Positions 1 through 64,000 of a DNA stretch of 64,000 nt are shown here, one piece after another (position 1 is the stretch's first letter; every line of letters starts with the position of its first letter). The DNA comes from Solibacteraceae bacterium (lineage in GTDB: Bacteria > Acidobacteriota > Terriglobia > Bryobacterales > Bryobacteraceae). Location of the stretch: assembly GCA_021324015.1 (NCBI GenBank), contig JAJPJX010000177.1, forward strand, positions 1-64,000, given 5' to 3'. The notes beneath the pieces were generated by a model. That model had not been told where the DNA came from. It did no database searches and was given only the letters and a program-made list of their open reading frames with translations. The position numbers and the translations under genes are program-made.

Positions 1-1770
1 CTGCGGGAGGTGCTCAAGCACCTGACGCGCGAAGTCGAGCTGCTGGAACTGCGCGGCAAGATCCAGTCCGAGGTAAAGGGCCAGATCTCCCAGAGCCAGC
101 GCGAGTTTTACCTGCGCGAGCAGTTGAAGGCTATCCAGAAAGAGCTGGGCGAAGGGGACGAGACCCAGCGCGATATCGAGGAGCTGCGCGAGAAGCTGGA
201 AGCCGCCGGCATGGGCGAAGAAGTCAAGAAAGAGGCCATGAAGGAGCTGGACCGCCTGGCCCGCATTTCGCCCATGTCGCCCGAGTACGGCGTGACCCGC
301 ACGTACCTGGAGTGGATGGCCGGGCTTCCCTGGAGCACCTCCTCGGCCGTCCAGGTGGACGTCCGCAAGGCCGGAGAGATTCTGGACGAGGACCACTACG
401 ATCTGGAAAAAGTGAAGGACCGCATCCTGGACTACCTGGCGGTGCTGCAACTCCGCCCCGTACTGAAAGGCCCGATCCTGTGCTTCGTGGGGCCGCCGGG
501 GGTGGGCAAAACTTCGCTGGGACGCTCCATCGCCCGCGCCCTGGGACGCAAGTTCGCCCGCATCTCCATGGGCGGCATGCACGACGAAGCGGAGATCCGC
601 GGCCACCGGCGCACCTACATTGGCGCCCTGCCCGGGCAGATCATCCAGGGGCTGCGGCGGGCCGGCACCAACGATCCCGTCTTCATGCTGGACGAAGTGG
701 ACAAGCTGGGGCGGGATTTCCGCGGGGACCCGGCTTCCGCGCTGCTGGAAGTGCTCGACCCGGAACAGAACAACACCTTCCGCGACAACTACCTGGACGT
801 CCCGTTCGATCTCTCCAAGGTCCTGTTCATCACCACCGCCAACGTGCTCGACCCGGTTCCGGACGCGCTGCGCGACCGCATGGAGATCATCGATCTGCCG
901 GGCTACACGGAGCACGAGAAGGTGGCCATCGCGTTCCGCTACCTGATTCCCCGGCAGACCCAGGAAAACGGCCTGGACCCGGAGCAGGACATCCACTTCG
1001 GGGAAGACTCGGTGCGCTTTCTGATCCGGCGCTACACGCGCGAGGCCGGCGTGCGCAGCCTGGAGCGCGAAATCGGCACCCTCTGCCGCAAGCAGGCGCG
1101 CCGCATCGCCGAAGGCACGCGCCAGAAAGTGGAAGTGACCAGCGAGCTGATTGAGAAATCCCTGGGCGCGCCGAAGTTCCGCACGGACACCGAAGTGGCG
1201 GACCGCACCCGCCGTCCTGGCGTGGCCGTGGGGCTGGCCTGGACGCCGGTGGGCGGCGACATCCTCTTCATCGAGGCCAACCGCATGCCCGGCGGCAGCA
1301 AGGGGCTCATTATGACCGGACAGCTCGGGCCGGTGATGCAGGAGTCCGTGCAAGCGGCGCTCACCTGGGTGCGGGCCAACACGGCGGTTTACGGCATCGA
1401 TCCGGAGACCTTCAAGGCCAGCGACATCCACGTGCACGTGCCCGCCGGCGCCATCCCCAAGGACGGCCCTTCGGCCGGCATCACCATGGCGTCCGCCCTG
1501 CTCTCCATGCTCACCGGACGGCTGATTCGCGCCTTCCTGGCGATGACCGGCGAAATCACCCTCACGGGCCAGGTGCTGCCCGTGGGAGGCATCAAAGAAA
1601 AAGTGCTGGCCGCCAAGCGTGGGGGCATCCGCGAACTCATCCTGCCAGCGGAAAACGAGGTCAACGTCCGGGAAGACCTCAAGAGCGAGCAAATCGGAGA
1701 CATCCGGATCCACTTCGTGAAGACCATGGAGGAAGTGGCCGAGTTGGCGCTAGAGAAGAAGGAAGCGTAG
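1..1770 (+). CDS. lon: ATP-dependent protease Lon (3' part, N-terminus outside window)
   Basis: Cytoplasmic AAA+ serine protease that unfolds and degrades damaged and regulatory proteins. The frame is open from base 1, so the gene starts upstream; about 589 of the usual 800 or so residues are present and the N-terminal substrate-binding domain is mostly missing. Numbering from the GTG at position 10, a charged coiled coil spans residues 10-85, the Walker A GPPGVGKT is at 161-168, Walker B (VFMLDEVDKL) follows, and the protease domain begins near 400. The catalytic dyad is visible: Ser488 in KDGPSAG and Lys531 in GGIKEK, 43 residues apart as in E. coli Lon. It converges on dnaE2 with 57 bases between the stops. 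The family call is certain; only the start cannot be seen. Confidence 0.97.
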   Translation: MREVLKHLTREVELLELRGKIQSEVKGQISQSQREFYLREQLKAIQKELGEGDETQRDIEELREKLEAAGMGEEVKKEAMKELDRLARISPMSPEYGVTRTYLEWMAGLPWSTSSAVQVDVRKAGEILDEDHYDLEKVKDRILDYLAVLQLRPVLKGPILCFVGPPGVGKTSLGRSIARALGRKFARISMGGMHDEAEIRGHRRTYIGALPGQIIQGLRRAGTNDPVFMLDEVDKLGRDFRGDPASALLEVLDPEQNNTFRDNYLDVPFDLSKVLFITTANVLDPVPDALRDRMEIIDLPGYTEHEKVAIAFRYLIPRQTQENGLDPEQDIHFGEDSVRFLIRRYTREAGVRSLEREIGTLCRKQARRIAEGTRQKVEVTSELIEKSLGAPKFRTDTEVADRTRRPGVAVGLAWTPVGGDILFIEANRMPGGSKGLIMTGQLGPVMQESVQAALTWVRANTAVYGIDPETFKASDIHVHVPAGAIPKDGPSAGITMASALLSMLTGRLIRAFLAMTGEITLTGQVLPVGGIKEKVLAAKRGGIRELILPAENEVNVREDLKSEQIGDIRIHFVKTMEEVAELALEKKEA

Positions 1771-1776
1771 CGGGTA

Positions 1777-1809
1777 CCGCTCCCTGCGGTCGCGGCTCGG
1801 TAGCGACCG
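1777..1809. repeat. Dispersed GC-rich palindromic repeat, copy 1, in the lon/dnaE2 convergent gap
   Basis: Positions 1777-1798 carry a copy of the repeat whose core reads ccgctccct, one or two variable bases, then cggtcgcggctc; this copy lacks one base of the core. Within 1787-1809 the arms cggtcgc (1787-1793) and gcgaccg (1803-1809) form a perfect 7-bp stem with a 9-base loop. There is no T-tract, so this is not a classical intrinsic terminator, but a hairpin between two convergent stops could end or protect both transcripts. Confidence 0.7.
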
Positions 1810-1827
1810 TCCGGAAGCGGCGTTTCA

Positions 1828-4800
1828 CTAATAAAAATCGTGGGAGTCGGCGGCTGCGCCGGCCTCCAGCGGCGACACCCGTTCCGCCTTTACCGAAATT
1901 ACGTGGTCCTGATTCTGGAGGTGGCCATCGATGAGCAGAAACGGCTCGCCGACCACCACCAGGCGGTATCGCTGAAACACATCCGGGGTGAGGATGGCGT
2001 TGAGGATACCGGTTTCGTCCTCCATGCTCAGAAAGACGAAGCCCTTGGCCGTTCCCGGCCGCTGCCGCACGATCACCGCTCCGGCGACGCGCACCCGCCG
2101 GCCGTCGGGAATGCGCGGCAATTCGGCGGCGCAGGTGACGCCCAGGGCGCGCAGTTCCGCGCGGCGATGCGCCAGGGGGTGCCGCCCGATGGTCACGCCC
2201 GTGCCCCGGAAATCCGCCGCCAGGCGCTCGCCGGTGGTCATGCGCGCGAGCGGCGAATCCGCCGCGGCCTCGTGCAACGGCGCGAGCAGCGGCCCCGCCC
2301 GCCGCGCGGCGCGGGCAGCGTGCCACAGGGCGTCGCGGCGATGCATCCCCTCGAGCGCGTTCAACGCACCCACTTCGGCCAGGCGCGTCATCTCGTCTTT
2401 GCGCAATTCCGGCACGCGCAGCGCCAGGTCGTCCAGGCCGGTGAATGGCGCCCGCTCCCGCGCGCGCACGAGGGCCTGCCCCGCCTCTTCCCGCAGCCCC
2501 TTGACGTAGCGCAGCCCCAGCCGCAGGCATTTTGCTTCCAGCGTGCAGCTCCACTCCGAACGCGTCACGTCCGCCGGCAGCACCCGCAGGCCATGCCGCT
2601 GCGCGTCCTTGATCAACACCGCGGGATGATAGAACCCCAGCGGCTGGTTGTTCAGCATAGCGGCCGTGAACGCCGCCAGGAAATGACACTTCAAATACGC
2701 GCTGGCATAGGCGATGAGCGCGAAGCTGGCCGCGTGCGATTCCGGAAAACCGTATAGGGCGAACGAGGTGATGGCCTGGACGATGGTATTCTGCGCCTCG
2801 CCGGTGATGCCCTTCTGCTGCATGCCCGCGCGCAGCTTCTCCTCGATGGCGCGCATGCGCTTCTCCGAGCGCTTGAACCCCATGGCGCGCCGCAACTCTT
2901 CCGCTTCCCCGCCCGTGAAGCCCGCCACGGTCATGGCGATGCGCAGCAATTGTTCCTGGAACAGCGGCACACCCAGCGTGCGCCGCAGCACCGGCTCGAG
3001 CGAGGGATGCAGGTAATCCACCGGCTCCCGGCCCTGCCGCCGGCGCAGGTAGGGATGCACCATCTTGCCCACGATGGGCCCCGGCCGGATGATGGCCACC
3101 TGCACCACGATGTCGTAGAAGCGCCGCGGGCGCAGGCGCGGCAGACAGGACATCTGCGCGCGGCTCTCCACCTGGAACATGCCGATGGTGTCGGCCTGTT
3201 CGAGCGCGCGGTACACCGCCGCATCGTCCGGCGGCAGATGCGCCAGGTCCACTTCCTCCCCGTAGTGCCGGCGGATCAGATCGAGCGACTCCTCGAGCAC
3301 CGCCATCATGCCCAGCCCCAGCAGGTCCACCTTGATGATCCCCATGTCGGCGCAGTCTTCCTTGTCCCACTGCACCACCACGCGGCCGGGCATGGTGGCC
3401 GGCTCCAGCGGCACGATCGCATCCAGTTGCCCCTGGCAGATCACCATGCCGCCGGAGTGCTGTCCCAGGTGCCGCGGCAGATCCTGCACGGCTTCGTAGA
3501 GCTCCAGGAACTTGCGCACCCGCGGATGGTTCAGGTCCAGGCCCGCGTCGCGGAACTGCCGCGCGGTGGTGTCCTTGGGATCCTTCCACTCCCAGGTGTG
3601 CGCCAGGCCCGCCAGGCGGTCCAGCGTGGTCACCTCGAAGCCCAAGGCCTTGCCCACTTCCCGCGCGGCGGAGCGGCCGCGATAGGTGATCACATTGGCC
3701 GTCATGGCCGCGCCCAGCTTCCCGAAGCGCTGGTAGACGTACTGGATAACGCGCTCGCGCTGCTCCCCGCTGGGCAGGTCCAGGTCGATGTCCGGCCACT
3801 CTCCGCGCTCCTCGGAAAGAAAGCGCTCGAACAGCAGTTCCATGCCCACCGGATCCACCGCCGTGATGCCCAGCGAGTAGCACACGGCGCTGTTGGCCGC
3901 CGAGCCGCGCCCTTGCGCCAGGATGTGCTGCGCGCGGCAGAAATTCACGATGTCCCAGACGATCAGGAAATAGCCCTCCAGGTGGAGCTTCTCGATCAAA
4001 TCCAGCTCGCGCTCCACCTGCCGCCGCGCCTTTTCGTGGTAAGGCTGGTAGCGCCGGCGCGCCCCCGCTTCGGTGACTTTGCGCAGGTAGGAAGCCATGG
4101 TCTCGCCCGGCGGCGCGGGATAGCGCGGGAACTCGTATCCCAGGTCGGCCAGGGTGAATTCCAGGCGCGCGGAGATCTCCGCCGTGCGCGCCACCGCCTC
4201 CGGCAGGTCCGCGAACAGCCGTTGCATCTCCGCCGCGGATTTCAGGTGCCGCTCGCAATTCCGCGCCAGCAGGCGCCCGGCGGTATCGAGCGTCACCTTG
4301 TGCCGCACGCAGGTGAGCACGTCCAGCACCTCGCGCTGCTGCGGCAAGGCGTGGGACACGCCGTTGGTGGCCACGACCGGCACGCCCAGCCGCCGCGCCT
4401 GCTCCACGACCGCCTGATTGCGCGCCTCTTCCTCCCGGTCCAGGTGGCGCTGCAATTCGGCGTAGAGGCGGCCCTTGCCGAAAATATCGAGCAGGCGCTC
4501 GTCCACCTCCGGCGTGATGCAGATCAGGCCGCGGGCGTGCTCCGCCAGTTCGTCGAGCGTGGCCGCTCCCTCGCCCTTCCGAGCCCGCAGCTTCATGCGG
4601 GTGATCAGGCGGCACAGATTCTGATATCCCGCGCGGTTTTCGGCCAGCAGAGGCAAGGGCTGCCGGTCTCCCTCCAGGGTGATCTCCGCGCCGACGTGCG
4701 CCCGGATCCCCGCCTTTTTGGCCGCCATGTGGAACCGCGGCGCGCCGTAGACCCCGTCGCGGTCGAGCAACGCCATAGCCGGCAGATCCAGCCGGGCGCA

Positions 4801-4884
4801 GGCCTCCACCAGTTCCTCGGGCGGGGAGGCCCCCTGGAGGAAGCTGAAGGCCGAGCGCGCATGCAGTTCCACGTACTCAGTCAT
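1828..4884 (-). CDS. dnaE2: Error-prone DNA polymerase III alpha subunit DnaE2 (ImuC)
   Basis: The polymerase of the ImuA-ImuB-DnaE2 mutasome, used for translesion synthesis and induced mutagenesis. The predicted protein has 1018 residues, normal for DnaE2 and shorter than replicative DnaE (about 1160). The N-terminal PHP domain starts YVELHARSAFSFL, with a degenerate histidine pattern. The catalytic acidic motif PDIDLD supplies Asp365 and Asp367. Helix-hairpin-helix and OB-fold regions follow (VRVAGAVIVRQRPGTAKG, near the C-terminus). The ATG at 4884 was chosen because MTEYVELH aligns with the family N-terminus; longer frames run into imuB. Its first bases overlap the imuB stop by 8 nt, so translation is probably coupled. 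It is last in the imuA-imuB-dnaE2 operon. The third catalytic acid was not located with certainty. Confidence 0.95.
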   Translation of the reverse strand: MTEYVELHARSAFSFLQGASPPEELVEACARLDLPAMALLDRDGVYGAPRFHMAAKKAGIRAHVGAEITLEGDRQPLPLLAENRAGYQNLCRLITRMKLRARKGEGAATLDELAEHARGLICITPEVDERLLDIFGKGRLYAELQRHLDREEEARNQAVVEQARRLGVPVVATNGVSHALPQQREVLDVLTCVRHKVTLDTAGRLLARNCERHLKSAAEMQRLFADLPEAVARTAEISARLEFTLADLGYEFPRYPAPPGETMASYLRKVTEAGARRRYQPYHEKARRQVERELDLIEKLHLEGYFLIVWDIVNFCRAQHILAQGRGSAANSAVCYSLGITAVDPVGMELLFERFLSEERGEWPDIDLDLPSGEQRERVIQYVYQRFGKLGAAMTANVITYRGRSAAREVGKALGFEVTTLDRLAGLAHTWEWKDPKDTTARQFRDAGLDLNHPRVRKFLELYEAVQDLPRHLGQHSGGMVICQGQLDAIVPLEPATMPGRVVVQWDKEDCADMGIIKVDLLGLGMMAVLEESLDLIRRHYGEEVDLAHLPPDDAAVYRALEQADTIGMFQVESRAQMSCLPRLRPRRFYDIVVQVAIIRPGPIVGKMVHPYLRRRQGREPVDYLHPSLEPVLRRTLGVPLFQEQLLRIAMTVAGFTGGEAEELRRAMGFKRSEKRMRAIEEKLRAGMQQKGITGEAQNTIVQAITSFALYGFPESHAASFALIAYASAYLKCHFLAAFTAAMLNNQPLGFYHPAVLIKDAQRHGLRVLPADVTRSEWSCTLEAKCLRLGLRYVKGLREEAGQALVRARERAPFTGLDDLALRVPELRKDEMTRLAEVGALNALEGMHRRDALWHAARAARRAGPLLAPLHEAAADSPLARMTTGERLAADFRGTGVTIGRHPLAHRRAELRALGVTCAAELPRIPDGRRVRVAGAVIVRQRPGTAKGFVFLSMEDETGILNAILTPDVFQRYRLVVVGEPFLLIDGHLQNQDHVISVKAERVSPLEAGAAADSHDFY

Positions 4885-6145
4885 AGCTGCCCTCCAGGAA
4901 CCAGTTATGCCGCTCGCAGTACAGCCGGTGGAGGGAGCCGTCGCCCAGCGCCACGTCCCATTCGTCGCGCGCCCAGGGATCGGCGCGCCACCAGTCGCCG
5001 GAACTCCGCCACGGACCGGCACAGGCAGCCACCTCGCCGCACACCTCTTCCGCCTGCACATACGTGGGCTGCCCCGCCCGCAGCCGCACCCGCGCCGGGC
5101 GAGGGGGCCGGAACACCCGGAAGGCCAGGGACACCGCTCCCTGACGGTCGCGGCTCAGTTCCCTTTGCAAAAGTTGGCGATTTTCTGCCATGAAGCGGGT
5201 TATGCGGAAGGCTCCCGGGCGGTGCGTATCCAGCAATTCCGCCGAGCCGACATGCTCCTCCCCCACCAGCGCCGCCACCCGCGCCAGCGTCAGCTCGAGC
5301 TTTTCCGGCTCCGGCGCCAGCGGCACAAACAGCCCGTTCTGCGCCGCGCGCGTCGGCGCCGGCTGCGCCTCGAGCTCCACGCGCACGATGGCCGCGGCCG
5401 GAGGATGCGCGCTCAAATCCAGTTGCAGCAGCTTCAGGAAAGCCTTGGGATCCAGCATGGCGACCGGCAGCCGCAGCGCGCGCGCATGCTCGCTGCCGTC
5501 CGCCAGCCTCAGCCGCAGGCGCAGTTCGTGGGCCGCCAGGCCGCGGGATGCCAGGCGCGCGCAAAGCTCCTGCAAAAGGCGCGCCAGCAGGAACAGGAGC
5601 GGCTCCAGCAGTTCCAGCGGATCTTCCAGTTCCATCTCCGCGGCGAAGCGCGGCGGCTCTTCCACCGGCGTCAGCGGGCGCTGCGCTTCGCCGCGCGCCA
5701 GGAGCCGCAGCCGCACGCCTTCCGGCCCCAGCCGCTCCGCCAGCCCGATTTCCGGCAGGCGGGCCAGGTCGCGAAACCGCCGGATGCCCCAGCGCTCCAG
5801 CGTCTCGGCCAGTTCCGGCGAAGGCGCCAGCAGTTGGACCGGCAGGCTCTCCAGGAACTTGGCCTCATCGCCGTAGGGAATCACGCTGAGGCCGGCGAAG
5901 CCCCGCGCGGCGCACACGGCCGCATCCGGATTCGAGGCCACCGCCACGTTCACACGCAAGCCGGCCTCTCCGGCGTGCCGCGCGATGGCTGAGGCGATCT
6001 CCTGCGGCAGCCCGAAGATGCGGTCCAGGCCGCCGGCATCCAGCACTACCGTATCGGGCGCGGTCTGCTCCACCAGCGGCGAAAAGGTCTGGGCGCAATC
6101 CAGCAGCCCGGCGGGATTTTCCGGAGCGTGCAGGCACGCAAACAT
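4877..6145 (-). CDS. imuB: ImuB, catalytically inactive Y-family polymerase homologue
   Basis: In known systems ImuB is the clamp-binding hub that brings ImuA and DnaE2 to damaged DNA. The protein (422 residues) has the DinB/UmuC-like N-terminal fold: SPLVEQTAPDTVVLDAGG near residues 22-41 stands where active Y-family enzymes carry the SxDE catalytic motif, and that motif is absent here. The little-finger-like region and the C-terminal ImuB signature (GPWRSSGDWW ... WDVALGDGSLHRLY ... EGSYD) are intact. It starts 3 nt after the imuA stop and overlaps dnaE2 by 8 nt, which indicates one operon. Unusual point: residues 324-337 (about 5134-5177) are encoded by a copy of the dispersed palindromic repeat and read ELSRDRQGAV, an apparent in-frame insertion in a linker. 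The protein is somewhat shorter than many ImuB proteins (about 480-500). Confidence 0.93.
   Translation of the reverse strand: MFACLHAPENPAGLLDCAQTFSPLVEQTAPDTVVLDAGGLDRIFGLPQEIASAIARHAGEAGLRVNVAVASNPDAAVCAARGFAGLSVIPYGDEAKFLESLPVQLLAPSPELAETLERWGIRRFRDLARLPEIGLAERLGPEGVRLRLLARGEAQRPLTPVEEPPRFAAEMELEDPLELLEPLLFLLARLLQELCARLASRGLAAHELRLRLRLADGSEHARALRLPVAMLDPKAFLKLLQLDLSAHPPAAAIVRVELEAQPAPTRAAQNGLFVPLAPEPEKLELTLARVAALVGEEHVGSAELLDTHRPGAFRITRFMAENRQLLQRELSRDRQGAVSLAFRVFRPPRPARVRLRAGQPTYVQAEEVCGEVAACAGPWRSSGDWWRADPWARDEWDVALGDGSLHRLYCERHNWFLEGSYD
5134..5177. repeat. Dispersed palindromic repeat, copy 2, inside the imuB coding sequence
   Basis: The 23-bp core (ccgctccct, ga, cggtcgcggctc) at 5134-5156 is followed by agttccctttgcaaaagttgg (through 5177, with a base of variation). 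The same extended arrangement occurs at 29244-29286, where the tail reads ggttccgctggcaaaagttgg with small differences. A shared unit of about 44 bp, one copy intergenic and one inside a gene, supports insertion of a repeat unit rather than chance similarity. The insertion keeps the imuB frame open and adds the peptide ELSRDRQGAV. Confidence 0.8.
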
Positions 6146-6148
6146 GGC

Positions 6149-6826
6149 TCACCCCCAGACGCGCGCCTCGAACCAGGCGCGCGCCGCGCGCACCGGCTTG
6201 CGCCGCTCGGCCGCCGCCCGCAGGCCGCGCAGCAGCCGGGAACAGCCAGCCGCGCCGGACCACAGCACCGCTTCCCGGCGCAGTTCCAGCACCAGCGACG
6301 CGCAAGTCTTGGCCAGCGGCTGCCGTTCCAGGGCCAGCAACACCGTGGGCGTGTGCTCCACCGCGCGGCGCAGGCGAAACCAGGAGGTCAGGGAAATCCG
6401 CCGCGCGATCTCGACCGGGGTGTCGCCCAGGTCCAGCGCCACCAGCCCGAAGCCGCCGCCCTGCACCAGCAGATCGGCGGCCTTGAGCGCGTGTTCGGCG
6501 CGGCCGCCGCAGCGCACCCAGAGCAGCCGTGCCAGGTCCACGCCCGCCGCGGCCGCCGCAACCGGGTCGAAGGTATCGTCCGTATCCACCAGGGCACAGA
6601 CCTCCTCCCGCACCGCCACCTGGGCCATCACGGCATACAACAGGCAGGTGCGCCCCGAAGACACCGGCCCGCAGACCTCGGTGAGGCAGCCCCGCGGCAG
6701 CCCCCCAACCAGCGCATCCACCTCCGGAATGCCCGTGGGCAGGAGTTCCGGAGCAGGCCGGGCCTGCCATTCCAGAGGGGATCCCAGGACGGACGCGAGC
6801 TGTTCACGGAGCGCTGCGGAGGGCAT
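6149..6826 (-). CDS. imuA: ImuA, RecA-like protein of the mutagenesis cassette
   Basis: A 225-residue RecA-superfamily protein that acts with ImuB and DnaE2. The sequence shows LPTGIPEVDALVGGLPRG (residues 29-46), typical of RecA/ImuA N-termini, and a Walker-A-like GPVSSGRT at 53-60 in which arginine replaces the usual lysine, as expected for a degenerate ImuA P-loop. The strands VCALVDTDDTFDP and GLVALDLGDTP follow the RecA-core order, and the RecA C-terminal domain is missing. It is first in the operon, 3 nt before imuB. No strong Shine-Dalgarno sequence precedes the ATG. Upstream lie a perfect TTGACA and a phased direct repeat that may be the regulatory site. The cassette position makes the call firm although ImuA proteins diverge widely. 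Confidence 0.9.
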   Translation of the reverse strand: MPSAALREQLASVLGSPLEWQARPAPELLPTGIPEVDALVGGLPRGCLTEVCGPVSSGRTCLLYAVMAQVAVREEVCALVDTDDTFDPVAAAAAGVDLARLLWVRCGGRAEHALKAADLLVQGGGFGLVALDLGDTPVEIARRISLTSWFRLRRAVEHTPTVLLALERQPLAKTCASLVLELRREAVLWSGAAGCSRLLRGLRAAAERRKPVRAARAWFEARVWG

Positions 6827-6832
6827 CTGTTT

Positions 6833-6885
6833 TCGCTTTTTATTCGCCTATGCACTACTTTTGCAGAACTCCGCGCGCGTGTCAA
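6833..6885 (-). promoter_or_regulatory. Candidate imuA promoter and operator
   Basis: On the minus strand a perfect TTGACA lies at 6885-6880. A poor -10 (AAAAGT) follows at 6862-6857 with 17-base spacing, putting the transcript start near 6850 and the ATG at 6826. Just inside the predicted transcript, GCGAA occurs twice (6847-6843 and 6837-6833) with a 10-bp period, one helical turn. A weak promoter with a phased repeat is what a damage-responsive operator could look like, but it is not a known LexA box. The assignment is inference. Confidence 0.35.
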
Positions 6886-6901
6886 TCCCCGCGCGATCCG
6901 G

Positions 6902-6907
6902 TAGGAT
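6902..6907 (+). promoter_or_regulatory. -10-like hexamer immediately before the GH116-like gene
   Basis: TAGGAT ends seven bases before the ATG at 6914, so transcription would start at or next to the start codon and the mRNA would be leaderless. No convincing -35 was found. The bases AGGA could instead act as a short ribosome binding site. Confidence 0.3.
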
Positions 6908-6913
6908 CGTGGC

Positions 6914-9016
6914 ATGCGACGACGCGACGTGCTGACCACCCTGGCGGGAGGCACGGCCAGCCTGAACCTGGCGGCCGCTCCCGGCAAACTGGAAGTCACG
7001 GGCGGCTGGCCCTTTCCCGATTCCGCCCCACGGCATCAATGGACCCGCCTGCCGGCGGCCGGTTTTGCCGCTCCCGTGCCGGCGTTTGTCTTCGAGGGAG
7101 CCCGCCTGGAAAGCGGCGTCCCGCTGGGCGGCCTGGGCACCGGCTACCTGACCCTGGAAGGCAGCGGGAAGATCGGCTTCAGCTCCATCTTCAACGACCT
7201 GGTGCCTCCCAAGCGCGTTTTTTCCGACTGGCTGGAGGTAGAAACCGGCACTCGCCATGTGCCGCTTTCGGCGGCCCGCATCGCGTACTGGGGGCATTTT
7301 CCAGTTGCGGATCTGCGCGCGGAGTTCGGCGAGATTCCGCTGCGACTGGGGATCCGCGCCTTTTCCCCGTTTGTGGTGGGCGACGCCGCGGTCTCCAACA
7401 CTCCCGTGGCGCTGTTCGAACTGGAGTTGCACAACACCTCCGCGGATGCGCTGCTGCTGGTGCTGGCGCTGCAATTTCCCGAAGCGCCCGCGGGGGCGTC
7501 GTTCGCCGTGCGCGGAGAAGGCGTTCAGGAGCGCAACGCGGCCAAGGGCGCCTGGTCGCTGGAGGTCCGGCTGGCCGCCGGCGAAACCCGCCGCGTGCGT
7601 TTCGCGGCCGCCTGGTACGCGCCATCCTGGCGGGACAAGGGCAGCGAGTTGCATTACAACCGCTATTTCCAGCGGTTTCGCGACGCGGGCGAAGCCGCCG
7701 GGTTCGGCTTGCGCCGGCACGACGAGTTGCTGCGCCGGGTGCTGGCATGGCAGGCGGCCATCTACCGCAGCGGCCTGCCGGACTGGCTCGAAGACTGGCT
7801 GGTGCAAAGCTTCTACAGCCTGGCAAAAAACTCAGTCTGGATCGCCCGTACCCGCAAGGACGAGTGGTGGGGCGAAAACGGCTGGTTCACGCACAGCGAA
7901 AGCCACACCGGCTGCCCCATCGTGGAGACAATGGTGTGCCGCATCCACGGCCACTTTCCGCTGCTGCTTTTCTTTCCGGAACTGGAGGCCACCACGCTGG
8001 AGGCCTTCCGCCATTTTCAGATCGCCGATGGCGAGGTGCCCTTCTGCTTCGGCCAGAACACCAGCATGCGCGACCCGCGCTACCACTGCCAGCATCCTCT
8101 GAACTCCGGCCAGTACGCGCAGATGATCCACCGCCTCTACCTGCGCACGGGCGACCGCCAGCAGCTTCTGCATTTCTACGATTCGGCCCGGCGCGCCATC
8201 CGCTACCAGTACTCGCTCGACGACGACGATTGCGGGCTGGTGCACGAGCAGCCGCACGTGCGCCCGGGCGAGGCCTGGCCCGCCAACCAGTTTTACGACG
8301 TCTGGCCCTGGGAAGGCACTTCCAGCTACGTGGCCGGCACGTGGCTGGCGACGCTGGCCGCTGGCCGCGCCCTGGCCGAACTGGCCGGCGACCGGGAGTT
8401 CGCCTCCGAGTGCTCCGCGCGCCTGGCGCGGGCGCAGCGCAGTTTCGAAGAGCGGCTGTGGAACGGCTCCTATTACCGGCTCTGGAGCCATCCGGAACAG
8501 CACCGGACCAGCGAGGTCTGCCTGGCCAACCAGTTGATGGGCGAGTGGTGCGCCCGGGTGCTGGGACTGGCGGAGGTCCTGCCCGCCGGCCGGATCGCCT
8601 CCGCGCTCGCCGCCGTCGAACGCCTGAACCTGAACGCCACCTCCTACGGACTGATCAACGGCGTGACCCCGGACGGCAAGCCGTTCGACACCAAGATCCA
8701 TCCCGCCGGAGATTTCGGCATGAACATCTTCGTCGGGGAAAACCTGTGCGCCGCCGCCACGCTGCTCTATCACGGCCGCCGCGAACCCGGCCTCGAAGCG
8801 GCCCGCCGGCTGTATGATGCCATGGCCGTGAAGACCCGCGCGCCGTGGAACCAGCGCTGCCTGCTATTCGGAGACACCGGCCTGCCGCTCTGGGGAGACG
8901 ATTACTATTCCAACCAGGCCATCTGGAGCGTACCGATGGCGCTCAACGGGCAAACCATCGGCACGTTCCAAAGCGCGGGCCTGGTGCGCGAAATGCTGCG
9001 CGCCGCGCAGGTCTGA
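6914..9016 (+). CDS. GH116-like glycosidase (GBA2 / DUF608 type), probably exported
   Basis: A 700-residue protein resembling glycoside hydrolase family 116, which contains beta-glucosidases, beta-xylosidases and bile-acid-type glucosylceramidases. The family N-terminal signature is recognisable as GVPLGGLGTGYLTLEG (near residues 68-83). The catalytic-domain region includes HSESHTGCPIVETMV and GHFPLLLFFPELEATTLEAF, the (alpha/alpha)6-barrel style segment of this family. The N-terminus MRRRDVLTTLAGG looks like a twin-arginine signal, so export of a folded enzyme is likely. It diverges from imuA and its stop lies one base from the stop of the convergent receptor gene. The substrate cannot be told from sequence; plant or fungal beta-glycosides fit the neighbouring GH78 and receptor genes. 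The two catalytic acids were not assigned. Confidence 0.7.
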   Translation: MRRRDVLTTLAGGTASLNLAAAPGKLEVTGGWPFPDSAPRHQWTRLPAAGFAAPVPAFVFEGARLESGVPLGGLGTGYLTLEGSGKIGFSSIFNDLVPPKRVFSDWLEVETGTRHVPLSAARIAYWGHFPVADLRAEFGEIPLRLGIRAFSPFVVGDAAVSNTPVALFELELHNTSADALLLVLALQFPEAPAGASFAVRGEGVQERNAAKGAWSLEVRLAAGETRRVRFAAAWYAPSWRDKGSELHYNRYFQRFRDAGEAAGFGLRRHDELLRRVLAWQAAIYRSGLPDWLEDWLVQSFYSLAKNSVWIARTRKDEWWGENGWFTHSESHTGCPIVETMVCRIHGHFPLLLFFPELEATTLEAFRHFQIADGEVPFCFGQNTSMRDPRYHCQHPLNSGQYAQMIHRLYLRTGDRQQLLHFYDSARRAIRYQYSLDDDDCGLVHEQPHVRPGEAWPANQFYDVWPWEGTSSYVAGTWLATLAAGRALAELAGDREFASECSARLARAQRSFEERLWNGSYYRLWSHPEQHRTSEVCLANQLMGEWCARVLGLAEVLPAGRIASALAAVERLNLNATSYGLINGVTPDGKPFDTKIHPAGDFGMNIFVGENLCAAATLLYHGRREPGLEAARRLYDAMAVKTRAPWNQRCLLFGDTGLPLWGDDYYSNQAIWSVPMALNGQTIGTFQSAGLVREMLRAAQV

Positions 9017-9017
9017 A

Positions 9018-12000
9018 CTAAAACTCGAAGCGCAGCGCGAACTGCCCGATGCGGTTGCCGCCGCTATCGGCGCCGCGCGCGCTGGTGGTGCGTCCGAAGC
9101 TCAGGCTGTTGATGTTGGTGCCCGGGTCGTTCAGGTTGGGATGATTGGGCAGGTTCGTGAAGGTCCCTTCGAACTTCAGCAAGGCCCGCTCGGTGACGCG
9201 GAAGTCCTTGCCGAATCCCATGGACAGGTTGACGGTCCCCGGTCCCACCAGCGTACCCACGCCTCCGTTGCCGAAGCGCCCGATGGGCGCGACATTGCAG
9301 TTGAACTGGTTCGCCGTGCCCGGCTCGCGGCCCGGGCACACGAAGGCGGCCCGGTTGAACCACGCGTCCGCCGTGGGATTGGAGAGGTTCGGATCTCCGA
9401 TGGCGTCCGGCCGCTGGGTGCCGCGCGCCGGGGCGCCCGTGCCGGAGGGGTCGCCGCCGCTGAACGTGGCGGTCTGGAACGGCCCGGTTTGCAGCAGCAT
9501 GATGCCGCTCAGGCGCCAGCCCCCCAACAGGCCATCCACGAACGGATTGGCCGTGGCGAGGTACCGGCGGCCTTTGCCGAACGGCAGCTCGTACATGGCG
9601 CTCGAGATCCAGCGGTGGCGCCGCGTGTAGATCACGTTGCCCCGGTCGGCGGCGCGGTCCAGCGAGTTGCTCAGACGTCCGCCGCCGGTCTCCCCGGACC
9701 ACCCGGTCGGCGCCGGGCCGGCGGCGTCGCTCAGGTTCTTGGCCCAGGTCCAGGAAGTATCGAAAGTCAGCCCGCTGCGCATGCGGTGCGTGACCTCCGT
9801 TTGCATGGAATTGTAGATCCCGTTGGCGCCGGTGTCGCGGCTGTAAATCCGGCCCCAGTAGGGGAAGGGCCGGTCTGTCAGGGGGCGCTGGGAATACGGC
9901 GTGGTAGAGGGCAGCGGCTGGTTCAGATCCGGCGCCCAGGGGAGCTCGACCGAGCGCATCCCAATGTAGGACACGCGCAATCCGGTGCTCCAGCCCAGGT
10001 CCCGCTCCACGCTCATGTTCCATTGCCATTCGTAGGGATCCTTGAAATGCGGGTCATTGGCCGTGCCGAAGTACGCCTGGCCGTAAGGCGCGGAGGTGAT
10101 GCCGCTGCCATTGGTGGAAATCTGCGGCAACTGGAACAGCGGCGCGCCGTTCACGATCCCGTTGGAGAACTCGCGCACATCCGAACTGCTGATGCCCGTC
10201 AGCGAATAAAACACGGCGCCCAGGATGGTCATGGTGTACCTTCCCACGCCGCCGCGGATCACCGTGCGGGTGTCGTCGAAGGGCCGGTAGGCGAAACCCA
10301 GGCGCGGGTTGAAGTCGCGCTTGTTGGACCAGCGCAGGGTATCCGGCCAGCCCGCCTTGTCGGCTTGCAGGAACGGCGTGCAGGGGACCCCCAGGTACGG
10401 CCCTTGCCCCGGACAGGCGTTGATGGAGAGCAGGAAGCCGGGGGCGGTGATATCCAGCGCGTGCTGACCGGACGGGATGATCACGCGGCCCGTGAGCGGC
10501 ACGGAGCGGTCGAAATTGGTGATGTCGCTGCCCTGATCCAGGAACGGCGGGTGGTACTCCCAGCGCAGGCCGTATTCGAGCGTGAGGCGCCGGCTCACTT
10601 TGAAGCTATCCTGCGCGTAGAACCCGTAGTGCCAGGAGATGCCGTCGTTGTCCTGCTTCACCGAGGCGTAGGCCGAGTGGTAGGGCAGGCCCAACAGGAA
10701 GTCGCCCACCTCGGCCCCCGTGAAGCTGCCGTCGAACCAGAAATTTCCGTAGTTATCGCTGCCGATGAAACCCAGGTCCGTCTGCGCCCGCAGGCGCCGC
10801 ACGTCGCCGCCGAATTTGATGGTGTGGCGGCCTTTGATCCAGGTGGTGTTGTTGTTCCACTGGTAATTGTGGGAGAAGGTGAAGCCGGGTTTGCCCTTGC
10901 CGAAACTGGTGGTGCTGTTGTCGAAGTTGAAGGCCGGCAGGCCGTTGAAGGTGAGCGGCGGAAGATTCTGCAGCCCCAGGCCCCCGGTAATCTGGCGGCC
11001 GTCGAAGTTGTATTGGGAGGCGGCGTTGCTGTTGCTCAACCCGAAGCGGAATTCGTTGAGCAGCGTGGGCGTGATGGTGTAATTGTGCGAGACCACCACG
11101 CTGCGGCTGTTGTTATACGAAGTGTCCGCCGGCAGTAAGAACACGTTCGGCGAGGTGGTATTTCCATTTTTCCAGCTCAGCCGCCCGAAGATGGACTGCT
11201 TGCTGGTGATCATGTGGTCGATGCGGCCGTCGTACTGGTAGGAATTCGTGGGATTCGCCGCATTTTGCCGAAAGTTCGCCGCGGATTGCACGGCGGGGTT
11301 CCCGAAATTGGGCTGCGGATAGTACGCCAGCACTTTTTGAGAGAGCGGCAGAATCCGCGACGACGGAATCTGGTTGTTCGGGAACGGCGTATTGTTGTTC
11401 AGCGGGTCCTTCAAGACCGCGACTTCCCGGCTGAAATCGCCGTTGCGCATGGCCTGCGTGGGAACGGTGGCCTGGAGCACCGACCCGGTGCGGTATTGCA
11501 TGTCCTCGAAGGTGGCGAAGAAGAACGTGCGGTTCTTGCGGATGGGACCACCGAGGCTGCCGCCGAAGTCGTTGGCGGTCTTCTGCGGCTTCGCCGTGGC
11601 GCCAAACGCGGTGGCGTCCAGCGCCCGGTTTTGCAGATACTCGAAGGCCGTGCCGTGGAACTGGTTGGTGCCGCCCTTGGTGGTGGTGGTGATGTCGCCG
11701 ACCTGCCCGTATTCGGCGTTGTTGCCCACCGCCTGCACCTTCATTTCCGCGACCCCCTCGGCGGAGGGGAACAGTTCGCGGAGCGGGCTGTTGCCGGCCA
11801 CGCTGATGGTCGAAATGCCATCCAGCGAGATCTCGGTCTGCGACGGCAGCGCGCCCTGCACCGACAGCCCGAACCCGTTATCGCTCTGGACCCCCGCCTG
11901 GTAGGCCAGGATGCGGTAAGGGCTGGTGCTGGCGGCGCCCCGGTAGTTGACGGGCAGATGCAGCACCTCCTGCGAGTCGAAGCTTGAGGCGATGGTCTGG

Positions 12001-12383
12001 GTATCGGTGGTGATGACCGGCGCGGTGGCCTCCACGTTCACCGTTTCGCTCACCTGCCCCACTTCCAGCGTCACGTTCACCCGCATGGTCTGGCGGGCCG
12101 CGAGTTCCAGGTCCGTGGCGCGGAAGGCCTTGAATCCCGCGGCCTCGGCCGCCACGCTGTATCGCCCGGCCTTCAGGTTCAGGGCTTCGTAATTTCCCTG
12201 CGCGTCCGTCACCGTTTTGCGCGGAATATTTTCGCCCTGGTTCGTAATCACGATGCGGGCCCCGGGAACCACCGCGCCCGTGCGGTCGGTAACCGTGCCC
12301 AGAATCGTGCCGAACGTGGATTGCGCCGGCATTACCCACGGCAGTAACAGCGCCGCCGACCCTATCCCCAATCGCTTCCGCAT
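9018..12383 (-). CDS. TonB-dependent, Oar-like outer-membrane receptor with carboxypeptidase-regulatory N-domain
   Basis: An outer-membrane beta-barrel of 1121 residues from the large family expanded in Acidobacteria. A signal peptide (residues 1-20, ending MPAQ) is followed by a CarboxypepD_reg-like Ig domain (TILGTVTDRTGAVVPGARI to VTLEVGQVSETVNV, about 25-110). A plug region follows (EISLDGISTISVAGNSPLRELFPS, GDITTTTKGGTNQFHG), then a long barrel ending in the aromatic residue of LRFEF, as barrel proteins do. The ATG at 12383 is preceded by GGGAGGGGG and matches the signal peptide; longer frames enter mutL. It probably imports oligosaccharides or peptides, but no substrate can be named. 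The mutL stop lies 74 bases upstream. Confidence 0.92.
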   Translation of the reverse strand: MRKRLGIGSAALLLPWVMPAQSTFGTILGTVTDRTGAVVPGARIVITNQGENIPRKTVTDAQGNYEALNLKAGRYSVAAEAAGFKAFRATDLELAARQTMRVNVTLEVGQVSETVNVEATAPVITTDTQTIASSFDSQEVLHLPVNYRGAASTSPYRILAYQAGVQSDNGFGLSVQGALPSQTEISLDGISTISVAGNSPLRELFPSAEGVAEMKVQAVGNNAEYGQVGDITTTTKGGTNQFHGTAFEYLQNRALDATAFGATAKPQKTANDFGGSLGGPIRKNRTFFFATFEDMQYRTGSVLQATVPTQAMRNGDFSREVAVLKDPLNNNTPFPNNQIPSSRILPLSQKVLAYYPQPNFGNPAVQSAANFRQNAANPTNSYQYDGRIDHMITSKQSIFGRLSWKNGNTTSPNVFLLPADTSYNNSRSVVVSHNYTITPTLLNEFRFGLSNSNAASQYNFDGRQITGGLGLQNLPPLTFNGLPAFNFDNSTTSFGKGKPGFTFSHNYQWNNNTTWIKGRHTIKFGGDVRRLRAQTDLGFIGSDNYGNFWFDGSFTGAEVGDFLLGLPYHSAYASVKQDNDGISWHYGFYAQDSFKVSRRLTLEYGLRWEYHPPFLDQGSDITNFDRSVPLTGRVIIPSGQHALDITAPGFLLSINACPGQGPYLGVPCTPFLQADKAGWPDTLRWSNKRDFNPRLGFAYRPFDDTRTVIRGGVGRYTMTILGAVFYSLTGISSSDVREFSNGIVNGAPLFQLPQISTNGSGITSAPYGQAYFGTANDPHFKDPYEWQWNMSVERDLGWSTGLRVSYIGMRSVELPWAPDLNQPLPSTTPYSQRPLTDRPFPYWGRIYSRDTGANGIYNSMQTEVTHRMRSGLTFDTSWTWAKNLSDAAGPAPTGWSGETGGGRLSNSLDRAADRGNVIYTRRHRWISSAMYELPFGKGRRYLATANPFVDGLLGGWRLSGIMLLQTGPFQTATFSGGDPSGTGAPARGTQRPDAIGDPNLSNPTADAWFNRAAFVCPGREPGTANQFNCNVAPIGRFGNGGVGTLVGPGTVNLSMGFGKDFRVTERALLKFEGTFTNLPNHPNLNDPGTNINSLSFGRTTSARGADSGGNRIGQFALRFEF

Positions 12384-12402
12384 GCCCCCTCCCTGAATGG
12401 AG

Positions 12403-12408
12403 AGTATA
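12403..12408 (-). promoter_or_regulatory. -10 element TATACT upstream of the receptor gene
   Basis: The minus strand reads TATACT at 12408-12403, five of six matches to the sigma70 -10 consensus, about 20 bases before the ATG and just upstream of the GGGAGGGGG ribosome binding site. The region 17 bases further upstream does not resemble TTGACA. Confidence 0.4.
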
Positions 12409-12457
12409 CAACGGGTATTTGAACTTATGATGACGGATTTAGGCGGCCGGGCTGGTC

Positions 12458-14431
12458 CTAAATCCGGTGAAAAGCCTTCAATATTTCCCGGGTAGGATAT
12501 TGCAACGCGATGGGGCGGCCGTGCGGGCAGCTCATGGGACAATCCGTGGCCGCGAGCCGCCGCAGCAGCCATTCCATCTTGCTATGGTCCAGGCGGGTGT
12601 TGATCTTGATGGCCGCACGGCAGGCGATGGAGGCTGCGATGTTGCGCCGCACGTCGTCGAGCGAACGGCCACGCAGCTCCTGTTCGGCAATCTCCAGAAT
12701 CTCGAACAGTACTTTTTCCAGCTCGCCGGCGGGGATGCCGGCCGGCGCGGCTTTCACCGCGATCGTGCGGTTGCCGAAGGGCTCCGTCTCGAAGCCGCTC
12801 GCGTTCAGCTCACCGGCGATACGCGCGTACTCGATCTGCTGCCCGGGTGTGAGCTGCACGATCAAGGGCATCAGCAGGCTTTGCATCTCCACGGCTCCCG
12901 CCGCACGCTGGCGCAGCACTTTCTCGAACAGGATGCGTTCGTGCGCCACGTGCTGGTCGATGATCCAGAGCCCGTCCCGCCCTGCCGCAATGATGAAGCT
13001 CTCCTGCAACTGTCCCAGCGGGCGCAAGTCCGATAATTCCGCGAGCGAGGGAGCCGGCGGCGGCACAGCCTCCGGCGGAAAGGCTCCGTGGGTATCGGGG
13101 ATGCGCCATTTCGGAGCTTCCGCGGAAGGCTCCGCCGACGGGATGCCCGGGCCCTCGAAGTCCAGGCGCGGCGGGGGTCCAGGCTGCGGCCGGAGCACGA
13201 ACTCGGGGGCGCTTTCCGCCGCTCCGGCCTGCCGGGCCGGCGGCGCGGATACCTCCGCGGCCGCCGTGCTTTCGAGCATCTGCGAGAACTCCGAATAGGG
13301 CAGCCGGGCGGCCGCCTGTCCGGCGCCCGCCGAGGCCCCCGGCGTGAAGGCCGGCGCCGGCCGCGATTCGATCAGCCGCTCGCGAATGGCGTCGCGCACG
13401 AAATCGTGCACGAAGCTCTGGTGCCGGAACCGCACCTCGGTCTTCGACGGATGCACGTTCACGTCCACCTCGTCGAATTCGCATTCCAGAAACAGCAGCG
13501 CGAACGGGTAGGCGGCCGCCGGCATGAGGTTGTAATAGGCGGAGGAGAGCGCGTGCAGCAGCAGGCGGTCGCGGATCAGCCGGCCGTTGACGAAGATAAA
13601 GATGGAGTTGCGGTTGCCCTTTTGGACCTGCGGCCGGGAAACGAAGCCCCGCAGGCGGAAGGTCCTGGGAAGCGTCTCTTCCGGCTCGCGCCGGGACTCC
13701 ACCGCCTCGGTGGGAGGCACGTAGGGGGGCGGCAGAACCAGCTCGCGCTCGCAGGCGCCCAGGTCTACCAGCTCTTCCAACGTGTGCGCGCCGAACACCT
13801 GGTACACCCGTTCGCGCAGCGTGCCCACCGGCGTGACTGAAAGCAACTCGCTCGCGCCGCTCAGCAGGCGAAAGGTCTTGTCCGGATGCGCCAGGCTGTA
13901 GTGCGTCACCAGGGAGGCGATGTGCGCCAGTTCAGTCTGCTCGGAGCGCAGAAATTTGCGCCGTGCGGGCACGTTGAAAAACAGGTCGCGCACGGTGATG
14001 GTCGTGCCCCGGGCCAGGGCCGCTTCGCCGCAGTCGAGCAGCTTTCCGCCGGCGATCTCGATGCGCGTGCCGGTGGTTTCCTCGGCCGAGCGTGTCTCCA
14101 GCAGCAGGCGCGAGACGGAGGCGATGGAGGGCAGCGCTTCGCCGCGGAAACCCAGCGTGGCGATGGAAAACAGGTCCTGGACGTCGCGCAATTTGCTGGT
14201 GGCGTGACGCTCGAAGGCCAGCAGTGCGTCGTCCCGCAACATACCCGCGCCGTCGTCGGCCACCCTGACCAGGCGCCGCCCGCCGGTCTCGACTTCCACG
14301 CGCAGTTCCCCGGCGCCGGCGTCCAGCGAGTTTTCGAGCAGTTCCTTGACGACGGAAGCGGGCCTTTCGACGACTTCCCCGGCGGCGATCTTGTTGGCCA
14401 CCTGGTCCGGCAGTACGCGAATACGGCCCAT
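12458..14431 (-). CDS. mutL: DNA mismatch repair protein MutL
   Basis: GHKL ATPase that couples mismatch recognition by MutS to strand incision. All N-terminal motifs are present in 657 residues: EVVERPASVVKELLENSLDA (residues 19-38), DDGAGM, ATSKL and GFRGEALPSI. A Pro/Ala-rich linker runs from about residue 355 to 470. The C-terminal dimerisation domain contains DQHVAHERILFEKV (about 491-504), a one-residue variant of the nuclease motif DQHAx2Ex4E, and CPHGRP (about 634-640). MutL of organisms lacking MutH carries these motifs, so endonuclease activity is predicted. The 69 bases upstream hold a copy of the dispersed repeat. No mutS is in the window. Confidence 0.97.
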   Translation of the reverse strand: MGRIRVLPDQVANKIAAGEVVERPASVVKELLENSLDAGAGELRVEVETGGRRLVRVADDGAGMLRDDALLAFERHATSKLRDVQDLFSIATLGFRGEALPSIASVSRLLLETRSAEETTGTRIEIAGGKLLDCGEAALARGTTITVRDLFFNVPARRKFLRSEQTELAHIASLVTHYSLAHPDKTFRLLSGASELLSVTPVGTLRERVYQVFGAHTLEELVDLGACERELVLPPPYVPPTEAVESRREPEETLPRTFRLRGFVSRPQVQKGNRNSIFIFVNGRLIRDRLLLHALSSAYYNLMPAAAYPFALLFLECEFDEVDVNVHPSKTEVRFRHQSFVHDFVRDAIRERLIESRPAPAFTPGASAGAGQAAARLPYSEFSQMLESTAAAEVSAPPARQAGAAESAPEFVLRPQPGPPPRLDFEGPGIPSAEPSAEAPKWRIPDTHGAFPPEAVPPPAPSLAELSDLRPLGQLQESFIIAAGRDGLWIIDQHVAHERILFEKVLRQRAAGAVEMQSLLMPLIVQLTPGQQIEYARIAGELNASGFETEPFGNRTIAVKAAPAGIPAGELEKVLFEILEIAEQELRGRSLDDVRRNIAASIACRAAIKINTRLDHSKMEWLLRRLAATDCPMSCPHGRPIALQYPTREILKAFHRI

Positions 14432-14467
14432 GGCGAAACGGCAGACGGCGTGAAATCTTCGGCAAGG

Positions 14468-14490
14468 CCGCTCCCTTACGGTCGCGGCTC
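14468..14490. repeat. Dispersed palindromic repeat, copy 3, between mutL and the TolC-like gene
   Basis: The 23-bp core matches the consensus (ccgctccct, ta, cggtcgcggctc). It lies downstream of the TolC-like stop at 14501 and upstream of mutL at 14431, in the only sizeable gap of that stretch, and could mark the end of the export operon transcript. Confidence 0.75.
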
Positions 14491-14500
14491 TGTAGCTATC

Positions 14501-16150
14501 CTACTGCACCGCGATGTCGCGCGCGTCCAGCAACTCGCCGGTGCGGCGCAGCAGGTTCAGCAGGTTCTTGCGATACTGCACGGAGTTCTGCACCACCGCC
14601 GATTCAGCGCTCACCAGCGCCTGCTGCGCCTGCAACACGAAGAAGATCTGGCTGGTGCCGAGCTCGTACTTCTTCTGCTCCGCTTCCAGGTACTTCCTGG
14701 CGAAATCCTGCGCCACCACGGCCAGCTTGACGGCGGCCTTGCTGGACTCCACCTGGCTGACCGCCTGGAGAATATCCAGGCGCACCTGCTGCTCCGTGGT
14801 CCTGATCGTCAGCGCATCGCGGCGCTTGGCCAGCACGGCGTCCGCCAGGTCCGCGGCGGCCGCGCGGTTGCGGATGGGCAGGCGAAGCGTCAGACCGAAG
14901 TAATACAACGGATAGCCAAAGCCGAACATCTGGCCCAGAGAATCGCCAAACGTGCCCGGAAGCACCTTGACGATCTGCGACTGGGTCCCGCTGGTGGTGA
15001 ACACGTTGGTGCGCTGGTAGAACGTGCCGCCCTGACCTTGGGAGGTGTACGAGCCCGTGAGCGAAAGGTCTGGGAGCAGGCTGTTCTTGGCGGACTTGAT
15101 TTGCAGATCATCCACGTCCAGGGACTGCATAGCCGACTTCAGGTCCGGACGGGTGGTGAGGGCCTTTTCCACTTCCATCTCGGCGTCCAGCGGAGGCTCG
15201 TCGGTCGCGGGCATTACGCTTTCGGTCAGCACGATGGGCAGTTTGCGGATGTCCGGGTCCAGGTCCGCCGCAATCTGTTTGCGCAACGCGTCTTCCTGTT
15301 GTTGCAAGGAAAAGCGCGCCTGGGAAACGAGGATCTCGGCAGTGGCGTACTGCTGCTGCGGGTTGTAGATATCCAGCGGGGAGAGAGCGCCCAGTTTCAG
15401 CTCCAGTTGGGCGCGCTTCAGCGCCTGGTCCGCGAGGTCCAGGGCGCTTTCGGCCACGCGCAGGTTTTCGCGCGCCAGGATCACGTTCCAGTAGGCGTTT
15501 TCCGCGTCATTTACCATTTGCAGGAGGCTGGCTCGCAGATCGTACTCAGACTTGCGCAGCCGGCTGCGGGCGATCATGATCGGCAAACGGTTTACGTACC
15601 GGCCGCGATTCTTGATGAGCGGCTGCGTGAAGTTCACTCCGAGGTTCGAGGTCAGCGCCGGATTGTAATTCTGGAAGCCGCTGTTGGTGGATATCTTTTG
15701 GGCGGCGAAAATCCCCTGGTAGGTCATGCCGCTGTCCAGCAGTTGCGAGTAGGTGAAGCGGGCCGGCTGGTTGAGCTGCACCAGCGTATTGGCGCCGGTC
15801 AGGTAGCTGTTGGACGGGGTGGTCTGCCGCTGGCTGGTAAAGCTGCCAGTGGCCACCGGGTCGAACACGCCGAAGGCCCGCGTGATGGCGTTCTGGAACG
15901 TCTCTACGCTCAGCCGCTGAATGGCGATGTCCGTGTTGTTGGCCATCACCAGTTCCAGATAGGAACGCAGCGACAGCTCAAGTTTGCCGTTGACGACGAA
16001 GTCCGGCAGCCGCACGGGCGGCCGGAGTTCCACCTTCGGAACGCTGGAGGAGAACGTTTCACGAAAATAAGAAGGCTTGGGGAAAGATGAGATCTGCGCC
16101 AGAACGGGCGCCGCCAGCAATAGCCCTGCGGCTAAGAATCGAAAAGCCAT
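14501..16150 (-). CDS. TolC-like outer-membrane efflux protein
   Basis: Outer-membrane channel component of a tripartite export system. It has 549 residues with a signal peptide (residues 1-19, ending PVLAQ), followed by two repeats of long amphipathic helices and barrel strands typical of the OEP family. A central helix reads NDAENAYWNVILARENLRVAESALDLA-like sequence and the C-terminal helix reads QAVSQVESSKAAVKLAVVAQ. The ATG is 12 nt downstream of the permease stop and the gene is last in the five-gene export operon. It is longer than E. coli mature TolC because of an N-terminal stretch before the first repeat. The exported substrate is unknown. Confidence 0.9.
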   Translation of the reverse strand: MAFRFLAAGLLLAAPVLAQISSFPKPSYFRETFSSSVPKVELRPPVRLPDFVVNGKLELSLRSYLELVMANNTDIAIQRLSVETFQNAITRAFGVFDPVATGSFTSQRQTTPSNSYLTGANTLVQLNQPARFTYSQLLDSGMTYQGIFAAQKISTNSGFQNYNPALTSNLGVNFTQPLIKNRGRYVNRLPIMIARSRLRKSEYDLRASLLQMVNDAENAYWNVILARENLRVAESALDLADQALKRAQLELKLGALSPLDIYNPQQQYATAEILVSQARFSLQQQEDALRKQIAADLDPDIRKLPIVLTESVMPATDEPPLDAEMEVEKALTTRPDLKSAMQSLDVDDLQIKSAKNSLLPDLSLTGSYTSQGQGGTFYQRTNVFTTSGTQSQIVKVLPGTFGDSLGQMFGFGYPLYYFGLTLRLPIRNRAAAADLADAVLAKRRDALTIRTTEQQVRLDILQAVSQVESSKAAVKLAVVAQDFARKYLEAEQKKYELGTSQIFFVLQAQQALVSAESAVVQNSVQYRKNLLNLLRRTGELLDARDIAVQ

Positions 16151-16162
16151 ATGTTTCCCGAG

Positions 16163-17425
16163 TTACTCGTAACGAATTGCTTCGATGGGGTCCAACCTCG
16201 CGGCCTGTACGGCCGGATAAATCCCGAACAATAGCCCGATAAATACGGATACGCCGAAGGCCACCGCGATCGAGGACGTGGTCACCACCGTAGACCAGCC
16301 CGCCGCCGAGGCGATGATGCGCGAAAGCGTGAATCCGAAACCGATGCCGATCAGCCCGCCCACGATGGAGATAAGCACCGCCTCGGTGAGGAACTGGCGA
16401 ACGATATCGCCCTGGCGGGCGCCGATGGCGCGCCGGATGCCGATCTCGCGGGTGCGCTCCAGCACCGTGGCGAGCATGATGTTCATGATTCCGATGCCGC
16501 CCACCAGCAGCGAAATCCCGGCGATGCAGATCATCACGATGTTAAAGATAAACTGCGTGCGGCGGCGCTCCTCGAGCAGCCCGGCGGGCACCACCACGGT
16601 GAAATCGCCCGCGTCCTTGTGGGTGGCCGAAAGAATGGCGCGCACCACGTTGGCGGTCTCGACCGAGTCGGTGGTGGGGGTGACCTTCATGTAGATGCCG
16701 TCGATCTCGTCTTTCAGATAGCTGGTATTGTCCTCGAACCGGCGCATCACCGTGTTCAGCGGAGCGATCACCAGGTTGTTGCGGTTGAGCGCCTGCAAGC
16801 CTTCCACGTCGGTGTCGCCGGAGGCCTGCGGCGTCAGCACGCCGATGACCTGCAGCCACGTGTCGTTCACCTTGACGTACTTGCCAATGGCGTCGTCAAA
16901 GCCCAACAGGTTCACTTTGGCCGTGTCGCCCAGCACGCACACCGGCGTCGAGCGCTTGTTCTCTTCCTCGGTGAAGAACCGCCCGGCGATCAGCTTCAGG
17001 CTATTGATCTCCGTGAAATTGGGCAGGACGCCGATCAACTGCGGCGGCTCCTGCGCGGTTTTCGGCAGCACGCGCTGAGGCTTGAAACGCTTGCGCGGCG
17101 TCATGGCCTCCACGCCCTGCACGTTTTCCGAAATCGCGCGGAAGTCGCGGAAGGTGAGGCCCGGCGAAATGGCGCGCACGGTCTGGAGTTCGTTGCGGTC
17201 CACCGCCTCACGGGCTTCGATGATGATGTTGTTCACGCCCAACTGGTCAATGAAACTCATCATCTCCTTCTGCGCGCCCGCGGTGATGGACAGCATGGCC
17301 ACCACGGCGCCGACGCCGAAGATCATGCCCAGCATGGTGAGCAGGCTGCGCAGCTTGTGCGCCAGGAGGCTCGAAAGCCCCATGAACAATTCCGGCAGAA
17401 TTCCGGAGATCAGAGGAATGTTCAC
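16163..17425 (-). CDS. MacB/FtsX-type ABC transporter permease without fused ATPase
   Basis: Inner-membrane mechanotransmission-type permease of 420 residues with the MacB topology: one N-terminal transmembrane helix (about 20-50), a large periplasmic domain (about 55-275), then three helices (about 290-320, 340-375, 385-410) containing GIGIMNIMLATVLERTREIG, the conserved FtsX segment. In true MacB an ATPase domain precedes the first helix; here it is absent, and no separate ATP-binding gene lies in the operon or elsewhere in the window. The GTG start overlaps the stop of the upstream adaptor gene by 4 nt. It must work with an ATPase encoded elsewhere or be non-canonical. Confidence 0.9.
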   Translation of the reverse strand: MNIPLISGILPELFMGLSSLLAHKLRSLLTMLGMIFGVGAVVAMLSITAGAQKEMMSFIDQLGVNNIIIEAREAVDRNELQTVRAISPGLTFRDFRAISENVQGVEAMTPRKRFKPQRVLPKTAQEPPQLIGVLPNFTEINSLKLIAGRFFTEEENKRSTPVCVLGDTAKVNLLGFDDAIGKYVKVNDTWLQVIGVLTPQASGDTDVEGLQALNRNNLVIAPLNTVMRRFEDNTSYLKDEIDGIYMKVTPTTDSVETANVVRAILSATHKDAGDFTVVVPAGLLEERRRTQFIFNIVMICIAGISLLVGGIGIMNIMLATVLERTREIGIRRAIGARQGDIVRQFLTEAVLISIVGGLIGIGFGFTLSRIIASAAGWSTVVTTSSIAVAFGVSVFIGLLFGIYPAVQAARLDPIEAIRYE

Positions 17426-19305
17426 TTGGTCGCTCCTCCCGGCATGGTGCCCATGGCGCCGCCGCCCTTGCTCTTGCGTTCTCCCTTCTTGGCGTTCTGC
17501 TTGGCGTTGGGATCGGCCAGGGCCACCAACTCGCCGGGTTTGACTCCTCCCGAGAGCACCATAACCGATTCGCTGCGCCGGGCTACCTGCACGGGCCGCT
17601 CCTCGAACCGGCCGAGGCGCTGCACATATACCACGGTCTGGCCGGCCCTGTCGAAGACCGCCTGCACCGGCACGTGCAGCGCATTGGGAATCCTCTCCAC
17701 CGTGATTTCGATGTCCGCCAGCAGTCCCGGCCGCAGCAGCACCTGAAGCTGGGAGTCCTCCTCAGGCGGCAGGGGCAGCCTGGCGTTGGCCCTGTCCTGC
17801 TCGGTAAACTGACCCACGGCTACGGAGGACACGCGCAGCAGGTCGAGTGGATTGCCGCCCTCGGGGGTGAGCGGTGTGCCGCCCGGCGCGGCGGGACGAC
17901 CCGCCATGCCGCCGGCCCCGCCGGAAGCCTGCATGGCCCGGCGCGCCTGGGCCAGCGCCCGCTGCTGCTCTTCGGGGGTGGCCTGTTCCAGGCGTTTGCC
18001 GCCCAAAGCCTTCTCAAGCTCCTTTTGGAAGCGCAGGCGGTCCGCCGGCTGCGCACCGCCGCGGCCGCCCGCTGCTTCGGGTCCGCCGGGAGCGCCCGGC
18101 GTCATACCCTGCCCCCCGGCCATGCCCTGCCCCTGCATGCCGCCGGGAGCCGCCCCGGGGGCGCCCGCCATTCCCGGGCTTGCCGGCATGGCGGCCATCC
18201 CGCCCGGACCGCCCGGCAGCGACGGCGCGGCGGGGCTGCGCTTGGCGTTCCGCTCGGCGGTCTGCATGATTTTCTCGACTTCAGCCGGCTTCATGCCCAG
18301 GCCGGTGAGCAATTGGCGCATGTCGATGGAAAAAATGACGTCGAACTTCTTAGCCGGATCCCCGGAGAAGACGTTGGAGCTAGCGGTGCCGCTCATGCCC
18401 TTGATCTTGCCGCGGAACTGCTTGTCCGGCACCGCATCCAGCGTGATGAGCACATCCTGCCCCTCATGCAGATTGGCGCGGTCCAGTTCGCCCACCTTGG
18501 CCACCAGTTCCAGCTCGGAAAGATCCAGGACGTCGGCCACCGGAATACCCGGCTGCAGGGTGTCGCCCTCCCGAATGTCCGGGATCTGCTGCCCGAACAT
18601 GAAAAATCCCGTGCGGTTCTGCCGGATGGCCACCAGCCCGGTCATGGGGGAAAGCACCTTGGCCTGGGCGATGCGCTGCTGCTCGCGGCGCACATCGATC
18701 ATGGCCTTGTTGCGCTGTTCCTTGAGCACCGCCAGTTGGGCCAGGGCCTGTTCCTGCCGCGAACGGATGTCGCTCTGCAACTGCAACAGCCGGCGGCGCT
18801 GCTCCTCCAGGGTGAGCAGGTTCTTCTTGGCGTCGATGGCGGAGATGATGTCGTTGCGCTGGACTTCGAGTTCGGCGCGGCGCACCCCGTAGCGGGTATG
18901 TAGCAGATCCACCTGGTCCTGGTTGCTGCGCATGGCCAGGTCGGCTTCGGCTTTCTTGATCTGCTCGTCGGTCTGCTCGACCTCGAGCATGGTCTCTTCG
19001 AGCTGCGCGCGGCGCTCGGAATCGTCAAACTCCACGATCAGGTCTTTTTCATGGGCCAGGCTGCCCATAGGGGCCAGGCGCGTCACCTGCACGGTGCTGA
19101 ACAGGTTGGGAGCCGAGAGCGTCACCGAGCGCACCGCCCGCAGCTCGCCGCGGGTGTAGGAACGGATCACCACGTCCCCCCGCAGCACCTTGGTGGTGGC
19201 CACGTGCTCCTGCCGCTGCGGCAGTTGCTGGAAGAAGCGGTAACCGCCCCAGGCCGCGGCCAGGAGGATCGCTACTCCGGTAAGGCGAATGAGGACTTTT
19301 TTCAT
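17422..19305 (-). CDS. HlyD/MacA-type periplasmic adaptor with a Gly/Met/Pro-rich insert
   Basis: Membrane-fusion protein linking the permease to the TolC-like channel. The 627 residues begin with a membrane anchor (4-26), then a half lipoyl/barrel motif (VATTKVLRGDVVIRSYTRGEL), a long coiled-coil hairpin (about 95-205, rich in Gln, Glu and Arg), and the returning lipoyl half (VLSPMTGLVAIRQNRTG). About residues 345-480 form an insert rich in Gly, Met, Pro and Ala (for example GMQGQGMAGGQGM), unusual for this family. The C-terminal barrel and membrane-proximal parts resume near 500 (LRPGLLADIEITVERIPNALHVP). The stop overlaps the permease start by 4 nt. This is the third of three adaptor genes in a row. 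Confidence 0.88.
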   Translation of the reverse strand: MKKVLIRLTGVAILLAAAWGGYRFFQQLPQRQEHVATTKVLRGDVVIRSYTRGELRAVRSVTLSAPNLFSTVQVTRLAPMGSLAHEKDLIVEFDDSERRAQLEETMLEVEQTDEQIKKAEADLAMRSNQDQVDLLHTRYGVRRAELEVQRNDIISAIDAKKNLLTLEEQRRRLLQLQSDIRSRQEQALAQLAVLKEQRNKAMIDVRREQQRIAQAKVLSPMTGLVAIRQNRTGFFMFGQQIPDIREGDTLQPGIPVADVLDLSELELVAKVGELDRANLHEGQDVLITLDAVPDKQFRGKIKGMSGTASSNVFSGDPAKKFDVIFSIDMRQLLTGLGMKPAEVEKIMQTAERNAKRSPAAPSLPGGPGGMAAMPASPGMAGAPGAAPGGMQGQGMAGGQGMTPGAPGGPEAAGGRGGAQPADRLRFQKELEKALGGKRLEQATPEEQQRALAQARRAMQASGGAGGMAGRPAAPGGTPLTPEGGNPLDLLRVSSVAVGQFTEQDRANARLPLPPEEDSQLQVLLRPGLLADIEITVERIPNALHVPVQAVFDRAGQTVVYVQRLGRFEERPVQVARRSESVMVLSGGVKPGELVALADPNAKQNAKKGERKSKGGGAMGTMPGGATK

Positions 19306-19323
19306 GAAGCTGCCCGCCGGGTC

Positions 19324-20631
19324 CTACAACTTTTTCTTGGCGCGTCTGGCGGCTTCGGCCGGATTCTCGAGAGTCACCAGGTCGCCTTCTTTCAGCCCGC
19401 TCAGCACCACCAGGTCATCTTCATTGCGTTTGCCCACGGTGATGTGGCGGATTTGGAAGTGCTGGCCCCTCTGGATCCACACGGCCGGCTTGCCCTGATC
19501 GGCGAAGCTGGCGCGCGTGGGAATCAGCAGGGCGTTGGGATCGCGCTCGATGATAATCTCCGCAGAGGCGCTCATGCCGGGGCGCAGGCGCGGATCCAGG
19601 TTCTTCAAAGTCGCGCGCGCCGGGAAGGTTTTTTCCGAGGTCCCCATGCCCTTGAAGATCAGGGCGGCGATGGGGCTAATCCAGTCCAGGTCGCCCACGA
19701 ACTCCTTTTCCGGGATGGCGTCCACGCGCATGCGGACGTGCTGGCCGAGCTTCAGCTTGCCGCGGTCCACTTCCTCCAGCTTGAGATCGACGTACATCTC
19801 CGAAAGGTCCGGGATTTCCGCGATGGCCGCGCCGGTCCAGGCGCGGTCGCCCTCTGTGAACGGCGGCGGAGACTGGCCGAAGGAGCCTCCCGAACGGAAG
19901 TTCGGGAGGAGGTTGACAATCCCGTCGTTGGGGGCGCGAATCACCATCTTGGAGAGATAGCCCTTGGCCAGTTGCACATCGTGCTCGGTCTTGTCTTTCT
20001 TTTCCGCCAGACGGTCCAGGTCCGCCTTGTGCGACACCCCGCGAGAGTTGATGGTGGTCTTGACCTGACCCAACGCGCCCTCGGCCACACCCACGTCGAT
20101 GCGGTTCTTGGCGCCCTCGATTTCCGAGAGAATCTCGGCTTTGCTGGCCTCCAGCTTGGCGCGCTCGACGTTGTACTCGGAGGACATCAGGTTCATCTTG
20201 TCCATCTCGTTGTCGATCTGCTGGGAGGCCTTGGTCTGCACGATCTCGCTGTCCACCGTGCGCACGCTGGTGGTGCGCTCGATGTAGTTCTCTTCCTGCT
20301 GCACCGGGTCGAACTCCACCACCACGTCGCCCTTCTTGACCGGCTTGCCGGATTCGGCGAGCTTGACGATCTGCGGATTGGGGACCTGCGGCGCCGTGAG
20401 GATCACCGAACGCGTACTCTTGATTTCTCCGCGCGTGCGCACGCTGATGATGAAATCCCCGCGCCGCACCCGCGCCACGGGTACGTCCACCTCCGTGGTG
20501 CCGGTATAACGCCAGGCAGCGTACATGCCCGCCACTCCCGCGAATCCCACGATGCCGAGGATGATCATCCTCCGCTTTCTCGCCTGCGCGGTCTGGCCGA
20601 GTCTCTGTTTGGGCTTGATATCCTTCGACAT
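19324..20631 (-). CDS. HlyD-family periplasmic adaptor, standard length
   Basis: A 435-residue adaptor of the same type as its two neighbours but without low-complexity inserts. It has a basic N-terminus, a transmembrane helix at residues 21-41, a first lipoyl/barrel part (VPVARVRRGDFIISVRTRGEI), coiled coil (about 100-185) and second lipoyl half (VIRAPNDGIVNLLP). A barrel domain follows (LRPGMSASAEIIIERDPNALLIPTRA-like sequence) and a C-terminal domain (VVLSGLKEGDLVTLENP). It lies 18 nt before the third adaptor and 32 nt after the first. Its similarity to the third adaptor suggests an old duplication, and mixed adaptor hexamers are possible. Confidence 0.88.
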   Translation of the reverse strand: MSKDIKPKQRLGQTAQARKRRMIILGIVGFAGVAGMYAAWRYTGTTEVDVPVARVRRGDFIISVRTRGEIKSTRSVILTAPQVPNPQIVKLAESGKPVKKGDVVVEFDPVQQEENYIERTTSVRTVDSEIVQTKASQQIDNEMDKMNLMSSEYNVERAKLEASKAEILSEIEGAKNRIDVGVAEGALGQVKTTINSRGVSHKADLDRLAEKKDKTEHDVQLAKGYLSKMVIRAPNDGIVNLLPNFRSGGSFGQSPPPFTEGDRAWTGAAIAEIPDLSEMYVDLKLEEVDRGKLKLGQHVRMRVDAIPEKEFVGDLDWISPIAALIFKGMGTSEKTFPARATLKNLDPRLRPGMSASAEIIIERDPNALLIPTRASFADQGKPAVWIQRGQHFQIRHITVGKRNEDDLVVLSGLKEGDLVTLENPAEAARRAKKKL

Positions 20632-20663
20632 GCGGTTCCTTTGCAGCCGTTGCGGAGCCCTGG

Positions 20664-22481
20664 CTACGGGGTCCCCTGTGGCGGCGGCTCAGCCGCCAGA
20701 ACATCCCCGTTGTTTAAGCCGGACCGCACCGCGACGGCCACGTGGTTGGCGAGCCCCAGTTCCACCTCCCGGCGGATCCAGCCGGTAGGACTTTGCAGAA
20801 ACACGAACGGGCGGTGCGTCTCCCGGTCATAAAAGATCGATTCGAGTGGGGCGATGGTGGCGTCGCTCGCGGTGCCGAGCGCGATGCCGGCACTGGCCGT
20901 CAGGTCCGGCAGCACCCGCGGGTCCAGCGCGTCCAGCCGCAGCCGTACGGGGATCTCCCGCACGTAGTTCGGGCGCCATCCGCCCGGCTTGGTCATGGCG
21001 CCGATGCCGATGACCGTCGCCGGCAACGTCACTTCCGGATAGGCGTCCAGCCGGATGTTGGCCTTCATGCCCAGGCGCAGCAGTTCGCTGTCGGCCTGGT
21101 TCACGGTCGCATTCATCACCATGGAACTGGGGTCCACTACCGTCATGAACATTTGCCCGGAGTGCACTTCGTCGCCCTGCTGCACCTGCCCGAATTCGCC
21201 GCCCCGCCACACCGTCTGCATCACCACGATGCCGTCGATGGGCGCTTTGAGCAGCAGTTTGTCCACGTTGACCTTGGCCCGGTCGTATTCAATCCGCGCC
21301 TGGTCGCGGTCGATTTCCGCGGCGCGCAGCTCGGATTTCTGCGAGACGTCCAGCAACCGGGACTCGTCCTGCAACTGCTTGTATTTGGCGCGCGCCTCCT
21401 GCACGTTCAGCTTGAAGTTTTCCGACTCGATGGCGGAGCGCACCTCGATGGTTTTCAAGTCCAGCAGGGCCTTGTCCAGGTCCGCTTTGGCCGAGCGCAC
21501 CAACTGGTCGTGAGCATACTTCGCCACGGCCTGGTCGGCTTTGAGCTTCTTGATGTTGGCATCCAACTGGTCAAGCGACGCCTTGTAGTCGTCCAGGCGC
21601 AGAAGTTGATACTGCCGGTCGAACTCGGCCACCACGTCGCCCTTTTTGACGCGGGCGCCGGGCTTGGCCAGGTTCAGCAGGATCAGTGAAAAGTCGCCGG
21701 CCATACCGCTCGCGCCGCTGCTGCCCGGCCCGCCCCCGGGAAGGTTGCCGAAAGTCGAACCCATGTCCGCGCTGGGGATGGCCAGGCTGCCCGCCGTCCG
21801 GCTGCCGATTGTATCCGAGGCTTTCTTGGCGACCGCCGTGCCGGTGTCGCTGAAACGGTTGGTGGTGCCGCGCAACGCCCCGAGGCTGGAGGCCGTCTGC
21901 GTCTGCGCCGCGCCCGCCGTGCCGGTATCGCCGGAAGACGAAGAAGACGACGAAGAAGAACTGGAACTGCTGGACGCATCGTTCCCCAACAGGCTGGTGG
22001 AGGTCGAAGAGGACGTGCCCGACGTGGAACTGGAGCTCGAGCTGGAGCTGGAACTCGACGAACTGCTGCTGGAGCTGGAGGAACTCGAGCTGCTCGAAGA
22101 CGTGGTAGTGCCCACCAGCGAACTTTGGCGTCCCCGGCCGCTCCGGCTGCCTCGCAGCCGCGGCGCCATCACCGCCGCGAACCGTTCCGCCTGGATCACC
22201 CCCGCCACCCGAATGGAATCGCGCAGCTCCCCGACAGTCACCCGGACGGTCCGCGTGGCCGCCGCGGCTGGTTTGGCCGTCTGCGCCGCCTTCTGCATGC
22301 GGAGCTTCCAGAGCAGGCCGGCTCCGGCCACAAGCACCACGCCCAGAACCACCCAAAGCCCGATCTTGCGGGGCCTTTTGGGCGCCGGATGCACAACGGC
22401 GGGAGGGGGTGGGACTACCTGCGGGGATACTCCACTGCGGAACCCCGCCTCCACAGGATTTGGTGCGGATGCGCTACTCAT
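20664..22481 (-). CDS. HlyD-family periplasmic adaptor with polyserine tracts
   Basis: First gene of the export operon, 605 residues. A Pro-rich cytoplasmic N-terminus (20-39) precedes one membrane helix (41-59) and the start of the barrel/lipoyl unit (VRVTVGELRDSIRVAGVIQAERFAAVM, about 79-105 in pieces). Then come 25 consecutive serines (128-152), a Ser/Thr spacer and a second run of 14 serines (170-183), followed by a Gly/Ser/Ala-rich stretch to about 255. Standard adaptor sequence resumes with KPGARVKKGDVVAEFDRQ, coiled coil, LLKAPIDGIVVMQ and the barrel domain. The inserted region lies where the first lipoyl half should continue, at the adaptor tip or surface. Upstream (22660-22665) a perfect TTGACA on the minus strand is a candidate -35. 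Confidence 0.87.
   Translation of the reverse strand: MSSASAPNPVEAGFRSGVSPQVVPPPPAVVHPAPKRPRKIGLWVVLGVVLVAGAGLLWKLRMQKAAQTAKPAAAATRTVRVTVGELRDSIRVAGVIQAERFAAVMAPRLRGSRSGRGRQSSLVGTTTSSSSSSSSSSSSSSSSSSSSSSSSSTSGTSSSTSTSLLGNDASSSSSSSSSSSSSSGDTGTAGAAQTQTASSLGALRGTTNRFSDTGTAVAKKASDTIGSRTAGSLAIPSADMGSTFGNLPGGGPGSSGASGMAGDFSLILLNLAKPGARVKKGDVVAEFDRQYQLLRLDDYKASLDQLDANIKKLKADQAVAKYAHDQLVRSAKADLDKALLDLKTIEVRSAIESENFKLNVQEARAKYKQLQDESRLLDVSQKSELRAAEIDRDQARIEYDRAKVNVDKLLLKAPIDGIVVMQTVWRGGEFGQVQQGDEVHSGQMFMTVVDPSSMVMNATVNQADSELLRLGMKANIRLDAYPEVTLPATVIGIGAMTKPGGWRPNYVREIPVRLRLDALDPRVLPDLTASAGIALGTASDATIAPLESIFYDRETHRPFVFLQSPTGWIRREVELGLANHVAVAVRSGLNNGDVLAAEPPPQGTP
21933..22100 (-). repeat. Polyserine-coding tracts (25 + 14 codons)
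   Basis: Positions 22100-22026 encode 25 serines and 21974-21933 encode 14. The codons are a mixture of TCC, TCG, TCT, AGC and AGT, so this is not one simple trinucleotide repeat. Since TCN and AGY codons cannot interconvert by one base change, the mixture argues that serine identity is kept by selection rather than by recent slippage. Confidence 0.9.
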
Positions 22482-22721
22482 CGCCTGGCTGCCAACTTCC
22501 TTTCACCCGTTCCAGCGTACTTCCCGTTACACGGATCGTTTCCTGGGGCCGCAACAAAAAAAGACGCTCCGTGTTGAACAAAGGTTAGCTTCCGGTGGAA
22601 ATAAACTTCTCCTTCTTCAATCCTTTGGAAATCAATAGTTTCCATCCTGTCGCCAACGATGTCAAGACGGGCGTTTTCCGGCCGCGAAACGGTTCCTCCG
22701 TCCGTGCTATGGTGAAAGACG
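22482..22721. promoter_or_regulatory. Divergent intergenic region between the export operon and scpA
   Basis: This 240-base gap holds the promoters of two divergent operons. Minus strand: TTGACA at 22665-22660 with only weak -10 matches 17-19 bases on, and the inverted arms ggaaa (22627-22631) and tttcc (22639-22643) near that position. Plus strand: the extended -10 TGCTATGGT at 22705-22713, ending 9 bases before the scpA GTG. No reading frame or RNA gene was seen here. Confidence 0.4.
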
Positions 22722-23504
22722 GTGTCTTCTCCGCTGAATTTTCACCTGGAGCGCTATGAGGGTCCGCTGGACCTACTGCTGGACCTCATCCGCAAGCAGC
22801 AGATCGACATCCGGGACATCCCCATCGCCACCATCACCGCGCAATACCTGGAATACCTGGAGAAGGCCCGGGAGCTGGATATCGATCTGGGCGCGGAATT
22901 TGTCTACATGGCCGCCACCCTCATTCATATCAAGTCCCGGATGTTGCTGCCGCGCGACCCGGAACTCGATAAGGATCACCCCGAGGAGGACCCCCGGCAG
23001 GAACTGGTGGACCGCCTGCTGGAGCACGAGAAATTCAAGAACGCCGCCGAGATGCTGCAGCAGAAGCGCCTGATCGAGGAGAACGTCTGGTCCAACCCCC
23101 AGATCCAGTCATTTCTCTCCGATGAGGAAGATCCGGGGCTGGCCATCACCCTGTACGATCTGGTCAAGGCCTTCGGAGACCTGCTGGAGCGGGCCAAGAA
23201 CCGCCCGGTCTACGAGGTCGCCGGGGCGGATGTGGGCGTGGCCGACATGATCCAATATTTGCGGTCGGCTCTGGAGAGCGCCGGAGACCAGCCGGTGTTC
23301 ATCCTGCGTATCGCCGAGCAGCAGCGCAGCCTGCGCGCCATGATCGCCCTGTTCCTGGCGGTCCTGGAGATGGTCAAGATGCAGGCCGTGGTCATCACCC
23401 AGAAGGACCTATTTGGCGAAATCGCGCTCGAGAGGCACAAGCTGTTCGATACGGTCTTCTCCTCCGAACAGCCCATGATCGCCATCGAAAAAGACTACAC
23501 GTAA
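22722..23504 (+). CDS. scpA: Segregation and condensation protein A
   Basis: Kleisin subunit of the bacterial SMC-ScpAB condensin, needed for chromosome compaction and segregation. The 260 residues open with FHLERYEGPLDLLLDLIRKQ, the diagnostic ScpA N-terminus that binds the SMC neck, and contain YMAATLIHIKSRMLLP. The C-terminal winged-helix part ends KLFDTVFSSEQPMIAIEKDYT. The GTG at 22722 was chosen because it begins directly before the conserved segment; an ATG at 22709 is in another frame. There is no good Shine-Dalgarno sequence, and a -10-like element ends 9 bases upstream, so the mRNA may be leaderless. scpB follows after 5 nt. Confidence 0.95.
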   Translation: MSSPLNFHLERYEGPLDLLLDLIRKQQIDIRDIPIATITAQYLEYLEKARELDIDLGAEFVYMAATLIHIKSRMLLPRDPELDKDHPEEDPRQELVDRLLEHEKFKNAAEMLQQKRLIEENVWSNPQIQSFLSDEEDPGLAITLYDLVKAFGDLLERAKNRPVYEVAGADVGVADMIQYLRSALESAGDQPVFILRIAEQQRSLRAMIALFLAVLEMVKMQAVVITQKDLFGEIALERHKLFDTVFSSEQPMIAIEKDYT

Positions 23505-23509
23505 AGGGC

Positions 23510-24349
23510 ATGGAAGAGAACGAGGTAGTACCCCCCGGCGACCAGGCTGCCGGCGCCGGCGCCCCCGAGGCGGCCGTTCCGAACGACGCGGCGCCCGCGG
23601 AAGCGTCCGCCGCGCCCTCCCCGGAACCCATCGCCGCCGAGGAGCTGTTCGCCCCGGCAGGCGAGGAGCCCGCCGCCGTTTCCACCGAAGACGCGCAGCT
23701 CAAAGCGGTGCTCGAGGCCATCATCTACGTGGCCGACGACCCGCTTTCGCCGGCGCAGATCGCCATGGCTCTCGAGCAGCCGCGCGAGCGCGTCGAGCGC
23801 CTGATCCAGGAACTCATCGGGGAACTGGAAAAGCCCTGGCACGGCGTCACCATCCGCGAAGTAGCCGGCGGCTTCAAGATGACCACCAAGCCGGAACACC
23901 ACGACGCCGTGCGCAGCTTCGTCAAGAGCCTCAAGCCGCCGCTGAAACTCTCCCTGCCGGCCCTGGAGACCCTGGCGGTGATCGCGTACAAGCAACCCGT
24001 CACCGGGCCGGAAATCATGGAGATCCGCGGCGTGCAGGGCGCGGGCGTGCTCAAGACGCTGCTGGACCGGAAACTGATCGCCGTGGCGGGCCGCAAAAAC
24101 GTGATCGGCAAACCCATTCTGTACAAAACCACCAAGGAATTCCTGGTGCAGTTCGGCCTTAAAGACCTGAGCGAGCTGCCCTCCCTCAAGGAGTTCGAAG
24201 AGATCCGGCGGATGGCCCTCTCCGACAGCGAAGCGCCGCCGGCAACCGCAGAAGCGGCTCCACCCGAGGAGGCTCCCGCTGCCCCGCCGCCGGCCGAGGC
24301 GGCCGCCCCCCCGGCGCCCGCTCCGGATGCGGGCCAGAGCGCCGACTGA
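23510..24349 (+). CDS. scpB: Segregation and condensation protein B
   Basis: ScpB dimers bind ScpA and complete the condensin with SMC. The winged-helix core spans about residues 60-225 (QLKAVLEAIIYVADDPLSPAQ, LSLPALETLAVIAYKQPVTG, RGVQGAGVLKTLLDRKLI), matching the family well. The 279-residue protein has an acidic, Ala/Pro-rich N-terminal extension of about 58 residues and a similar C-terminal tail (about 235-279), both probably disordered and absent from short ScpB proteins. The stop overlaps the rluB ATG by one base (TGATG), so the three genes are translated together. Confidence 0.95.
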   Translation: MEENEVVPPGDQAAGAGAPEAAVPNDAAPAEASAAPSPEPIAAEELFAPAGEEPAAVSTEDAQLKAVLEAIIYVADDPLSPAQIAMALEQPRERVERLIQELIGELEKPWHGVTIREVAGGFKMTTKPEHHDAVRSFVKSLKPPLKLSLPALETLAVIAYKQPVTGPEIMEIRGVQGAGVLKTLLDRKLIAVAGRKNVIGKPILYKTTKEFLVQFGLKDLSELPSLKEFEEIRRMALSDSEAPPATAEAAPPEEAPAAPPPAEAAAPPAPAPDAGQSAD

Positions 24350-25098
24350 TGCCGGAGGAGCGCCTCCAAAAGATCCTTTCGCGGGCCGGCGTGGCCTCCC
24401 GCCGGAAGGCGGAGCAGTTGATCCTCGAGGGCCGCGTGCGGGTCAACGGCGCCGTGGTGACCGAACTGGGCTCCAAAGCCGACCTGGAGCGCGACCACAT
24501 CAAGGTGGACGGCCGCCTGCTGCACACTCCCCGGCAACTCCTGTACATTGCGCTCCACAAGCCGGACAACGTGGTGACCACCGTGCAGGATCCGCAGCAC
24601 CGCACGACGGTCATGGACCTGTTGCACCGCGTCCGGGAGCGGGTCTATCCGGTGGGACGCCTGGACTACCATAGCGAAGGTCTGCTGCTGCTCACCAACG
24701 ACGGCGAATTCGCCCACGCTCTGACTTCCGCCGCCACGCACATCCCCAAAACCTACGTAGTGAAAATCAATGGAACCCTGACTGCCGAACAGGAGCAAGA
24801 GTTTCGCGACGGCATTCCCTTGGGCGGACGCCGCACCGCTCCCGCCGGTCTGCGCCTGCTGCGCCGCGCCGACAACTCCTGGTACGAGGTGCGCCTGGTG
24901 GAAGGTCGCAACCAGCAGATCCGCATCATGTTCAAGCACTTCGGAAGGCTGGTGGAGAAACTCAAACGCGTGCAAATCGGCTTCCTGGAACTGGGGACCC
25001 TAAAGCCCGGCGAGTTCCGCCACCTCGCGCCCGCCGAAGTCGCGCGTTTCCAGAACCTGATTCACCGCCGTGAGGCGGTCCGGCGCAAACCCGCATGA
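24349..25098 (+). CDS. rluB: 23S rRNA pseudouridine synthase, RluB/RsuA family
   Basis: Isomerises a uridine in ribosomal RNA to pseudouridine; RluB acts on 23S rRNA near position 2605 in E. coli. The 249 residues contain an S4 RNA-binding domain (about 1-60, LQKILSRAGVASRRKAEQLI) and the catalytic domain with GRLDYHSEGLLLLTNDG, in which Asp106 is the catalytic residue. The C-terminal strand VEGRNQQIRIMFKHFG is also conserved. The order scpA-scpB-rluB is a known conserved neighbourhood. The choice of RluB over RsuA or RluF rests on that context and the S4 domain, so the exact target base is uncertain. Confidence 0.9.
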   Translation: MPEERLQKILSRAGVASRRKAEQLILEGRVRVNGAVVTELGSKADLERDHIKVDGRLLHTPRQLLYIALHKPDNVVTTVQDPQHRTTVMDLLHRVRERVYPVGRLDYHSEGLLLLTNDGEFAHALTSAATHIPKTYVVKINGTLTAEQEQEFRDGIPLGGRRTAPAGLRLLRRADNSWYEVRLVEGRNQQIRIMFKHFGRLVEKLKRVQIGFLELGTLKPGEFRHLAPAEVARFQNLIHRREAVRRKPA

Positions 25099-25493
25099 GC
25101 ATTCCAGAAATCCTGCGCTCCGCGCGCACCATCGCCGTGGTGGGCCTGTCCAGCAAGCGATACCGCCCCAGTTACGGGGTCGCCGAGTACCTGCAACGCT
25201 CGGGCTACCGCATCATACCGGTAAACCCGCAGGAGACCGAGGTGCTGGGGGAGAAGGCCTGGCCGGCACTGGAATCCGTGCCGGAAGCGATCGATATCGT
25301 GGACATTTTCCGCCGCTCCGAGTCCGTGCCCGAGATCGTGGAAGCCGCCATCCGCGTAGGCGCCCGCGCCGTCTGGATGCAGGAAGGCGTGATCCACGAA
25401 GAAGCCGCGGCCCGCGCCCGCGCCGCTGGACTGGAGGTCGTCATGGACCGCTGCATCCTGAAAGAGCATCGCCGCCTGGCGCTCGAGCGCTAA
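25095..25493 (+). CDS. CoA-binding domain protein (YccU type)
   Basis: A 132-residue single Rossmann-fold protein of the CoA_binding_2 family. The nucleotide-binding loop is visible as IAVVGLSSKRYRPSYGVAEYL (positions 13-33, here in parts), followed by GYRIIPVNP and the strand ARAVWMQEGV, which is characteristic of this family. It lies near the start of the 132 residues and no other domain is present. Its start overlaps the rluB stop by 4 nt (ATGA), so it belongs to the scp operon. Family members bind CoA or acyl-CoA in structural studies, but no reaction is established. Confidence 0.88.
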   Translation: MSIPEILRSARTIAVVGLSSKRYRPSYGVAEYLQRSGYRIIPVNPQETEVLGEKAWPALESVPEAIDIVDIFRRSESVPEIVEAAIRVGARAVWMQEGVIHEEAAARARAAGLEVVMDRCILKEHRRLALER

Positions 25494-25531
25494 CGCGGCC
25501 CTGCCCGCGCAGCTTTTCGGACAGGAAACTC

Positions 25532-25560
25532 TTGAAGTCGGGCCCCGCGAGGCGTACGAT
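25532..25560 (+). promoter_or_regulatory. Sigma70-like promoter of the ACT-domain gene
   Basis: TTGAAG (25532-25537) and TACGAT (25555-25560) are separated by exactly 17 bases, each matching four of six consensus bases. The predicted start is near 25567, directly at the GGAGGA ribosome binding site (25567-25572) of the gene starting at 25579, so the leader would be very short. Confidence 0.55.
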
Positions 25561-25578
25561 TTTCCCGGAGGAACCAAC

Positions 25579-25995
25579 ATGCCGGACGAAGTCAAACGCA
25601 TTGACTACTACTACGTGGCCGTGCCGGACAAACCCGGTGAAGGCGCGCGCATCCTGGCGGCTTTGCGGGCGGCAGGCGTCAACCTGATCGGCGTCTCGGG
25701 GTTTCCGCACGGCGCCCGCCGGTCGCAACTGGACCTGATTCCCGAAGACAGCGCCGCCTTCGTGAAGGCGGCCCGGGCCGCGAAGTTGAAGCTGAGCGCC
25801 AAGAAGAGCGGGTTTCTGATCCAGGGCGAGGACCGGCCGGGCGCGGTGGCCGACCGGCTGGCCCAACTCGCCGAAGCCGGCGTCAACGTCACCTCGGCGC
25901 AGGTCTTTTGCGCCGGCACGGGCCGTTACGGCGGCATGCTGTGGGTCAAAGCGCCGGATCTGCGAAAGGCCGCCAAGGCCCTGGGCATCGGATAG
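25579..25995 (+). CDS. Small protein with two ACT domains
   Basis: A 138-residue cytoplasmic protein made of two ACT modules. The first (about 8-65) begins YYYVAVPDKPGEGARILAAL and the second (about 75-135) begins GFLIQGEDRPGAVADRLAQL. ACT domains usually bind amino acids or other small ligands and regulate an enzyme, but no enzyme domain is present, so this is a free-standing ligand-binding or regulatory protein. GGAGGA lies 7 bases before the ATG. Its own promoter and the 85-base gap separate it from the scp operon. No specific ligand or partner can be read from the sequence. Confidence 0.85.
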   Translation: MPDEVKRIDYYYVAVPDKPGEGARILAALRAAGVNLIGVSGFPHGARRSQLDLIPEDSAAFVKAARAAKLKLSAKKSGFLIQGEDRPGAVADRLAQLAEAGVNVTSAQVFCAGTGRYGGMLWVKAPDLRKAAKALGIG

Positions 25996-26027
25996 CGGGT
26001 TCTTCCGATCTCATCCGCAGACCGGGC

Positions 26028-26033
26028 TACACT
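26028..26033 (+). promoter_or_regulatory. -10-like TACACT before the MFS gene
   Basis: TACACT ends eight bases before the GTG at 26041, placing the expected transcription start at the start codon (leaderless). The -35 region is poor. Confidence 0.3.
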
Positions 26034-26040
26034 ACGGGAA

Positions 26041-27279
26041 GTGTCGACCGAAATCAGCGTGCCGGCCGCCGGCTTGACCGCCTCCGGGAGGAAACCGGCC
26101 AGCACCGTATTCCGCGTCCTGGCGGCCATCAGCTTCTGCCATCTGCTGAACGACATGCTTCAGTCGGTGATCCCGGCGGTGTATCCCATTCTGAAAACCG
26201 CCTACCGCCTGGACTTCGGGCAGATCGGGCTGATCACGCTGACTTCCCAGCTCACGGCATCTCTCCTGCAACCGATGGTGGGGCTCTACACGGATCACCG
26301 GCCCACGCCCTACTCCCTGCCCACCGGCATGACGTTCACGCTGGTTGGCCTGGTGCTACTTTCCATGGCGCCCAGCTTCGGCGCGATCCTGTTCGCCGTG
26401 GCTCTGGTGGGCATAGGCTCCTCGGTGTTCCACCCGGAATCCTCGCGCGTGGCGCGCATGGCTTCGGGCGGGCGGCATGGCCTCGCGCAATCCCTCTTTC
26501 AGGTCGGCGGCAACGCGGGGTCCTCGCTGGGGCCGCTGCTGGCGGCGTTTGTGGTGCTCCCCGCAGGACAGCGCAGCATCGCCTGGTTCGGGTTCGGCGC
26601 GCTGGTAGCGATTTTCGTGCTCCTGAAGGTGGGCGCGTGGTACAAGGCCCACCATCCGTCCACCGCCAGATCCAGCGCCGCCCGCGAGCCGGAGCACCAT
26701 CTAACCAGGGGGAAAATCGCCGTGGCCATGTCCGTGCTGATCGCGCTGGTTTTCTCCAAGTACTTCTACCTGGCAAGCCTCATCAGCTATTACACCTTCT
26801 TCCTGATCAGCAAATTTCACGTGTCCGTGCGCAATGCCCAGGTCCACCTGTTCGTCTTTCTGATTTCGGTCGCGCTGGGCACCGTGGTGGGCGGCCCGGT
26901 GGGCGACCGCATCGGCCGCAAGTACGTGATCTGGTGGTCCATCTTAGGCGTGCTGCCTTTCACCCTGCTGCTGCCCTACGTCAGCCTGGCCTGGACGGGC
27001 GTTCTCAGCGTCATCATCGGCCTGGTGCTGTCCTCCGCGTTCTCCGCCATCCTGGTTTACGCGCAGGAACTGGTGCCGGGCAAAGTGGGCACCATTTCGG
27101 GGCTCTTTTTCGGGCTGGCGTTCGGCATGGGCGGCATCGGCGCGGCGCTGCTGGGAGAACTGGCGGATCGCACCAGCATCGACTTCGTGTACCGCGTCTG
27201 CTCCTTCCTGCCGGTGATCGGCCTGCTCACCGCCTTCCTGCCGAACCTGGAGCCGGCGGCCCGCCGCCGGCGCGCGTAA
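26041..27279 (+). CDS. MFS efflux transporter, fosmidomycin-resistance (Fsr) type
   Basis: Inner-membrane proton-coupled exporter of 412 residues with 12 predicted helices in two halves and a hydrophilic centre near residue 200-220. The Fsr family opening is clear: FCHLLNDMLQSVIPAVYPIL, followed by LDFGQIGLITLTSQLTASLL-type sequence and GIGSSVFHPESSRVARM (near 120-140), all characteristic of Fsr rather than general MFS drug pumps. E. coli Fsr exports fosmidomycin, but the natural substrate of most members is unknown. The GTG start is supported by the family N-terminus; no strong ribosome binding site precedes it. The gene is 45 bases after the ACT gene and could be read with it. Confidence 0.9.
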   Translation: MSTEISVPAAGLTASGRKPASTVFRVLAAISFCHLLNDMLQSVIPAVYPILKTAYRLDFGQIGLITLTSQLTASLLQPMVGLYTDHRPTPYSLPTGMTFTLVGLVLLSMAPSFGAILFAVALVGIGSSVFHPESSRVARMASGGRHGLAQSLFQVGGNAGSSLGPLLAAFVVLPAGQRSIAWFGFGALVAIFVLLKVGAWYKAHHPSTARSSAAREPEHHLTRGKIAVAMSVLIALVFSKYFYLASLISYYTFFLISKFHVSVRNAQVHLFVFLISVALGTVVGGPVGDRIGRKYVIWWSILGVLPFTLLLPYVSLAWTGVLSVIIGLVLSSAFSAILVYAQELVPGKVGTISGLFFGLAFGMGGIGAALLGELADRTSIDFVYRVCSFLPVIGLLTAFLPNLEPAARRRRA

Positions 27280-27281
27280 GA

Positions 27282-27287
27282 TACAAT
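27282..27287 (+). promoter_or_regulatory. -10-like TACAAT before the secreted hypothetical gene
   Basis: TACAAT (five of six consensus bases) lies 19 bases before the ATG at 27307, in the 27-base gap after the MFS stop. No clear -35 is seen; it overlaps coding sequence. Confidence 0.35.
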
Positions 27288-27306
27288 AAGCAGCCGGTTT
27301 CGTGTC

Positions 27307-28074
27307 ATGCCCCGCGCGACGTTCGCCGCTCTGATCGCGCTGCTGGCGCTTCCCGCGGCCGGCGCGCCGCCCGCCGTCTGCGATGCGCAGCTTTCTCCGC
27401 CGCCGGGCGACCCCAACGGGTACAAACTGCGCGGCGATCGCTGCGAAGGCGTGTACATCAAAGAGGTGGCCGGCAGCGCCAGCCTGGCGGTGGTCTCCCT
27501 GACGGAGTCTTTCGCCAATTTCGACCCCGCTTCCGCCGCGCCCCTGCGGGTCGAGTGGCAGGCTCCCGCCGGCTCCAGCCCGGTGCACCTGCGCGCGGTG
27601 GCGCTGCGCCGGCGCACCTACTATCGGATGGACACCATCCGCCCCTCCGGTTCGGGATCTTATTCGTGGAATCCCGGCATCCTGGCGGCCCTGGGCTTGA
27701 CCCGCGCAGACATCGGAGTGGTTGGCTGGGTGACGCGGCAGATCGGCCCGGAATCCCGTGACGTGTACCTCCCGTTGCGGATTGCGCAAGGGGGCGGGGA
27801 AGCGGGCGGCGAGTATCAACTGGTTCTTTATCCCGGCGCCGAGCTGTCCGAAGTCTATACCACCCTTTCGCCGGTAGATAGCCAGGGGCGCTCCGGAAGG
27901 CCGCTCTTCGAAGGAAAACCGCTGGGCTACGGGTATTATCCGGCCGAGCGCGGGGTCCCGGTGCCCGTTTCCGGCCTCAAGGGCGCGGGCCTGTACCTGT
28001 TTGAGATCGGAGCCACGCTGCGGGACGGCGCGCCTTCGACCTCCCAGTTGTGGTTCTTCCACTCCGGGAAGTGA
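27307..28074 (+). CDS. Uncharacterised secreted protein
   Basis: Not recognised as a known family. The 255 residues start with a signal peptide (residues 1-19, ending PAAGA), after which two cysteines (C25 and about C47) could form a disulphide. The rest is predominantly beta-type, with segments such as LRVEWQAPAGSSPVHLRAVAL and GEYQLVLYPGAELSEV that look like Ig-like or jelly-roll sandwiches, and no obvious catalytic motif. It is 5 bases from the following membrane protein gene and probably cotranscribed, so the two may act together at the envelope. Base composition is like that of its neighbours. Confidence 0.75.
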   Translation: MPRATFAALIALLALPAAGAPPAVCDAQLSPPPGDPNGYKLRGDRCEGVYIKEVAGSASLAVVSLTESFANFDPASAAPLRVEWQAPAGSSPVHLRAVALRRRTYYRMDTIRPSGSGSYSWNPGILAALGLTRADIGVVGWVTRQIGPESRDVYLPLRIAQGGGEAGGEYQLVLYPGAELSEVYTTLSPVDSQGRSGRPLFEGKPLGYGYYPAERGVPVPVSGLKGAGLYLFEIGATLRDGAPSTSQLWFFHSGK

Positions 28075-28079
28075 CTGCC

Positions 28080-29210
28080 ATGGGCGGCAAGCCTCGGGAG
28101 AAATCCAAAGAGAATCCGGCCGCAGCGCTGCGGAAGCTTCTGCGGGCGCAGACCAGGGCCGCGCGCGAGGAAGCCCTGCGCAACGGCGGCCAGGTGCCAG
28201 CCGAGCAGGTTGAATCCCTGCGGCGTCTCCGCCAGTTGGCCGAGTTCAGCCGCGCGGTGGAGGCCCCCGAACGCCGGCGCTGGCCGATCCTGGCGATGCT
28301 GCTGGCCACGCTGGCGATCGCCAGCGTGCTCTTCTTCAGCCGCCTGCGCCGCACGGAGATCGAGATGGACGTGAACGTCTCGGAAGTGAGCTTCCGCCTC
28401 GGCCAGGCGCGCGTGATCTCCGATACGATGGGCGTCGCCTCGGTGGGTGCCTCCGGCTTCAAAAGCATCGAGGCGCCGGGCATGCCGGTGAGCGAAGGCA
28501 GCATGCTGATCCAGGCCGCGAAAGACGGAGACCGCTCCGGGCTGGTGAGCCTGGCCCCGATCGCGCTGCCCGCCTCCACCCGGGTCACGCTGGAGCGCGG
28601 CCGCGACGCGCGCCGGTTTCGCCTCTCGCTTGCCGGACCGGGCGCGGAACTGCGGTGCGACGCCATCGGGCCTGTCGAAATCGCCGCGGCCGGATCCCCG
28701 AAACAGCGCCTGAACCTACCCATGCCGCGCGGGATCGCCCTGCGCACGGGCGCCGACGAGGCGGATCTCGAGATCACTCTGCCGGGCGCCGAGGCCGGCC
28801 GCTTCCTGGCGCAGATCCCCGCGGAAGAGATCTCCATGTTTCGCATCGACCAGCACGTCACCAGCGGACTGAGCATCGTGCACCGCGCCTCCACCATCCT
28901 GGGCGGCAGCATCTTTTTCGAATCGCTGGATGGCTTGGAGCGCAAGCTGCGGCCCGCCGAAGGCCTGCGGTTCGCTTCGGCCCGGGGCGAGATCCGCAGC
29001 CTGGGCCTGGATGACCGCGGGATTTCCTTCCGGTTCCACGGCGAGGTGGAAGGCATGAGCACGGGCGCCGGCGAGGACCGGCGCAGCCTCATGCCGACCT
29101 GGCTCGAGTGGCTGCGCGCCCGGCACGGCCTGCCGCTGCTGTGGGGCTCGGCCCTGTACCTGTTCACGCTGGCCACGGCCGCGCTGCGGTGGTGGGGAGT
29201 GCGGCTATAA
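28080..29210 (+). CDS. Uncharacterised two-helix membrane protein
   Basis: Not recognised. The 376 residues have a basic, Ala/Gln-rich cytoplasmic N-terminus (1-58), one membrane helix (about 61-80, WPILAMLLATLAIASVLFF), a mainly beta extracytoplasmic domain (about 85-335) and a second helix at the C-terminus (LPLLWGSALYLFTLATAAL, about 350-370). The ATG at 28080 was chosen over upstream starts that lie inside the preceding gene. The layout, a beta domain held between two helices, resembles periplasmic sensor or scaffold proteins, but no domain can be named. It pairs with the secreted protein upstream. Confidence 0.7.
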   Translation: MGGKPREKSKENPAAALRKLLRAQTRAAREEALRNGGQVPAEQVESLRRLRQLAEFSRAVEAPERRRWPILAMLLATLAIASVLFFSRLRRTEIEMDVNVSEVSFRLGQARVISDTMGVASVGASGFKSIEAPGMPVSEGSMLIQAAKDGDRSGLVSLAPIALPASTRVTLERGRDARRFRLSLAGPGAELRCDAIGPVEIAAAGSPKQRLNLPMPRGIALRTGADEADLEITLPGAEAGRFLAQIPAEEISMFRIDQHVTSGLSIVHRASTILGGSIFFESLDGLERKLRPAEGLRFASARGEIRSLGLDDRGISFRFHGEVEGMSTGAGEDRRSLMPTWLEWLRARHGLPLLWGSALYLFTLATAALRWWGVRL

Positions 29211-29243
29211 AGCGGTTTTGGATCAGGATGGCCTGTGTGTACA

Positions 29244-29382
29244 TGCTCCCTCCCGGTCGCGGCTCGGTTCCGCTGGCAAAAGTTGGGTGAGAACCCCGCG
29301 TGCCCGGATAATTTCCTGCCACAAAAACGTCACAATGCTCGTGTTTGCACCATGAGACCGAGCCGCGACCGTGAGGGAGCGG
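29244..29382. repeat. Pair of inverted dispersed repeats (copies 4 and 5), REPIN-like
   Basis: Copy 4 (29244-29266, extended to 29286) and copy 5 (29360-29382) are in opposite orientation with about 90 bases between, so the whole can fold into one long hairpin. Copy 4 shares the extended tail with the imuB copy. The pair sits between two convergent genes (stops at 29210 and 29399), the usual place for REP doublets. The rest of this gap has no frame or RNA signal. Confidence 0.75.
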
Positions 29383-29398
29383 TCTTTGCCTCCGACTG

Positions 29399-30328
29399 CT
29401 ACCGCGCCCCACCCAAGATCTTCAGATCGTGCAGCACGCTCAGCAGGCCGGGCACCAGCGTGATCACGAACAGCACCGGCAGGATGAAGACCACGATGGG
29501 GAACAGCATCTTGATGCCGGCCTTGCCCACCGCAGCCTCGGCTCGCAGGCGGCGCCGGGTGCGCAGCGCGTCGGCATACACCTTCAGCGCCTGCGAGAGG
29601 CTGGTGCCGAAGCGCTCGCTCTGCACGATCATGGCCGCCAGCGACTTGATGTCTTCAATGCCCGTGCGGCGCACCAGTTGCTGAAAGGCCACCGTGCGTT
29701 CCTGGCCGGCGCGCACCTGCATGACCACGGTGTAAAACTCGTTGGCCAGTTGCGGGTAGATGTACTGCATCTCCTCGCTCACCCGGGTCATGGCCTGGTC
29801 CAGCGCCAGGCCCGTGCCCAGCACGATGCCCAGCAGGTCCACGGTGTCCGGCAGGGCTTCCTGGAGCTTGCGGCGATAGCGCGCCACCATGCGGTGCAAC
29901 ACCATCCTGGGCAGCAGGTAGGCCAGGAGGAACACCGGCAGCAGGCCGATCAGCATGTCCCCGGGGCTTTTCTCGCGTTGCAGCCACACAGCGCCGGCAG
30001 CCAGCGCCAGCAGGAACAGCAGGTTACCCAGCGCGTACCACGCCACGGCGCGCTGGCTGCGGATGCCCGCCTGGTTCAGTTCCTTCTCCGCGTCGCGCAG
30101 CCAGCCCTCGGCCCCCGCCAGGCTTGCCACGTACAGGAATTTGTTGAAGAGGCCGCCGCCGCCTTTCCGCTTGGGCGAGCGCGCCGCTGTCACCATGGCG
30201 TGCGATTGCAGTTCCTCCAGCCGGTCGCCCAGCGGATCCTCCTGGTTCTGGAATAACTGCGCTCCGGACCACAGCAGCGCCGCCAGCGTCGCGAAAGCCA
30301 GGATGAAAAATACGAAGTCGCCCAACAT
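29399..30328 (-). CDS. tadC: Tad pilus inner-membrane platform protein TadC
   Basis: One of two T2SSF-domain platform proteins of the Flp pilus assembly machine. The 309 residues have an N-terminal helix (4-22), two helices near 100-140, and the T2SSF domain (about 145-300) with YRRKLQEALPDTVDLLGIVLGTGLALDQAM and VQSERFGTSLSQALKVYADALR-type segments, ending in a last membrane helix. It is the final gene of the locus, 4 bases after tadB. TadB and TadC are homologous; assignment as TadC follows gene order and the MLGD-type N-terminus. Confidence 0.92.
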   Translation of the reverse strand: MLGDFVFFILAFATLAALLWSGAQLFQNQEDPLGDRLEELQSHAMVTAARSPKRKGGGGLFNKFLYVASLAGAEGWLRDAEKELNQAGIRSQRAVAWYALGNLLFLLALAAGAVWLQREKSPGDMLIGLLPVFLLAYLLPRMVLHRMVARYRRKLQEALPDTVDLLGIVLGTGLALDQAMTRVSEEMQYIYPQLANEFYTVVMQVRAGQERTVAFQQLVRRTGIEDIKSLAAMIVQSERFGTSLSQALKVYADALRTRRRLRAEAAVGKAGIKMLFPIVVFILPVLFVITLVPGLLSVLHDLKILGGAR

Positions 30329-30332
30329 GCGT

Positions 30333-31301
30333 TCAGGCCTTGATATTGGCGATCTTGCGGATCACCAGGATGCCCACGATTTCCGAGATGATGGCATAGG
30401 TCAGGAACTTGCTGCCCACCGGGTCGGTGTACAGCAGCTTGATATACTCCGGCTTCAGAATCCAGAAGCCCAGCCCCACCACGAGCGGCATGGTGCACAG
30501 CAGCCCGGCGGAAAAGCGCTGCTGCGCGGTGTGGGCCTTGAGCTTGGCAGCCATGTTCAGGCGCTCGCGCACCAGAGTGGCCAGGTTCTCCAGCACGCTG
30601 ACCATGTTGGCGCCGGTCTGGCGCTGCAGGATCAGGCCGGTGATGAAAAACTTGAGATCGATCAGGGGGACCCGTTTCCCCAGGTTGTGCAGGGTGGCCT
30701 CGATGGGCGAGCCTAGCGCCAGTTCCTCCATCACCTTGCGGAATTCCATGCGCACGGGCTCCAGCGTCTCCGCGGCGATGGTTTCCAGGCCGCTGTGGAT
30801 GTTGTGCCCGGCGCGCATGGTGCGGGTAAACAGGTCAATGGCGTCCGGCAGGTTCTCCTCGAACTTGCGCAGCCGGCGCGCGCGCACCCGCAGGATGTAA
30901 ACCAGCGGCAGCGCCGCGGCCGCCAGCGCCACCAGCAGCCGCAGCAGCAGCAGTTTCAGGCCGAACACCTCCAGCAGCAGAAACGTGCCCACCAGCAGCA
31001 CCAGCATCAGCCCCAGCACATCCGCGGCGCGGTACTTCAGGTCGGCTTGCGCGATGTATTCCTGCAAGCGGCGCAGCATCCCCAGCCACTCGACGAAATC
31101 CCCCAGAAATGCGAAGGTGCCGCGCTGCTCCGTGCGAATCAGCCCCGAGGGCGCCTGCGCGCGCGCCCGCACGCTGGCGCGCAACTCGCGCAGGCGGTGG
31201 GACAGCATCTGCTCGGCTTCCTGCTCCGGCACGCGCCAAACGTAGTATCCTGCGCCCAGATAGGCAGCCAGGAAGATGATGAAGGCCAGCAGGAAAAACA
31301 T
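30333..31301 (-). CDS. tadB: Tad pilus inner-membrane platform protein TadB
   Basis: Companion T2SSF protein of TadC; together they are thought to transmit motion from the ATPase TadA to pilin polymerisation. The 322 residues show an N-terminal helix (1-20), a helix pair at about 92-132, and the T2SSF domain (about 135-290) containing LPDAIDLFTRTMRAGHNIHSGLE and QRQTGANMVSVLENLATLVRERL-type sequence. It ends with two membrane helices (about 260-315). It lies 4 bases from both tadA and tadC, consistent with coupled translation. Confidence 0.92.
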   Translation of the reverse strand: MFFLLAFIIFLAAYLGAGYYVWRVPEQEAEQMLSHRLRELRASVRARAQAPSGLIRTEQRGTFAFLGDFVEWLGMLRRLQEYIAQADLKYRAADVLGLMLVLLVGTFLLLEVFGLKLLLLRLLVALAAAALPLVYILRVRARRLRKFEENLPDAIDLFTRTMRAGHNIHSGLETIAAETLEPVRMEFRKVMEELALGSPIEATLHNLGKRVPLIDLKFFITGLILQRQTGANMVSVLENLATLVRERLNMAAKLKAHTAQQRFSAGLLCTMPLVVGLGFWILKPEYIKLLYTDPVGSKFLTYAIISEIVGILVIRKIANIKA

Positions 31302-31305
31302 CCCC

Positions 31306-32622
31306 TCACTTCTCCTTCACTTCGTGCAGCTCCTGGAAGACGGACTGTGAGAGATGGATGCCATAGGCTTTCAGCCGCTCCAGGCACAGCGGGCGCGCGC
31401 CGGTCGCGCGGAAGCGGCCCAGCACCCGGCCGCGCGGGCTGATGCCGGTGCGCTCGAACTCGAAAATGTCCTGCATCTCCACCTGGTCGTGCGTGCAGCC
31501 GGCCACCTCGCCGATGCCCGTCACCTTGCGCGTGCCGTCGCTCAGGCGCGCGCAGTGCACCACGATGTTGATGGCCGAGGCGAGCTGCTGGCGGATCACC
31601 TTGTCCGGCACGTGCTGGCTGGCCATCATCACCATGGTCTCGAGGCGCGAAAAGGCGTCCCGCGGCGAGTTGGCGTGCACCGTGGTCATGGAGCCGTCGT
31701 GACCCGTATTCATGGCCTGCAGCATGTCCAACGCCTCGGCGCCGCGCGATTCGCCCACGATGATGCGGTCCGGGCGCATACGCAGGGAGTTGATCACCAG
31801 GTCGCGCTGGCTGACGGCTCCCGCGCCTTCGATGTTCATCGGGCGGGTCTCCAGGCGCACCACGTGGCCCTGCTGGAGTTGCAGCTCGGCGGTGTCTTCA
31901 ATGGTGACGATGCGCTCCTCTTCCGGGATGAAGCGGGAGAGCGTGTTCAGCATGGTGGTTTTGCCGGAGCCCGAACCGCCGGAGATGACGACGTTCAGGC
32001 GGGCCTCCACGCAGCCGCTCAGAAAATCCAGCATGCCCGTGGTGAAAGTCTCGTTCTTCAGCAGATCTTCCGTGGAGAGCACCTTCTTGCCGTACCGACG
32101 GATGGACATCACCGGCCCGATCAGCGAGAGGGGCGGAATCACCGCGCAGACGCGCGACCCGTCCGCCAGGCGCGCGTCCACGATGGGCGAAGAATCGTCG
32201 ATGCGCCGGCCCACCGCGGAGACAATGCGCTCGATGATCATGCGCACGTGTGCCTGGTCCTTGAAGCGCACGTTGGTCTCCACCAGCCGCCCCAGCCGCT
32301 CCACGTACACGTTGTCGAAGCCGTTGACCAGGATGTCGCTGACGGTGGGATCCTTGAGCAGCGGCTCGAGCGGGCCCAGCCCGAAGACCTCGTCCAGAAT
32401 CTCCTCGATCAGGCGCTCGCGCTCGGCCAGCGTCATCGGCAGGCTTTCGTCGAGCACCAGCTTCTCGACCACCGTGCCGATCTGGCCGCGCATGCTCTCC
32501 TTGTTCAGCGACTTCAACTGCTCCGCCGTCAGGGAGCTGAGCAGCTTGTGATGCACCTGGCTCTTGAGTTCGAACCACCGCTCGGTCCCGCTGCCGGGCC
32601 GGACTAGCGTGCGGCTTCCCAT
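31306..32622 (-). CDS. tadA: Tad secretion ATPase TadA/CpaF
   Basis: Hexameric cytoplasmic ATPase that powers Flp pilus extension and retraction. In 438 residues the N-terminal helical domain precedes [19 protein letters not shown] (about 91-109). The Walker A motif GGSGSGKTT is at 215-223, then the Asp box and Walker B region ([20 protein letters not shown]) and the His box ([21 protein letters not shown]). These are the family hallmarks of CpaF. It is 25 bases after tadZ and 4 bases before tadB. Confidence 0.96.
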
Positions 32623-32647
32623 GCTTCACCCTCTCGGAACGATTGTC

Positions 32648-33853
32648 TCATGCCGTTTTGCCCGCCACGGCGAGCTGGCCGGAGGCGCCCGCCTTCCCCT
32701 TAGCTCCGGTGGCTTTATCCACGAAAGCGCGGAAAAGCCGGTCCATCTCCCCGGCCGCGTCCCGCTGCGCTACGAACGGCCGCGCCCGGTTGATGCCGCT
32801 CAGCACCACCGGAGAGTTGGGAATCCCGTAAAACACCTGCTGGTTGAGCGTCTGCTGGATCTGCTCCAGGCTGGCATGATGCGCGTTTGCTTTCTTGGAG
32901 TACTGGTTGACCACCACCCGGATCTGGTCCTGGCTGAATCCCATGCGCATGAGGAACGCGATGTACCGCTGGGCGTTGCGCACCGCCGGGAATTCCTGGT
33001 TGATCACCAGGAAGACGGCGGCCGACACCTGGCAGGCCGCCATCACCACTTCGTCGGAGATAGCTTTGCCGCCGTCGATGACAATGGCGTCGTACTTCTC
33101 CACCAGGAAGGTGGCGAACTCCCGGAACATGTGCTCGGTGAACATGCCGCGCTGCTCCAGGGCGTCCGGGGGACCCACCAGGAAGAAGCCCAGCGGATCG
33201 CGCGTCACGAAGCCCTCGAACAGCGCCTGGTCCATGCGGTTCAGGTTCTCGGCCACTTCCATGAGGGTGTACTGCGGCGCGGCGCCCAGTTGCATGGACA
33301 CGTCGTTGCCGATCCAGTCCAGGTCGATCATCACGGTGGAGAGCTTGCGCTGCGCCAGCACCGAGGCGAAGTTCACCGCCAGGGTGGTCGTGCCCACGCC
33401 GCCCTTGGTGCCCAGGAAGGTGTACACCTTCCCCAGCTTGCTCTCGCCCGCGCCGCCGCGCCGCGGGGCGCGTTCCAGCCGCCCCATGGCGTCCCGGAAT
33501 TCGCTGCGCTTCAGCGGCTGCAGTAGGAATTCGTTGGCCCCCGCGCGCATACAGGCGATCACCGTCTCCCCGTCGGCGTGGAAATGCGAGGCGATCACGT
33601 AGAGGTCCGGCGCCGCCTGCTTGAGCCTCTCCAGCGCTTTGATGCCGGTCTCGGTGTCCGCCGAAAGATCCAGGATCAGGGCTGCCTGCGGATGGCGCTC
33701 CAGGTCCTGCAGTACCCGGATGTACAGGTTGTTCGCGACCTCCTGGTATTCCGCCGCCACCTTGGAGTTAGGAATGTTCAGCAGGTTGTCCCGCACCATT
33801 TCCCGGAAATGCTCATCGGTGGAGGCCACCAGCAATACGCATGCGCTAGACAT
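32648..33853 (-). CDS. tadZ: Tad localisation protein TadZ/CpaE (ParA/MinD superfamily)
   Basis: Places the pilus machine at its cellular site. The 401 residues comprise an atypical receiver-like N-domain (about 4-125, VLLVASTDEHFREMV to EFLLQPLKRSEF) and a ParA-like ATPase domain. The P-loop reads GTKGGVGTTT (148-157), with threonine in place of the usual lysine, a substitution common in CpaE/TadZ proteins. It is located between the TadE genes and tadA, as in many Tad loci. The 25- and 27-base gaps on either side show no terminator. Confidence 0.92.
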   Translation of the reverse strand: MSSACVLLVASTDEHFREMVRDNLLNIPNSKVAAEYQEVANNLYIRVLQDLERHPQAALILDLSADTETGIKALERLKQAAPDLYVIASHFHADGETVIACMRAGANEFLLQPLKRSEFRDAMGRLERAPRRGGAGESKLGKVYTFLGTKGGVGTTTLAVNFASVLAQRKLSTVMIDLDWIGNDVSMQLGAAPQYTLMEVAENLNRMDQALFEGFVTRDPLGFFLVGPPDALEQRGMFTEHMFREFATFLVEKYDAIVIDGGKAISDEVVMAACQVSAAVFLVINQEFPAVRNAQRYIAFLMRMGFSQDQIRVVVNQYSKKANAHHASLEQIQQTLNQQVFYGIPNSPVVLSGINRARPFVAQRDAAGEMDRLFRAFVDKATGAKGKAGASGQLAVAGKTA

Positions 33854-33880
33854 AAAGGAAATCCTCGCTACCCGCCGCTC

Positions 33881-34390
33881 TCATGGCACGCAGTTCCCCG
33901 ATTCGTCGCATCCCGTGCCCTCCATCGGCACGGTGGTCTGGAAACTCGGGATGGTCACCGGAGGAAGCCGGAAGAAACCCACGAAGCGTGTGAATTGATA
34001 ATTGGCCACGCTCACCGTAACCACGTCCGGCTCGCACCCTGTGGTGCAGTCTCCGGCGGCGCAGGTGAAGTCCACCAGTTGCCCGCTGTCCGGATCACGC
34101 GAGTAATATTGCACCACGATGCTGGCCTGCCCGGCGCTCTGGAATTGGTCCATGTCGATCATGAGGGGCACATGGCTCTGCATGTAGTTGATCACGTTGC
34201 TGCCATCGGATTCCCAGCAGTGCGTGGCGGCATAGCGCGCCCCATCGCGGGTGAAGTCCACCACGCTGTGCCACACCCACAGCATCTCGGCCACAAAGAC
34301 CACCGAAAAGGTGAGCGGCAGCAGCACACCCGCGTATAGCAGACCGAACTCTACGGTTTCCTGGCCGGAAGTGTCCCGCCACAGCCGCAT
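33881..34390 (-). CDS. tadE: TadE-like minor pilin, cysteine-rich
   Basis: Pseudopilin-type component of the Tad machine, 169 residues. The TadE pattern is clear: GQETVEFGLLYAGVLLPLTF begins near residue 8, a processed-type N-terminus with Glu five residues after the cleavage-like Gly, then a hydrophobic helix. The rest of the protein is extracytoplasmic and has several cysteines (FTCAAGDCTTGC and TGCDESGNC), suggesting disulphide bonds. The ATG at 34390 was chosen because it gives the short basic leader; longer frames enter the next gene upstream. It lies 2 bases from the second TadE-like gene. Confidence 0.85.
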   Translation of the reverse strand: MRLWRDTSGQETVEFGLLYAGVLLPLTFSVVFVAEMLWVWHSVVDFTRDGARYAATHCWESDGSNVINYMQSHVPLMIDMDQFQSAGQASIVVQYYSRDPDSGQLVDFTCAAGDCTTGCEPDVVTVSVANYQFTRFVGFFRLPPVTIPSFQTTVPMEGTGCDESGNCVP

Positions 34391-34392
34391 GC

Positions 34393-34908
34393 CTAGGTGC
34401 CTCCGAAGGGAACACGGACCGCCGGCTTCAACGGGATCGGGTCCAGCGTCAGATAAGGAATATGGGGCTGCACGAGGTAGCCGTCGGGAATGGAAACCAC
34501 CACGAAGTTCGGGGGCGGACCGCCGGCCACCGGGTCGCAGGTGTTGCTGTTGCACGGCCCCACCGCCAGCGCGTTCGGATCGTAGCACTCCGCCTGCACG
34601 CTGATCATGTCCGAGGTGAGGTTGTCGATCACCGGCGTCCCCGAGCCGTCCGTGGTCCCGGTCAGGGCCAGGTTCGTGGCGGCCGCGATCTGCCCGGTCG
34701 AGTCCGCGCAGAAGTCCACGCCCTGCTGCGTCGCCAGGTACGTGCCCACCGTGTACATCATCTTCTTCAGCGTGTAGTACAGGTAGGTGATCTTGCCGAC
34801 CTGGATCATCCCCACGATGAACAGCACCAGCACCGGGATGAACATGGCGGTCTCGATCACCGTGGACCCGCGGCGGGCCCGGCGCCGGGCGAGCGAGGGA
34901 GGCGTCAT
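34393..34908 (-). CDS. Second TadE-like minor pilin
   Basis: A 171-residue relative of the neighbouring TadE. The N-terminus MTPPSLARRRARRGSTVIET leads into a hydrophobic helix (about 20-42), with Glu19 five residues after the Gly14 leader end, the usual TadE/F arrangement. The C-terminal part has cysteines (CYDPNALAVGPCNSNTCDP) and no recognised catalytic motif. Its ATG overlaps the TadG-like stop by 4 nt. It may correspond to TadF, but the two cannot be told apart by sequence alone. Confidence 0.8.
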   Translation of the reverse strand: MTPPSLARRRARRGSTVIETAMFIPVLVLFIVGMIQVGKITYLYYTLKKMMYTVGTYLATQQGVDFCADSTGQIAAATNLALTGTTDGSGTPVIDNLTSDMISVQAECYDPNALAVGPCNSNTCDPVAGGPPPNFVVVSIPDGYLVQPHIPYLTLDPIPLKPAVRVPFGGT

Positions 34909-36182
34909 TGGTGCAGCACCACCTTCCCCGGCCCGCTGGCCGCCTGGCAGCCTCCGTCGAACCGGCCCTGCCGCAGCGGCACCGGGCTGCCGATGTACAT
35001 CACGCCGAAGCGGCCGTTGGTATCGGCCGGGTTGGTCACCGTGTCGCCCGCTAACGGCTCCACCAGGAACTGCCGGAAGCCCAGGATGGTCATGGCGGCG
35101 GTGGTGCTGAGCGCGTCCACCACGGCGACCGTAATCACCCGCGTGGCGTTGCCCTGGTAGGCCGTATAGTCGCTCAGGTCGGAGACGTCGGGATCGGGCG
35201 TATAGACGGCTGCCAGCGTGCTCACATTGGTCACCGCCTGGCACACCCCCGGCGGCGAAACGTCGAAGCGGGAATACAGGCCGCACTCCAGCGCCACCAC
35301 GTCCGAATTCACCGGTGTGGAACAGGGGCCCGGCGCCGCGGTGGCCCACATCAGCTCCGTGTTGTTGATCGTGATGCAGGCCGGCGCCGCCGAAAACGTG
35401 GGCGGCAGTAGCCCTTGCGCGCCGATGCGGTAAAGTTGCTGGCTCTGGTCCAGCACGCTGCCCGCGTCATAGTGATCCAGAATCAGGAACGGAATCCGCT
35501 GAGTGGATTCGGCCAGCGGCGCGGGCGTGGGATTGGCGGGCGGCGCCGCCAGGCAATCGTACCCGAAGGTGTAGCGAGTGCCCTGCACGAAGCCGAAATC
35601 TACGGTGTCGTCGCTGGAGAGCGCCGCCACCGCGATCGGCTCGATGCCGCAGGCGGTACACAGCGGCGCGCTAATACCCGCGATGGCCATGCCACCCACG
35701 CTGGTCTTGCGCGATTGGCCGAGGGAGAGCGCGCTCCAAAACAGCAGCGGCGCGTCCGCCGACAGGCTGATCTGGACGTGCCGCGCGGTGGTCCCGTCGG
35801 CATTGTCGCCCGACGGATAGCCCCCGCCGGTCGCGTCGGTCAGCGCCGAGAAGAACACCGGATCGTTGACCTGGCTGGAGAGCTGGCCCGTGCTCTGCCC
35901 GACGATCACGGAGCCGAAGTTGTAACTGTCCGCGAAGCCGTCGCCGTTGTCGAGCACCTCGTTGGCCGCCGCAGTGGCGTTGTCTAGCGAGGCCTGCGTG
36001 CCGATCAACTGCTGGGCCGCGGTCATGGCCATGGCCGAAGCCGCCTGGTTCAGCTCGCCGCGGATCAGGTACATCCGCCCCAGGTCCAGACCGAAGCCCA
36101 TCAGCCCGAACATCACCGGCACCATGAGCACCAGCAGTTGCAGGGAGGCGGTCCCGCGCCTATTTGGGTTCCTGGTATCCAC
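34905..36182 (-). CDS. TadG-like pilus assembly protein
   Basis: Membrane-anchored Tad component of about 425 residues. The N-terminus carries the TadE/G-like segment: RRGTASLQLLVLMVPVMFGL followed by GFGLDLGRMYLIRGELNQAA, then a large extracytoplasmic domain of about 370 residues with a vicinal-type pair (CTACG). The start is not certain: no ATG precedes the hydrophobic segment, and the GTG at 36182 overlaps the last 23 bases of cpaC. A frame continuing to 36314 runs far inside cpaC and is unlikely. The Glu of class III pilins is missing here, as in other TadG proteins. Confidence 0.8.
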   Translation of the reverse strand: MDTRNPNRRGTASLQLLVLMVPVMFGLMGFGLDLGRMYLIRGELNQAASAMAMTAAQQLIGTQASLDNATAAANEVLDNGDGFADSYNFGSVIVGQSTGQLSSQVNDPVFFSALTDATGGGYPSGDNADGTTARHVQISLSADAPLLFWSALSLGQSRKTSVGGMAIAGISAPLCTACGIEPIAVAALSSDDTVDFGFVQGTRYTFGYDCLAAPPANPTPAPLAESTQRIPFLILDHYDAGSVLDQSQQLYRIGAQGLLPPTFSAAPACITINNTELMWATAAPGPCSTPVNSDVVALECGLYSRFDVSPPGVCQAVTNVSTLAAVYTPDPDVSDLSDYTAYQGNATRVITVAVVDALSTTAAMTILGFRQFLVEPLAGDTVTNPADTNGRFGVMYIGSPVPLRQGRFDGGCQAASGPGKVVLHQ

Positions 36183-37569
36183 GAGGTCCGACAAACTCCG
36201 GTTTTTGCTCTGCCTGCGCGGGCGCGTCACCCTTCTTGCCGCCTTGCTTGGCTTTTTGCTCCGCCACGGTGGGCAGGAAGGTCTCCGGGAAGTCCGGCAG
36301 CCGCGCCTTCTCACCCGGCGCGAGCGGCCGCACGAAATGCGGCGTGATCACCACCAGCAATTCATCCGTGGATTTCTGGCTGGAGCGGCTCTTAAACAGC
36401 GTGCCCAGCACCGGGACGCTCCCCAGCCAGGGAACCTTCGCCACCTCCTGCACCACCCGGTTGTCCAGCAGCCCGGCGATGGCAAAGCTCTCCCCGTCCT
36501 TCAGAATGACCTCGGTCTCGGCTCGCCGCTGGGACAGCGCCGGAATCAGGAATCCCTGCAACTGCACGGCGTTGGAGAAGTCCAGAGCGCTGACCTCCGG
36601 AGCCACCTTCAGATCAATCGCCCCCGACGGCGTAATGGTGGGCGTAAAGTCCAGCTTCACGCCGAAAGGCTTGAACTGCACGGTGATGACCGGAGCCACC
36701 GCGCCGCCGGTCGTGGTCGTGGTGATAGTCGGAAAGGGGAACTGGCCGCCGGCCAGGAAGCTCGCGTCCCGGCCCTCCAGCACGATCAGGTTCGGCTCCG
36801 CCAGAATTTGCAGCAGGTTTTGGTCCTCGAGCGCCTTGATCGTCGCGCCGATATTCAGGTCCGGACGAAATGCGAACAGGTTCAGCAGGTCCGCAAAGTT
36901 GATGTTCGAACTGGCGTTCTGGGCGGTCTGGAGCTGGCTGAAGCGCGGAGACTGGAACTGCTCCGTGCTGCTCAAGCCCTGCAATTTGGAGCTGGTGCTG
37001 AACAGGTTGAAGCCCAGCGTGTTCAGCCGGACGCGATCGACGCTCGCGAACTTGACCTGCAGCAGAATCTGCCGCGGCTCGGGGGGCGGGGGCACTTGCA
37101 GCAGGTTCACCACGTTCTTGGCGCGCGTGGCGGCCAGGCTGGCGGCCCGCTTGGACTCTTCCGGAGTCCGCACCGAGCCGGTCAGCACCACCGTGTCGCC
37201 GCTGCCGGAGACGTCGATGTGCCCGTCCGGTATGCTCGCCAGAAGATGCTTCTTAAAGTCCTCAAACAGCAGCGTGTCCGGCGCCACGTCCACGTTGTAG
37301 CGGGCCGGCGGCGAGCCGTTCTCCCAGATCACCACCGTGGTGCGCCCGGCGCCCTTGGCGTTGATCATGACCTCCCGGGGCGAGACCACCACCGCGTCCG
37401 CGATCTTGGGCTCCGCCACCGCGACTTTCTGGATGTCCTGGTTGAATTGCAGCAGTTCGCCCCGCCCCACCGTCAACGTCATTTCCTGCTCCGGCAGGGT
37501 CTGGGCACCCGCGCCCGCCGTGCAGGCGGCCAGGGCCGCCAGGCAGCGTACATAGTCCGCTAGCTTCAT
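36160..37569 (-). CDS. cpaC: Tad/CpaC outer-membrane secretin
   Basis: Forms the outer-membrane pore through which the Flp pilus passes. The 469 residues start with a signal peptide (1-22). An N-domain follows (GRGELLQFNQDIQKVAVAEP), a BON-like segment (about 105-140, GHIDVSGSGDTVVLTGSV), and the secretin domain (about 165-420) with LLQILAEPNLIVLEG, the glycine-rich gate and VPWLGSVPVLGTLFKS. The C-terminal tail is Lys/Gln/Pro-rich. It overlaps cpaB by 4 nt. RcpA is the equivalent name in Actinobacillus. Confidence 0.94.
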   Translation of the reverse strand: MKLADYVRCLAALAACTAGAGAQTLPEQEMTLTVGRGELLQFNQDIQKVAVAEPKIADAVVVSPREVMINAKGAGRTTVVIWENGSPPARYNVDVAPDTLLFEDFKKHLLASIPDGHIDVSGSGDTVVLTGSVRTPEESKRAASLAATRAKNVVNLLQVPPPPEPRQILLQVKFASVDRVRLNTLGFNLFSTSSKLQGLSSTEQFQSPRFSQLQTAQNASSNINFADLLNLFAFRPDLNIGATIKALEDQNLLQILAEPNLIVLEGRDASFLAGGQFPFPTITTTTTGGAVAPVITVQFKPFGVKLDFTPTITPSGAIDLKVAPEVSALDFSNAVQLQGFLIPALSQRRAETEVILKDGESFAIAGLLDNRVVQEVAKVPWLGSVPVLGTLFKSRSSQKSTDELLVVITPHFVRPLAPGEKARLPDFPETFLPTVAEQKAKQGGKKGDAPAQAEQKPEFVGPRGYQEPK

Positions 37570-38432
37570 CGAAACAGTTCCTGAACGTGCTTATCGCCGT
37601 GAAACACGTCCACCACGGCGCGCGGTTTCTCCGGCTCCTTCTTGGCCGGCTTCTTGTCGTCCGCCAGGTCCTCCCAGACCTTGGGATCCAGGTTGGCCCT
37701 GCCCGCCACCCGCTGGCGGCGCGGGAAGGCGCCCGTGGGATCGAGCGCGTCCGCGGTCACCGGGTTGTTGTCCGGCGTGACGCTCTGGTCCAGCGGGTTG
37801 CGCAGCGACAGGCTGACACGCCCTTGACTTTTGGCCAGTTCCAGTTTCTGGGCGTCCTGAGGCATGACCATCAGGGTGGCCACAGGCATCTTGGGCGCCC
37901 GCGGATCCACGGTCTGCCCCACCTGCGTGATGCGCCCGATGGAGATGACCTTCACATTCTGCAGAATCGTGGTGGTGAGAGCGTCGGCCATCTTGCCGGT
38001 CCTGGTGAACAGCACGTCCACGCGCGAGTTTGGCTGGATCAGCCCGGCCACGCCGCTCGCGTCCGTGATGGGGATCGAGACCGCGCGGTAGCCGGGTTCG
38101 ATGGTAGAGGAAATCCCCTCAGTGGTATTGGGCGCCGAGAGTTTCGCCAGAGTCAGCGGCTCGTTGGCCACCACCGGATACAGGAGCACCCGGTTGACCG
38201 CCTGGGCGGTCTGCGAGATGGCGCCCTTGGGCACGTCCTTGTCCAGTACCGGAATCAGGCGCAAATCCGTTTTCCTGAGGAGCGTGCCCAGCGGCAGGTC
38301 GTGCACCGCCGCCACCACGGGTATCGTTGCCAGCGCCTTGGGGGCCTTGGTTTTGGCGTACAGGAACCAGGTCAGCAGAGTCGCCGAAATCAGGGCCGCT
38401 CCAAACAGCAGGAGTATCCTTTGTCGATCCAT
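37566..38432 (-). CDS. cpaB: Tad pilus assembly protein CpaB/RcpC
   Basis: Periplasmic protein that helps secretin assembly. The 288 residues have a membrane helix (6-26), an SAF-type domain (about 39-100, VVAAVHDLPLGTLLRKTDL and VNRVLLYPVVANEPL), and a second beta domain (PGYRAVSIPITDASGVAGLIQ onwards). The C-terminal third is charged and may be flexible. It lies 40 bases after the polytopic membrane protein gene and overlaps cpaC by 4 nt, in the usual CpaB-CpaC order. Confidence 0.92.
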   Translation of the reverse strand: MDRQRILLLFGAALISATLLTWFLYAKTKAPKALATIPVVAAVHDLPLGTLLRKTDLRLIPVLDKDVPKGAISQTAQAVNRVLLYPVVANEPLTLAKLSAPNTTEGISSTIEPGYRAVSIPITDASGVAGLIQPNSRVDVLFTRTGKMADALTTTILQNVKVISIGRITQVGQTVDPRAPKMPVATLMVMPQDAQKLELAKSQGRVSLSLRNPLDQSVTPDNNPVTADALDPTGAFPRRQRVAGRANLDPKVWEDLADDKKPAKKEPEKPRAVVDVFHGDKHVQELFR

Positions 38433-38472
38433 TGAGTCCTCATGAGGGGATATTGTCTAACACCGAATTTCC

Positions 38473-40020
38473 TCAGCGAGTTCCTGCAAAACCGGGCGGC
38501 GCCGCGAGCAGCGTGGCCACCCCGTCGCGATACATCACCTGCCAGCCCCACAGTTCCAGAGCCTCCACCAGCGGATAATCGTGCGGCAGCAGCGCATGCG
38601 TGAAGCCCCACTTGGCCACCTGCTCGCGCCAGCCCGGCCGAAGCTGCACCATGCGGCCGTAGCGTTCCAGGAAATCGGCGCCATACAAATCGCTGCGCCC
38701 ATCGAAAAATACCTTGCGCTGTCCCGCAAAGCAGTAAATCAGGTAGCCGCCGAATTTGTCCGGAGCCAGCAGGCGGGCCTGCGCCGGAAGTTCGGCTACC
38801 CGCGCGGCGGCGGCCACCGGGAACTGGTCGGGCGGAAAGCCGGTGTGTGCGGCGATGGCGGGAGTGCGCAGCAAGGCCAAGGCCGCCAGCGCGGCGATTG
38901 GCGCCCAGGCCAGCCCGCTCAGGCGCGCGTCGAGCGTCCTCAGGCGGGCCGAATAGGCCAGAAACGCGTCCAGCCCCGCGCGCATCGCGGGGCGCAGGCC
39001 GGAAGCGCGCGCCAGCGCTTCGGTGAGAGCGCCGTTGGCCAGCGGCAGCAGCACCAGGGCCGCCAGCGGTAACCCGCGCGCGTAGCGCAGGGCGCCGCTC
39101 AGCAGCATTGCCGCCAGAAGAAACCGCGCGACGTGCCGCCCCGCCAGCGCCGCCACCCCGCCGGCCGCCGCCACGCCCAACCCCAGCAGGATCTGCCCCG
39201 CGCCCGCGGCCTGAAAATCGAAGCTCTGGAACTCCCCGATGCGCGCCAGCAGGCGCCCGTTCGCCAGGTAACCAAAGACGTGCCGGTGCAAGGCCCAGCC
39301 ATAGGGATTGAGCAGCGTCCCAGCGGCCGCCGCCACCCCCGCCGCGCCCAGCCAGCGCGCTCTGCGCCATTCTGTCTCCCGATCCATGTTCCAGATCCAG
39401 GGACGCACCAGTGCGGAGAACGCGTACAGCCAGGCTACTGCGGGGGCCAGAAAGAAACTGGCGTGCAGGTTGGTCCACAGGGCCGCGAACGCGGCCACCG
39501 CCGCCAGCCGTGCGGGCGAACTCCGCGCGGCGGCCTTGCCGGCGGCCACCTTCTCCGCGTAGCTCACCGCCGCCAGCAACAAGATCCACCCGAATATATG
39601 GGGGCGCGCCAGCCAGTGCAAACTGCAGGTGGAAAGCAGCGGCGCGGCCAGCACGCAGGCCAACAGGAAGTTGCCCCCCACGGCCCAGTGCAGGCGAAAC
39701 CACACCCACACCCCTGCCGCGATAGCGCAGCCGTATAGCCACGCCACCAGGCCCAGTCCGCCCGCCTTGTGCGCCGCTCCCATCAGCACGTCCGAGCCCC
39801 ACTCCCAGGCCAACCAGGGACGCCCTGCCCGCGGAAACGAATACGGGTCCGTCCGCGGCAACTTGCCTGTCTCGAGAATCGCCTCGCCGGTGCGGATGTG
39901 CCATCCGGCGTCGGAATCCCGGAACAGCTTCTGGTAGCCCTGGAAAATGAACAGGCAGTAAAACAGAGTGACGCAGGAAACGGCAAAGGCCGCGTCCGGG
40001 ACCAGCGCCCTCCAGCGCAT
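38473..40020 (-). CDS. Polytopic membrane protein with GT-C-like N-terminus, inside the Tad locus
   Basis: A 515-residue inner-membrane protein with about ten hydrophobic helices. After the first helix comes RDSDAGWHIRTGEAIL (34-49), where Asp35 and Asp37 stand in the first loop as in GT-C glycosyltransferases (PMT/ArnT style). A soluble C-terminal domain (about 415-510) begins with GGYLIYCFAGQRKVFFDGR. Related proteins in Acidobacteria are mostly annotated as hypothetical. It lies between the pilin gene and cpaB, so a pilus-related role such as sugar transfer is possible but unproven. The ATG at 40020 was chosen as the one directly before the first helix; GTG 40104 and ATG 40092 are in frame upstream. 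Confidence 0.7.
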   Translation of the reverse strand: MRWRALVPDAAFAVSCVTLFYCLFIFQGYQKLFRDSDAGWHIRTGEAILETGKLPRTDPYSFPRAGRPWLAWEWGSDVLMGAAHKAGGLGLVAWLYGCAIAAGVWVWFRLHWAVGGNFLLACVLAAPLLSTCSLHWLARPHIFGWILLLAAVSYAEKVAAGKAAARSSPARLAAVAAFAALWTNLHASFFLAPAVAWLYAFSALVRPWIWNMDRETEWRRARWLGAAGVAAAAGTLLNPYGWALHRHVFGYLANGRLLARIGEFQSFDFQAAGAGQILLGLGVAAAGGVAALAGRHVARFLLAAMLLSGALRYARGLPLAALVLLPLANGALTEALARASGLRPAMRAGLDAFLAYSARLRTLDARLSGLAWAPIAALAALALLRTPAIAAHTGFPPDQFPVAAAARVAELPAQARLLAPDKFGGYLIYCFAGQRKVFFDGRSDLYGADFLERYGRMVQLRPGWREQVAKWGFTHALLPHDYPLVEALELWGWQVMYRDGVATLLAAPPGFAGTR

Positions 40021-40122
40021 CACCCGAACGCCGACCTTCTCCCCGGCGGCCGGGCCAGCCCACCCCTGGGACGTCTGGCCCATCCCCAACATTGCCGGCC
40101 GCACGCTGATCCGCTCGGGCCC

Positions 40123-40308
40123 CTACTGGCCGGTGGCGCCGATGCTGGCCAGGTCGCCGGTGATGCTCTGGTACAGGCTCACCACGCCTTGGGATAGCTG
40201 GTTTACGGTCGTGATCAGGGCCAGACCCACCGCCGCCACAATCAGGGCGTATTCCACCAGGTCCTGACCATCTTCTTCTCTCCACAGACGAATCATCAAC
40301 GCTTTCAT
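40123..40308 (-). CDS. flp: Flp-type major pilin
   Basis: Structural subunit of the Tad pilus, 61 residues in precursor form. The leader ends EEDG and the mature part begins QDLVEYALIVAAVGLAL; cleavage after Gly14 leaves Glu at position +5 followed by Tyr, the Flp signature. One hydrophobic helix then a short Gly/Ser-rich tail. The start overlaps the TPR gene stop by 4 nt. The prepilin peptidase (TadV/CpaA) that should cut it is not in this window. Confidence 0.95.
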   Translation of the reverse strand: MKALMIRLWREEDGQDLVEYALIVAAVGLALITTVNQLSQGVVSLYQSITGDLASIGATGQ

Positions 40309-41357
40309 AATCCTCTCCGGGTATCCGCGGAAGCGGATGGCTCCGCGCCTCGCGGTGGTACTTCTTCGGGACCGATAAACGCCTTCCGCAGCGCTGTTGC
40401 GACTTTCCGCAAAGGCGTCTGCGCCGGCTTGACCGGCATCTTCGCGGGCTGCCCGTCCAGCTCGGCAACCAGCCGCAGGTTGTGCAGGGCCGCCGGGTTG
40501 CTCTTGTCGTAGCCAAGGGCGACCTCCAGTTCTTTGCGGGCCTCCGCGTAACGCCCCTGCTCGATATACATAGCCGCCAGGTTGCTGTGTGCCGTGGCCG
40601 GATCGCTCACCGCCTGCCAGTTGGCCACAGCCTGTTCCGGCTGAGAGGCGAGCGCCAGGCCGAGATTGTTACGCGCCAGGGCCGAGTGCGGATCGAGCTC
40701 CAGGGCCCGCCGGAACTCCTGGGCGGCCTCCTGCGGCCGGCTTTGCATCAGCAGGTTATAGCCCAAATTGTTGTGCAGGTATTCGAGGTTGGGATTGAGT
40801 GCCAGGGCCGCCCGGTGGGCCTTCTCGCCGTCGCTCCAGCGCCCCATCTCATCCAGGTCGATCCCCAGCAGGGACTGCAACTCCGGCGACGTCTGCGGGT
40901 GCGCCTTCCAAAACGCCTCAATCGAGCGCGCCGCCTCCTCGCGCAACCCCATGCCGCGCAGCGTGTGCGCCAGCGCCACCTCCAGTTCGGCCGATGCCGG
41001 ATACCGCGCCGCGGCCAGCCGGTAATGTTCCACCGCCAGTTCCGGAGAGCCCCGCTCCAGGTACAGATGAGCCAGTTCCATGCGCGCCGCAAGATCGTCC
41101 GGCGTAGCCGCCACTTGTTCCTGGAGGCGGCGCAGACGATAGTCGCCCTCGCCGGCATCCAGCGCGTTGCGCACCTGCCGCTCTATGGCGCTGGGCGGCG
41201 GCTGTGGCGGCGCGGCTTTCACCTGCTGTGTGTGGTGCGCGCAGGAGACCACCGCCGCCAGACACAGAAGCCCGGCCACCCGCGCGCGGACCGGAGCGCT
41301 CGTGAACCGCCGCTCTGCCTTACTCGCGGCTCTCTGCTCCTTTTGGCGGCCCGTCAT
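40305..41357 (-). CDS. TPR-repeat lipoprotein, TadD-like
   Basis: A 350-residue protein with about five to six tetratricopeptide repeats (about 75-300; for example DDLAARMELAHLYLERG, LEYLHNNLGYNLLMQSRPQ and AHSNLAAMYIEQGRYAE-type motifs). A hydrophobic N-terminal segment ends VVSC (Cys39), a likely lipobox. TadD, a TPR lipoprotein, assists secretin assembly in other Tad systems, so this position next to flp fits. The ATG at 41357 overlaps the DUF192 gene by 38 nt; a GTG at 41279 would give a standard-length signal peptide without overlap. No ribosome binding site decides between them. Confidence 0.8.
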   Translation of the reverse strand: MTGRQKEQRAASKAERRFTSAPVRARVAGLLCLAAVVSCAHHTQQVKAAPPQPPPSAIERQVRNALDAGEGDYRLRRLQEQVAATPDDLAARMELAHLYLERGSPELAVEHYRLAAARYPASAELEVALAHTLRGMGLREEAARSIEAFWKAHPQTSPELQSLLGIDLDEMGRWSDGEKAHRAALALNPNLEYLHNNLGYNLLMQSRPQEAAQEFRRALELDPHSALARNNLGLALASQPEQAVANWQAVSDPATAHSNLAAMYIEQGRYAEARKELEVALGYDKSNPAALHNLRLVAELDGQPAKMPVKPAQTPLRKVATALRKAFIGPEEVPPRGAEPSASADTRRGL

Positions 41358-41703
41358 TGTTCTCCAACTCCAGTTGATCCCCCGGCTCGGTGCCGGACTC
41401 GGTAATCGTTCCTTCCGGCAGCTCCAGGATCGAGTGCGCGGTCAAACATGCGGAAATTCGCCACGGCGCCATTCCTTTGCGCGTCCGGCGTACCTTCTTC
41501 GCGCGGTCCAGATACACCAGGTCGATCGGAAACTTCATGAAGAAGCTGTGCACAGACTCGCACGGCACAATCCACAAACCCTGGCCGCGCTCCAGCCGCG
41601 CGTGCTTCAGCAACCCCGTGCGGCGCTTCGCGCTGGTGTCGGCCACCTCGACACGATCCCCCAGCACCGTGCCACGGGTCCGGTTCCGAACCAGAATTGT
41701 CAA
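41320..41703 (-). CDS. DUF192 family protein
   Basis: A 127-residue protein of the DUF192 family, whose function is unknown. The family motifs are present: RRTGLLKHARLERGQGLWI, CESVHSFFMKFPIDLVYLD and APWRISACLTAHSILELPEG. The start is a TTG at 41703 with GAGG seven bases upstream; there is no ATG in this frame before the conserved part. It lies at the head of the Tad locus, overlapping the TPR gene by 38 nt, and is divergent from the propeller gene across a 161-base gap. No signal peptide is visible. Confidence 0.88.
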   Translation of the reverse strand: MTILVRNRTRGTVLGDRVEVADTSAKRRTGLLKHARLERGQGLWIVPCESVHSFFMKFPIDLVYLDRAKKVRRTRKGMAPWRISACLTAHSILELPEGTITESGTEPGDQLELENNDGPPKGAESRE

Positions 41704-41735
41704 TTTAAAGCCTCAAACACCAAACTCCGGCGTAT

Positions 41736-41749
41736 GTTGCGGATGCAAC
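41736..41749. promoter_or_regulatory. Inverted repeat in the DUF192/propeller divergent gap
   Basis: GTTGC (41736-41740) and GCAAC (41745-41749) form a perfect 5-bp inverted repeat with a 4-base centre, 33 bases upstream of the DUF192 start. The gap (41704-41864) also has -10-like TATAGT at 41780-41785 on the plus strand without a good -35. The site could serve the whole Tad locus; function is inference. Confidence 0.3.
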
Positions 41750-41864
41750 TTCTCTTTTCCAGCAGGGTTTAGAGTGTACTATAGTGGCAATCCACTGTGC
41801 AGGCCCGGGGTCCGCGGCGGCGCCTGGAAGGGAAGGACTGTTGGACCGTTTACGTATCCATCGC

Positions 41865-44852
41865 ATGTCTGTCTGGCGGTTCTGTGCCGTGGCTCTGGCG
41901 TGCCTCGCCCTGCCTTGCGCCCGCGCGCAGCAGACCACGGGCGCCACCTTCGGCCAGGTCGTCTCCCTGGGCGGAACCCCCTCGGACATCGTGCTGGATG
42001 AGTCGCGGAACCGGCTGTACATCGTCAACCAGAACGCCAACCGCGTGGATATCCTCGACATCAGCGCGAACCAGGTCGTCAACAGTATCTACGTCGGCAG
42101 CACGCCGCTGGCCGCCGCCATGTCGATGGATAACTCGACGTTATTTGTCACCAACAGTGGCAACCCGTCCTTGAGCGTCATCAACCTGGCCAACGGCGTG
42201 GTCACCCAGACCGTGCAGCTTCCTTCCACGCCCCAGGGCGTGGAAGTCGGCGCGGATGGCCGGGCGCTGGTCAGCATGGTGGGCACCGGCGTGGTCTCCG
42301 GCGTGCCGCAGGGCACCCTCTCGGTGTACGACCCGGTGTACCAGCAGCTCATTCCGGTTTCCGTTCCCGCGCTGCCGTCCACACCCGCCGGGCTGCCGGC
42401 GGTCCCCAGCACGCGCCCCGTCACCACCTTTCCCGGCAAGCTGCTGCGCACCCCGGATGGGCAGCGCATCGTGGGCGTGCTCACGCCTACCAACGCCACC
42501 ACGTACATCTTTGTCTATGAGACAGCCTCGGCGACCGTTCTTATGAACCGCACCTCGGCGGGCCAGTCCTCGGTGCTCTCCATGGCGCCCGACGGCGCGC
42601 ACTTCATGGCCGGGCTGACGATGTATGACACGGCCACGCTGGGCATCACGGCGCAATACAACAATGCCATGGCGCCCTTCGCCTTCAACGCGGCCTTCAG
42701 CATTCTGCAAAATATTGGCGGCAGCACGTTTTCCCCGGATGGCTCCACGCTTTACAGCGCGTTCAATGTGGCGCCGCTCACCACGCCGACGCCCCGGCCG
42801 CAGTCCTCCACGCTGCTCATCTCCGACCCCAGCAACCTGGCGATCAAGCTGGGCATCAAGCTGCCGGAGAGCATCGTCGCCAAAATGGTGATCACCGCGG
42901 ACGGGACCCGCGCCTGGGGTATGTCCGAATCCGGCCTTATCTATATGCCGTTGGGGCACCTCTACGACTACCCCATCCTCCAGCCGGAAACCACCGCGGT
43001 TTTCCTCGCGCAGGATCAGTGCAATCGGGGCCTCGCGAGCGGCGCCCTCAAGATCAACAACCTGGGCGCCGGCAAGCTCACCTTCTCCGTGGTGAATACC
43101 AATGCCGCCCTGACCGTGCAGGTGTCCAGCGGCGTGGCGCCCAGCACCGTGACCTTCACCATGGACCCGGGCCGCTCCGGGGTGGTGCGCCAGCCCGGGA
43201 CGAACTTGTGGACCGGCGCGGGTACCCAGACCGGCTCTCCGCTTAGCGTCACGCTGGCTTCGCCGGAAGCCATCAACGTGCCCAATACCATTCAGGTGTA
43301 CATGAATTACCGGCAGCCCGACCAGCGCGGCGTGATCTATCCGGTGCCCACCACGCCCAACAACAACTCCGCCAACACGGGCGCCGCGGCAAGCGCCACG
43401 CTGCCGAACGAGGGCCTGGAAGACATGGTGTTGGATGAGCCCCGCGGCAGACTCTATATCAGCAACTCCGGGTACAACCGCATCGAGGTCTTCGACCTGG
43501 CCAAACAGCGCTTCACCACTCCCATCCCCGTGGGCCCCCTGCCGCACCAGATGGCCATGAGCACCGACGGCAGCACGCTCTATGTGGGCAACACCGGCGG
43601 CGAGTCTATCAGCGTCGTGGATCTGGACCAGCAGCAGGTGGTGGGCAGCGTGGTGTTTCCGCCCATCCCGCGCAGCGGCACGCAGAACCTGGTGTACCCG
43701 CGAGCCATCGCCATGGGATTGGCGGGCTTGCAGGTGATCATGTCCAATGGGACGCAGTGGAAGGCAGTCGGCAATCAGCTCACCGTGCGTCCGGCCAACT
43801 CGGTGACGCCCACCACTCTGCCCACCACCGCCGGCGCGCCGGCCTACGGCATGGTGGCGACGCCGGATAACCAGTACATCATCACCCTCGCCGGCAATGG
43901 CACCGCCTATCTCTACGACGCCACCGCGGACACCTACACCGCCAGCCGCCTGTTGTTCGGCACGACCGGAAACCCCATTCAGGGTTATTATGGCGTGCTG
44001 GGGGCCGGTCCCCAGGGCGCCTTCTACCTGGCCAACGGGCTGGTGTTGAATTCGGCCCTGGCCGTCATCGGCGGCACCGCCACACCCGGCGTGACCACCA
44101 ACGGCGCCGTGCAGCGCAACATCGCAGCGGCGGCGCCCCTGAACGACCACCAGTTCGTTTTGATGACCACGCCGGTGCGGCAGAACATCACCACCGCCAC
44201 GCGCGACGATTCCCGCGCCACTCTGCAAATCGTGGACCTGAACACCGGCAACAGCACCCTGGCGGGTGTGGCGCCCGAAAATCCCGTGAACACGGCGCTC
44301 GGCACCACGCGCATCAACGTCACGCCGCGCCAGATGGTGGTGGACTCCAAAGGCACCGACTACGCCATCTCGCTTTCGGGTCTCAGCGTGATGCCGCTGA
44401 GCACCCCCCCGGCGCCGCAGATCGCGGCCGGCGCGCGCGGCATCCTGAATTCCAGCGACGGCACGCAGAACATCCGCCCGGGTTCCTTCATCACCATCAC
44501 CGGAACCAACCTGGCCTCCACCGCCGTGGCCGATCTTCTGCCCCCGCCCACCGTGTTGGGCGGCACCTGCGTGACGTTCAACGATATCGCGCTGCCCCTG
44601 CTCCAGACCTCCAGCGGGCAGATCCAGGCCCAGGTACCCGATACCCTGGCCACCGGAACCAATGTGGTGGTAGTGCGCTCGCTCGCCACCGCGCAAGCCA
44701 GCGATCCCCTGCTGGTCACGGTGCAGAAAGCCGCCCCGGGACAGCCCAGCCAGGGCTCGTCCGGTTCCGGCGGATCCGTCCTGCAGCGCTACACGCCGCC
44801 GCGGCGCATCCCCATGCCCACGCCGGTCCCGCAGCGGCGCGGCAGTTCCTAA
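41865..44852 (+). CDS. Secreted YncE-like propeller protein with C-terminal IPT-type domain
   Basis: A 995-residue secreted protein. The signal peptide (1-22, ending CARAQ) was used to choose ATG 41865. Two blocks of YVTN/NHL-like blades are seen: residues about 30-350 (GGTPSDIVLDESRNRLYIVNQ, STPLAAAMSMDNSTLFVTNSG) and about 520-840 (LEDMVLDEPRGRLYISNSGYN, LPHQMAMSTDGSTLYVGNTGG). Between them (about 370-520) is a beta-sandwich-like domain. The C-terminus (about 860-960) has IRPGSFITITGTNL and QIQAQVPDTLATG, an IPT/TIGR03437-like module, then a Pro/Ser/Gly-rich tail. The role may be surface binding or scaffolding; no enzymatic motif is seen. Confidence 0.8.
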   Translation: MSVWRFCAVALACLALPCARAQQTTGATFGQVVSLGGTPSDIVLDESRNRLYIVNQNANRVDILDISANQVVNSIYVGSTPLAAAMSMDNSTLFVTNSGNPSLSVINLANGVVTQTVQLPSTPQGVEVGADGRALVSMVGTGVVSGVPQGTLSVYDPVYQQLIPVSVPALPSTPAGLPAVPSTRPVTTFPGKLLRTPDGQRIVGVLTPTNATTYIFVYETASATVLMNRTSAGQSSVLSMAPDGAHFMAGLTMYDTATLGITAQYNNAMAPFAFNAAFSILQNIGGSTFSPDGSTLYSAFNVAPLTTPTPRPQSSTLLISDPSNLAIKLGIKLPESIVAKMVITADGTRAWGMSESGLIYMPLGHLYDYPILQPETTAVFLAQDQCNRGLASGALKINNLGAGKLTFSVVNTNAALTVQVSSGVAPSTVTFTMDPGRSGVVRQPGTNLWTGAGTQTGSPLSVTLASPEAINVPNTIQVYMNYRQPDQRGVIYPVPTTPNNNSANTGAAASATLPNEGLEDMVLDEPRGRLYISNSGYNRIEVFDLAKQRFTTPIPVGPLPHQMAMSTDGSTLYVGNTGGESISVVDLDQQQVVGSVVFPPIPRSGTQNLVYPRAIAMGLAGLQVIMSNGTQWKAVGNQLTVRPANSVTPTTLPTTAGAPAYGMVATPDNQYIITLAGNGTAYLYDATADTYTASRLLFGTTGNPIQGYYGVLGAGPQGAFYLANGLVLNSALAVIGGTATPGVTTNGAVQRNIAAAAPLNDHQFVLMTTPVRQNITTATRDDSRATLQIVDLNTGNSTLAGVAPENPVNTALGTTRINVTPRQMVVDSKGTDYAISLSGLSVMPLSTPPAPQIAAGARGILNSSDGTQNIRPGSFITITGTNLASTAVADLLPPPTVLGGTCVTFNDIALPLLQTSSGQIQAQVPDTLATGTNVVVVRSLATAQASDPLLVTVQKAAPGQPSQGSSGSGGSVLQRYTPPRRIPMPTPVPQRRGSS

Positions 44853-44868
44853 ACCGGGCCGGCTTCCC

Positions 44869-45660
44869 TCACGGGTGGCCCAGGTAATCCATGCGGCCGC
44901 CATCCACCGTCAGCACCTGCGCCGTCACAAATCCGGACCGCGGCGAGACCAGAAACGCCACCGCCTCGGCGATGTCCTCCGGCTGCCCCACCCGCCGCAC
45001 CATCGCGCGCCGCGAGAGGTCCTCGATCACGCCGCGCATCTGCTCTTCGCTGCGCCCGTTGGCCGCCATGTCGGTCAGGATGTAGCCCGGCGCCACGGCG
45101 TTCACCGTGATGCCCTCCGGCCCCAGTTCCATGGCGAAGCGCCGCGTCAGCGTGATCACGGCGGCCTTGGTGGCGGCGTAAAACGTCGTGCCCGTGAGGG
45201 CCGTGCCGTGCGCCGCAATCGAGGTCAGGTTCACGATGCGCCCGTAGCGCCGCTGCCGCATGCCCTCCACGAACGCGCGGGTGACGTACACCAGGCCGTC
45301 CACGTTGGTGCGGCGCATGCGGTCCATCTCGCGGAAGTCGAAGTCCCCCAGGTCGCCCTGGCGGAACAGCCCGGCGTTGTTGACCAGAATGCTCACCGGG
45401 CCAAGCTGCTCCTCAATCTGCGCCGCCATCTCCCGCACGCGCCCGGTTTCGGCCACATCCGCCTGCACCGCCGTCGCGCGCCCTCCGGCGGAGCGGATTT
45501 CTTCGGCCAGCGATTCGGCCTCCGCCTTCCGCTGCTGATAATTGATCGCCACGGCGGCGCCCTCCCGAGCCAGGCGCAGCGCAATGGCCCGGCCCAGTCC
45601 GCGCGAGGCGCCCGTCACCAGCGCCACCTGGTCCCGCAACTCCATCTCTGTCAGCTCCAT
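44869..45660 (-). CDS. Short-chain dehydrogenase/reductase (FabG-like)
   Basis: Cytoplasmic NAD(P)-dependent oxidoreductase of 263 residues with all classical SDR motifs: TGASRGLG (16-23), NNAG (94-97), Ser147, Tyr161 and Lys165 (YAATK), and PGYILTDM near the C-terminus. Such enzymes act on 3-oxoacyl-ACP, sugars or alcohols; the substrate cannot be assigned. An ATG at 45645 would shorten the protein by five residues. It is divergent from the metallo-hydrolase gene (45-base gap) and convergent with the propeller gene (16 bases). Confidence 0.9.
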   Translation of the reverse strand: MELTEMELRDQVALVTGASRGLGRAIALRLAREGAAVAINYQQRKAEAESLAEEIRSAGGRATAVQADVAETGRVREMAAQIEEQLGPVSILVNNAGLFRQGDLGDFDFREMDRMRRTNVDGLVYVTRAFVEGMRQRRYGRIVNLTSIAAHGTALTGTTFYAATKAAVITLTRRFAMELGPEGITVNAVAPGYILTDMAANGRSEEQMRGVIEDLSRRAMVRRVGQPEDIAEAVAFLVSPRSGFVTAQVLTVDGGRMDYLGHP

Positions 45661-45681
45661 GCCACCGACAATGAACCGCCG

Positions 45682-45690
45682 TGCTATGAT
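45682..45690 (+). promoter_or_regulatory. Extended -10 element of the metallo-hydrolase gene
   Basis: TGCTATGAT combines the TG extension with TATGAT, five of six consensus bases. It ends 16 bases before the ATG at 45706, so the leader would be about 9 bases, too short for a normal ribosome binding site, and none is seen. Confidence 0.5.
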
Positions 45691-45705
45691 TTGTCAACCG
45701 AAACT

Positions 45706-46611
45706 ATGAAACGCGTACTGATTGCTGCTGCATTCGTCGTGTGCATGGTCGCCGCTTTTCGCCGGGATGCCGCCAGCCAGTCCAGCCTGGTGCACGAACT
45801 GGCGCCCGGCGTCTATTTCCGGGAAGCCGAGCCAGCCAAGCGGATCATCGCCAACACCGGCTGGGTGGTCTTCCGGGATTACGTGCTGGTCATCGACGCC
45901 AATTACCCCTGGGGCGCCCGCGCCATTCTTCCGGACATCAAGAAGACCACCGACAAGCCCATTCGCTTCGTTTTCGACACTCACTATCACGCCGATCACG
46001 CCTTCGGCGATAGCGTCTTCGTAGATGCCGGGGCAACCATCGTCTGCTCCCAGGAGTGCACCGCGGAATCCCTGCGCAAGAATCCGGACCAGTGGAACAA
46101 CGACAAGGGTACCGGCGACTACAGCCTGAAGCCCTACCGGCTGGAGCATCCGCAGATCAGCTTTCAGGGCCGCATGGTGCTGGACGACGGCACGCACCGC
46201 GTGGAATTGATTCGTGTCGGCCCCGGGCATACCATCGGCGACTCCGTGGCCTGGCTGCCCAAGGAGCGCATCCTGTTCACCGGCGACCTGGTGGTGAATC
46301 GGCCCGGCAATAACCTGGCTGATCCGGACGCCGACCCCGACGGCTGGGTGCGCGCGCTGGACGATCTGGCCATGCGGCCCGTGGCCATCGTCATCCCGGG
46401 CCACGGCGCGCAGGGCACCGCGGACGCCATCCGCGGCGACCGCGACTACCTGGCCGACATGATCCAGCAGGTCCGCAGCGGCATCGCCCGCGGCGCCTCG
46501 GCCGAGGAACTGGCCGGCGAAATCCAGCTCACCCAGCACAAACCCTGGGGCGAGAACGAAAACAGCAACAAGGTTTCCATTCGCGCCATCTACGCCAAGC
46601 TGAAGAAGTAA
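45706..46611 (+). CDS. MBL-fold metallo-hydrolase, exported
   Basis: A 301-residue enzyme of the metallo-beta-lactamase superfamily with a signal peptide or membrane anchor (1-24). The zinc-binding motif is HYHADH (93-98), with further ligands in GPGHTIGD, the Asp of FTGDLVVN and His in PGHGAQG near residue 230. The superfamily includes quinoprotein-relay hydrolases and lactamases, and the N-terminal phrase ELAPGVYFRE resembles the former. Exact substrate is unknown. It has its own promoter and stands alone between convergent genes. Confidence 0.88.
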   Translation: MKRVLIAAAFVVCMVAAFRRDAASQSSLVHELAPGVYFREAEPAKRIIANTGWVVFRDYVLVIDANYPWGARAILPDIKKTTDKPIRFVFDTHYHADHAFGDSVFVDAGATIVCSQECTAESLRKNPDQWNNDKGTGDYSLKPYRLEHPQISFQGRMVLDDGTHRVELIRVGPGHTIGDSVAWLPKERILFTGDLVVNRPGNNLADPDADPDGWVRALDDLAMRPVAIVIPGHGAQGTADAIRGDRDYLADMIQQVRSGIARGASAEELAGEIQLTQHKPWGENENSNKVSIRAIYAKLKK

Positions 46612-46653
46612 GCTGAGAGCGGATGGCTGCTGGCGGACGGCTCCCGCGAGCGC

Positions 46654-49179
46654 TCACTCCCGCAGAATCTCCAGGGGCCGCAATCTCAACAGCCGCGCTC
46701 CCGCCAGCCAGCCCGCCGCGTTGGCGATGAGCACGGCGCCGGCCACCGCGGCCAGGGCCGCCCCCCAAGGCAGGCGCAGCGCTTCCTCCGTGAGGCGCCG
46801 CAGCAGGAAATCTGCAAACAGGCCGCCCAGCAGCACGCCGATACCACCCGCCGCCCCGCCCAGAATCACGAACTCGAGCAGAAAAATCGCCGTCACCCGG
46901 CGCGGCGTGGCGCCCAGCGTCTTCAGCACCGCTATCTCGCGTGTGCGCTCGAAGCGCGTGCCCGCCACGCTCGAGGCCAGAATCAGCACGCCTGCGGCAA
47001 TCGGGAAGAGCGCCAGAAACTCCACCACGGCGGCGATCTGATCCACGAAGCTCTCGAGCAGCGCGGCCGCACCCGCCAGGTTCATGCTGGCCACCTCCGG
47101 AAAGTCGCGGAAGAGCGCCTCTTCTACCGCGTCTAGCCGTTCCGGCGCCACGTGGAGGGCCGCGTTGTAAATCAGCGGCAGGCCGGCGGCCGCGGACCGG
47201 TTCAAGGTCAGGTTGTAGGGCAGCGCGGCCGGCCCCGCCAGCCGGTGCACGCAGGCGACTCGCGCTCGCACCGTCTTTCCCCCGGCCACAAACTCCAGCG
47301 CGGCCCCGGGAGCCGCTCCCATCAGACGGGCGGTCTCCTCGGAAAGCGAGGCTTGCGGAGCCGGATCGTCCGCCGCCCACCAGCGACCCCGCAGCACCTG
47401 CATGCCGGCGGCAGGTTGGTCCGCATACGTGGCGTACCACATGCGGCGCGCGCCGCTCTTCTCCACCGGCACGCCGTTGACCGTCTGCAACGTGAGCACG
47501 GCCAGCGGAAAAAACTGCGGCGCTTCCAGCACCCCTCCGAGCGCGGCCAGGCGTGCGGCTATGGCCGCCCGCCGCCCGGCGCCGATATTGAGCAGCAGCA
47601 GGTTGCCGCTTCCGGCCGGCGAGCGGCGCAACACGTCGCGCACCAGCGAGGCCTGCAACAGCCAGGTGGCGAAGGGAAACATCACCCCCAGCCCCAGCGC
47701 CACCAGCACCGCGCGGGCATGGTTGCCCGGGCGGTAGACGTTGGCGATGCCGTGCCGCCAGGCCGGGGAAAGGCCCCGGGAAGCGCGCCCCAGCAGCCCG
47801 CGCAGCGCCCGCAAAAGCAGCCATCCGGCGGCTGCCAGACCCGCCGTTCCCGCGCCCAGCGCCGCCGCGAACCATCCGGCCATGCGCCAGGAACCGCTGA
47901 GCCAGGCGGCCACCGCGCCCAGTGCCGCTCCCGCCGCGAGCCCGGCGCCTAGCGCGGCCGGAGAGCGCATCCAGGAGCGCGCCCGCCCGCTACCGGCCTC
48001 GCGCATCTCCCGGCGCAGCACCAGGGCCGGGGGCACCGTGCGGATGCGCAGCAGCGGCGGCAAGGCGCACAGCAGGGTTGCCGCCAGGCCCGTCGCCAGG
48101 CTGGCCGCCACGGCATCCCAGCGCCACTCGAGCGCGGCACCCACCAGCGCGTACGCCGGAATCAGCCGCGGCGCCGCCTGCTGCGCCACCGCGCCCAGTC
48201 CGATGCCCAGCAGGCTGCCCGCCAGGCCCAGGCCGGCGGTCTGGAGCACGTAAATACGCAGCACCTGCGCCGAGCGCGCCCCCAGCGACTTCATCACCGC
48301 GATCGAGTCCAGGCGCTGCTCCAGGTGCGCGTGGATGGCCACCGCCACGCCCAGCGCTCCCACCAGCAGCGCCATCAGGCTCACCAGGCTCAGGAATGCG
48401 GTGGCCAGTTCGACAATCCGCGCCAGCGTGGGGTCCGGTTCGCGGAAGTCCAGCACCTTGGCCTCCGGAAAGGCCCGCTCGATCTCGGCGCGCACGTCGG
48501 CCACCTGACGCGGGTCCGGCAGGCGGAACAGGATGCGGTGCGCCGCCCGCCCGCCGAAGCCCAACAGGCCGCTGCGCTCCAGCGCTTCGCGGGTCAGAAT
48601 CACGCGCGGCAGCGGATTGGGCAGGGTCACGAAGCGGTCCGGCTCGGCCGCGATGACCCCCGCGATCCGGAACTCCTGCCCCGCCACGCGCAGCGTCCCG
48701 CCCGCCGCGCTCCCCAGCCGCCGCGGCAGATCTTCGGAGACCACCACCGCGTCCCCGGCAAGCACCCGCCGCAAGGGGATCCCGCCGCGCAAGGCAAGCG
48801 CTCCGTAAAACGGATAGACCTTGGGGTCCACGGCCTTGAGGGCCACCGCCTGCGGCGGCCCTCCGCCTGCCGCCGCGGCCATGGCGATCGTCTCGGTCAC
48901 CGTGGTGGAGGCTACCCCGCGGCGCGCCAGCTCCTCCAGCACGGCGCTCTGCGCGGCATCCGGCGACTCGTGAACCCGCGCGGAAACATCGGCCGCGATC
49001 CACTGCCGCAGGTTGCGCCGCACCGTGGCCTGGAACGCGTCGCTCGAGCCCCGCACCCCGCTCACCGCCGCGATTCCGGCGGCCACCGAGAGCGCCACGA
49101 ACAGAAACCTGCCGGGCGCCGCGTGCACCTCGCGCCAGGCGATTTTTCCGGCGGTCCACCAATAGGGGAACGGGCGCAT
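46654..49179 (-). CDS. Large FtsX-type ABC permease, ATPase not nearby
   Basis: An 841-residue inner-membrane protein of the type with two FtsX domains (YbbP/LolE style). It begins MRPFPYWWTAGKIAWREVHAAPGR, followed by one helix, a periplasmic domain (about 45-240), three helices (about 250-400), a second periplasmic part (about 470-700), and a final FtsX block (about 705-835) including GTRFERTREIAVLKTLGAT. GAGGGG lies 9 bases before the ATG at 49179. ABC transporters of this class require an ATP-binding subunit, which is not present next to it. YbbP-type proteins have been proposed to release lipids or lipoproteins, but no function is proved here. Confidence 0.88.
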   Translation of the reverse strand: MRPFPYWWTAGKIAWREVHAAPGRFLFVALSVAAGIAAVSGVRGSSDAFQATVRRNLRQWIAADVSARVHESPDAAQSAVLEELARRGVASTTVTETIAMAAAAGGGPPQAVALKAVDPKVYPFYGALALRGGIPLRRVLAGDAVVVSEDLPRRLGSAAGGTLRVAGQEFRIAGVIAAEPDRFVTLPNPLPRVILTREALERSGLLGFGGRAAHRILFRLPDPRQVADVRAEIERAFPEAKVLDFREPDPTLARIVELATAFLSLVSLMALLVGALGVAVAIHAHLEQRLDSIAVMKSLGARSAQVLRIYVLQTAGLGLAGSLLGIGLGAVAQQAAPRLIPAYALVGAALEWRWDAVAASLATGLAATLLCALPPLLRIRTVPPALVLRREMREAGSGRARSWMRSPAALGAGLAAGAALGAVAAWLSGSWRMAGWFAAALGAGTAGLAAAGWLLLRALRGLLGRASRGLSPAWRHGIANVYRPGNHARAVLVALGLGVMFPFATWLLQASLVRDVLRRSPAGSGNLLLLNIGAGRRAAIAARLAALGGVLEAPQFFPLAVLTLQTVNGVPVEKSGARRMWYATYADQPAAGMQVLRGRWWAADDPAPQASLSEETARLMGAAPGAALEFVAGGKTVRARVACVHRLAGPAALPYNLTLNRSAAAGLPLIYNAALHVAPERLDAVEEALFRDFPEVASMNLAGAAALLESFVDQIAAVVEFLALFPIAAGVLILASSVAGTRFERTREIAVLKTLGATPRRVTAIFLLEFVILGGAAGGIGVLLGGLFADFLLRRLTEEALRLPWGAALAAVAGAVLIANAAGWLAGARLLRLRPLEILRE

Positions 49180-49237
49180 GCGGTACGGCCCCTCCAGCTT
49201 AAACCAAATCCCCTGCGCGATAATCGTCGCTGAACCG

Positions 49238-50818
49238 ATGGGGACTCGATGGGTGCTGGCCGCGCTGGTCGCAATCGCCTGGGGCATCGCGGCGGCGCAG
49301 CCGCCGGCCATTTTTCAGGAGGGCGTGCGCAACGCCGCCGGCCGCATCCCGCCTTCGCTCCCCGGCGGAGCCATCGCCCGCGGGGCACGCTTCACCATCG
49401 AAGGGGTGCGCTTCGCCGGCCTGCCCGGCCAGGTTCGGATCCGCGTAGCCGGCGCCGAAGCCCGCGTGCTGCGTGTCGAGCCCCGCACGGTGGAGGCTCT
49501 AATGCCCGCCGATGCGCCGCTGGGAGAAGCCGCCTTCACCGTCAGCCGCGGCGGCGAGACCAGCCGGCCGTTCTCCCTGCGCGTCGTATCCGCGGCCTTC
49601 GGCATCTACAGCCGCAACGGCCGGGGCTGGGGGCCGGGTCAGATCGGCCAGGTGGATGCCTCCGGCCGGCGCCGGCCCAACTCTCCCGAGGCCGCTGCGC
49701 GCCCCGGCCAGACAATCGTGCTGCGCGGAACCGGATTGGGCGGCATGCGTCCGCGGATTCTGGTGGGTGGCCAGCCCGCTCCCGTAGCTTGGGTGAAACC
49801 CGCGGCTGGCGAGGCAGGCATCGAAGAGGTCGCCGTGCGCTTGCCGGAGCGTGCCGCCGAAGGTTGTTGGGTTCCCGTCGCCGCGCTCGCGGGCGGCTAC
49901 GCGAGCAACACGGTGACCGTCGCCATCCGGCGCGGCGGAGGCCCCTGCATCCCGCCCGCGGACTGGCCCCAGCCGCTCGCCCCGGGCCGTAAGACTGCCG
50001 GCCTGCTGTTCCTGGCCCGCGCGTTCCTGCACGCCGAGTTCACCCCCGGCGTGCCCTCCGCCGCCATCAACGACGAAGGCGCGGCAGTCTTCCTGGAGGC
50101 CGAACCCGGCGAGGACCTGCTGCTGCCCATCCACCTCGCCCCGCCCTCCGGAACCTGCACGGCTTATACCGGCCTGTATGAATCCGCGGGCGGCTTTACC
50201 TCCACCCTGCTGGGTATGCTGCTCGAAAACGTGCGGGGCCGCGGCCTGGATGCCGGCGCTTCCATCGCGCTCAACGGAGCCCGCGCGGCGCGCACCTTGC
50301 CCGCCGCCCGCCGTACCCAGGGCTTCTACGGCGCCCTGCTGGGGAGCGAAACCCCGGGAGGCCGCGCCAGACCCCTGTTCCTCGATCCCGGCAGTTACCA
50401 GGCCACCGCCCCGGGGGGGCCCGGCGTGGGCCCCTTCCGCGTCTCGCTGAACATGCCGCGGCCCTTCTCCTGGACCAACGAGGACCGGCTGGAGACCATC
50501 GACCGCGCCCGGGGCTTCACGGTGGAATGGCAGGGTCTGGCGCCCACCGCGCCGCTGGGCATCCTGGCAGTCAACGTGGATCCGCGGACCACCGCCATGG
50601 CCGCCTGTTTCTGCGTTGCCGCCCCCGGAAGCCGCGGCTTTCACGTCCCTCCGGCGATGCTGGCCAATCTCCCCGCCGCGGCGCCGCCCGCCGGCCTGCC
50701 GCTCAGCATGCTCTTCGTGGGCTCCCTGGGGAGCGCCCAGCCCATGCAAGCCCGCGGCCTCGACCAAGGTGCCGCGGAAACGCTCGTGATTCGCGGCCGC
50801 GAAGCCCGCTTCCGCTGA
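49238..50818 (+). CDS. Secreted protein with TIGR03437/IPT-type domains
   Basis: A 526-residue protein with a signal peptide (1-20, ending IAAAQ). Two IPT-like modules are visible in the first half (RGARFTIEGVRFAGLPGQVR, about 45-125; RPGQTIVLRGTGLGGMRP, about 160-245), matching the opening pattern of TIGR03437 domains. The second half has two cysteines and beta segments (FLEAEPGEDLLLPIHLAPP) but no recognised enzyme motif. The ATG 49238 was chosen for the signal peptide; the frame upstream overlaps the divergent permease. It is convergent with the SBBP protein, 12 bases between stops. Confidence 0.75.
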   Translation: MGTRWVLAALVAIAWGIAAAQPPAIFQEGVRNAAGRIPPSLPGGAIARGARFTIEGVRFAGLPGQVRIRVAGAEARVLRVEPRTVEALMPADAPLGEAAFTVSRGGETSRPFSLRVVSAAFGIYSRNGRGWGPGQIGQVDASGRRRPNSPEAAARPGQTIVLRGTGLGGMRPRILVGGQPAPVAWVKPAAGEAGIEEVAVRLPERAAEGCWVPVAALAGGYASNTVTVAIRRGGGPCIPPADWPQPLAPGRKTAGLLFLARAFLHAEFTPGVPSAAINDEGAAVFLEAEPGEDLLLPIHLAPPSGTCTAYTGLYESAGGFTSTLLGMLLENVRGRGLDAGASIALNGARAARTLPAARRTQGFYGALLGSETPGGRARPLFLDPGSYQATAPGGPGVGPFRVSLNMPRPFSWTNEDRLETIDRARGFTVEWQGLAPTAPLGILAVNVDPRTTAMAACFCVAAPGSRGFHVPPAMLANLPAAAPPAGLPLSMLFVGSLGSAQPMQARGLDQGAAETLVIRGREARFR

Positions 50819-50830
50819 ACCGCCGCGCCC

Positions 50831-53800
50831 TTACGGCGCGATGGCCACTGTCAGGTTCTGCTGGCTCGAGGCGTTCCCCACCGTCACCACCACCGGCTGG
50901 TTGCCCGCGGTGACGCTCGCCGGCACCACGGCGTTCACCTGGAACACGCCGGCCACCACGCCGGGCACCGCGCCGAAATAGCGGATGTCCGTGGGAGCCA
51001 CGCTGACGCCCCCGATGCTCACGGCATACCCGAGGTGCGGTTTGGGGTAGGTGCTGGACGCCACCAGTCCGTCCACCCCGGGTGGATCCGTCTGGCCTTC
51101 GCCCGTGCCGAACAGCACGATGATGTCGCCCGGATGGGCGGGGTTGCTCGACGAATTGGGGGTCCCATCCTGGTTATAGATGGCGCCCTGCCCGCGGCCG
51201 GTGTAATCCGCCGAGAAAAGCCCCGGCGCCGACGGGTTCACGTTCACCGTGATGGGCGCGGAAGACTGCCCCCCATACTGCGCCACCACCTGCACCGTGC
51301 TTTGTCCGGCCACCTCGTAAGGCACAATGCCGTTCACCTGCGTGGCCGAGGCATAGGTGATGGGCGCCAGCGTGTTGTTGAACAGCACCCGCGCCCCGCC
51401 GCTGTTGGTGTCCAGCAACTGGCCCGAGGAGCCGAACGTCGCGCCGGCAGGATTCTGCGGCCCGATCCCGGAGCCGAAGGCGGCAAACACCATACCCGGG
51501 GAAACCGCCCCCGGCGCAAAGCTGGCGGCGTTGGCCAGCGCGGCCAGCGCGATGGCCGCGGCGGAGCCCGTTGAGAAGCCCGCATAGCGGGCCGCGAAAC
51601 TGTGGCCGTGGACGCGCCCCAAGGCGGTGCCTTTGATCGGCGAAAACGCGCTCTGGAAGGCGCCCTTGGTGACCGGGAAGTTGCCGGACATGGTCGAGCC
51701 GCTCACGTACACGTTCCCGGACGTGTCAATGGCCATGCCGGCGATCAGGTCGTCTCCGTTCCCGCCCAGGTACGTGCCGTACTTCATCGCGTTGCCGGCC
51801 GGGGTGAGCTGCACCACGAAGCCGTCCCCAAGCTGCTCGAAGGCGTTCTGCCCGCCGCTGCCGCCGAACGTTTTCTGCGCTGCGTCGGCGCTGAGCGGAA
51901 AATCGGGCGAGTTCGTCTGGCCCGCCACGTACACGTTTCCGCCGGCATCCACGGCGATTGCCGCGCCCGTGTCGTCCCCCTTGCCGCCCAGGAAGGTCGA
52001 AAACACGAGCCCCGACAGATCCGGCTTGAGCTTGGCTACGAAGGCGTCCCCCAGCAATTCGTCCACGCCGCTGGCCGGCGAATACGGGCCGTTGTGCTTG
52101 CTTTGCAGCACGCCCTGGGTCAAGGGGAAGTCGTGGTAGGAAGTCGTGCAGCCGGTCACGTACACGTTGGCCGAGGCGTCCAGGGCCAGTGCCGCGATGG
52201 CGTCATCGCCCGTCCCGCCCAGGTAGGTGGCGGCCAGCAGCTTCGAGCCGTCCGCGCTGAGCTTGGCCACGAAGCCGTCGCCCAGGTTGAAGAAGACGTT
52301 GTTGATGGTGTCCGGGCCGCCGTACCTGGTCTGGGAAGCGCCCGCCGTCACCGGAAAATCCGGCGAGAGCGTGTACCCGGCGATATACGCGAAGCCGTTG
52401 GCGTCCACGGCGATGGCCAGAGGCGCATCGTCCAGCCGCCCGCCGATGTAGGTGCCGTAAATCAGTTGTGCGGCCGGGGTGGCCGCCGCCGGGTTCAGCT
52501 TAACCACGAAGGCGTCGCCGGCGATGAACGCCTGGAAGTTGTGCGGGTCGGGCAGCGTGGGCTCGCCGCCGCTGCCCGCCAGGTCCGCCTGGTACGCGTT
52601 GGCGCTTATCGGGAAGTTGTTCCGTGAGAGCGTAGTTCCGGTGACGTACACCATGCCCGAGGCATCCACGGCGATGGCCGTGCCGGCGTCATCCTGGGTG
52701 CCGCCCAGGTACGTGCCGTACAGCAACTGGCTGCCCTGCGGGTTGAGTTCCGCGACGAAGGCATCGCCGGTGATCAGGCGTACATTCCCTCCAGAACCGC
52801 CGAATTTCGCCTGGAGGGCGTTCTTTACCGGGAAGTTATCGGAATTCGTGCAGCCGGTAACCCAGGCATTCCCGGAGGTATCCACGGCCAGGCCCATGGC
52901 GATGTCGTCTCCCCTGCCGCCCAGGTAGGTAATGTAGACCGGGGTCCCGGAGGGGCTGAACTTGGCCACGAAGGCGTCGCCGGTCATGAAGTTCACGGTC
53001 TGTCCGCCGTAGGCCGACTGGGATACGCCGCTGGTCACGGGCAGGTCCTGTGACGTGGTGTAGCCGGCGACGTACATATTTCCGGAAGAATCCGCGGTGA
53101 CGGCGCGGGCCGCGTCGTTGCCGGTGCCGCCCAGGTAGGTCGCAAAGCTGAGCGCCGGGTCGATCACTAGCGTGCGCTGCCGGTCGTACGCCCCGAGCGC
53201 GAAGGCCACCGTTCGCTTGCCCACCAGCCGAAAGCGGCCTGCCACCTCCCGGCGCTCCCCGGCAATGGTCTGATAGACCACCGGCTTCTCCCAGCGCGCC
53301 TCGCCCGCCGGCGTGGAGACCAGCAGGCTGCCGCCGGGCTCCAGGCGCACCCCGTCCGCGCCCTCCAGCCGGAATCGTATGCGGTCCGGATCCGCGCCCG
53401 GCCGGACCAGGAAGTCGTACTCCAGCGTTCCCCCCGCGCCGTAGAAGGCCAGGTCCACGCCCTGGTACACGCCGCGGTAGGTGACCCGCCCGTAGGAGTC
53501 GACGCCGGCCAACCACCCGGAGGGATCTTGACCCCGGAGATAGGTGGTGCGGACGGCCAGCGGATCGGAAGGCTCCAGCCGCGCGCCGCGATTCGCCCCT
53601 ATCAGGTTCATGCGGATGCGCGCAGACGTGCGCCGCGACAGATCGCTCCAGAACAGCGCGGAGCCCGAGGGCTCGAGCGCCAGGGCATAGTTCGGGCCGC
53701 GGGCCACAAACCGGGTAGACGGGGACGCCTGGCCGCGATTCTCCTCAAACCGCAGCGGCAGCCTTTCCAGAAACGCCGGAGCCCGCACTGCCGCCGGCGC

Positions 53801-53857
53801 TGTCCCCGCAAATAAGCTGGCCAGCACAAGCCGGCCCATCCATTTGAAGCGCCTCAT
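50831..53857 (-). CDS. Secreted SBBP seven-repeat propeller protein with TIGR03437 C-terminal domain
   Basis: A 1008-residue secreted protein. The N-terminus carries a signal peptide (about 1-24), followed by an Ig-like or DUF7948-type domain (LPLRFEENRGQASPSTRFVA, about 33-240). Seven SBBP repeats follow, each of the form TYLGG-x-GDD-x-A-DASGNVYV-x-G-x-T-x-S-x-FP, spanning about 240-740. Seven is the usual blade number of a closed propeller. The C-terminal TIGR03437 module starts NAASFAPGAVSPGMVFAAFG and ends near residue 1000. The ATG 53857 follows GGAGG and AAGGG. No catalytic residues are seen; it is likely a surface or secreted adhesion or binding protein. Confidence 0.85.
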   Translation of the reverse strand: MRRFKWMGRLVLASLFAGTAPAAVRAPAFLERLPLRFEENRGQASPSTRFVARGPNYALALEPSGSALFWSDLSRRTSARIRMNLIGANRGARLEPSDPLAVRTTYLRGQDPSGWLAGVDSYGRVTYRGVYQGVDLAFYGAGGTLEYDFLVRPGADPDRIRFRLEGADGVRLEPGGSLLVSTPAGEARWEKPVVYQTIAGERREVAGRFRLVGKRTVAFALGAYDRQRTLVIDPALSFATYLGGTGNDAARAVTADSSGNMYVAGYTTSQDLPVTSGVSQSAYGGQTVNFMTGDAFVAKFSPSGTPVYITYLGGRGDDIAMGLAVDTSGNAWVTGCTNSDNFPVKNALQAKFGGSGGNVRLITGDAFVAELNPQGSQLLYGTYLGGTQDDAGTAIAVDASGMVYVTGTTLSRNNFPISANAYQADLAGSGGEPTLPDPHNFQAFIAGDAFVVKLNPAAATPAAQLIYGTYIGGRLDDAPLAIAVDANGFAYIAGYTLSPDFPVTAGASQTRYGGPDTINNVFFNLGDGFVAKLSADGSKLLAATYLGGTGDDAIAALALDASANVYVTGCTTSYHDFPLTQGVLQSKHNGPYSPASGVDELLGDAFVAKLKPDLSGLVFSTFLGGKGDDTGAAIAVDAGGNVYVAGQTNSPDFPLSADAAQKTFGGSGGQNAFEQLGDGFVVQLTPAGNAMKYGTYLGGNGDDLIAGMAIDTSGNVYVSGSTMSGNFPVTKGAFQSAFSPIKGTALGRVHGHSFAARYAGFSTGSAAAIALAALANAASFAPGAVSPGMVFAAFGSGIGPQNPAGATFGSSGQLLDTNSGGARVLFNNTLAPITYASATQVNGIVPYEVAGQSTVQVVAQYGGQSSAPITVNVNPSAPGLFSADYTGRGQGAIYNQDGTPNSSSNPAHPGDIIVLFGTGEGQTDPPGVDGLVASSTYPKPHLGYAVSIGGVSVAPTDIRYFGAVPGVVAGVFQVNAVVPASVTAGNQPVVVTVGNASSQQNLTVAIAP

Positions 53858-53896
53858 TGGTCCCTTTTCCTCCGAATCTGACAGCCCAATGTCTCC

Positions 53897-53919
53897 GAGC
53901 CGCGACCGTGAGGGAGCGG
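53897..53919. repeat. Dispersed palindromic repeat, copy 6
   Basis: The reverse-orientation core (gagccgcgaccg, tg, agggagcgg) occurs between the divergent SBBP and GH78 genes. No extended tail is seen at this copy. Being upstream of both genes it is not a terminator here; the adjacent sequence has no clear promoter. The 204-base gap otherwise holds no frame. Confidence 0.75.
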
Positions 53920-54061
53920 GGCATTGTCCCGCAGGCTCACAGATTGCTCGCAGTGTATCATTCCGCCGGCGCACGTTCTGCGCCGGATTGTGCCGCAACT
54001 CACGCCCGGCCCGGCCGCGGCGCAGTTTTCGGATAAAATTGTCCCTTCGGGAGCATACACC

Positions 54062-56638
54062 ATGCCACGATACTGGCTGATTCTGGCCCTCAGCGCTCCA
54101 CTCGGAGCGCAGCTTGCACCCGCCAACCTGCGCTGCGAATACCTCCGCAATCCCATGGGCGTGGACGTGCGCCAGCCCCGCCTCTCCTGGGTCTTGGAGC
54201 ACCAGGCGCGCGCGCAGGCGCAGACGGCATACCAGGTCCTGGTTTCCTCCAAGCCTGACGCGTCCGCGGGCGACGAATGGGACAGCGGGAAAACCGCCAG
54301 TCCGCAATCCACCCAGGTGGTCTACGCCGGAAAATCTCTCCAGAGCGGCCGCACCTACTACTGGAAGGTGCGCTACTGGGACAAAGACGGGAAGCCTTCA
54401 CCCTTCAGCCCCGTGGCGCGCTTCGATACCGGGTTGTTCGACCGCGCCGGCTGGCACGGCCGGTGGATCGGCGGCGCGCACCAACTGCGCACCGAATTCA
54501 CGCTGGCCGCCCGGCCCCTGCGGGCGCGCGTCTACCTCTGCGGCCTGGGCTACTCCGAACTGTGGATCAACGGCCGCCGCGTGGGGCGCCGCGTGCTCGA
54601 TCCCGCCTGGACTACCTACGAGAAGCGCGTGCTCTACTCCACCTACGATGTGACCGACCTGCTGCAACCTGGGGCCAACGCCCTCGGCGTGATGCTCGGG
54701 GAAGGCTGGTTCCAGTCGCGCGCCCTGCTGCTCCAGCTCAACGTGGAACTGGAGGGCGGCCGGAAGACGGAAGTGGTGAGCGACGGCTCCTGGAAAGGCG
54801 CGGCCGGACCCATCGTTTCCGACAGCGTCTATGACGGTGAGGTCTACGACGCCCGCCGCGAGACTCCCGGCTGGACCCGCCCCGGCTTCGACGCCGGCGA
54901 GTGGCAGCCCGCCGCCGTGGTCCAGGCACCCGCGGGCGTGCTCTCGGCCGAAATGATGCCGCCCATCCGGAAAGTGGATACCCTGGTGCCCCTCCGCCTC
55001 ACCAGCCCGCGGCCCGGCGTCTACGTCTACGACATGGGGCAGAACTTCAGCGGCTGGGTCGAATTGCGGGTGCGCGGACCGCGCGGCGCGCGCGTGCGCC
55101 TCCGCCACGCCGAACTGCTCTACGACAACGGCATGCTCAACGTGGAGAACCTGCGCAAGGCCAAAGCCACCGACGAATACATCCTCAAAGGCGGCGAGGA
55201 AGAGGTCTGGGAGCCGCGCTTCACCTACCACGGCTTCCGCTACGTGGAGTTGACCGGGTTTCCGGGCGCGCCCAAGCTCGATACCATTCGCGGGAAAGTG
55301 GTGCATTCGGACGTCCGGCCGGCGGGCGGGTTCATCGCCTCCAGTCAGATCCTCAACCAGATCCAGCGGCTCATCCTGTGGGGCATCACCAGCAACCTGG
55401 AAAGTGTTCCGACCGACTGCAACCAGCGCGACGAGCGCATGGGCTGGATGGCCGACGCGCACCTCTACGCCGAAAGCGCCATGTGGAACTTCGATATGCC
55501 CGCGTTCTACACCAATTTCCTGCGGGACATCCGGGACATCCAGAGGCCGGACGGCACGGTCACCGACACCGTGCCGCACCGCTACGGCCGCCGCCCCGCG
55601 GACCCCGCCTGGGGTGCGGCCTATCCGCTGATTGCCTGGTACATGTACGAGCACTACGGCGACCGGCGCATCCTGGCAGAGCACTTCGACGGCATCAAGG
55701 CCTGGACGGATTATGAGCGGACGCGCGCCCGGGACGGCATCCTGAGCTACAGCTACTACGGCGACTGGGTGCCCATCGAGAAGACCCCCGGCGACCTGGT
55801 CTCCACCTTCTACTACTACTGGGACGCCGCGCTCACCGCCCGCATCGCGGAGATCCTGGGGAAGAGCGCCGAGGCCTCCACGTACCGGCAACTGGCGGAC
55901 GAGATCCAAGCCGCCTTCAACCGCCGCTTTCTGAACCCGCAAACCGGCCTCTACGGCACCGGCACGCAGACCGCGCAGATCCTGCCGCTATTCCTCAACC
56001 TGGTTCCCCAGGACCAGCGCGGGCGGGTGCTGAGCGCGCTGCGCGACAACCTGGTCTACACCCACAACACGCACCTGACCACGGGCATCCTGGGCACCAA
56101 GTACCTAATGCCCCTGCTGACCCGCTCGGGCCACGCCGACCTGGCTTACGAACTGGCCACCCAGACCACCTACCCGAGTTGGGGCTACATGGTCGAGCAC
56201 GGCGCCACCACCCTCTGGGAGCTCTGGCAGAACAAAACCGGCCCTTCCATGAATTCGCACAACCATCCCATGTTCGGCAGTGTGGGCGCGTGGTTCTACA
56301 CGGCGCTCGCGGGCATCAATCCGGACCCGGAAAAACCGGGCTTCGAGCACGTGGTAATCGCTCCGCAGGTGGTGCGCGACCTGGAGTGGGCCTCGGGAAC
56401 GGAGGAGACCATCCGCGGGACCGTATCCTGTTCCTGGCGGCGCGGCGATCACTCGCTGCGCATCGAGGTCACCATCCCGGTGGGCAGCACCGCCGAAGTG
56501 CACATCCCCAAGCTGGGGATGTCGGACGTGCGTCTCACCGAATCCGGCAACCCCGTCAGCGGGGCAAAAGAGACGGAGCAGGATCTGGTGGTGCCGGTTG
56601 GCTCGGGGAGCTATACGTTTGAGCTGACGGGCTCATAG
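54062..56638 (+). CDS. Alpha-L-rhamnosidase, GH78
   Basis: Removes terminal alpha-L-rhamnose from plant glycans such as rhamnogalacturonan or from flavonoid glycosides. The 858 residues have a signal peptide (1-18), an N-terminal Fn3-like domain (LRCEYLRNPMGVDVRQPRLSW), a beta-sandwich domain (GLGYSELWINGRRVG, about 150-300), a second sandwich, the (alpha/alpha)6 catalytic barrel, and a C-terminal sandwich. The hallmark TDCNQRDERMGWMADAH (from Asp452) marks the catalytic part. The ATG at 54062 has GGGAG upstream and starts the signal peptide. Its last 83 bases overlap a small antisense gene. Confidence 0.93.
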   Translation: MPRYWLILALSAPLGAQLAPANLRCEYLRNPMGVDVRQPRLSWVLEHQARAQAQTAYQVLVSSKPDASAGDEWDSGKTASPQSTQVVYAGKSLQSGRTYYWKVRYWDKDGKPSPFSPVARFDTGLFDRAGWHGRWIGGAHQLRTEFTLAARPLRARVYLCGLGYSELWINGRRVGRRVLDPAWTTYEKRVLYSTYDVTDLLQPGANALGVMLGEGWFQSRALLLQLNVELEGGRKTEVVSDGSWKGAAGPIVSDSVYDGEVYDARRETPGWTRPGFDAGEWQPAAVVQAPAGVLSAEMMPPIRKVDTLVPLRLTSPRPGVYVYDMGQNFSGWVELRVRGPRGARVRLRHAELLYDNGMLNVENLRKAKATDEYILKGGEEEVWEPRFTYHGFRYVELTGFPGAPKLDTIRGKVVHSDVRPAGGFIASSQILNQIQRLILWGITSNLESVPTDCNQRDERMGWMADAHLYAESAMWNFDMPAFYTNFLRDIRDIQRPDGTVTDTVPHRYGRRPADPAWGAAYPLIAWYMYEHYGDRRILAEHFDGIKAWTDYERTRARDGILSYSYYGDWVPIEKTPGDLVSTFYYYWDAALTARIAEILGKSAEASTYRQLADEIQAAFNRRFLNPQTGLYGTGTQTAQILPLFLNLVPQDQRGRVLSALRDNLVYTHNTHLTTGILGTKYLMPLLTRSGHADLAYELATQTTYPSWGYMVEHGATTLWELWQNKTGPSMNSHNHPMFGSVGAWFYTALAGINPDPEKPGFEHVVIAPQVVRDLEWASGTEETIRGTVSCSWRRGDHSLRIEVTIPVGSTAEVHIPKLGMSDVRLTESGNPVSGAKETEQDLVVPVGSGSYTFELTGS

Positions 56639-56867
56639 CCGGAGCGCTCTCGCCGGAGGGGCCGTCCGCGTACGAATGATTGCGCCGGTAAATCACATAA
56701 CAGAAGCCCGCCAGGATCAGAAAGGGCGGCGCGCCCAGAATCACGATGCCCAGGTTCAACAGCCGGGCGCGCGCCGCGCTTTGCGCTTCCGCCGTGCGGA
56801 AGCACATCACGCACTGCCCCCAGCCCTGGACGGCCGCCAGCGCGGCCAGCGCCAGCAGGCGCTTCAT
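56556..56867 (-). CDS. Small membrane protein with CxxC motif at the end of the cox operon
   Basis: A 103-residue protein of unknown function. The N-terminus is a signal-like helix (1-17), followed by CVMC (Cys19-Cys22), a charged segment, and a second helix (about 40-62, IVILGAPPFLILAGFCYVIY), then a Ser/Pro-rich tail. Its ATG overlaps the subunit IV stop by 4 nt, which supports expression with the oxidase. The C-x-M-C arrangement could bind copper or make a disulphide. The 3' end overlaps the GH78 gene by 83 nt on the opposite strand. A real gene is likely but not certain. Confidence 0.65.
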   Translation of the reverse strand: MKRLLALAALAAVQGWGQCVMCFRTAEAQSAARARLLNLGIVILGAPPFLILAGFCYVIYRRNHSYADGPSGESAPAMSPSAQTYSSPSQPAPPDPAPSLLPR

Positions 56868-57190
56868 CGCGCCAGCCTCATGTGCACCAGCCGCATAGAG
56901 TCCGGCAGGAACAGCAGCAGCATGAGGATAATGCACATGATCAGGATGGGGAACAGCGATAGGAACAGGCTGAAGCGCTCGAACTTCAGGTGCATGAAGT
57001 AGCCGATGATCAGCATCGCTTTGATGACCGAAAGACCCAGCAGGGCGGTCAGCATGATCAGCACCGGAAGCTGCTCATAGGTCAGGAAGACTTCCAGGCC
57101 CGTGATGGCCAGCAGCGCGATCCAGACGTTGAGGAACGTTTTCGTGGTCACGCCTACGGCGGCGACGGCTTCTTCGGCTTCGTGGCTCAT
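56864..57190 (-). CDS. coxD: Cytochrome c oxidase subunit IV-like (CtaF/CoxD)
   Basis: A 108-residue three-helix membrane protein of the prokaryotic COX4 family. The helices are about 23-42 (LNVWIALLAITGLEVFLTY), 45-68 and 77-97, and between the second and third is IIGYFMHLKFERF, the family signature. GAGG lies near position -10 of the ATG. It assists assembly or stability of aa3-type oxidases. It overlaps the following small protein gene by 4 nt and is 11 bases after coxC. Confidence 0.88.
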   Translation of the reverse strand: MSHEAEEAVAAVGVTTKTFLNVWIALLAITGLEVFLTYEQLPVLIMLTALLGLSVIKAMLIIGYFMHLKFERFSLFLSLFPILIMCIILMLLLFLPDSMRLVHMRLAR

Positions 57191-57201
57191 AAGGATTCCT
57201 C

Positions 57202-57831
57202 TCAGATGCGGGCCGACATCAGGTAGACCAGCGGGAAGATGAACATCCACACCAGGTCCACGAAGTGCCAGTACAAGCCGCTGACCTCCACGTCCTCGGC
57301 TTTGAACTTGCCGCGGCCTACGCCGGCGGCGATGATGCCCAGGTAGATGACGCCGCAGATCACGTGCGTCATGTGCAGGCCGGTCAGGGTAAAGAAGGTG
57401 CCCCCGAACAGCGGGACGTCCATGGGATTCCCGAAGATGGTGATGTGCTCGTTATTGATCAGGTTCAGCCACTCCCGCAGGTGCAGGACCACGAACGCGA
57501 GGCCGCCGGCCATGGTGGCCAGGATCCAACCCACCGTGGCCTTCCGGTTGCCGTGGTTCATCGTGTGTACGCCCATCACCATGGTCAGGCTGCTCGAGAG
57601 CAGCACGAAAGTCATGATGCTGGAGAAAACGATACTGGGCGAGAAGTGGAACGGCGTGGGCCAGTTGGGCGTGGACACGCGCAGGTACGTGTAGGCCATC
57701 AGCAGGGCCGAAAACGTCAGCGCGTCCGAGACCACGAACAGCCACATCCCGAACTTCTTGGAATTGACCGCGTAAGGAGAGCGTCCCCCCTCCCAGAGCG
57801 ACGTCACCGCGGCGTTAGCTTGGGACGACAT
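57202..57831 (-). CDS. coxC: Cytochrome c oxidase subunit III, first copy
   Basis: Part of the core complex; binds lipids and stabilises proton uptake. The 209 residues have about five membrane helices. Family segments are KFGMWLFVVSDALTFSALLM (about 25-44), GTFFTLTGLHMTHVICGV and VEVSGLYWHFVDLVWMFIFP at the C-terminus. It starts at ATG 57831, 8 bases after the stop of the paralogous gene. The two-helix N-terminal part of longer subunits is missing, as in many bacteria. Confidence 0.93.
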   Translation of the reverse strand: MSSQANAAVTSLWEGGRSPYAVNSKKFGMWLFVVSDALTFSALLMAYTYLRVSTPNWPTPFHFSPSIVFSSIMTFVLLSSSLTMVMGVHTMNHGNRKATVGWILATMAGGLAFVVLHLREWLNLINNEHITIFGNPMDVPLFGGTFFTLTGLHMTHVICGVIYLGIIAAGVGRGKFKAEDVEVSGLYWHFVDLVWMFIFPLVYLMSARI

Positions 57832-57839
57832 GAGCGCAT

Positions 57840-58475
57840 TTACCCCCAGAACAGGAATAGAACCATCAGGTAGACCCAGAGACCATCCAGGAAATGCCAA
57901 TACAGGGCGCTGACCTCCACCACCGTGCGTTTGCCGGGCCCCAGTTGCAGGCGCAGGGCCTGCACGCTTACCCAGATCAAAGCGACGACACCGCCCAACA
58001 GGTGAATCCCGTGCGCGGCCGTGAAGACGTAAAAGAAAGAGCTGCTCGGATTGGTGGCTACGAAGATGCCGGCCTCCTTCAGCTCATGCCAGGCGTACGC
58101 CTGCCCCAGCAGGAAGAGCATGCCCAGCACCGTGCCGGCCGTCCAGTAGCGGTTGAACTCCCCGCGCCGGCCGGATTTCAGGCGGCGGCGCGCGAGTTCC
58201 AGCGCCGCGCTCGAAGCCACCAGCACGGCGGTGTTGGCGAAAAGCACGTGCGGCAGGGGCAGCGCGTTCCAGTCGTTGGACATCCCCCGCCGCACCACGT
58301 AAGCGCTGGTGAGCGCCGCGAACATCATGGTGATGGCCGCCAGCAGCACCACCATGCCCGTCAGGGAGGCGCGGCGCGAAGTGCCCCTGCCCCCTGGCCC
58401 GCCGCCCCCGAAATCGCCGGCATCCGGCGGAAGGGGCGGGCCCTTGACAGCATCCTTTGCGAGTGACCCAGGCAT
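57840..58475 (-). CDS. Cytochrome c oxidase subunit III, second paralogue
   Basis: A 211-residue subunit III paralogue. It shares the C-terminal signature VEVSALYWHFLDGLWVYLMV and the AAHGIHLLGGVVAL helix with coxC but has a Gly-rich N-terminus (about 15-35, GDFGGGGPGGRGTS). It lies directly between coxA and coxC (33 and 8 bases). Two adjacent subunit III genes could form alternative or hetero-oligomeric complexes, or one may belong to another oxidase. Confidence 0.9.
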   Translation of the reverse strand: MPGSLAKDAVKGPPLPPDAGDFGGGGPGGRGTSRRASLTGMVVLLAAITMMFAALTSAYVVRRGMSNDWNALPLPHVLFANTAVLVASSAALELARRRLKSGRRGEFNRYWTAGTVLGMLFLLGQAYAWHELKEAGIFVATNPSSSFFYVFTAAHGIHLLGGVVALIWVSVQALRLQLGPGKRTVVEVSALYWHFLDGLWVYLMVLFLFWG

Positions 58476-58508
58476 GTTCTTATTATCCCCGGCGGGGATG
58501 CGGCGGCT

Positions 58509-60275
58509 CTAGTGGCTCACCGCGGCCGGATCCGTCTGCATCACATAGTCCTTGGCTGCCCCAGGGACGCTGTATTCGTAAGCCCCGTGATACACCACCG
58601 GATGGTGCCCGCCGAAGTTGTCAAACGGCGGCGGAGAAGGAATCGTCCATTCGAGCGTCGTCGATTCCCAGGGATTGTCGGTGGCCTTCGCGCCCTTCTT
58701 CAGACTCCAGAACAGGTTGAAGAGGAACAGGAGTTGCACCGCCGCCGTGAAATAGGCGGCATGCGTCATGAAGGTGTGCACCGGCATCAGGCTGTTCATG
58801 AACTCGAAGTTGGTGAAGTCCGCGTAGCGCCGCGGATTACCCGCGATGCCCAGGAAGTGCATCGGCGTGAAAATGGCGTACACGCCCAGGAAGGTCAGGT
58901 AGAAGTGGATCTTGCCGATGGTCTCGTTCATCATCCGGCCGAACATCTTGGGGAACCAGTAGTAAGTGCCCGCGAACATGCCGAAGATGGCCGCCACGCC
59001 CATGATCATGTGGAAGTGGCCCACCACGAAGTAGGTGTCGTGGAAGTAGAGATCCAGCGACGGCTGGCCCAGGAAAATGCCGCTCAACCCGCCGGTGACG
59101 AACAGCGACACGAAGCCCAGCGCAAACATCATGGCCGTGGTGAAGCGGATCTTGCCCCCCCACAGCGTGCCGATCCAGTTGAAGGTCTTGATGGCCGAAG
59201 GCACCCCGATGGTCATGGTCAGCACGGAAAAGGCGAAGGCCGAATACGGGCTCATACCGCTCATGAACATGTGATGGCCCCACACCAGAAAGCCCAGGAA
59301 GCCGATCGCCAGGATGGCGTAAATCATCGCGCGGTAGCCGAAAATCGGCTTTCGCGAAAAGGTCGAGAGTAACTGCGAGGTGACCCCCATGCCCGGCAGG
59401 ATGGCGATGTACACCTCGGGATGGCCGAAGAACCAGAACAGGTGCTGCCACAGCAGCGGCGAGCCGCCCTTGTGGTTCAGGATCTGGTCGCTGACCACCA
59501 ACCCCGCCGGAATGAAGAAACTGGTCCCCGCCGTCCGGTCCAGCAGCAGCAGGATGCCCGCCGCCAGGAGCACCGCGAAGCCGAACAGGCCCAAAATAGC
59601 GGTGACGAACCAGGTCCAGCAGGTCAGCGGCATGCGCATCAGGGACATGCCCTTGGCCCGCAGGTCCAGGGTGGTGGCAATGAAATTGATCGCCCCCATC
59701 AGCGAAGCCCCGCAAAATATCGCGATACTGATGATCCACAGCGTCTGGCCCATGCCCTCGCCCGGTCCCGAAATGCGCCCCACTCCGGAGAGCGGTGGAT
59801 AGGCCGTCCAGCCCGATAGCGGGGCGCCTCCCTGTACGAAGAAAGCCGCCACCATCACCACCAGCGCCAGGAAGGTGGTCCAGAACGAGAGCATGTTCAG
59901 CGTCGGGAAGGCCATGTCTTCGGCGCCGATCTGGATGGGCAGAAAATAGTTGCCGAAACCGCTCTGGGGCGCTGTGGTCAGCACGAAGAACACCATGATC
60001 GTGCCGTGCATGGTCATCAGCGAGAGATACATCTCCGGCGTCATGATTCCACCGGCCGCGGCCGTCGGCCACAGCTTTTCGAACCACCCGACCTTCATGT
60101 CCGGGTGGACCATGTGAAAGCGCATGAGCAAGGAAAGGGTCATGCCGAGCAGGACCGAGAACAGGGCCAGGAAGTAGTACTGAATTCCGATGACCTTGTG
60201 GTCCTTGCTGAAGACGTATTTACCGATGAAGCTGGTGGGCGCGTGATGCGCGCTGTGTACTTCCGGTGAAGACAT
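58509..60275 (-). CDS. coxA: Cytochrome c oxidase subunit I
   Basis: Catalytic subunit with haem a, haem a3 and CuB; reduces O2 and pumps protons. The 588 residues have 12 helices. Ligands and channel residues are visible: His90 (MHGTIMVFF) and His422 for haem a, His420 for haem a3, and CuB with His285, His334 and His335 plus Tyr289 (FFGHPEVYI, WGHHMF). Glu287 indicates an A-type, proton-pumping enzyme. The start at 60275 follows GGGAG; a frame to 60302 adds nine residues without a ribosome binding site. It is between coxB (66 bases) and the coxC pair. Confidence 0.96.
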   Translation of the reverse strand: MSSPEVHSAHHAPTSFIGKYVFSKDHKVIGIQYYFLALFSVLLGMTLSLLMRFHMVHPDMKVGWFEKLWPTAAAGGIMTPEMYLSLMTMHGTIMVFFVLTTAPQSGFGNYFLPIQIGAEDMAFPTLNMLSFWTTFLALVVMVAAFFVQGGAPLSGWTAYPPLSGVGRISGPGEGMGQTLWIISIAIFCGASLMGAINFIATTLDLRAKGMSLMRMPLTCWTWFVTAILGLFGFAVLLAAGILLLLDRTAGTSFFIPAGLVVSDQILNHKGGSPLLWQHLFWFFGHPEVYIAILPGMGVTSQLLSTFSRKPIFGYRAMIYAILAIGFLGFLVWGHHMFMSGMSPYSAFAFSVLTMTIGVPSAIKTFNWIGTLWGGKIRFTTAMMFALGFVSLFVTGGLSGIFLGQPSLDLYFHDTYFVVGHFHMIMGVAAIFGMFAGTYYWFPKMFGRMMNETIGKIHFYLTFLGVYAIFTPMHFLGIAGNPRRYADFTNFEFMNSLMPVHTFMTHAAYFTAAVQLLFLFNLFWSLKKGAKATDNPWESTTLEWTIPSPPPFDNFGGHHPVVYHGAYEYSVPGAAKDYVMQTDPAAVSH

Positions 60276-60341
60276 ATCATCTCCCCATCGGGAACGGGAC
60301 AATGCCCGTCGGCTGGCTGGAATCGGGGCCCGGGTGCGACA

Positions 60342-61127
60342 TTACTTCTGGGCTAGCTGCTCCTGTTTCCACTTCTCGAAATCCGCTTCGGACATCACCT
60401 GAAGCACGCTGCGCATCTGGAAATGGCCCAGGCCGCACAACTCCGAGCAGGGAATTTCGTAGGTGCCGATCTTGTCGGCGGTGAAGTGGAAAGGGATCTC
60501 CATGCCGGGAACCAGGTCCTGCTTGAGGCGCAGCTCCCGGACAAAGAAATTGTGGATCACGTCGCGCGTGTGCAGAATGAGCTTGATCGGCTTGCCGACC
60601 GGCACTTTCAACGACGCACTGACGAGGTCGTCCTTGGCGGCCGGATCGTGGTCGTCCAGGCCGAACGGGTTGCCGCCCGCGTCGTTGATCAGTTTCAGGT
60701 CCGTGCGCCCGAACTTGCCGTCCGGGCCGGGATAGCGGAACGACCAGGCGAACTGCTTGCCCAGCACCTCGATAGGGATCGCGTCGGCGGGCGCCTCAGT
60801 CCAGTGCACTTCCGCCCAGATGCGCGTGCCCATCAGCACCAGACCGATGAACAGCACCGCGGTGGCGCTGGTCCAGAGCGTCTCCAGCTTGTTGTTGCCG
60901 TGCAGGTACGAGGCGCGGCGGCCGTCGTCCCGAAAACGCACGATCACGTAGCCCAAAGCCACTTGCGCAGCGAAGAAAATAATGCCGGTCACCACCAGGG
61001 TCCGCAGAAATTGCTCGTCATACTGCAGACCGTGTTGCGAGATGGGGAGGGGAAACCACCAGGTCTTGGCGACAAAGAAATAACAGATTACGACAGTGAG
61101 TACCCAGACGACGGGGCCGAGCAGCAT
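60342..61127 (-). CDS. coxB: Cytochrome c oxidase subunit II
   Basis: Accepts electrons from cytochrome c at the binuclear CuA centre. The 261 residues start with membrane helices (about 5-20, 43-62 and 87-105) and a periplasmic cupredoxin domain with the CuA ligands His192, Cys227, Glu229, Cys231, His235 and Met238 (CSELCGLGHFQM). There is no fused cytochrome c domain and no lipobox. GAAGGAG precedes the ATG by 8-9 bases. First gene of the cox operon; no cytochrome c or haem-assembly gene follows it here. Confidence 0.95.
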   Translation of the reverse strand: MLLGPVVWVLTVVICYFFVAKTWWFPLPISQHGLQYDEQFLRTLVVTGIIFFAAQVALGYVIVRFRDDGRRASYLHGNNKLETLWTSATAVLFIGLVLMGTRIWAEVHWTEAPADAIPIEVLGKQFAWSFRYPGPDGKFGRTDLKLINDAGGNPFGLDDHDPAAKDDLVSASLKVPVGKPIKLILHTRDVIHNFFVRELRLKQDLVPGMEIPFHFTADKIGTYEIPCSELCGLGHFQMRSVLQVMSEADFEKWKQEQLAQK

Positions 61128-61182
61128 CAGTCAGGCTCCTTCAACGCAGACTTCCGCCTCGGAGTTCCAAGGTGTGAATGAC

Positions 61183-61210
61183 CTTATCACAAGCTCTGGG
61201 GGATTCGCAA
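61183..61210 (-). promoter_or_regulatory. Candidate cox operon promoter
   Basis: Minus-strand TTGCGA (61210-61205) and GATAAG (61188-61183) are 16 bases apart, four of six matches each, and TG precedes the -10 with one base between (extended -10). The predicted start is about 50 bases upstream of coxB. Confidence 0.5.
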
Positions 61211-61260
61211 CAGCGCGGCGCGGAAAATTTTGCGGATCGTTCGCGGAGCATGTGCCGCCC

Positions 61261-61296
61261 CAAAAACACAAACCGCCCGCGTGCCGTCGCGGGCGG
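61261..61296 (-). terminator. Intrinsic terminator after carD
   Basis: The arms ccgcccgcg (61273-61281) and cgcgggcgg (61288-61296) pair perfectly over nine bases around a 6-base loop. On the minus strand the stem is followed by TTTGTGTTTTT. It starts 34 bases after the carD stop, so transcription should end before the cox promoter. Confidence 0.88.
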
Positions 61297-61330
61297 AGGT
61301 ATGCCGTCAAGGAGTGTAGGATCGCCGGCG

Positions 61331-61840
61331 CTAAAGCACCGGAGGCAGCGTCAGTGACGCCTTGCTGAGAGCCTTCTGTAAGACCAACACGGCGTCCTCA
61401 TCCGAAATACCCCGCGCGATGGAGATCTCGGTCACCAGCATGTGCCGGGCCCGATCCAGCATTTTCTTTTCGCGGAAGGAGAGCGGCTTGTCGCCCTGCA
61501 GCAGCAGCAACCCCTTCATCACCTCGGCCACCTGCATCAGGTTGCCGCTCTGCATCTTCTCCGTGTTTTCCTTGAACCGGTTCTTCCAATCCGCATTGCA
61601 GCGGCACGTGCCGCTGGACAGAAAAGAAAGAATGCGCGAAATCTCGTTGGTTTTCGAGATTTTTCGCAGCCCGATGTTCTCCACGTTCGAGAACGGGACC
61701 ATCACGGTCATGCTGCTGTAGACGAATCGTAAAAGATAGAACTTCTCGAACTGGGCACCAAAAGATCGCACGCTGATGTTTTCCACCGTGCCAATCCCTT
61801 GATTCGGATATACTACCTTTTCACCGATCTGAAAGGTCAT
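61331..61840 (-). CDS. carD: CarD/CdnL-family RNA polymerase-binding regulator
   Basis: Stabilises the open promoter complex by binding the RNA polymerase beta subunit, and in mycobacteria and myxobacteria adjusts transcription of rRNA and stress genes. The 169 residues begin MTFQIGEKVVYPNQGIGTV, the CarD RNA-polymerase interaction domain (about 1-60), followed by a helical DNA-binding domain (SGTCRCNADWKNRFKENTEKM and EMKKMLDRARHML-like segments). The ATG at 61840 is preceded by a GGGGGA-type sequence; the promoter and terminator are both clear, so it is transcribed alone. Confidence 0.92.
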   Translation of the reverse strand: MTFQIGEKVVYPNQGIGTVENISVRSFGAQFEKFYLLRFVYSSMTVMVPFSNVENIGLRKISKTNEISRILSFLSSGTCRCNADWKNRFKENTEKMQSGNLMQVAEVMKGLLLLQGDKPLSFREKKMLDRARHMLVTEISIARGISDEDAVLVLQKALSKASLTLPPVL

Positions 61841-61903
61841 ACGGGGTCCCCCACAAACCACCGCTGCTGAGTTGTTGTTGCGAATTACTGTTGTGAAACT
61901 GCG

Positions 61904-61932
61904 ATGGTACTGCGGTTAACAACTCTTGTCAA
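61904..61932 (-). promoter_or_regulatory. Sigma70-like promoter of carD
   Basis: TTGACA (61932-61927) is a perfect -35; TACCAT (61909-61904) follows with a 17-base spacer and matches four of six consensus bases. The predicted start is near 61897, giving a leader of about 57 bases. Confidence 0.8.
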
Positions 61933-61937
61933 GAGTT
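61921..61937. promoter_or_regulatory. Perfect palindrome over the carD -35 box
   Basis: The 17 bases aactcttg-t-caagagtt form two perfect 8-bp arms around one central base and cover the entire -35 element of carD. A protein bound here would block RNA polymerase. No regulator for it is known from this window. Confidence 0.65.
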
Positions 61938-62048
61938 ACAAGCCCACAAGACGGCCTGAAATCGCCAGATTCGAGTGAATTCTGGGCGAACAAAAAACGA
62001 AATGAAACATCTGCTACCGCCCTGCTGTAACGTACCTCACCGTCTCAT

Positions 62049-62106
62049 TACCACCTATCGGCGGTGGTTGTCCCTTTGGGGGCTGATGCACCTCCCACTG
62101 GTGGTA
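62049..62106 (-). other. Alternative hairpins downstream of the TIM-barrel gene
   Basis: The segment taccacc (62049-62055) can pair with ggtggt (62063-62068) around a 7-base loop, or with ggtggta (62100-62106), so two hairpins exclude each other. The region is at the 3' end of the transcript of the gene at 62115-62963 and upstream of carD. There is no T-tract. The remainder of the 274-base gap (61841-62114) holds only the carD promoter. Confidence 0.35.
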
Positions 62107-62114
62107 GCTTGCCG

Positions 62115-62963
62115 TCAGGCGTTGGGCGTCAGCAAGCCGCGTACGTAGGCCAGGTTCCGGGCCATATCGGCGTCTACCGAACCACTGGGGCAGTCGGTTT
62201 CCAGGTTCGCGAAATCCGTGAAACCGATTTCCTGGATGGCCGCCACAACGCCCGGAAAATCAATTTTGCCCTCGCCCAAGTAATGCGGGTTATCTTTCAA
62301 ATGCATCTGGCAAATGCGCGCCGCACCCAGCCAGCGGATTTCCCGGACTACATCAAATCCCGCCAGCGTGGAATTGCCGACGTCGTAATACACCTTCACA
62401 GCCGGCGAGGCCGCGCGCTCCATGATCCGAACGTTATCCTCGGCGGAAATCGTGTTCTCCAGTCCCAGGAGCACCCCGGCCTTTTCGGCCTGGGGGCCCA
62501 GGTCTTTCAACAGATCCGCCACATAGTCCATCTCCCCGCGGCTGGAAAGCGCGCTCTTGCCGAAAAAGGGCAGCAGCATCACGCGGGCCGCCAGTTTCCC
62601 CGTGATGGGGATACCCTGGGCCACCCATTTCTGGCCCAGCGGGTCGTTTTTCAGGGAATTGACGTGCAGGATGTCAAGGCAGGTGCCCGCCAGCGCGATG
62701 TGCTGGGCGCGGGCTGCCTCCAGGTATTGCTGCTGGATCGCGGAGTGGTCCAGGGGCAGCCTGCCGTCCACCGGTCTGCGGCCCAGACTGACCTCCACTC
62801 CTTCGAAGCCCAGGCGCCGGGCCAGCGCCACGGCTTCCACCTGGCCGGTCTTGCGCAGGTTCCAATCGGTCACACCGATTTTCGGGCCACGGCGGGAACG
62901 GGAAGTGGCCCGGAGCATCGCAGGGCCCAGAAGCGCGCCCTGCAGAAAGGTTCGGCGTTGCAT
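62115..62963 (-). CDS. Tat-exported TIM-barrel protein, sugar phosphate isomerase/epimerase-like
   Basis: A 282-residue protein with twin-arginine signal MQRRTFLQGALLGPAM (RR at 3-4) and an AP-endonuclease-2/xylose-isomerase-like barrel. Metal-binding acidic and His positions are seen in GVLLGLENTISAED, KVYYDVGNSTL, ICQMHLKDN and TDFANLETDCPSG. The Tat signal suggests it folds with metal in the cytoplasm before export. An extended -10 TGCTATCCT (62989-62981) precedes the ATG by about 17 bases. The substrate is unknown; keto-sugar epimerisation is the usual reaction. Confidence 0.85.
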   Translation of the reverse strand: MQRRTFLQGALLGPAMLRATSRSRRGPKIGVTDWNLRKTGQVEAVALARRLGFEGVEVSLGRRPVDGRLPLDHSAIQQQYLEAARAQHIALAGTCLDILHVNSLKNDPLGQKWVAQGIPITGKLAARVMLLPFFGKSALSSRGEMDYVADLLKDLGPQAEKAGVLLGLENTISAEDNVRIMERAASPAVKVYYDVGNSTLAGFDVVREIRWLGAARICQMHLKDNPHYLGEGKIDFPGVVAAIQEIGFTDFANLETDCPSGSVDADMARNLAYVRGLLTPNA

Positions 62964-62980
62964 GAGCTTTCCGTGCCCTC

Positions 62981-62989
62981 AGGATAGCA
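62981..62989 (-). promoter_or_regulatory. Extended -10 of the TIM-barrel gene
   Basis: TGCTATCCT on the minus strand contains the TG extension and TATCCT (four of six). It lies in the 40-base gap after the stop of the small helical protein gene, about 18 bases before the ATG. Confidence 0.4.
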
Positions 62990-63003
62990 TCGGGCCCGGA
63001 GCC

Positions 63004-63315
63004 TTACAGGCGGGGTTCTTTCCGGACGGAGGCCTCCACGGGCTGCTCCGGACGGCGCTCCGCCAGCAGCAGCCGCCGCAGCGTACGCAAGTCGTTCAAA
63101 ATCCGCCGGCTGGTGGTAATGTGGAGCGACAGCTTGGCCAGGTTGTAGGAAACCAGTTGCAGAGCCTCCTTGCGCCGCTCAGCGCGCTCGCTGACCGCGC
63201 GCGCAATATCCTCCTCCACCTCCTGGCGGACCTCTTCGATCGCCTCGGCGAGCAAATGGACGTACTCGTAGGAACCTTCGATGCTGTCAAACGGGGTCTC
63301 GGACTCGTAGCTCAC
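63004..63315 (-). CDS. Small charged helical protein of unknown function
   Basis: Not recognised. The 103 residues are highly charged and almost wholly helical (for example LLAEAIEEVRQEVEEDIARAV and RILNDLRTLRRLLLAERRP-type sequence), with no Cys, no signal peptide and no membrane helix. The start is a GTG at 63315; GGAGG lies at the proper spacing upstream, which confirms it. The protein resembles small coiled-coil scaffolds. A 103-base gap with a phased direct repeat lies upstream, separating it from the M20 gene on the same strand. Confidence 0.7.
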   Translation of the reverse strand: MSYESETPFDSIEGSYEYVHLLAEAIEEVRQEVEEDIARAVSERAERRKEALQLVSYNLAKLSLHITTSRRILNDLRTLRRLLLAERRPEQPVEASVRKEPRL

Positions 63316-63394
63316 AAGTTCCTCCGATCAGCACGGAACTCAGACAGTTCCTTATTCTCGCATAAAAGTTTGTAATACGCGTAAGGGAATTTTC

Positions 63395-63411
63395 GTACGG
63401 TTTAGTACGGT
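63395..63411. promoter_or_regulatory. Phased direct repeat GTACGGT
   Basis: GTACGGT occurs at 63395-63401 and again at 63405-63411, a 10-bp period that places both on the same face of the helix. It lies between the M20 stop (63419) and the small protein gene on the same strand, about 80 bases upstream of the latter's start. No terminator-like stem was found in the 103-base gap. Confidence 0.35.
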
Positions 63412-63418
63412 ACCTCCC

Positions 63419-64000
63419 TTAGAGGGCCGCCACCAGCCTGGCCAGCAGGGCGGTCCGGTCGGCGATGCGGCTCACCAGGATGCTCTCCTGCGGTGCGTGG
63501 GCCCCCTCGCCGACCCCGCCCAGCCCGTCCAAAGTGGGAATGCCCAGGGCCGCCGTCAGGTTGCCGTCCGAGCCGCCGCCGGTCATGGATTCCTCGATTT
63601 CCACGCCCAGTTCGCGGCCCAGCGCCCGGGCGGTCTGGAAGAGCCGCACCACGCCGGCGGAGCGTTCCATGGGCGGCCGGTTCAGGCCCCCGGAAACATG
63701 GATACGGCAGCGCCGGTCGAAAGGACGTAGCGTATGAAACCGGCGGTCGAGCCCCGCGGCGTCCGCCAGTCGCTGGATGCGGATATCCACCTGCACCTGG
63801 GCCTCGGCGGCGATCACGTTGCTGCGCGTGCCGCCGGAAACCACCCCGGGATTCACCGTCAGGCCCCGCTCCAGGCGTGTGAAGCCGGCTATGCGGTCGA
63901 TCTGGCGCGCCAGTTCCACGATGGCGCTGGCGCCGGCGGAAAAATCCACCCCCGCGTGCGCGGCCTGCCCCTGCACCGTGACCGTGTAGCCCCCCACGCC
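63419..64000 (-). CDS. M20-family metallopeptidase, C-terminal part (runs off window)
   Basis: The C-terminal 193 residues of a glutamate-carboxypeptidase-like (CPG2 type) M20 peptidase. The dimerisation domain opens GGYTVTVQGQAAHAGVDF, the usual 'lid' sequence, and continues TVNPGVVSGGTRSNVIAAEA. The C-terminal catalytic part contains SMTGGGSDGN and the metal-binding His in GEGAHAPQES. The frame is open to the end of the window, and the N-terminal catalytic half with the first zinc ligands lies beyond. CPG2-like enzymes release C-terminal glutamate from folate or peptides. Confidence 0.9.
   Translation of the reverse strand, partial: GVGGYTVTVQGQAAHAGVDFSAGASAIVELARQIDRIAGFTRLERGLTVNPGVVSGGTRSNVIAAEAQVQVDIRIQRLADAAGLDRRFHTLRPFDRRCRIHVSGGLNRPPMERSAGVVRLFQTARALGRELGVEIEESMTGGGSDGNLTAALGIPTLDGLGGVGEGAHAPQESILVSRIADRTALLARLVAAL

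Follow-up and report, generated by a model that had tools for sequence, protein, structure and literature searches.

A Dispersed Repeat in the ImuB Linker of a Solibacteraceae Bacterium and Recurrent Repeats in the Same Linker of Its Relatives

The imuB Locus and Its Repeat

The window analyzed here is a stretch of 64,000 nt from a contig of a Solibacteraceae bacterium, with a coding share of 0.887. On its minus strand lies a gene (4877–6145) for a protein of 422 residues of the catalytically inactive Y-family type, which matches Pfam IMS and IMS_C. The name ImuB was assigned from context, as the gene adjoins an imuA-like gene (6149–6826, minus strand) and a dnaE2-like gene (1828–4884, minus strand), the start of the latter overlapping the end of imuB. 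In a study of mycobacterial ImuB, the protein is divided into a clamp motif (residues 352–356), an ImuA-binding RecA-NT (360–387), a linker (388–421), and an ImuB-C (422–525), and the two parts joined by the linker both contact ImuA (PMC11791113). The same segment order can be read in our minus-strand gene. A putative clamp-motif-like QNGLF (residue 269 on) and a putative RecA-NT-like segment (278–315), named from their order and likeness to mycobacterial ImuB, occupy 5201–5341; by the same comparison, the predicted linker (residues ~316–340) occupies 5126–5200, followed by the conserved C-terminal domain (residues 341–422; 4880–5125). Many residues of this domain are invariant, and the gene therefore does not look decayed.

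Judged by this order of features, the repeat studied here sits in the linker between the RecA-NT-like segment and the C-terminal domain. It consists of a 27-nt arm (5133–5159, plus strand, antisense to imuB) around a core at 5136–5156, and of a tail (5160–5177, plus strand) that sequence comparison and a scoring rule assign to the type, here called B, of a copy at 29245. Positions 5134–5177 are in frame and cover residues 323–338 of 422 (RQLLQRELSRDRQGAV), the imuB frame stays open throughout, and arm and tail together account for ~16 of some 25 linker residues. A preliminary description of this DNA had already placed the unit in frame inside imuB, which we confirm, and had assigned to it the peptide ELSRDRQGAV; this peptide is indeed encoded, by the arm, and the repeat-derived part is longer, at 16 residues. 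The same description had called the unit palindromic, which does not hold for this copy: it consists of one arm plus tail and folds no better than shuffled sequences (z −0.94 for the plus and −1.15 for the minus strand). A hairpin at imuB was thus ruled out; strong folding needs two arms, and the imuB copy, although from a palindromic family, has just one. In an AlphaFold2 model built from 51 sequences (mean pLDDT 87.0), pLDDT falls below 50 at residues 320–331 and 333–335, as well as at 268–279 and 382–387, which supports the earlier suggestion of a possibly neutral insert, the linker being flexible. None of the same-genus genomes gave an empty site for the imuB copy.

A Dispersed Repeat Family

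The 21-nt core, GCTCCCTNACGGTCGCGGCTC, is present exactly at 5136–5156 and defines a dispersed family. At up to three mismatches, five matches were found in the window against 0.04 expected, and 128 places (58 forward, 70 reverse) in the 8.2-Mb genome of this bacterium against 2 for a reversed-pattern control, so that the unit is the dispersed repeat it had been taken for. At up to two mismatches, the core was observed in 36 of 61 genomes (own genome included), with 1 to 305 copies each, while the reversed pattern gave a single match across all 61. Of the 128 places in the own genome, 103 distinct copies were read. Their arm usually reads ACC-core-GGT; after it come a middle and the inverted arm, or else a different tail. 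Under one scoring rule, a partner arm lies no more than 90 nt away in 16 of these 103 listed copies, 9 carry the type B tail seen at 5134 and 29245, 13 carry a type A tail without a partner, and the remaining 65 fit no class; by the same rule, a partner arm accompanies 21 of 39 copies sampled from six other genomes. Complete two-armed copies measure ~61 or 81 nt, judged from how far apart their paired cores lie, and the two-armed element, typed as a consensus, folds far better than shuffles (z −13.5).

Within the window, the copy at 29245–29286 (plus strand) shares both core and tail with the imuB copy (86% identity between 5136–5177 and 29245–29286) and has an inverted partner arm at 29360–29380; the interval 29240–29386 reaches a folding z of −6.35 against shuffles. 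This copy is intergenic, as previously noted for 29244–29286, since it lies between predicted genes ending at ~29207 and ~29402. Core matches also mark a copy at a gene edge (14470–14490, plus strand) and one at 53897–53917 (minus strand) that fails the two-sided coding test for an in-frame gene context. In addition, seven direct repeats of ~90 nt, ~225 nt apart, were seen at 51686–53140 inside one long minus-strand gene, which probably encodes a repeat-domain protein.

The several repeats involved are presumably mobile or once mobile. Y1_Tnp genes were found in 17 of 17 genomes with at least 20 cores and in 10 of 25 without a core, and core copy number correlates with Y1_Tnp gene number (Spearman 0.58, 61 genomes), a link that genome size or family membership alone might explain. 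Despite this co-occurrence, the core lies near a Y1_Tnp gene in 1 of the 30 loci read, and in none of the own genome, so that we name no mobilizer.

Copies Inside Other Genes

To score copies as lying within genes, a codon model was trained on the window, and a copy had to keep the frame open across the element and to have coding-like sequence on either side. Almost all copies of the family that survive are outside genes. Among the 103 copies listed from the own genome, two are in frame inside genes: the imuB copy and one in a TopB-RecQ-like fusion. The genome-wide search suggested earlier thus gave one further in-frame copy among those listed. In this fusion (L097, contig C3 of the own genome, near 85408), the core lies in a linker and encodes EPRPSGSG. 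Among the 39 copies sampled from six repeat-rich genomes, two passed a strict in-gene cut and five a looser one, the five being both arms in an O-antigen-ligase-like ORF (L390) and single entries in a glutamate-synthase-like ORF (L398), L405, and L394, the last probably upstream of the true start. L405 is RNase E/G-like, and its core-derived sequence forms part of a ~25-residue unit that occurs three times over within a low-complexity stretch. L097, L390, L398, and L405 were named by eye. As further ORFs in the own and other genomes carry such inserts, imuB is not the sole gene to do so. In-gene copies are rare in the family as counted (2 of the 103 listed). The imuB insert is nevertheless no isolated case: this or other repeats occupy the same linker in several relatives, and in-frame REPs, dnaE2 included, are documented (PMC3733652).

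Repeats in the ImuB Linkers of Relatives

In all, 156 ImuB loci were collected from the fetched part of 167 matching genomes of a family taken as Bryobacteraceae, with a few sequences from outside it, and 138 distinct loci were retained after removal of 18 duplicates. Several of the duplicates are identical to named Bryobacterales or Candidatus Solibacter MAGs, on which the choice of family rests. Two linkers were dropped, L147 (masked by N) and L196 (too short), which left 136 usable. A quick tree of 134 sequences was built with the linker left out and with L147, L190, L194, and L196 dropped.

The preliminary description had reasoned that a segment conserved in ImuB proteins without the repeat would be ordinary coding sequence. 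The comparison showed no such conservation: 27 of the 28 readable among the 29 first relatives lack the core, the exception being a degenerate copy in L136 and the unreadable one being L147, and 131 of all 136 usable linkers are free of it. The core, at up to two mismatches, is present in five linkers, antisense in L121 (the own genome), L136, and L160 and sense in L192 and L242, and it requires five changes on the linker-free tree; the genomes that carry it in ImuB include G225, G241, and G257. Elsewhere in the same ImuB ORFs, 1535 windows matched in length were all without the core, the best having 5 mismatches. In L160, both arms are present and make up nearly the whole 25-residue linker. 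The core is read in three frames, as SRDR[QE]GAV, LPYGRGS, and APLQSRL (the second arm of L160), and thus no single peptide is required.

Seven linkers beyond these five carry other palindromes. Inverted repeats of the GGGGACAG type occur in six (L122, L123, L124, L132, L152, and L162; four changes on the tree), and L249 has a 23-bp stem of TGTGGGGCAGGC. In genome G001, AAGGGGACAGACGCATTTT is matched, with two mismatches allowed, by the two arms in ImuB and nowhere else. L136 combines its degenerate core with stretches resembling other repeats in a linker of 72 residues. The 12 repeat-bearing linkers, a set assembled after looking, have a median length of 27.5 residues against 22 for the 124 others (P 3e-4); the others span 12–45 residues, a range that L136 exceeds, while L192 (22) and L242 (23) are of ordinary length. 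Weaker remnants (L158, L163, L164, L172, and L188) were left out of the 12, as were L153, L155, L167, L171, L176, and L197, whose repeat-like peptides we take to be ones that recur in other acidobacterial proteins. Decayed remnants of repeats exist among the relatives, and the linkers of relatives without repeats are unrelated in sequence. The ImuB linker is variable, and it is a recurrent landing site for repeats.

Repeats were also seen around the linker. The core lies just downstream of imuB in L122, L144, L174, L232, and L237, between imuB and the dnaE2 match in L122 and L174, and GGGGACAG repeats take this position in L124. At L187 / L201 (G192), a 25-bp inverted repeat (TGTGGGGCGGACC...) stands where ImuB residues 1–64 should be, and ImuB homology begins at residue 65; the N-terminus may be disrupted there.

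Controls

In total, ~518 kb of coding sequence examined as controls contained no copy of the core. Within the same loci, it was not found in 113 imuA segments (51 kb) or 83 dnaE2 segments (72 kb), nor was it present in 50 MutL (101 kb) or 50 DnaX ORFs (78 kb), each set drawn as best-scoring loci, 30 + 20 from repeat-rich or ImuB-positive genomes, or in 28 DinB ORFs (39 kb), which represent 28 of the 30 best-scoring loci. Linkers make up 2.6% of the pooled bases, and the placement of all five cores in linkers has a P of 1.3e-8 if bases are treated as equal. Compared per protein with MutL, DnaX, and DinB, the core alone falls short of significance (P 0.061), and the 12 repeat-bearing linkers, picked after looking, give P 4e-4, or 0.003 with an 18-bp DnaX stem included among the repeats. 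Perfect stems of at least 12 bp outside the linker count against our reading of the linker as a recurrent site: they occur in 2 MutL, 3 DnaX (one being the 18-bp stem), 3 imuA, and 9 ImuB ORFs, and among the last, those of L124, L167, and L197 are upstream of the likely start and that of L187 is a 25-bp stem near the N-terminus. No GGGGACAG-type repeat is among these stems; single GGGGACAG motifs were found in one MutL and three DinB ORFs.

Origin and Persistence of the Inserts

ImuB is needed mainly after DNA damage, as established for the protein in other organisms. We propose, at a probability of roughly 0.65, that several repeats, mobile now or in the past, insert at many places and that copies survive in the disordered linker of this conditionally needed protein through tolerance. 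Under this model, several short palindromic repeat families would insert around these genomes, and the linker would accept almost any open stretch of some 18–35 residues; in-frame insertions could therefore persist in a protein that is called upon mainly after damage, and would later be trimmed or decay. Arrival would have been by transposition, and tolerance, rather than targeting or benefit, would be the cause of survival. The copies in the TopB-RecQ-like and RNase E/G-like ORFs, which likewise lie in linker-like stretches, support this model, and the several frames and unrelated repeat types argue against a required peptide. On the other side, variable regions exist in MutL and DnaX too, and 50 ORFs of each yielded no core; tolerance alone must consequently lean on the dispensability of ImuB. 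DinB is dispensable in general, and the 28 DinB ORFs without a core, although a small sample, count against tolerance as well. Nor was an empty site or a target duplication observed.

Other explanations have to be weighed against this one. That ordinary ImuB coding sequence resembles the repeat by chance is very improbable: the open frame is all that speaks for it, whereas the exact 21-nt core (0.04 matches expected in the window at up to three mismatches), the tail in common with the 29245 copy, and the absence of the peptide from relatives' linkers without core DNA contradict it. Conserved ImuB sequence or chance resemblance was accordingly rejected on the exact core and the core-free linkers of relatives. 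It is somewhat more conceivable, if still unlikely, that linker DNA is a preferred insertion site, for instance because a relic repeat attracts further ones by nesting. The composite 72-residue linker of L136, the pair of AAGGGGACAGACGCATTTT arms confined to ImuB in G001, and the repeats adjoining imuB in other loci would fit such targeting, but the inserts vary in type, orientation, and frame, and the linkers of repeat-free relatives are unrelated.

Slightly more doubtful again is a benefit, in which inserts adjust the reach of the linker or the imuB-dnaE2 transcript, hence how often damage leads to mutation, and selection retains them. Repeat-bearing linkers are longer (medians 27.5 and 22, P 3e-4), complete two-armed copies such as that of L160 could form an mRNA hairpin, and in mycobacteria the linker joins two ImuA-contacting parts (PMC11791113). 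Against a benefit stand the varying frame and peptide, the window copy that folds no better than shuffles, the ordinary lengths of L192 and L242, and the decayed remnants. We hold it similarly doubtful that the linker is an evolutionary tuning site, at which successive selfish repeats would be captured because a changed reach or transcript adjusts damage-induced mutagenesis; if so, part of the mutasome hub would have been written by repeats in many lineages independently.

The case shows how parasitic DNA turns into protein. One short linker of a mutagenesis hub bearing unrelated repeats in several genera amounts to a natural replicate experiment, which allows tolerance, targeting, and usefulness to be tested against one another, and an effect of the inserts, if there is one, would bear on how mutation rates evolve.

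Comparison with Known Repeat Systems

In-frame repeats in bacterial genes are already known from REPs and from Rickettsia palindromic elements (RPEs). In one report, many in-frame REPs are in repair genes, dnaE2 among them, and two recB genes carry REPs at about the same site (PMC3733652). Like REPs of the GTAG/CGTC super-families, the present family is short, of high copy number (128 places), and mostly intergenic (2 of the 103 listed copies in genes). The GTAG/CGTC tag, however, is absent as a fixed end; in the 103 copies, read by eye, ACGG is preceded by differing bases, and several tails exist, GGTAGC among them. A REP unit of 20–40 bp is itself a palindrome, unlike the imuB arm with its tail (z about −1), since strong folding here takes two arms. 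GTAG REPs have a linked RAYT gene; for the present family, Y1_Tnp co-occurs with the core, and the two lie close together in 1 of the 30 loci read.

RPEs, which are short and palindromic, are described as occurring in frame within unrelated genes (PMC10969869, PMC3733652), at a length of ~150 bp and with nearly half of one set in genes (PMC10969869). In-frame insertion into unrelated genes is also seen here, in imuB, the TopB-RecQ-like fusion, and ORFs of other genomes; by that description, the two differ in length (complete copies ~61 or 81 nt here) and in the share within genes (2 of the 103 own-genome copies listed). The terminal inverted repeats of MITEs (15–30 bp) are matched by two-armed copies (16 of 103 listed in the own genome, 21 of 39 elsewhere), and complete copies have the same short middle between inverted arms. 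MITEs are 70–300 bp long, complete copies here ~61 or 81 nt, and many of our copies are one-armed.

A text search of the open-access literature gave no paper with PDGRGSV, and open-access papers naming both imuB and palindromic concern other subjects, to go by their titles and the beginnings of their abstracts. The Candidatus Solibacter genome paper counts many short repeats, this family not being among them in the parts seen (PMC3174227). As tested, the family behaves like in-frame REPs and RPEs but fails the REP tag and self-folding features. What is new, as far as open-access literature searches show, is that one linker has been invaded repeatedly, in different genera, by three or more types of repeat.
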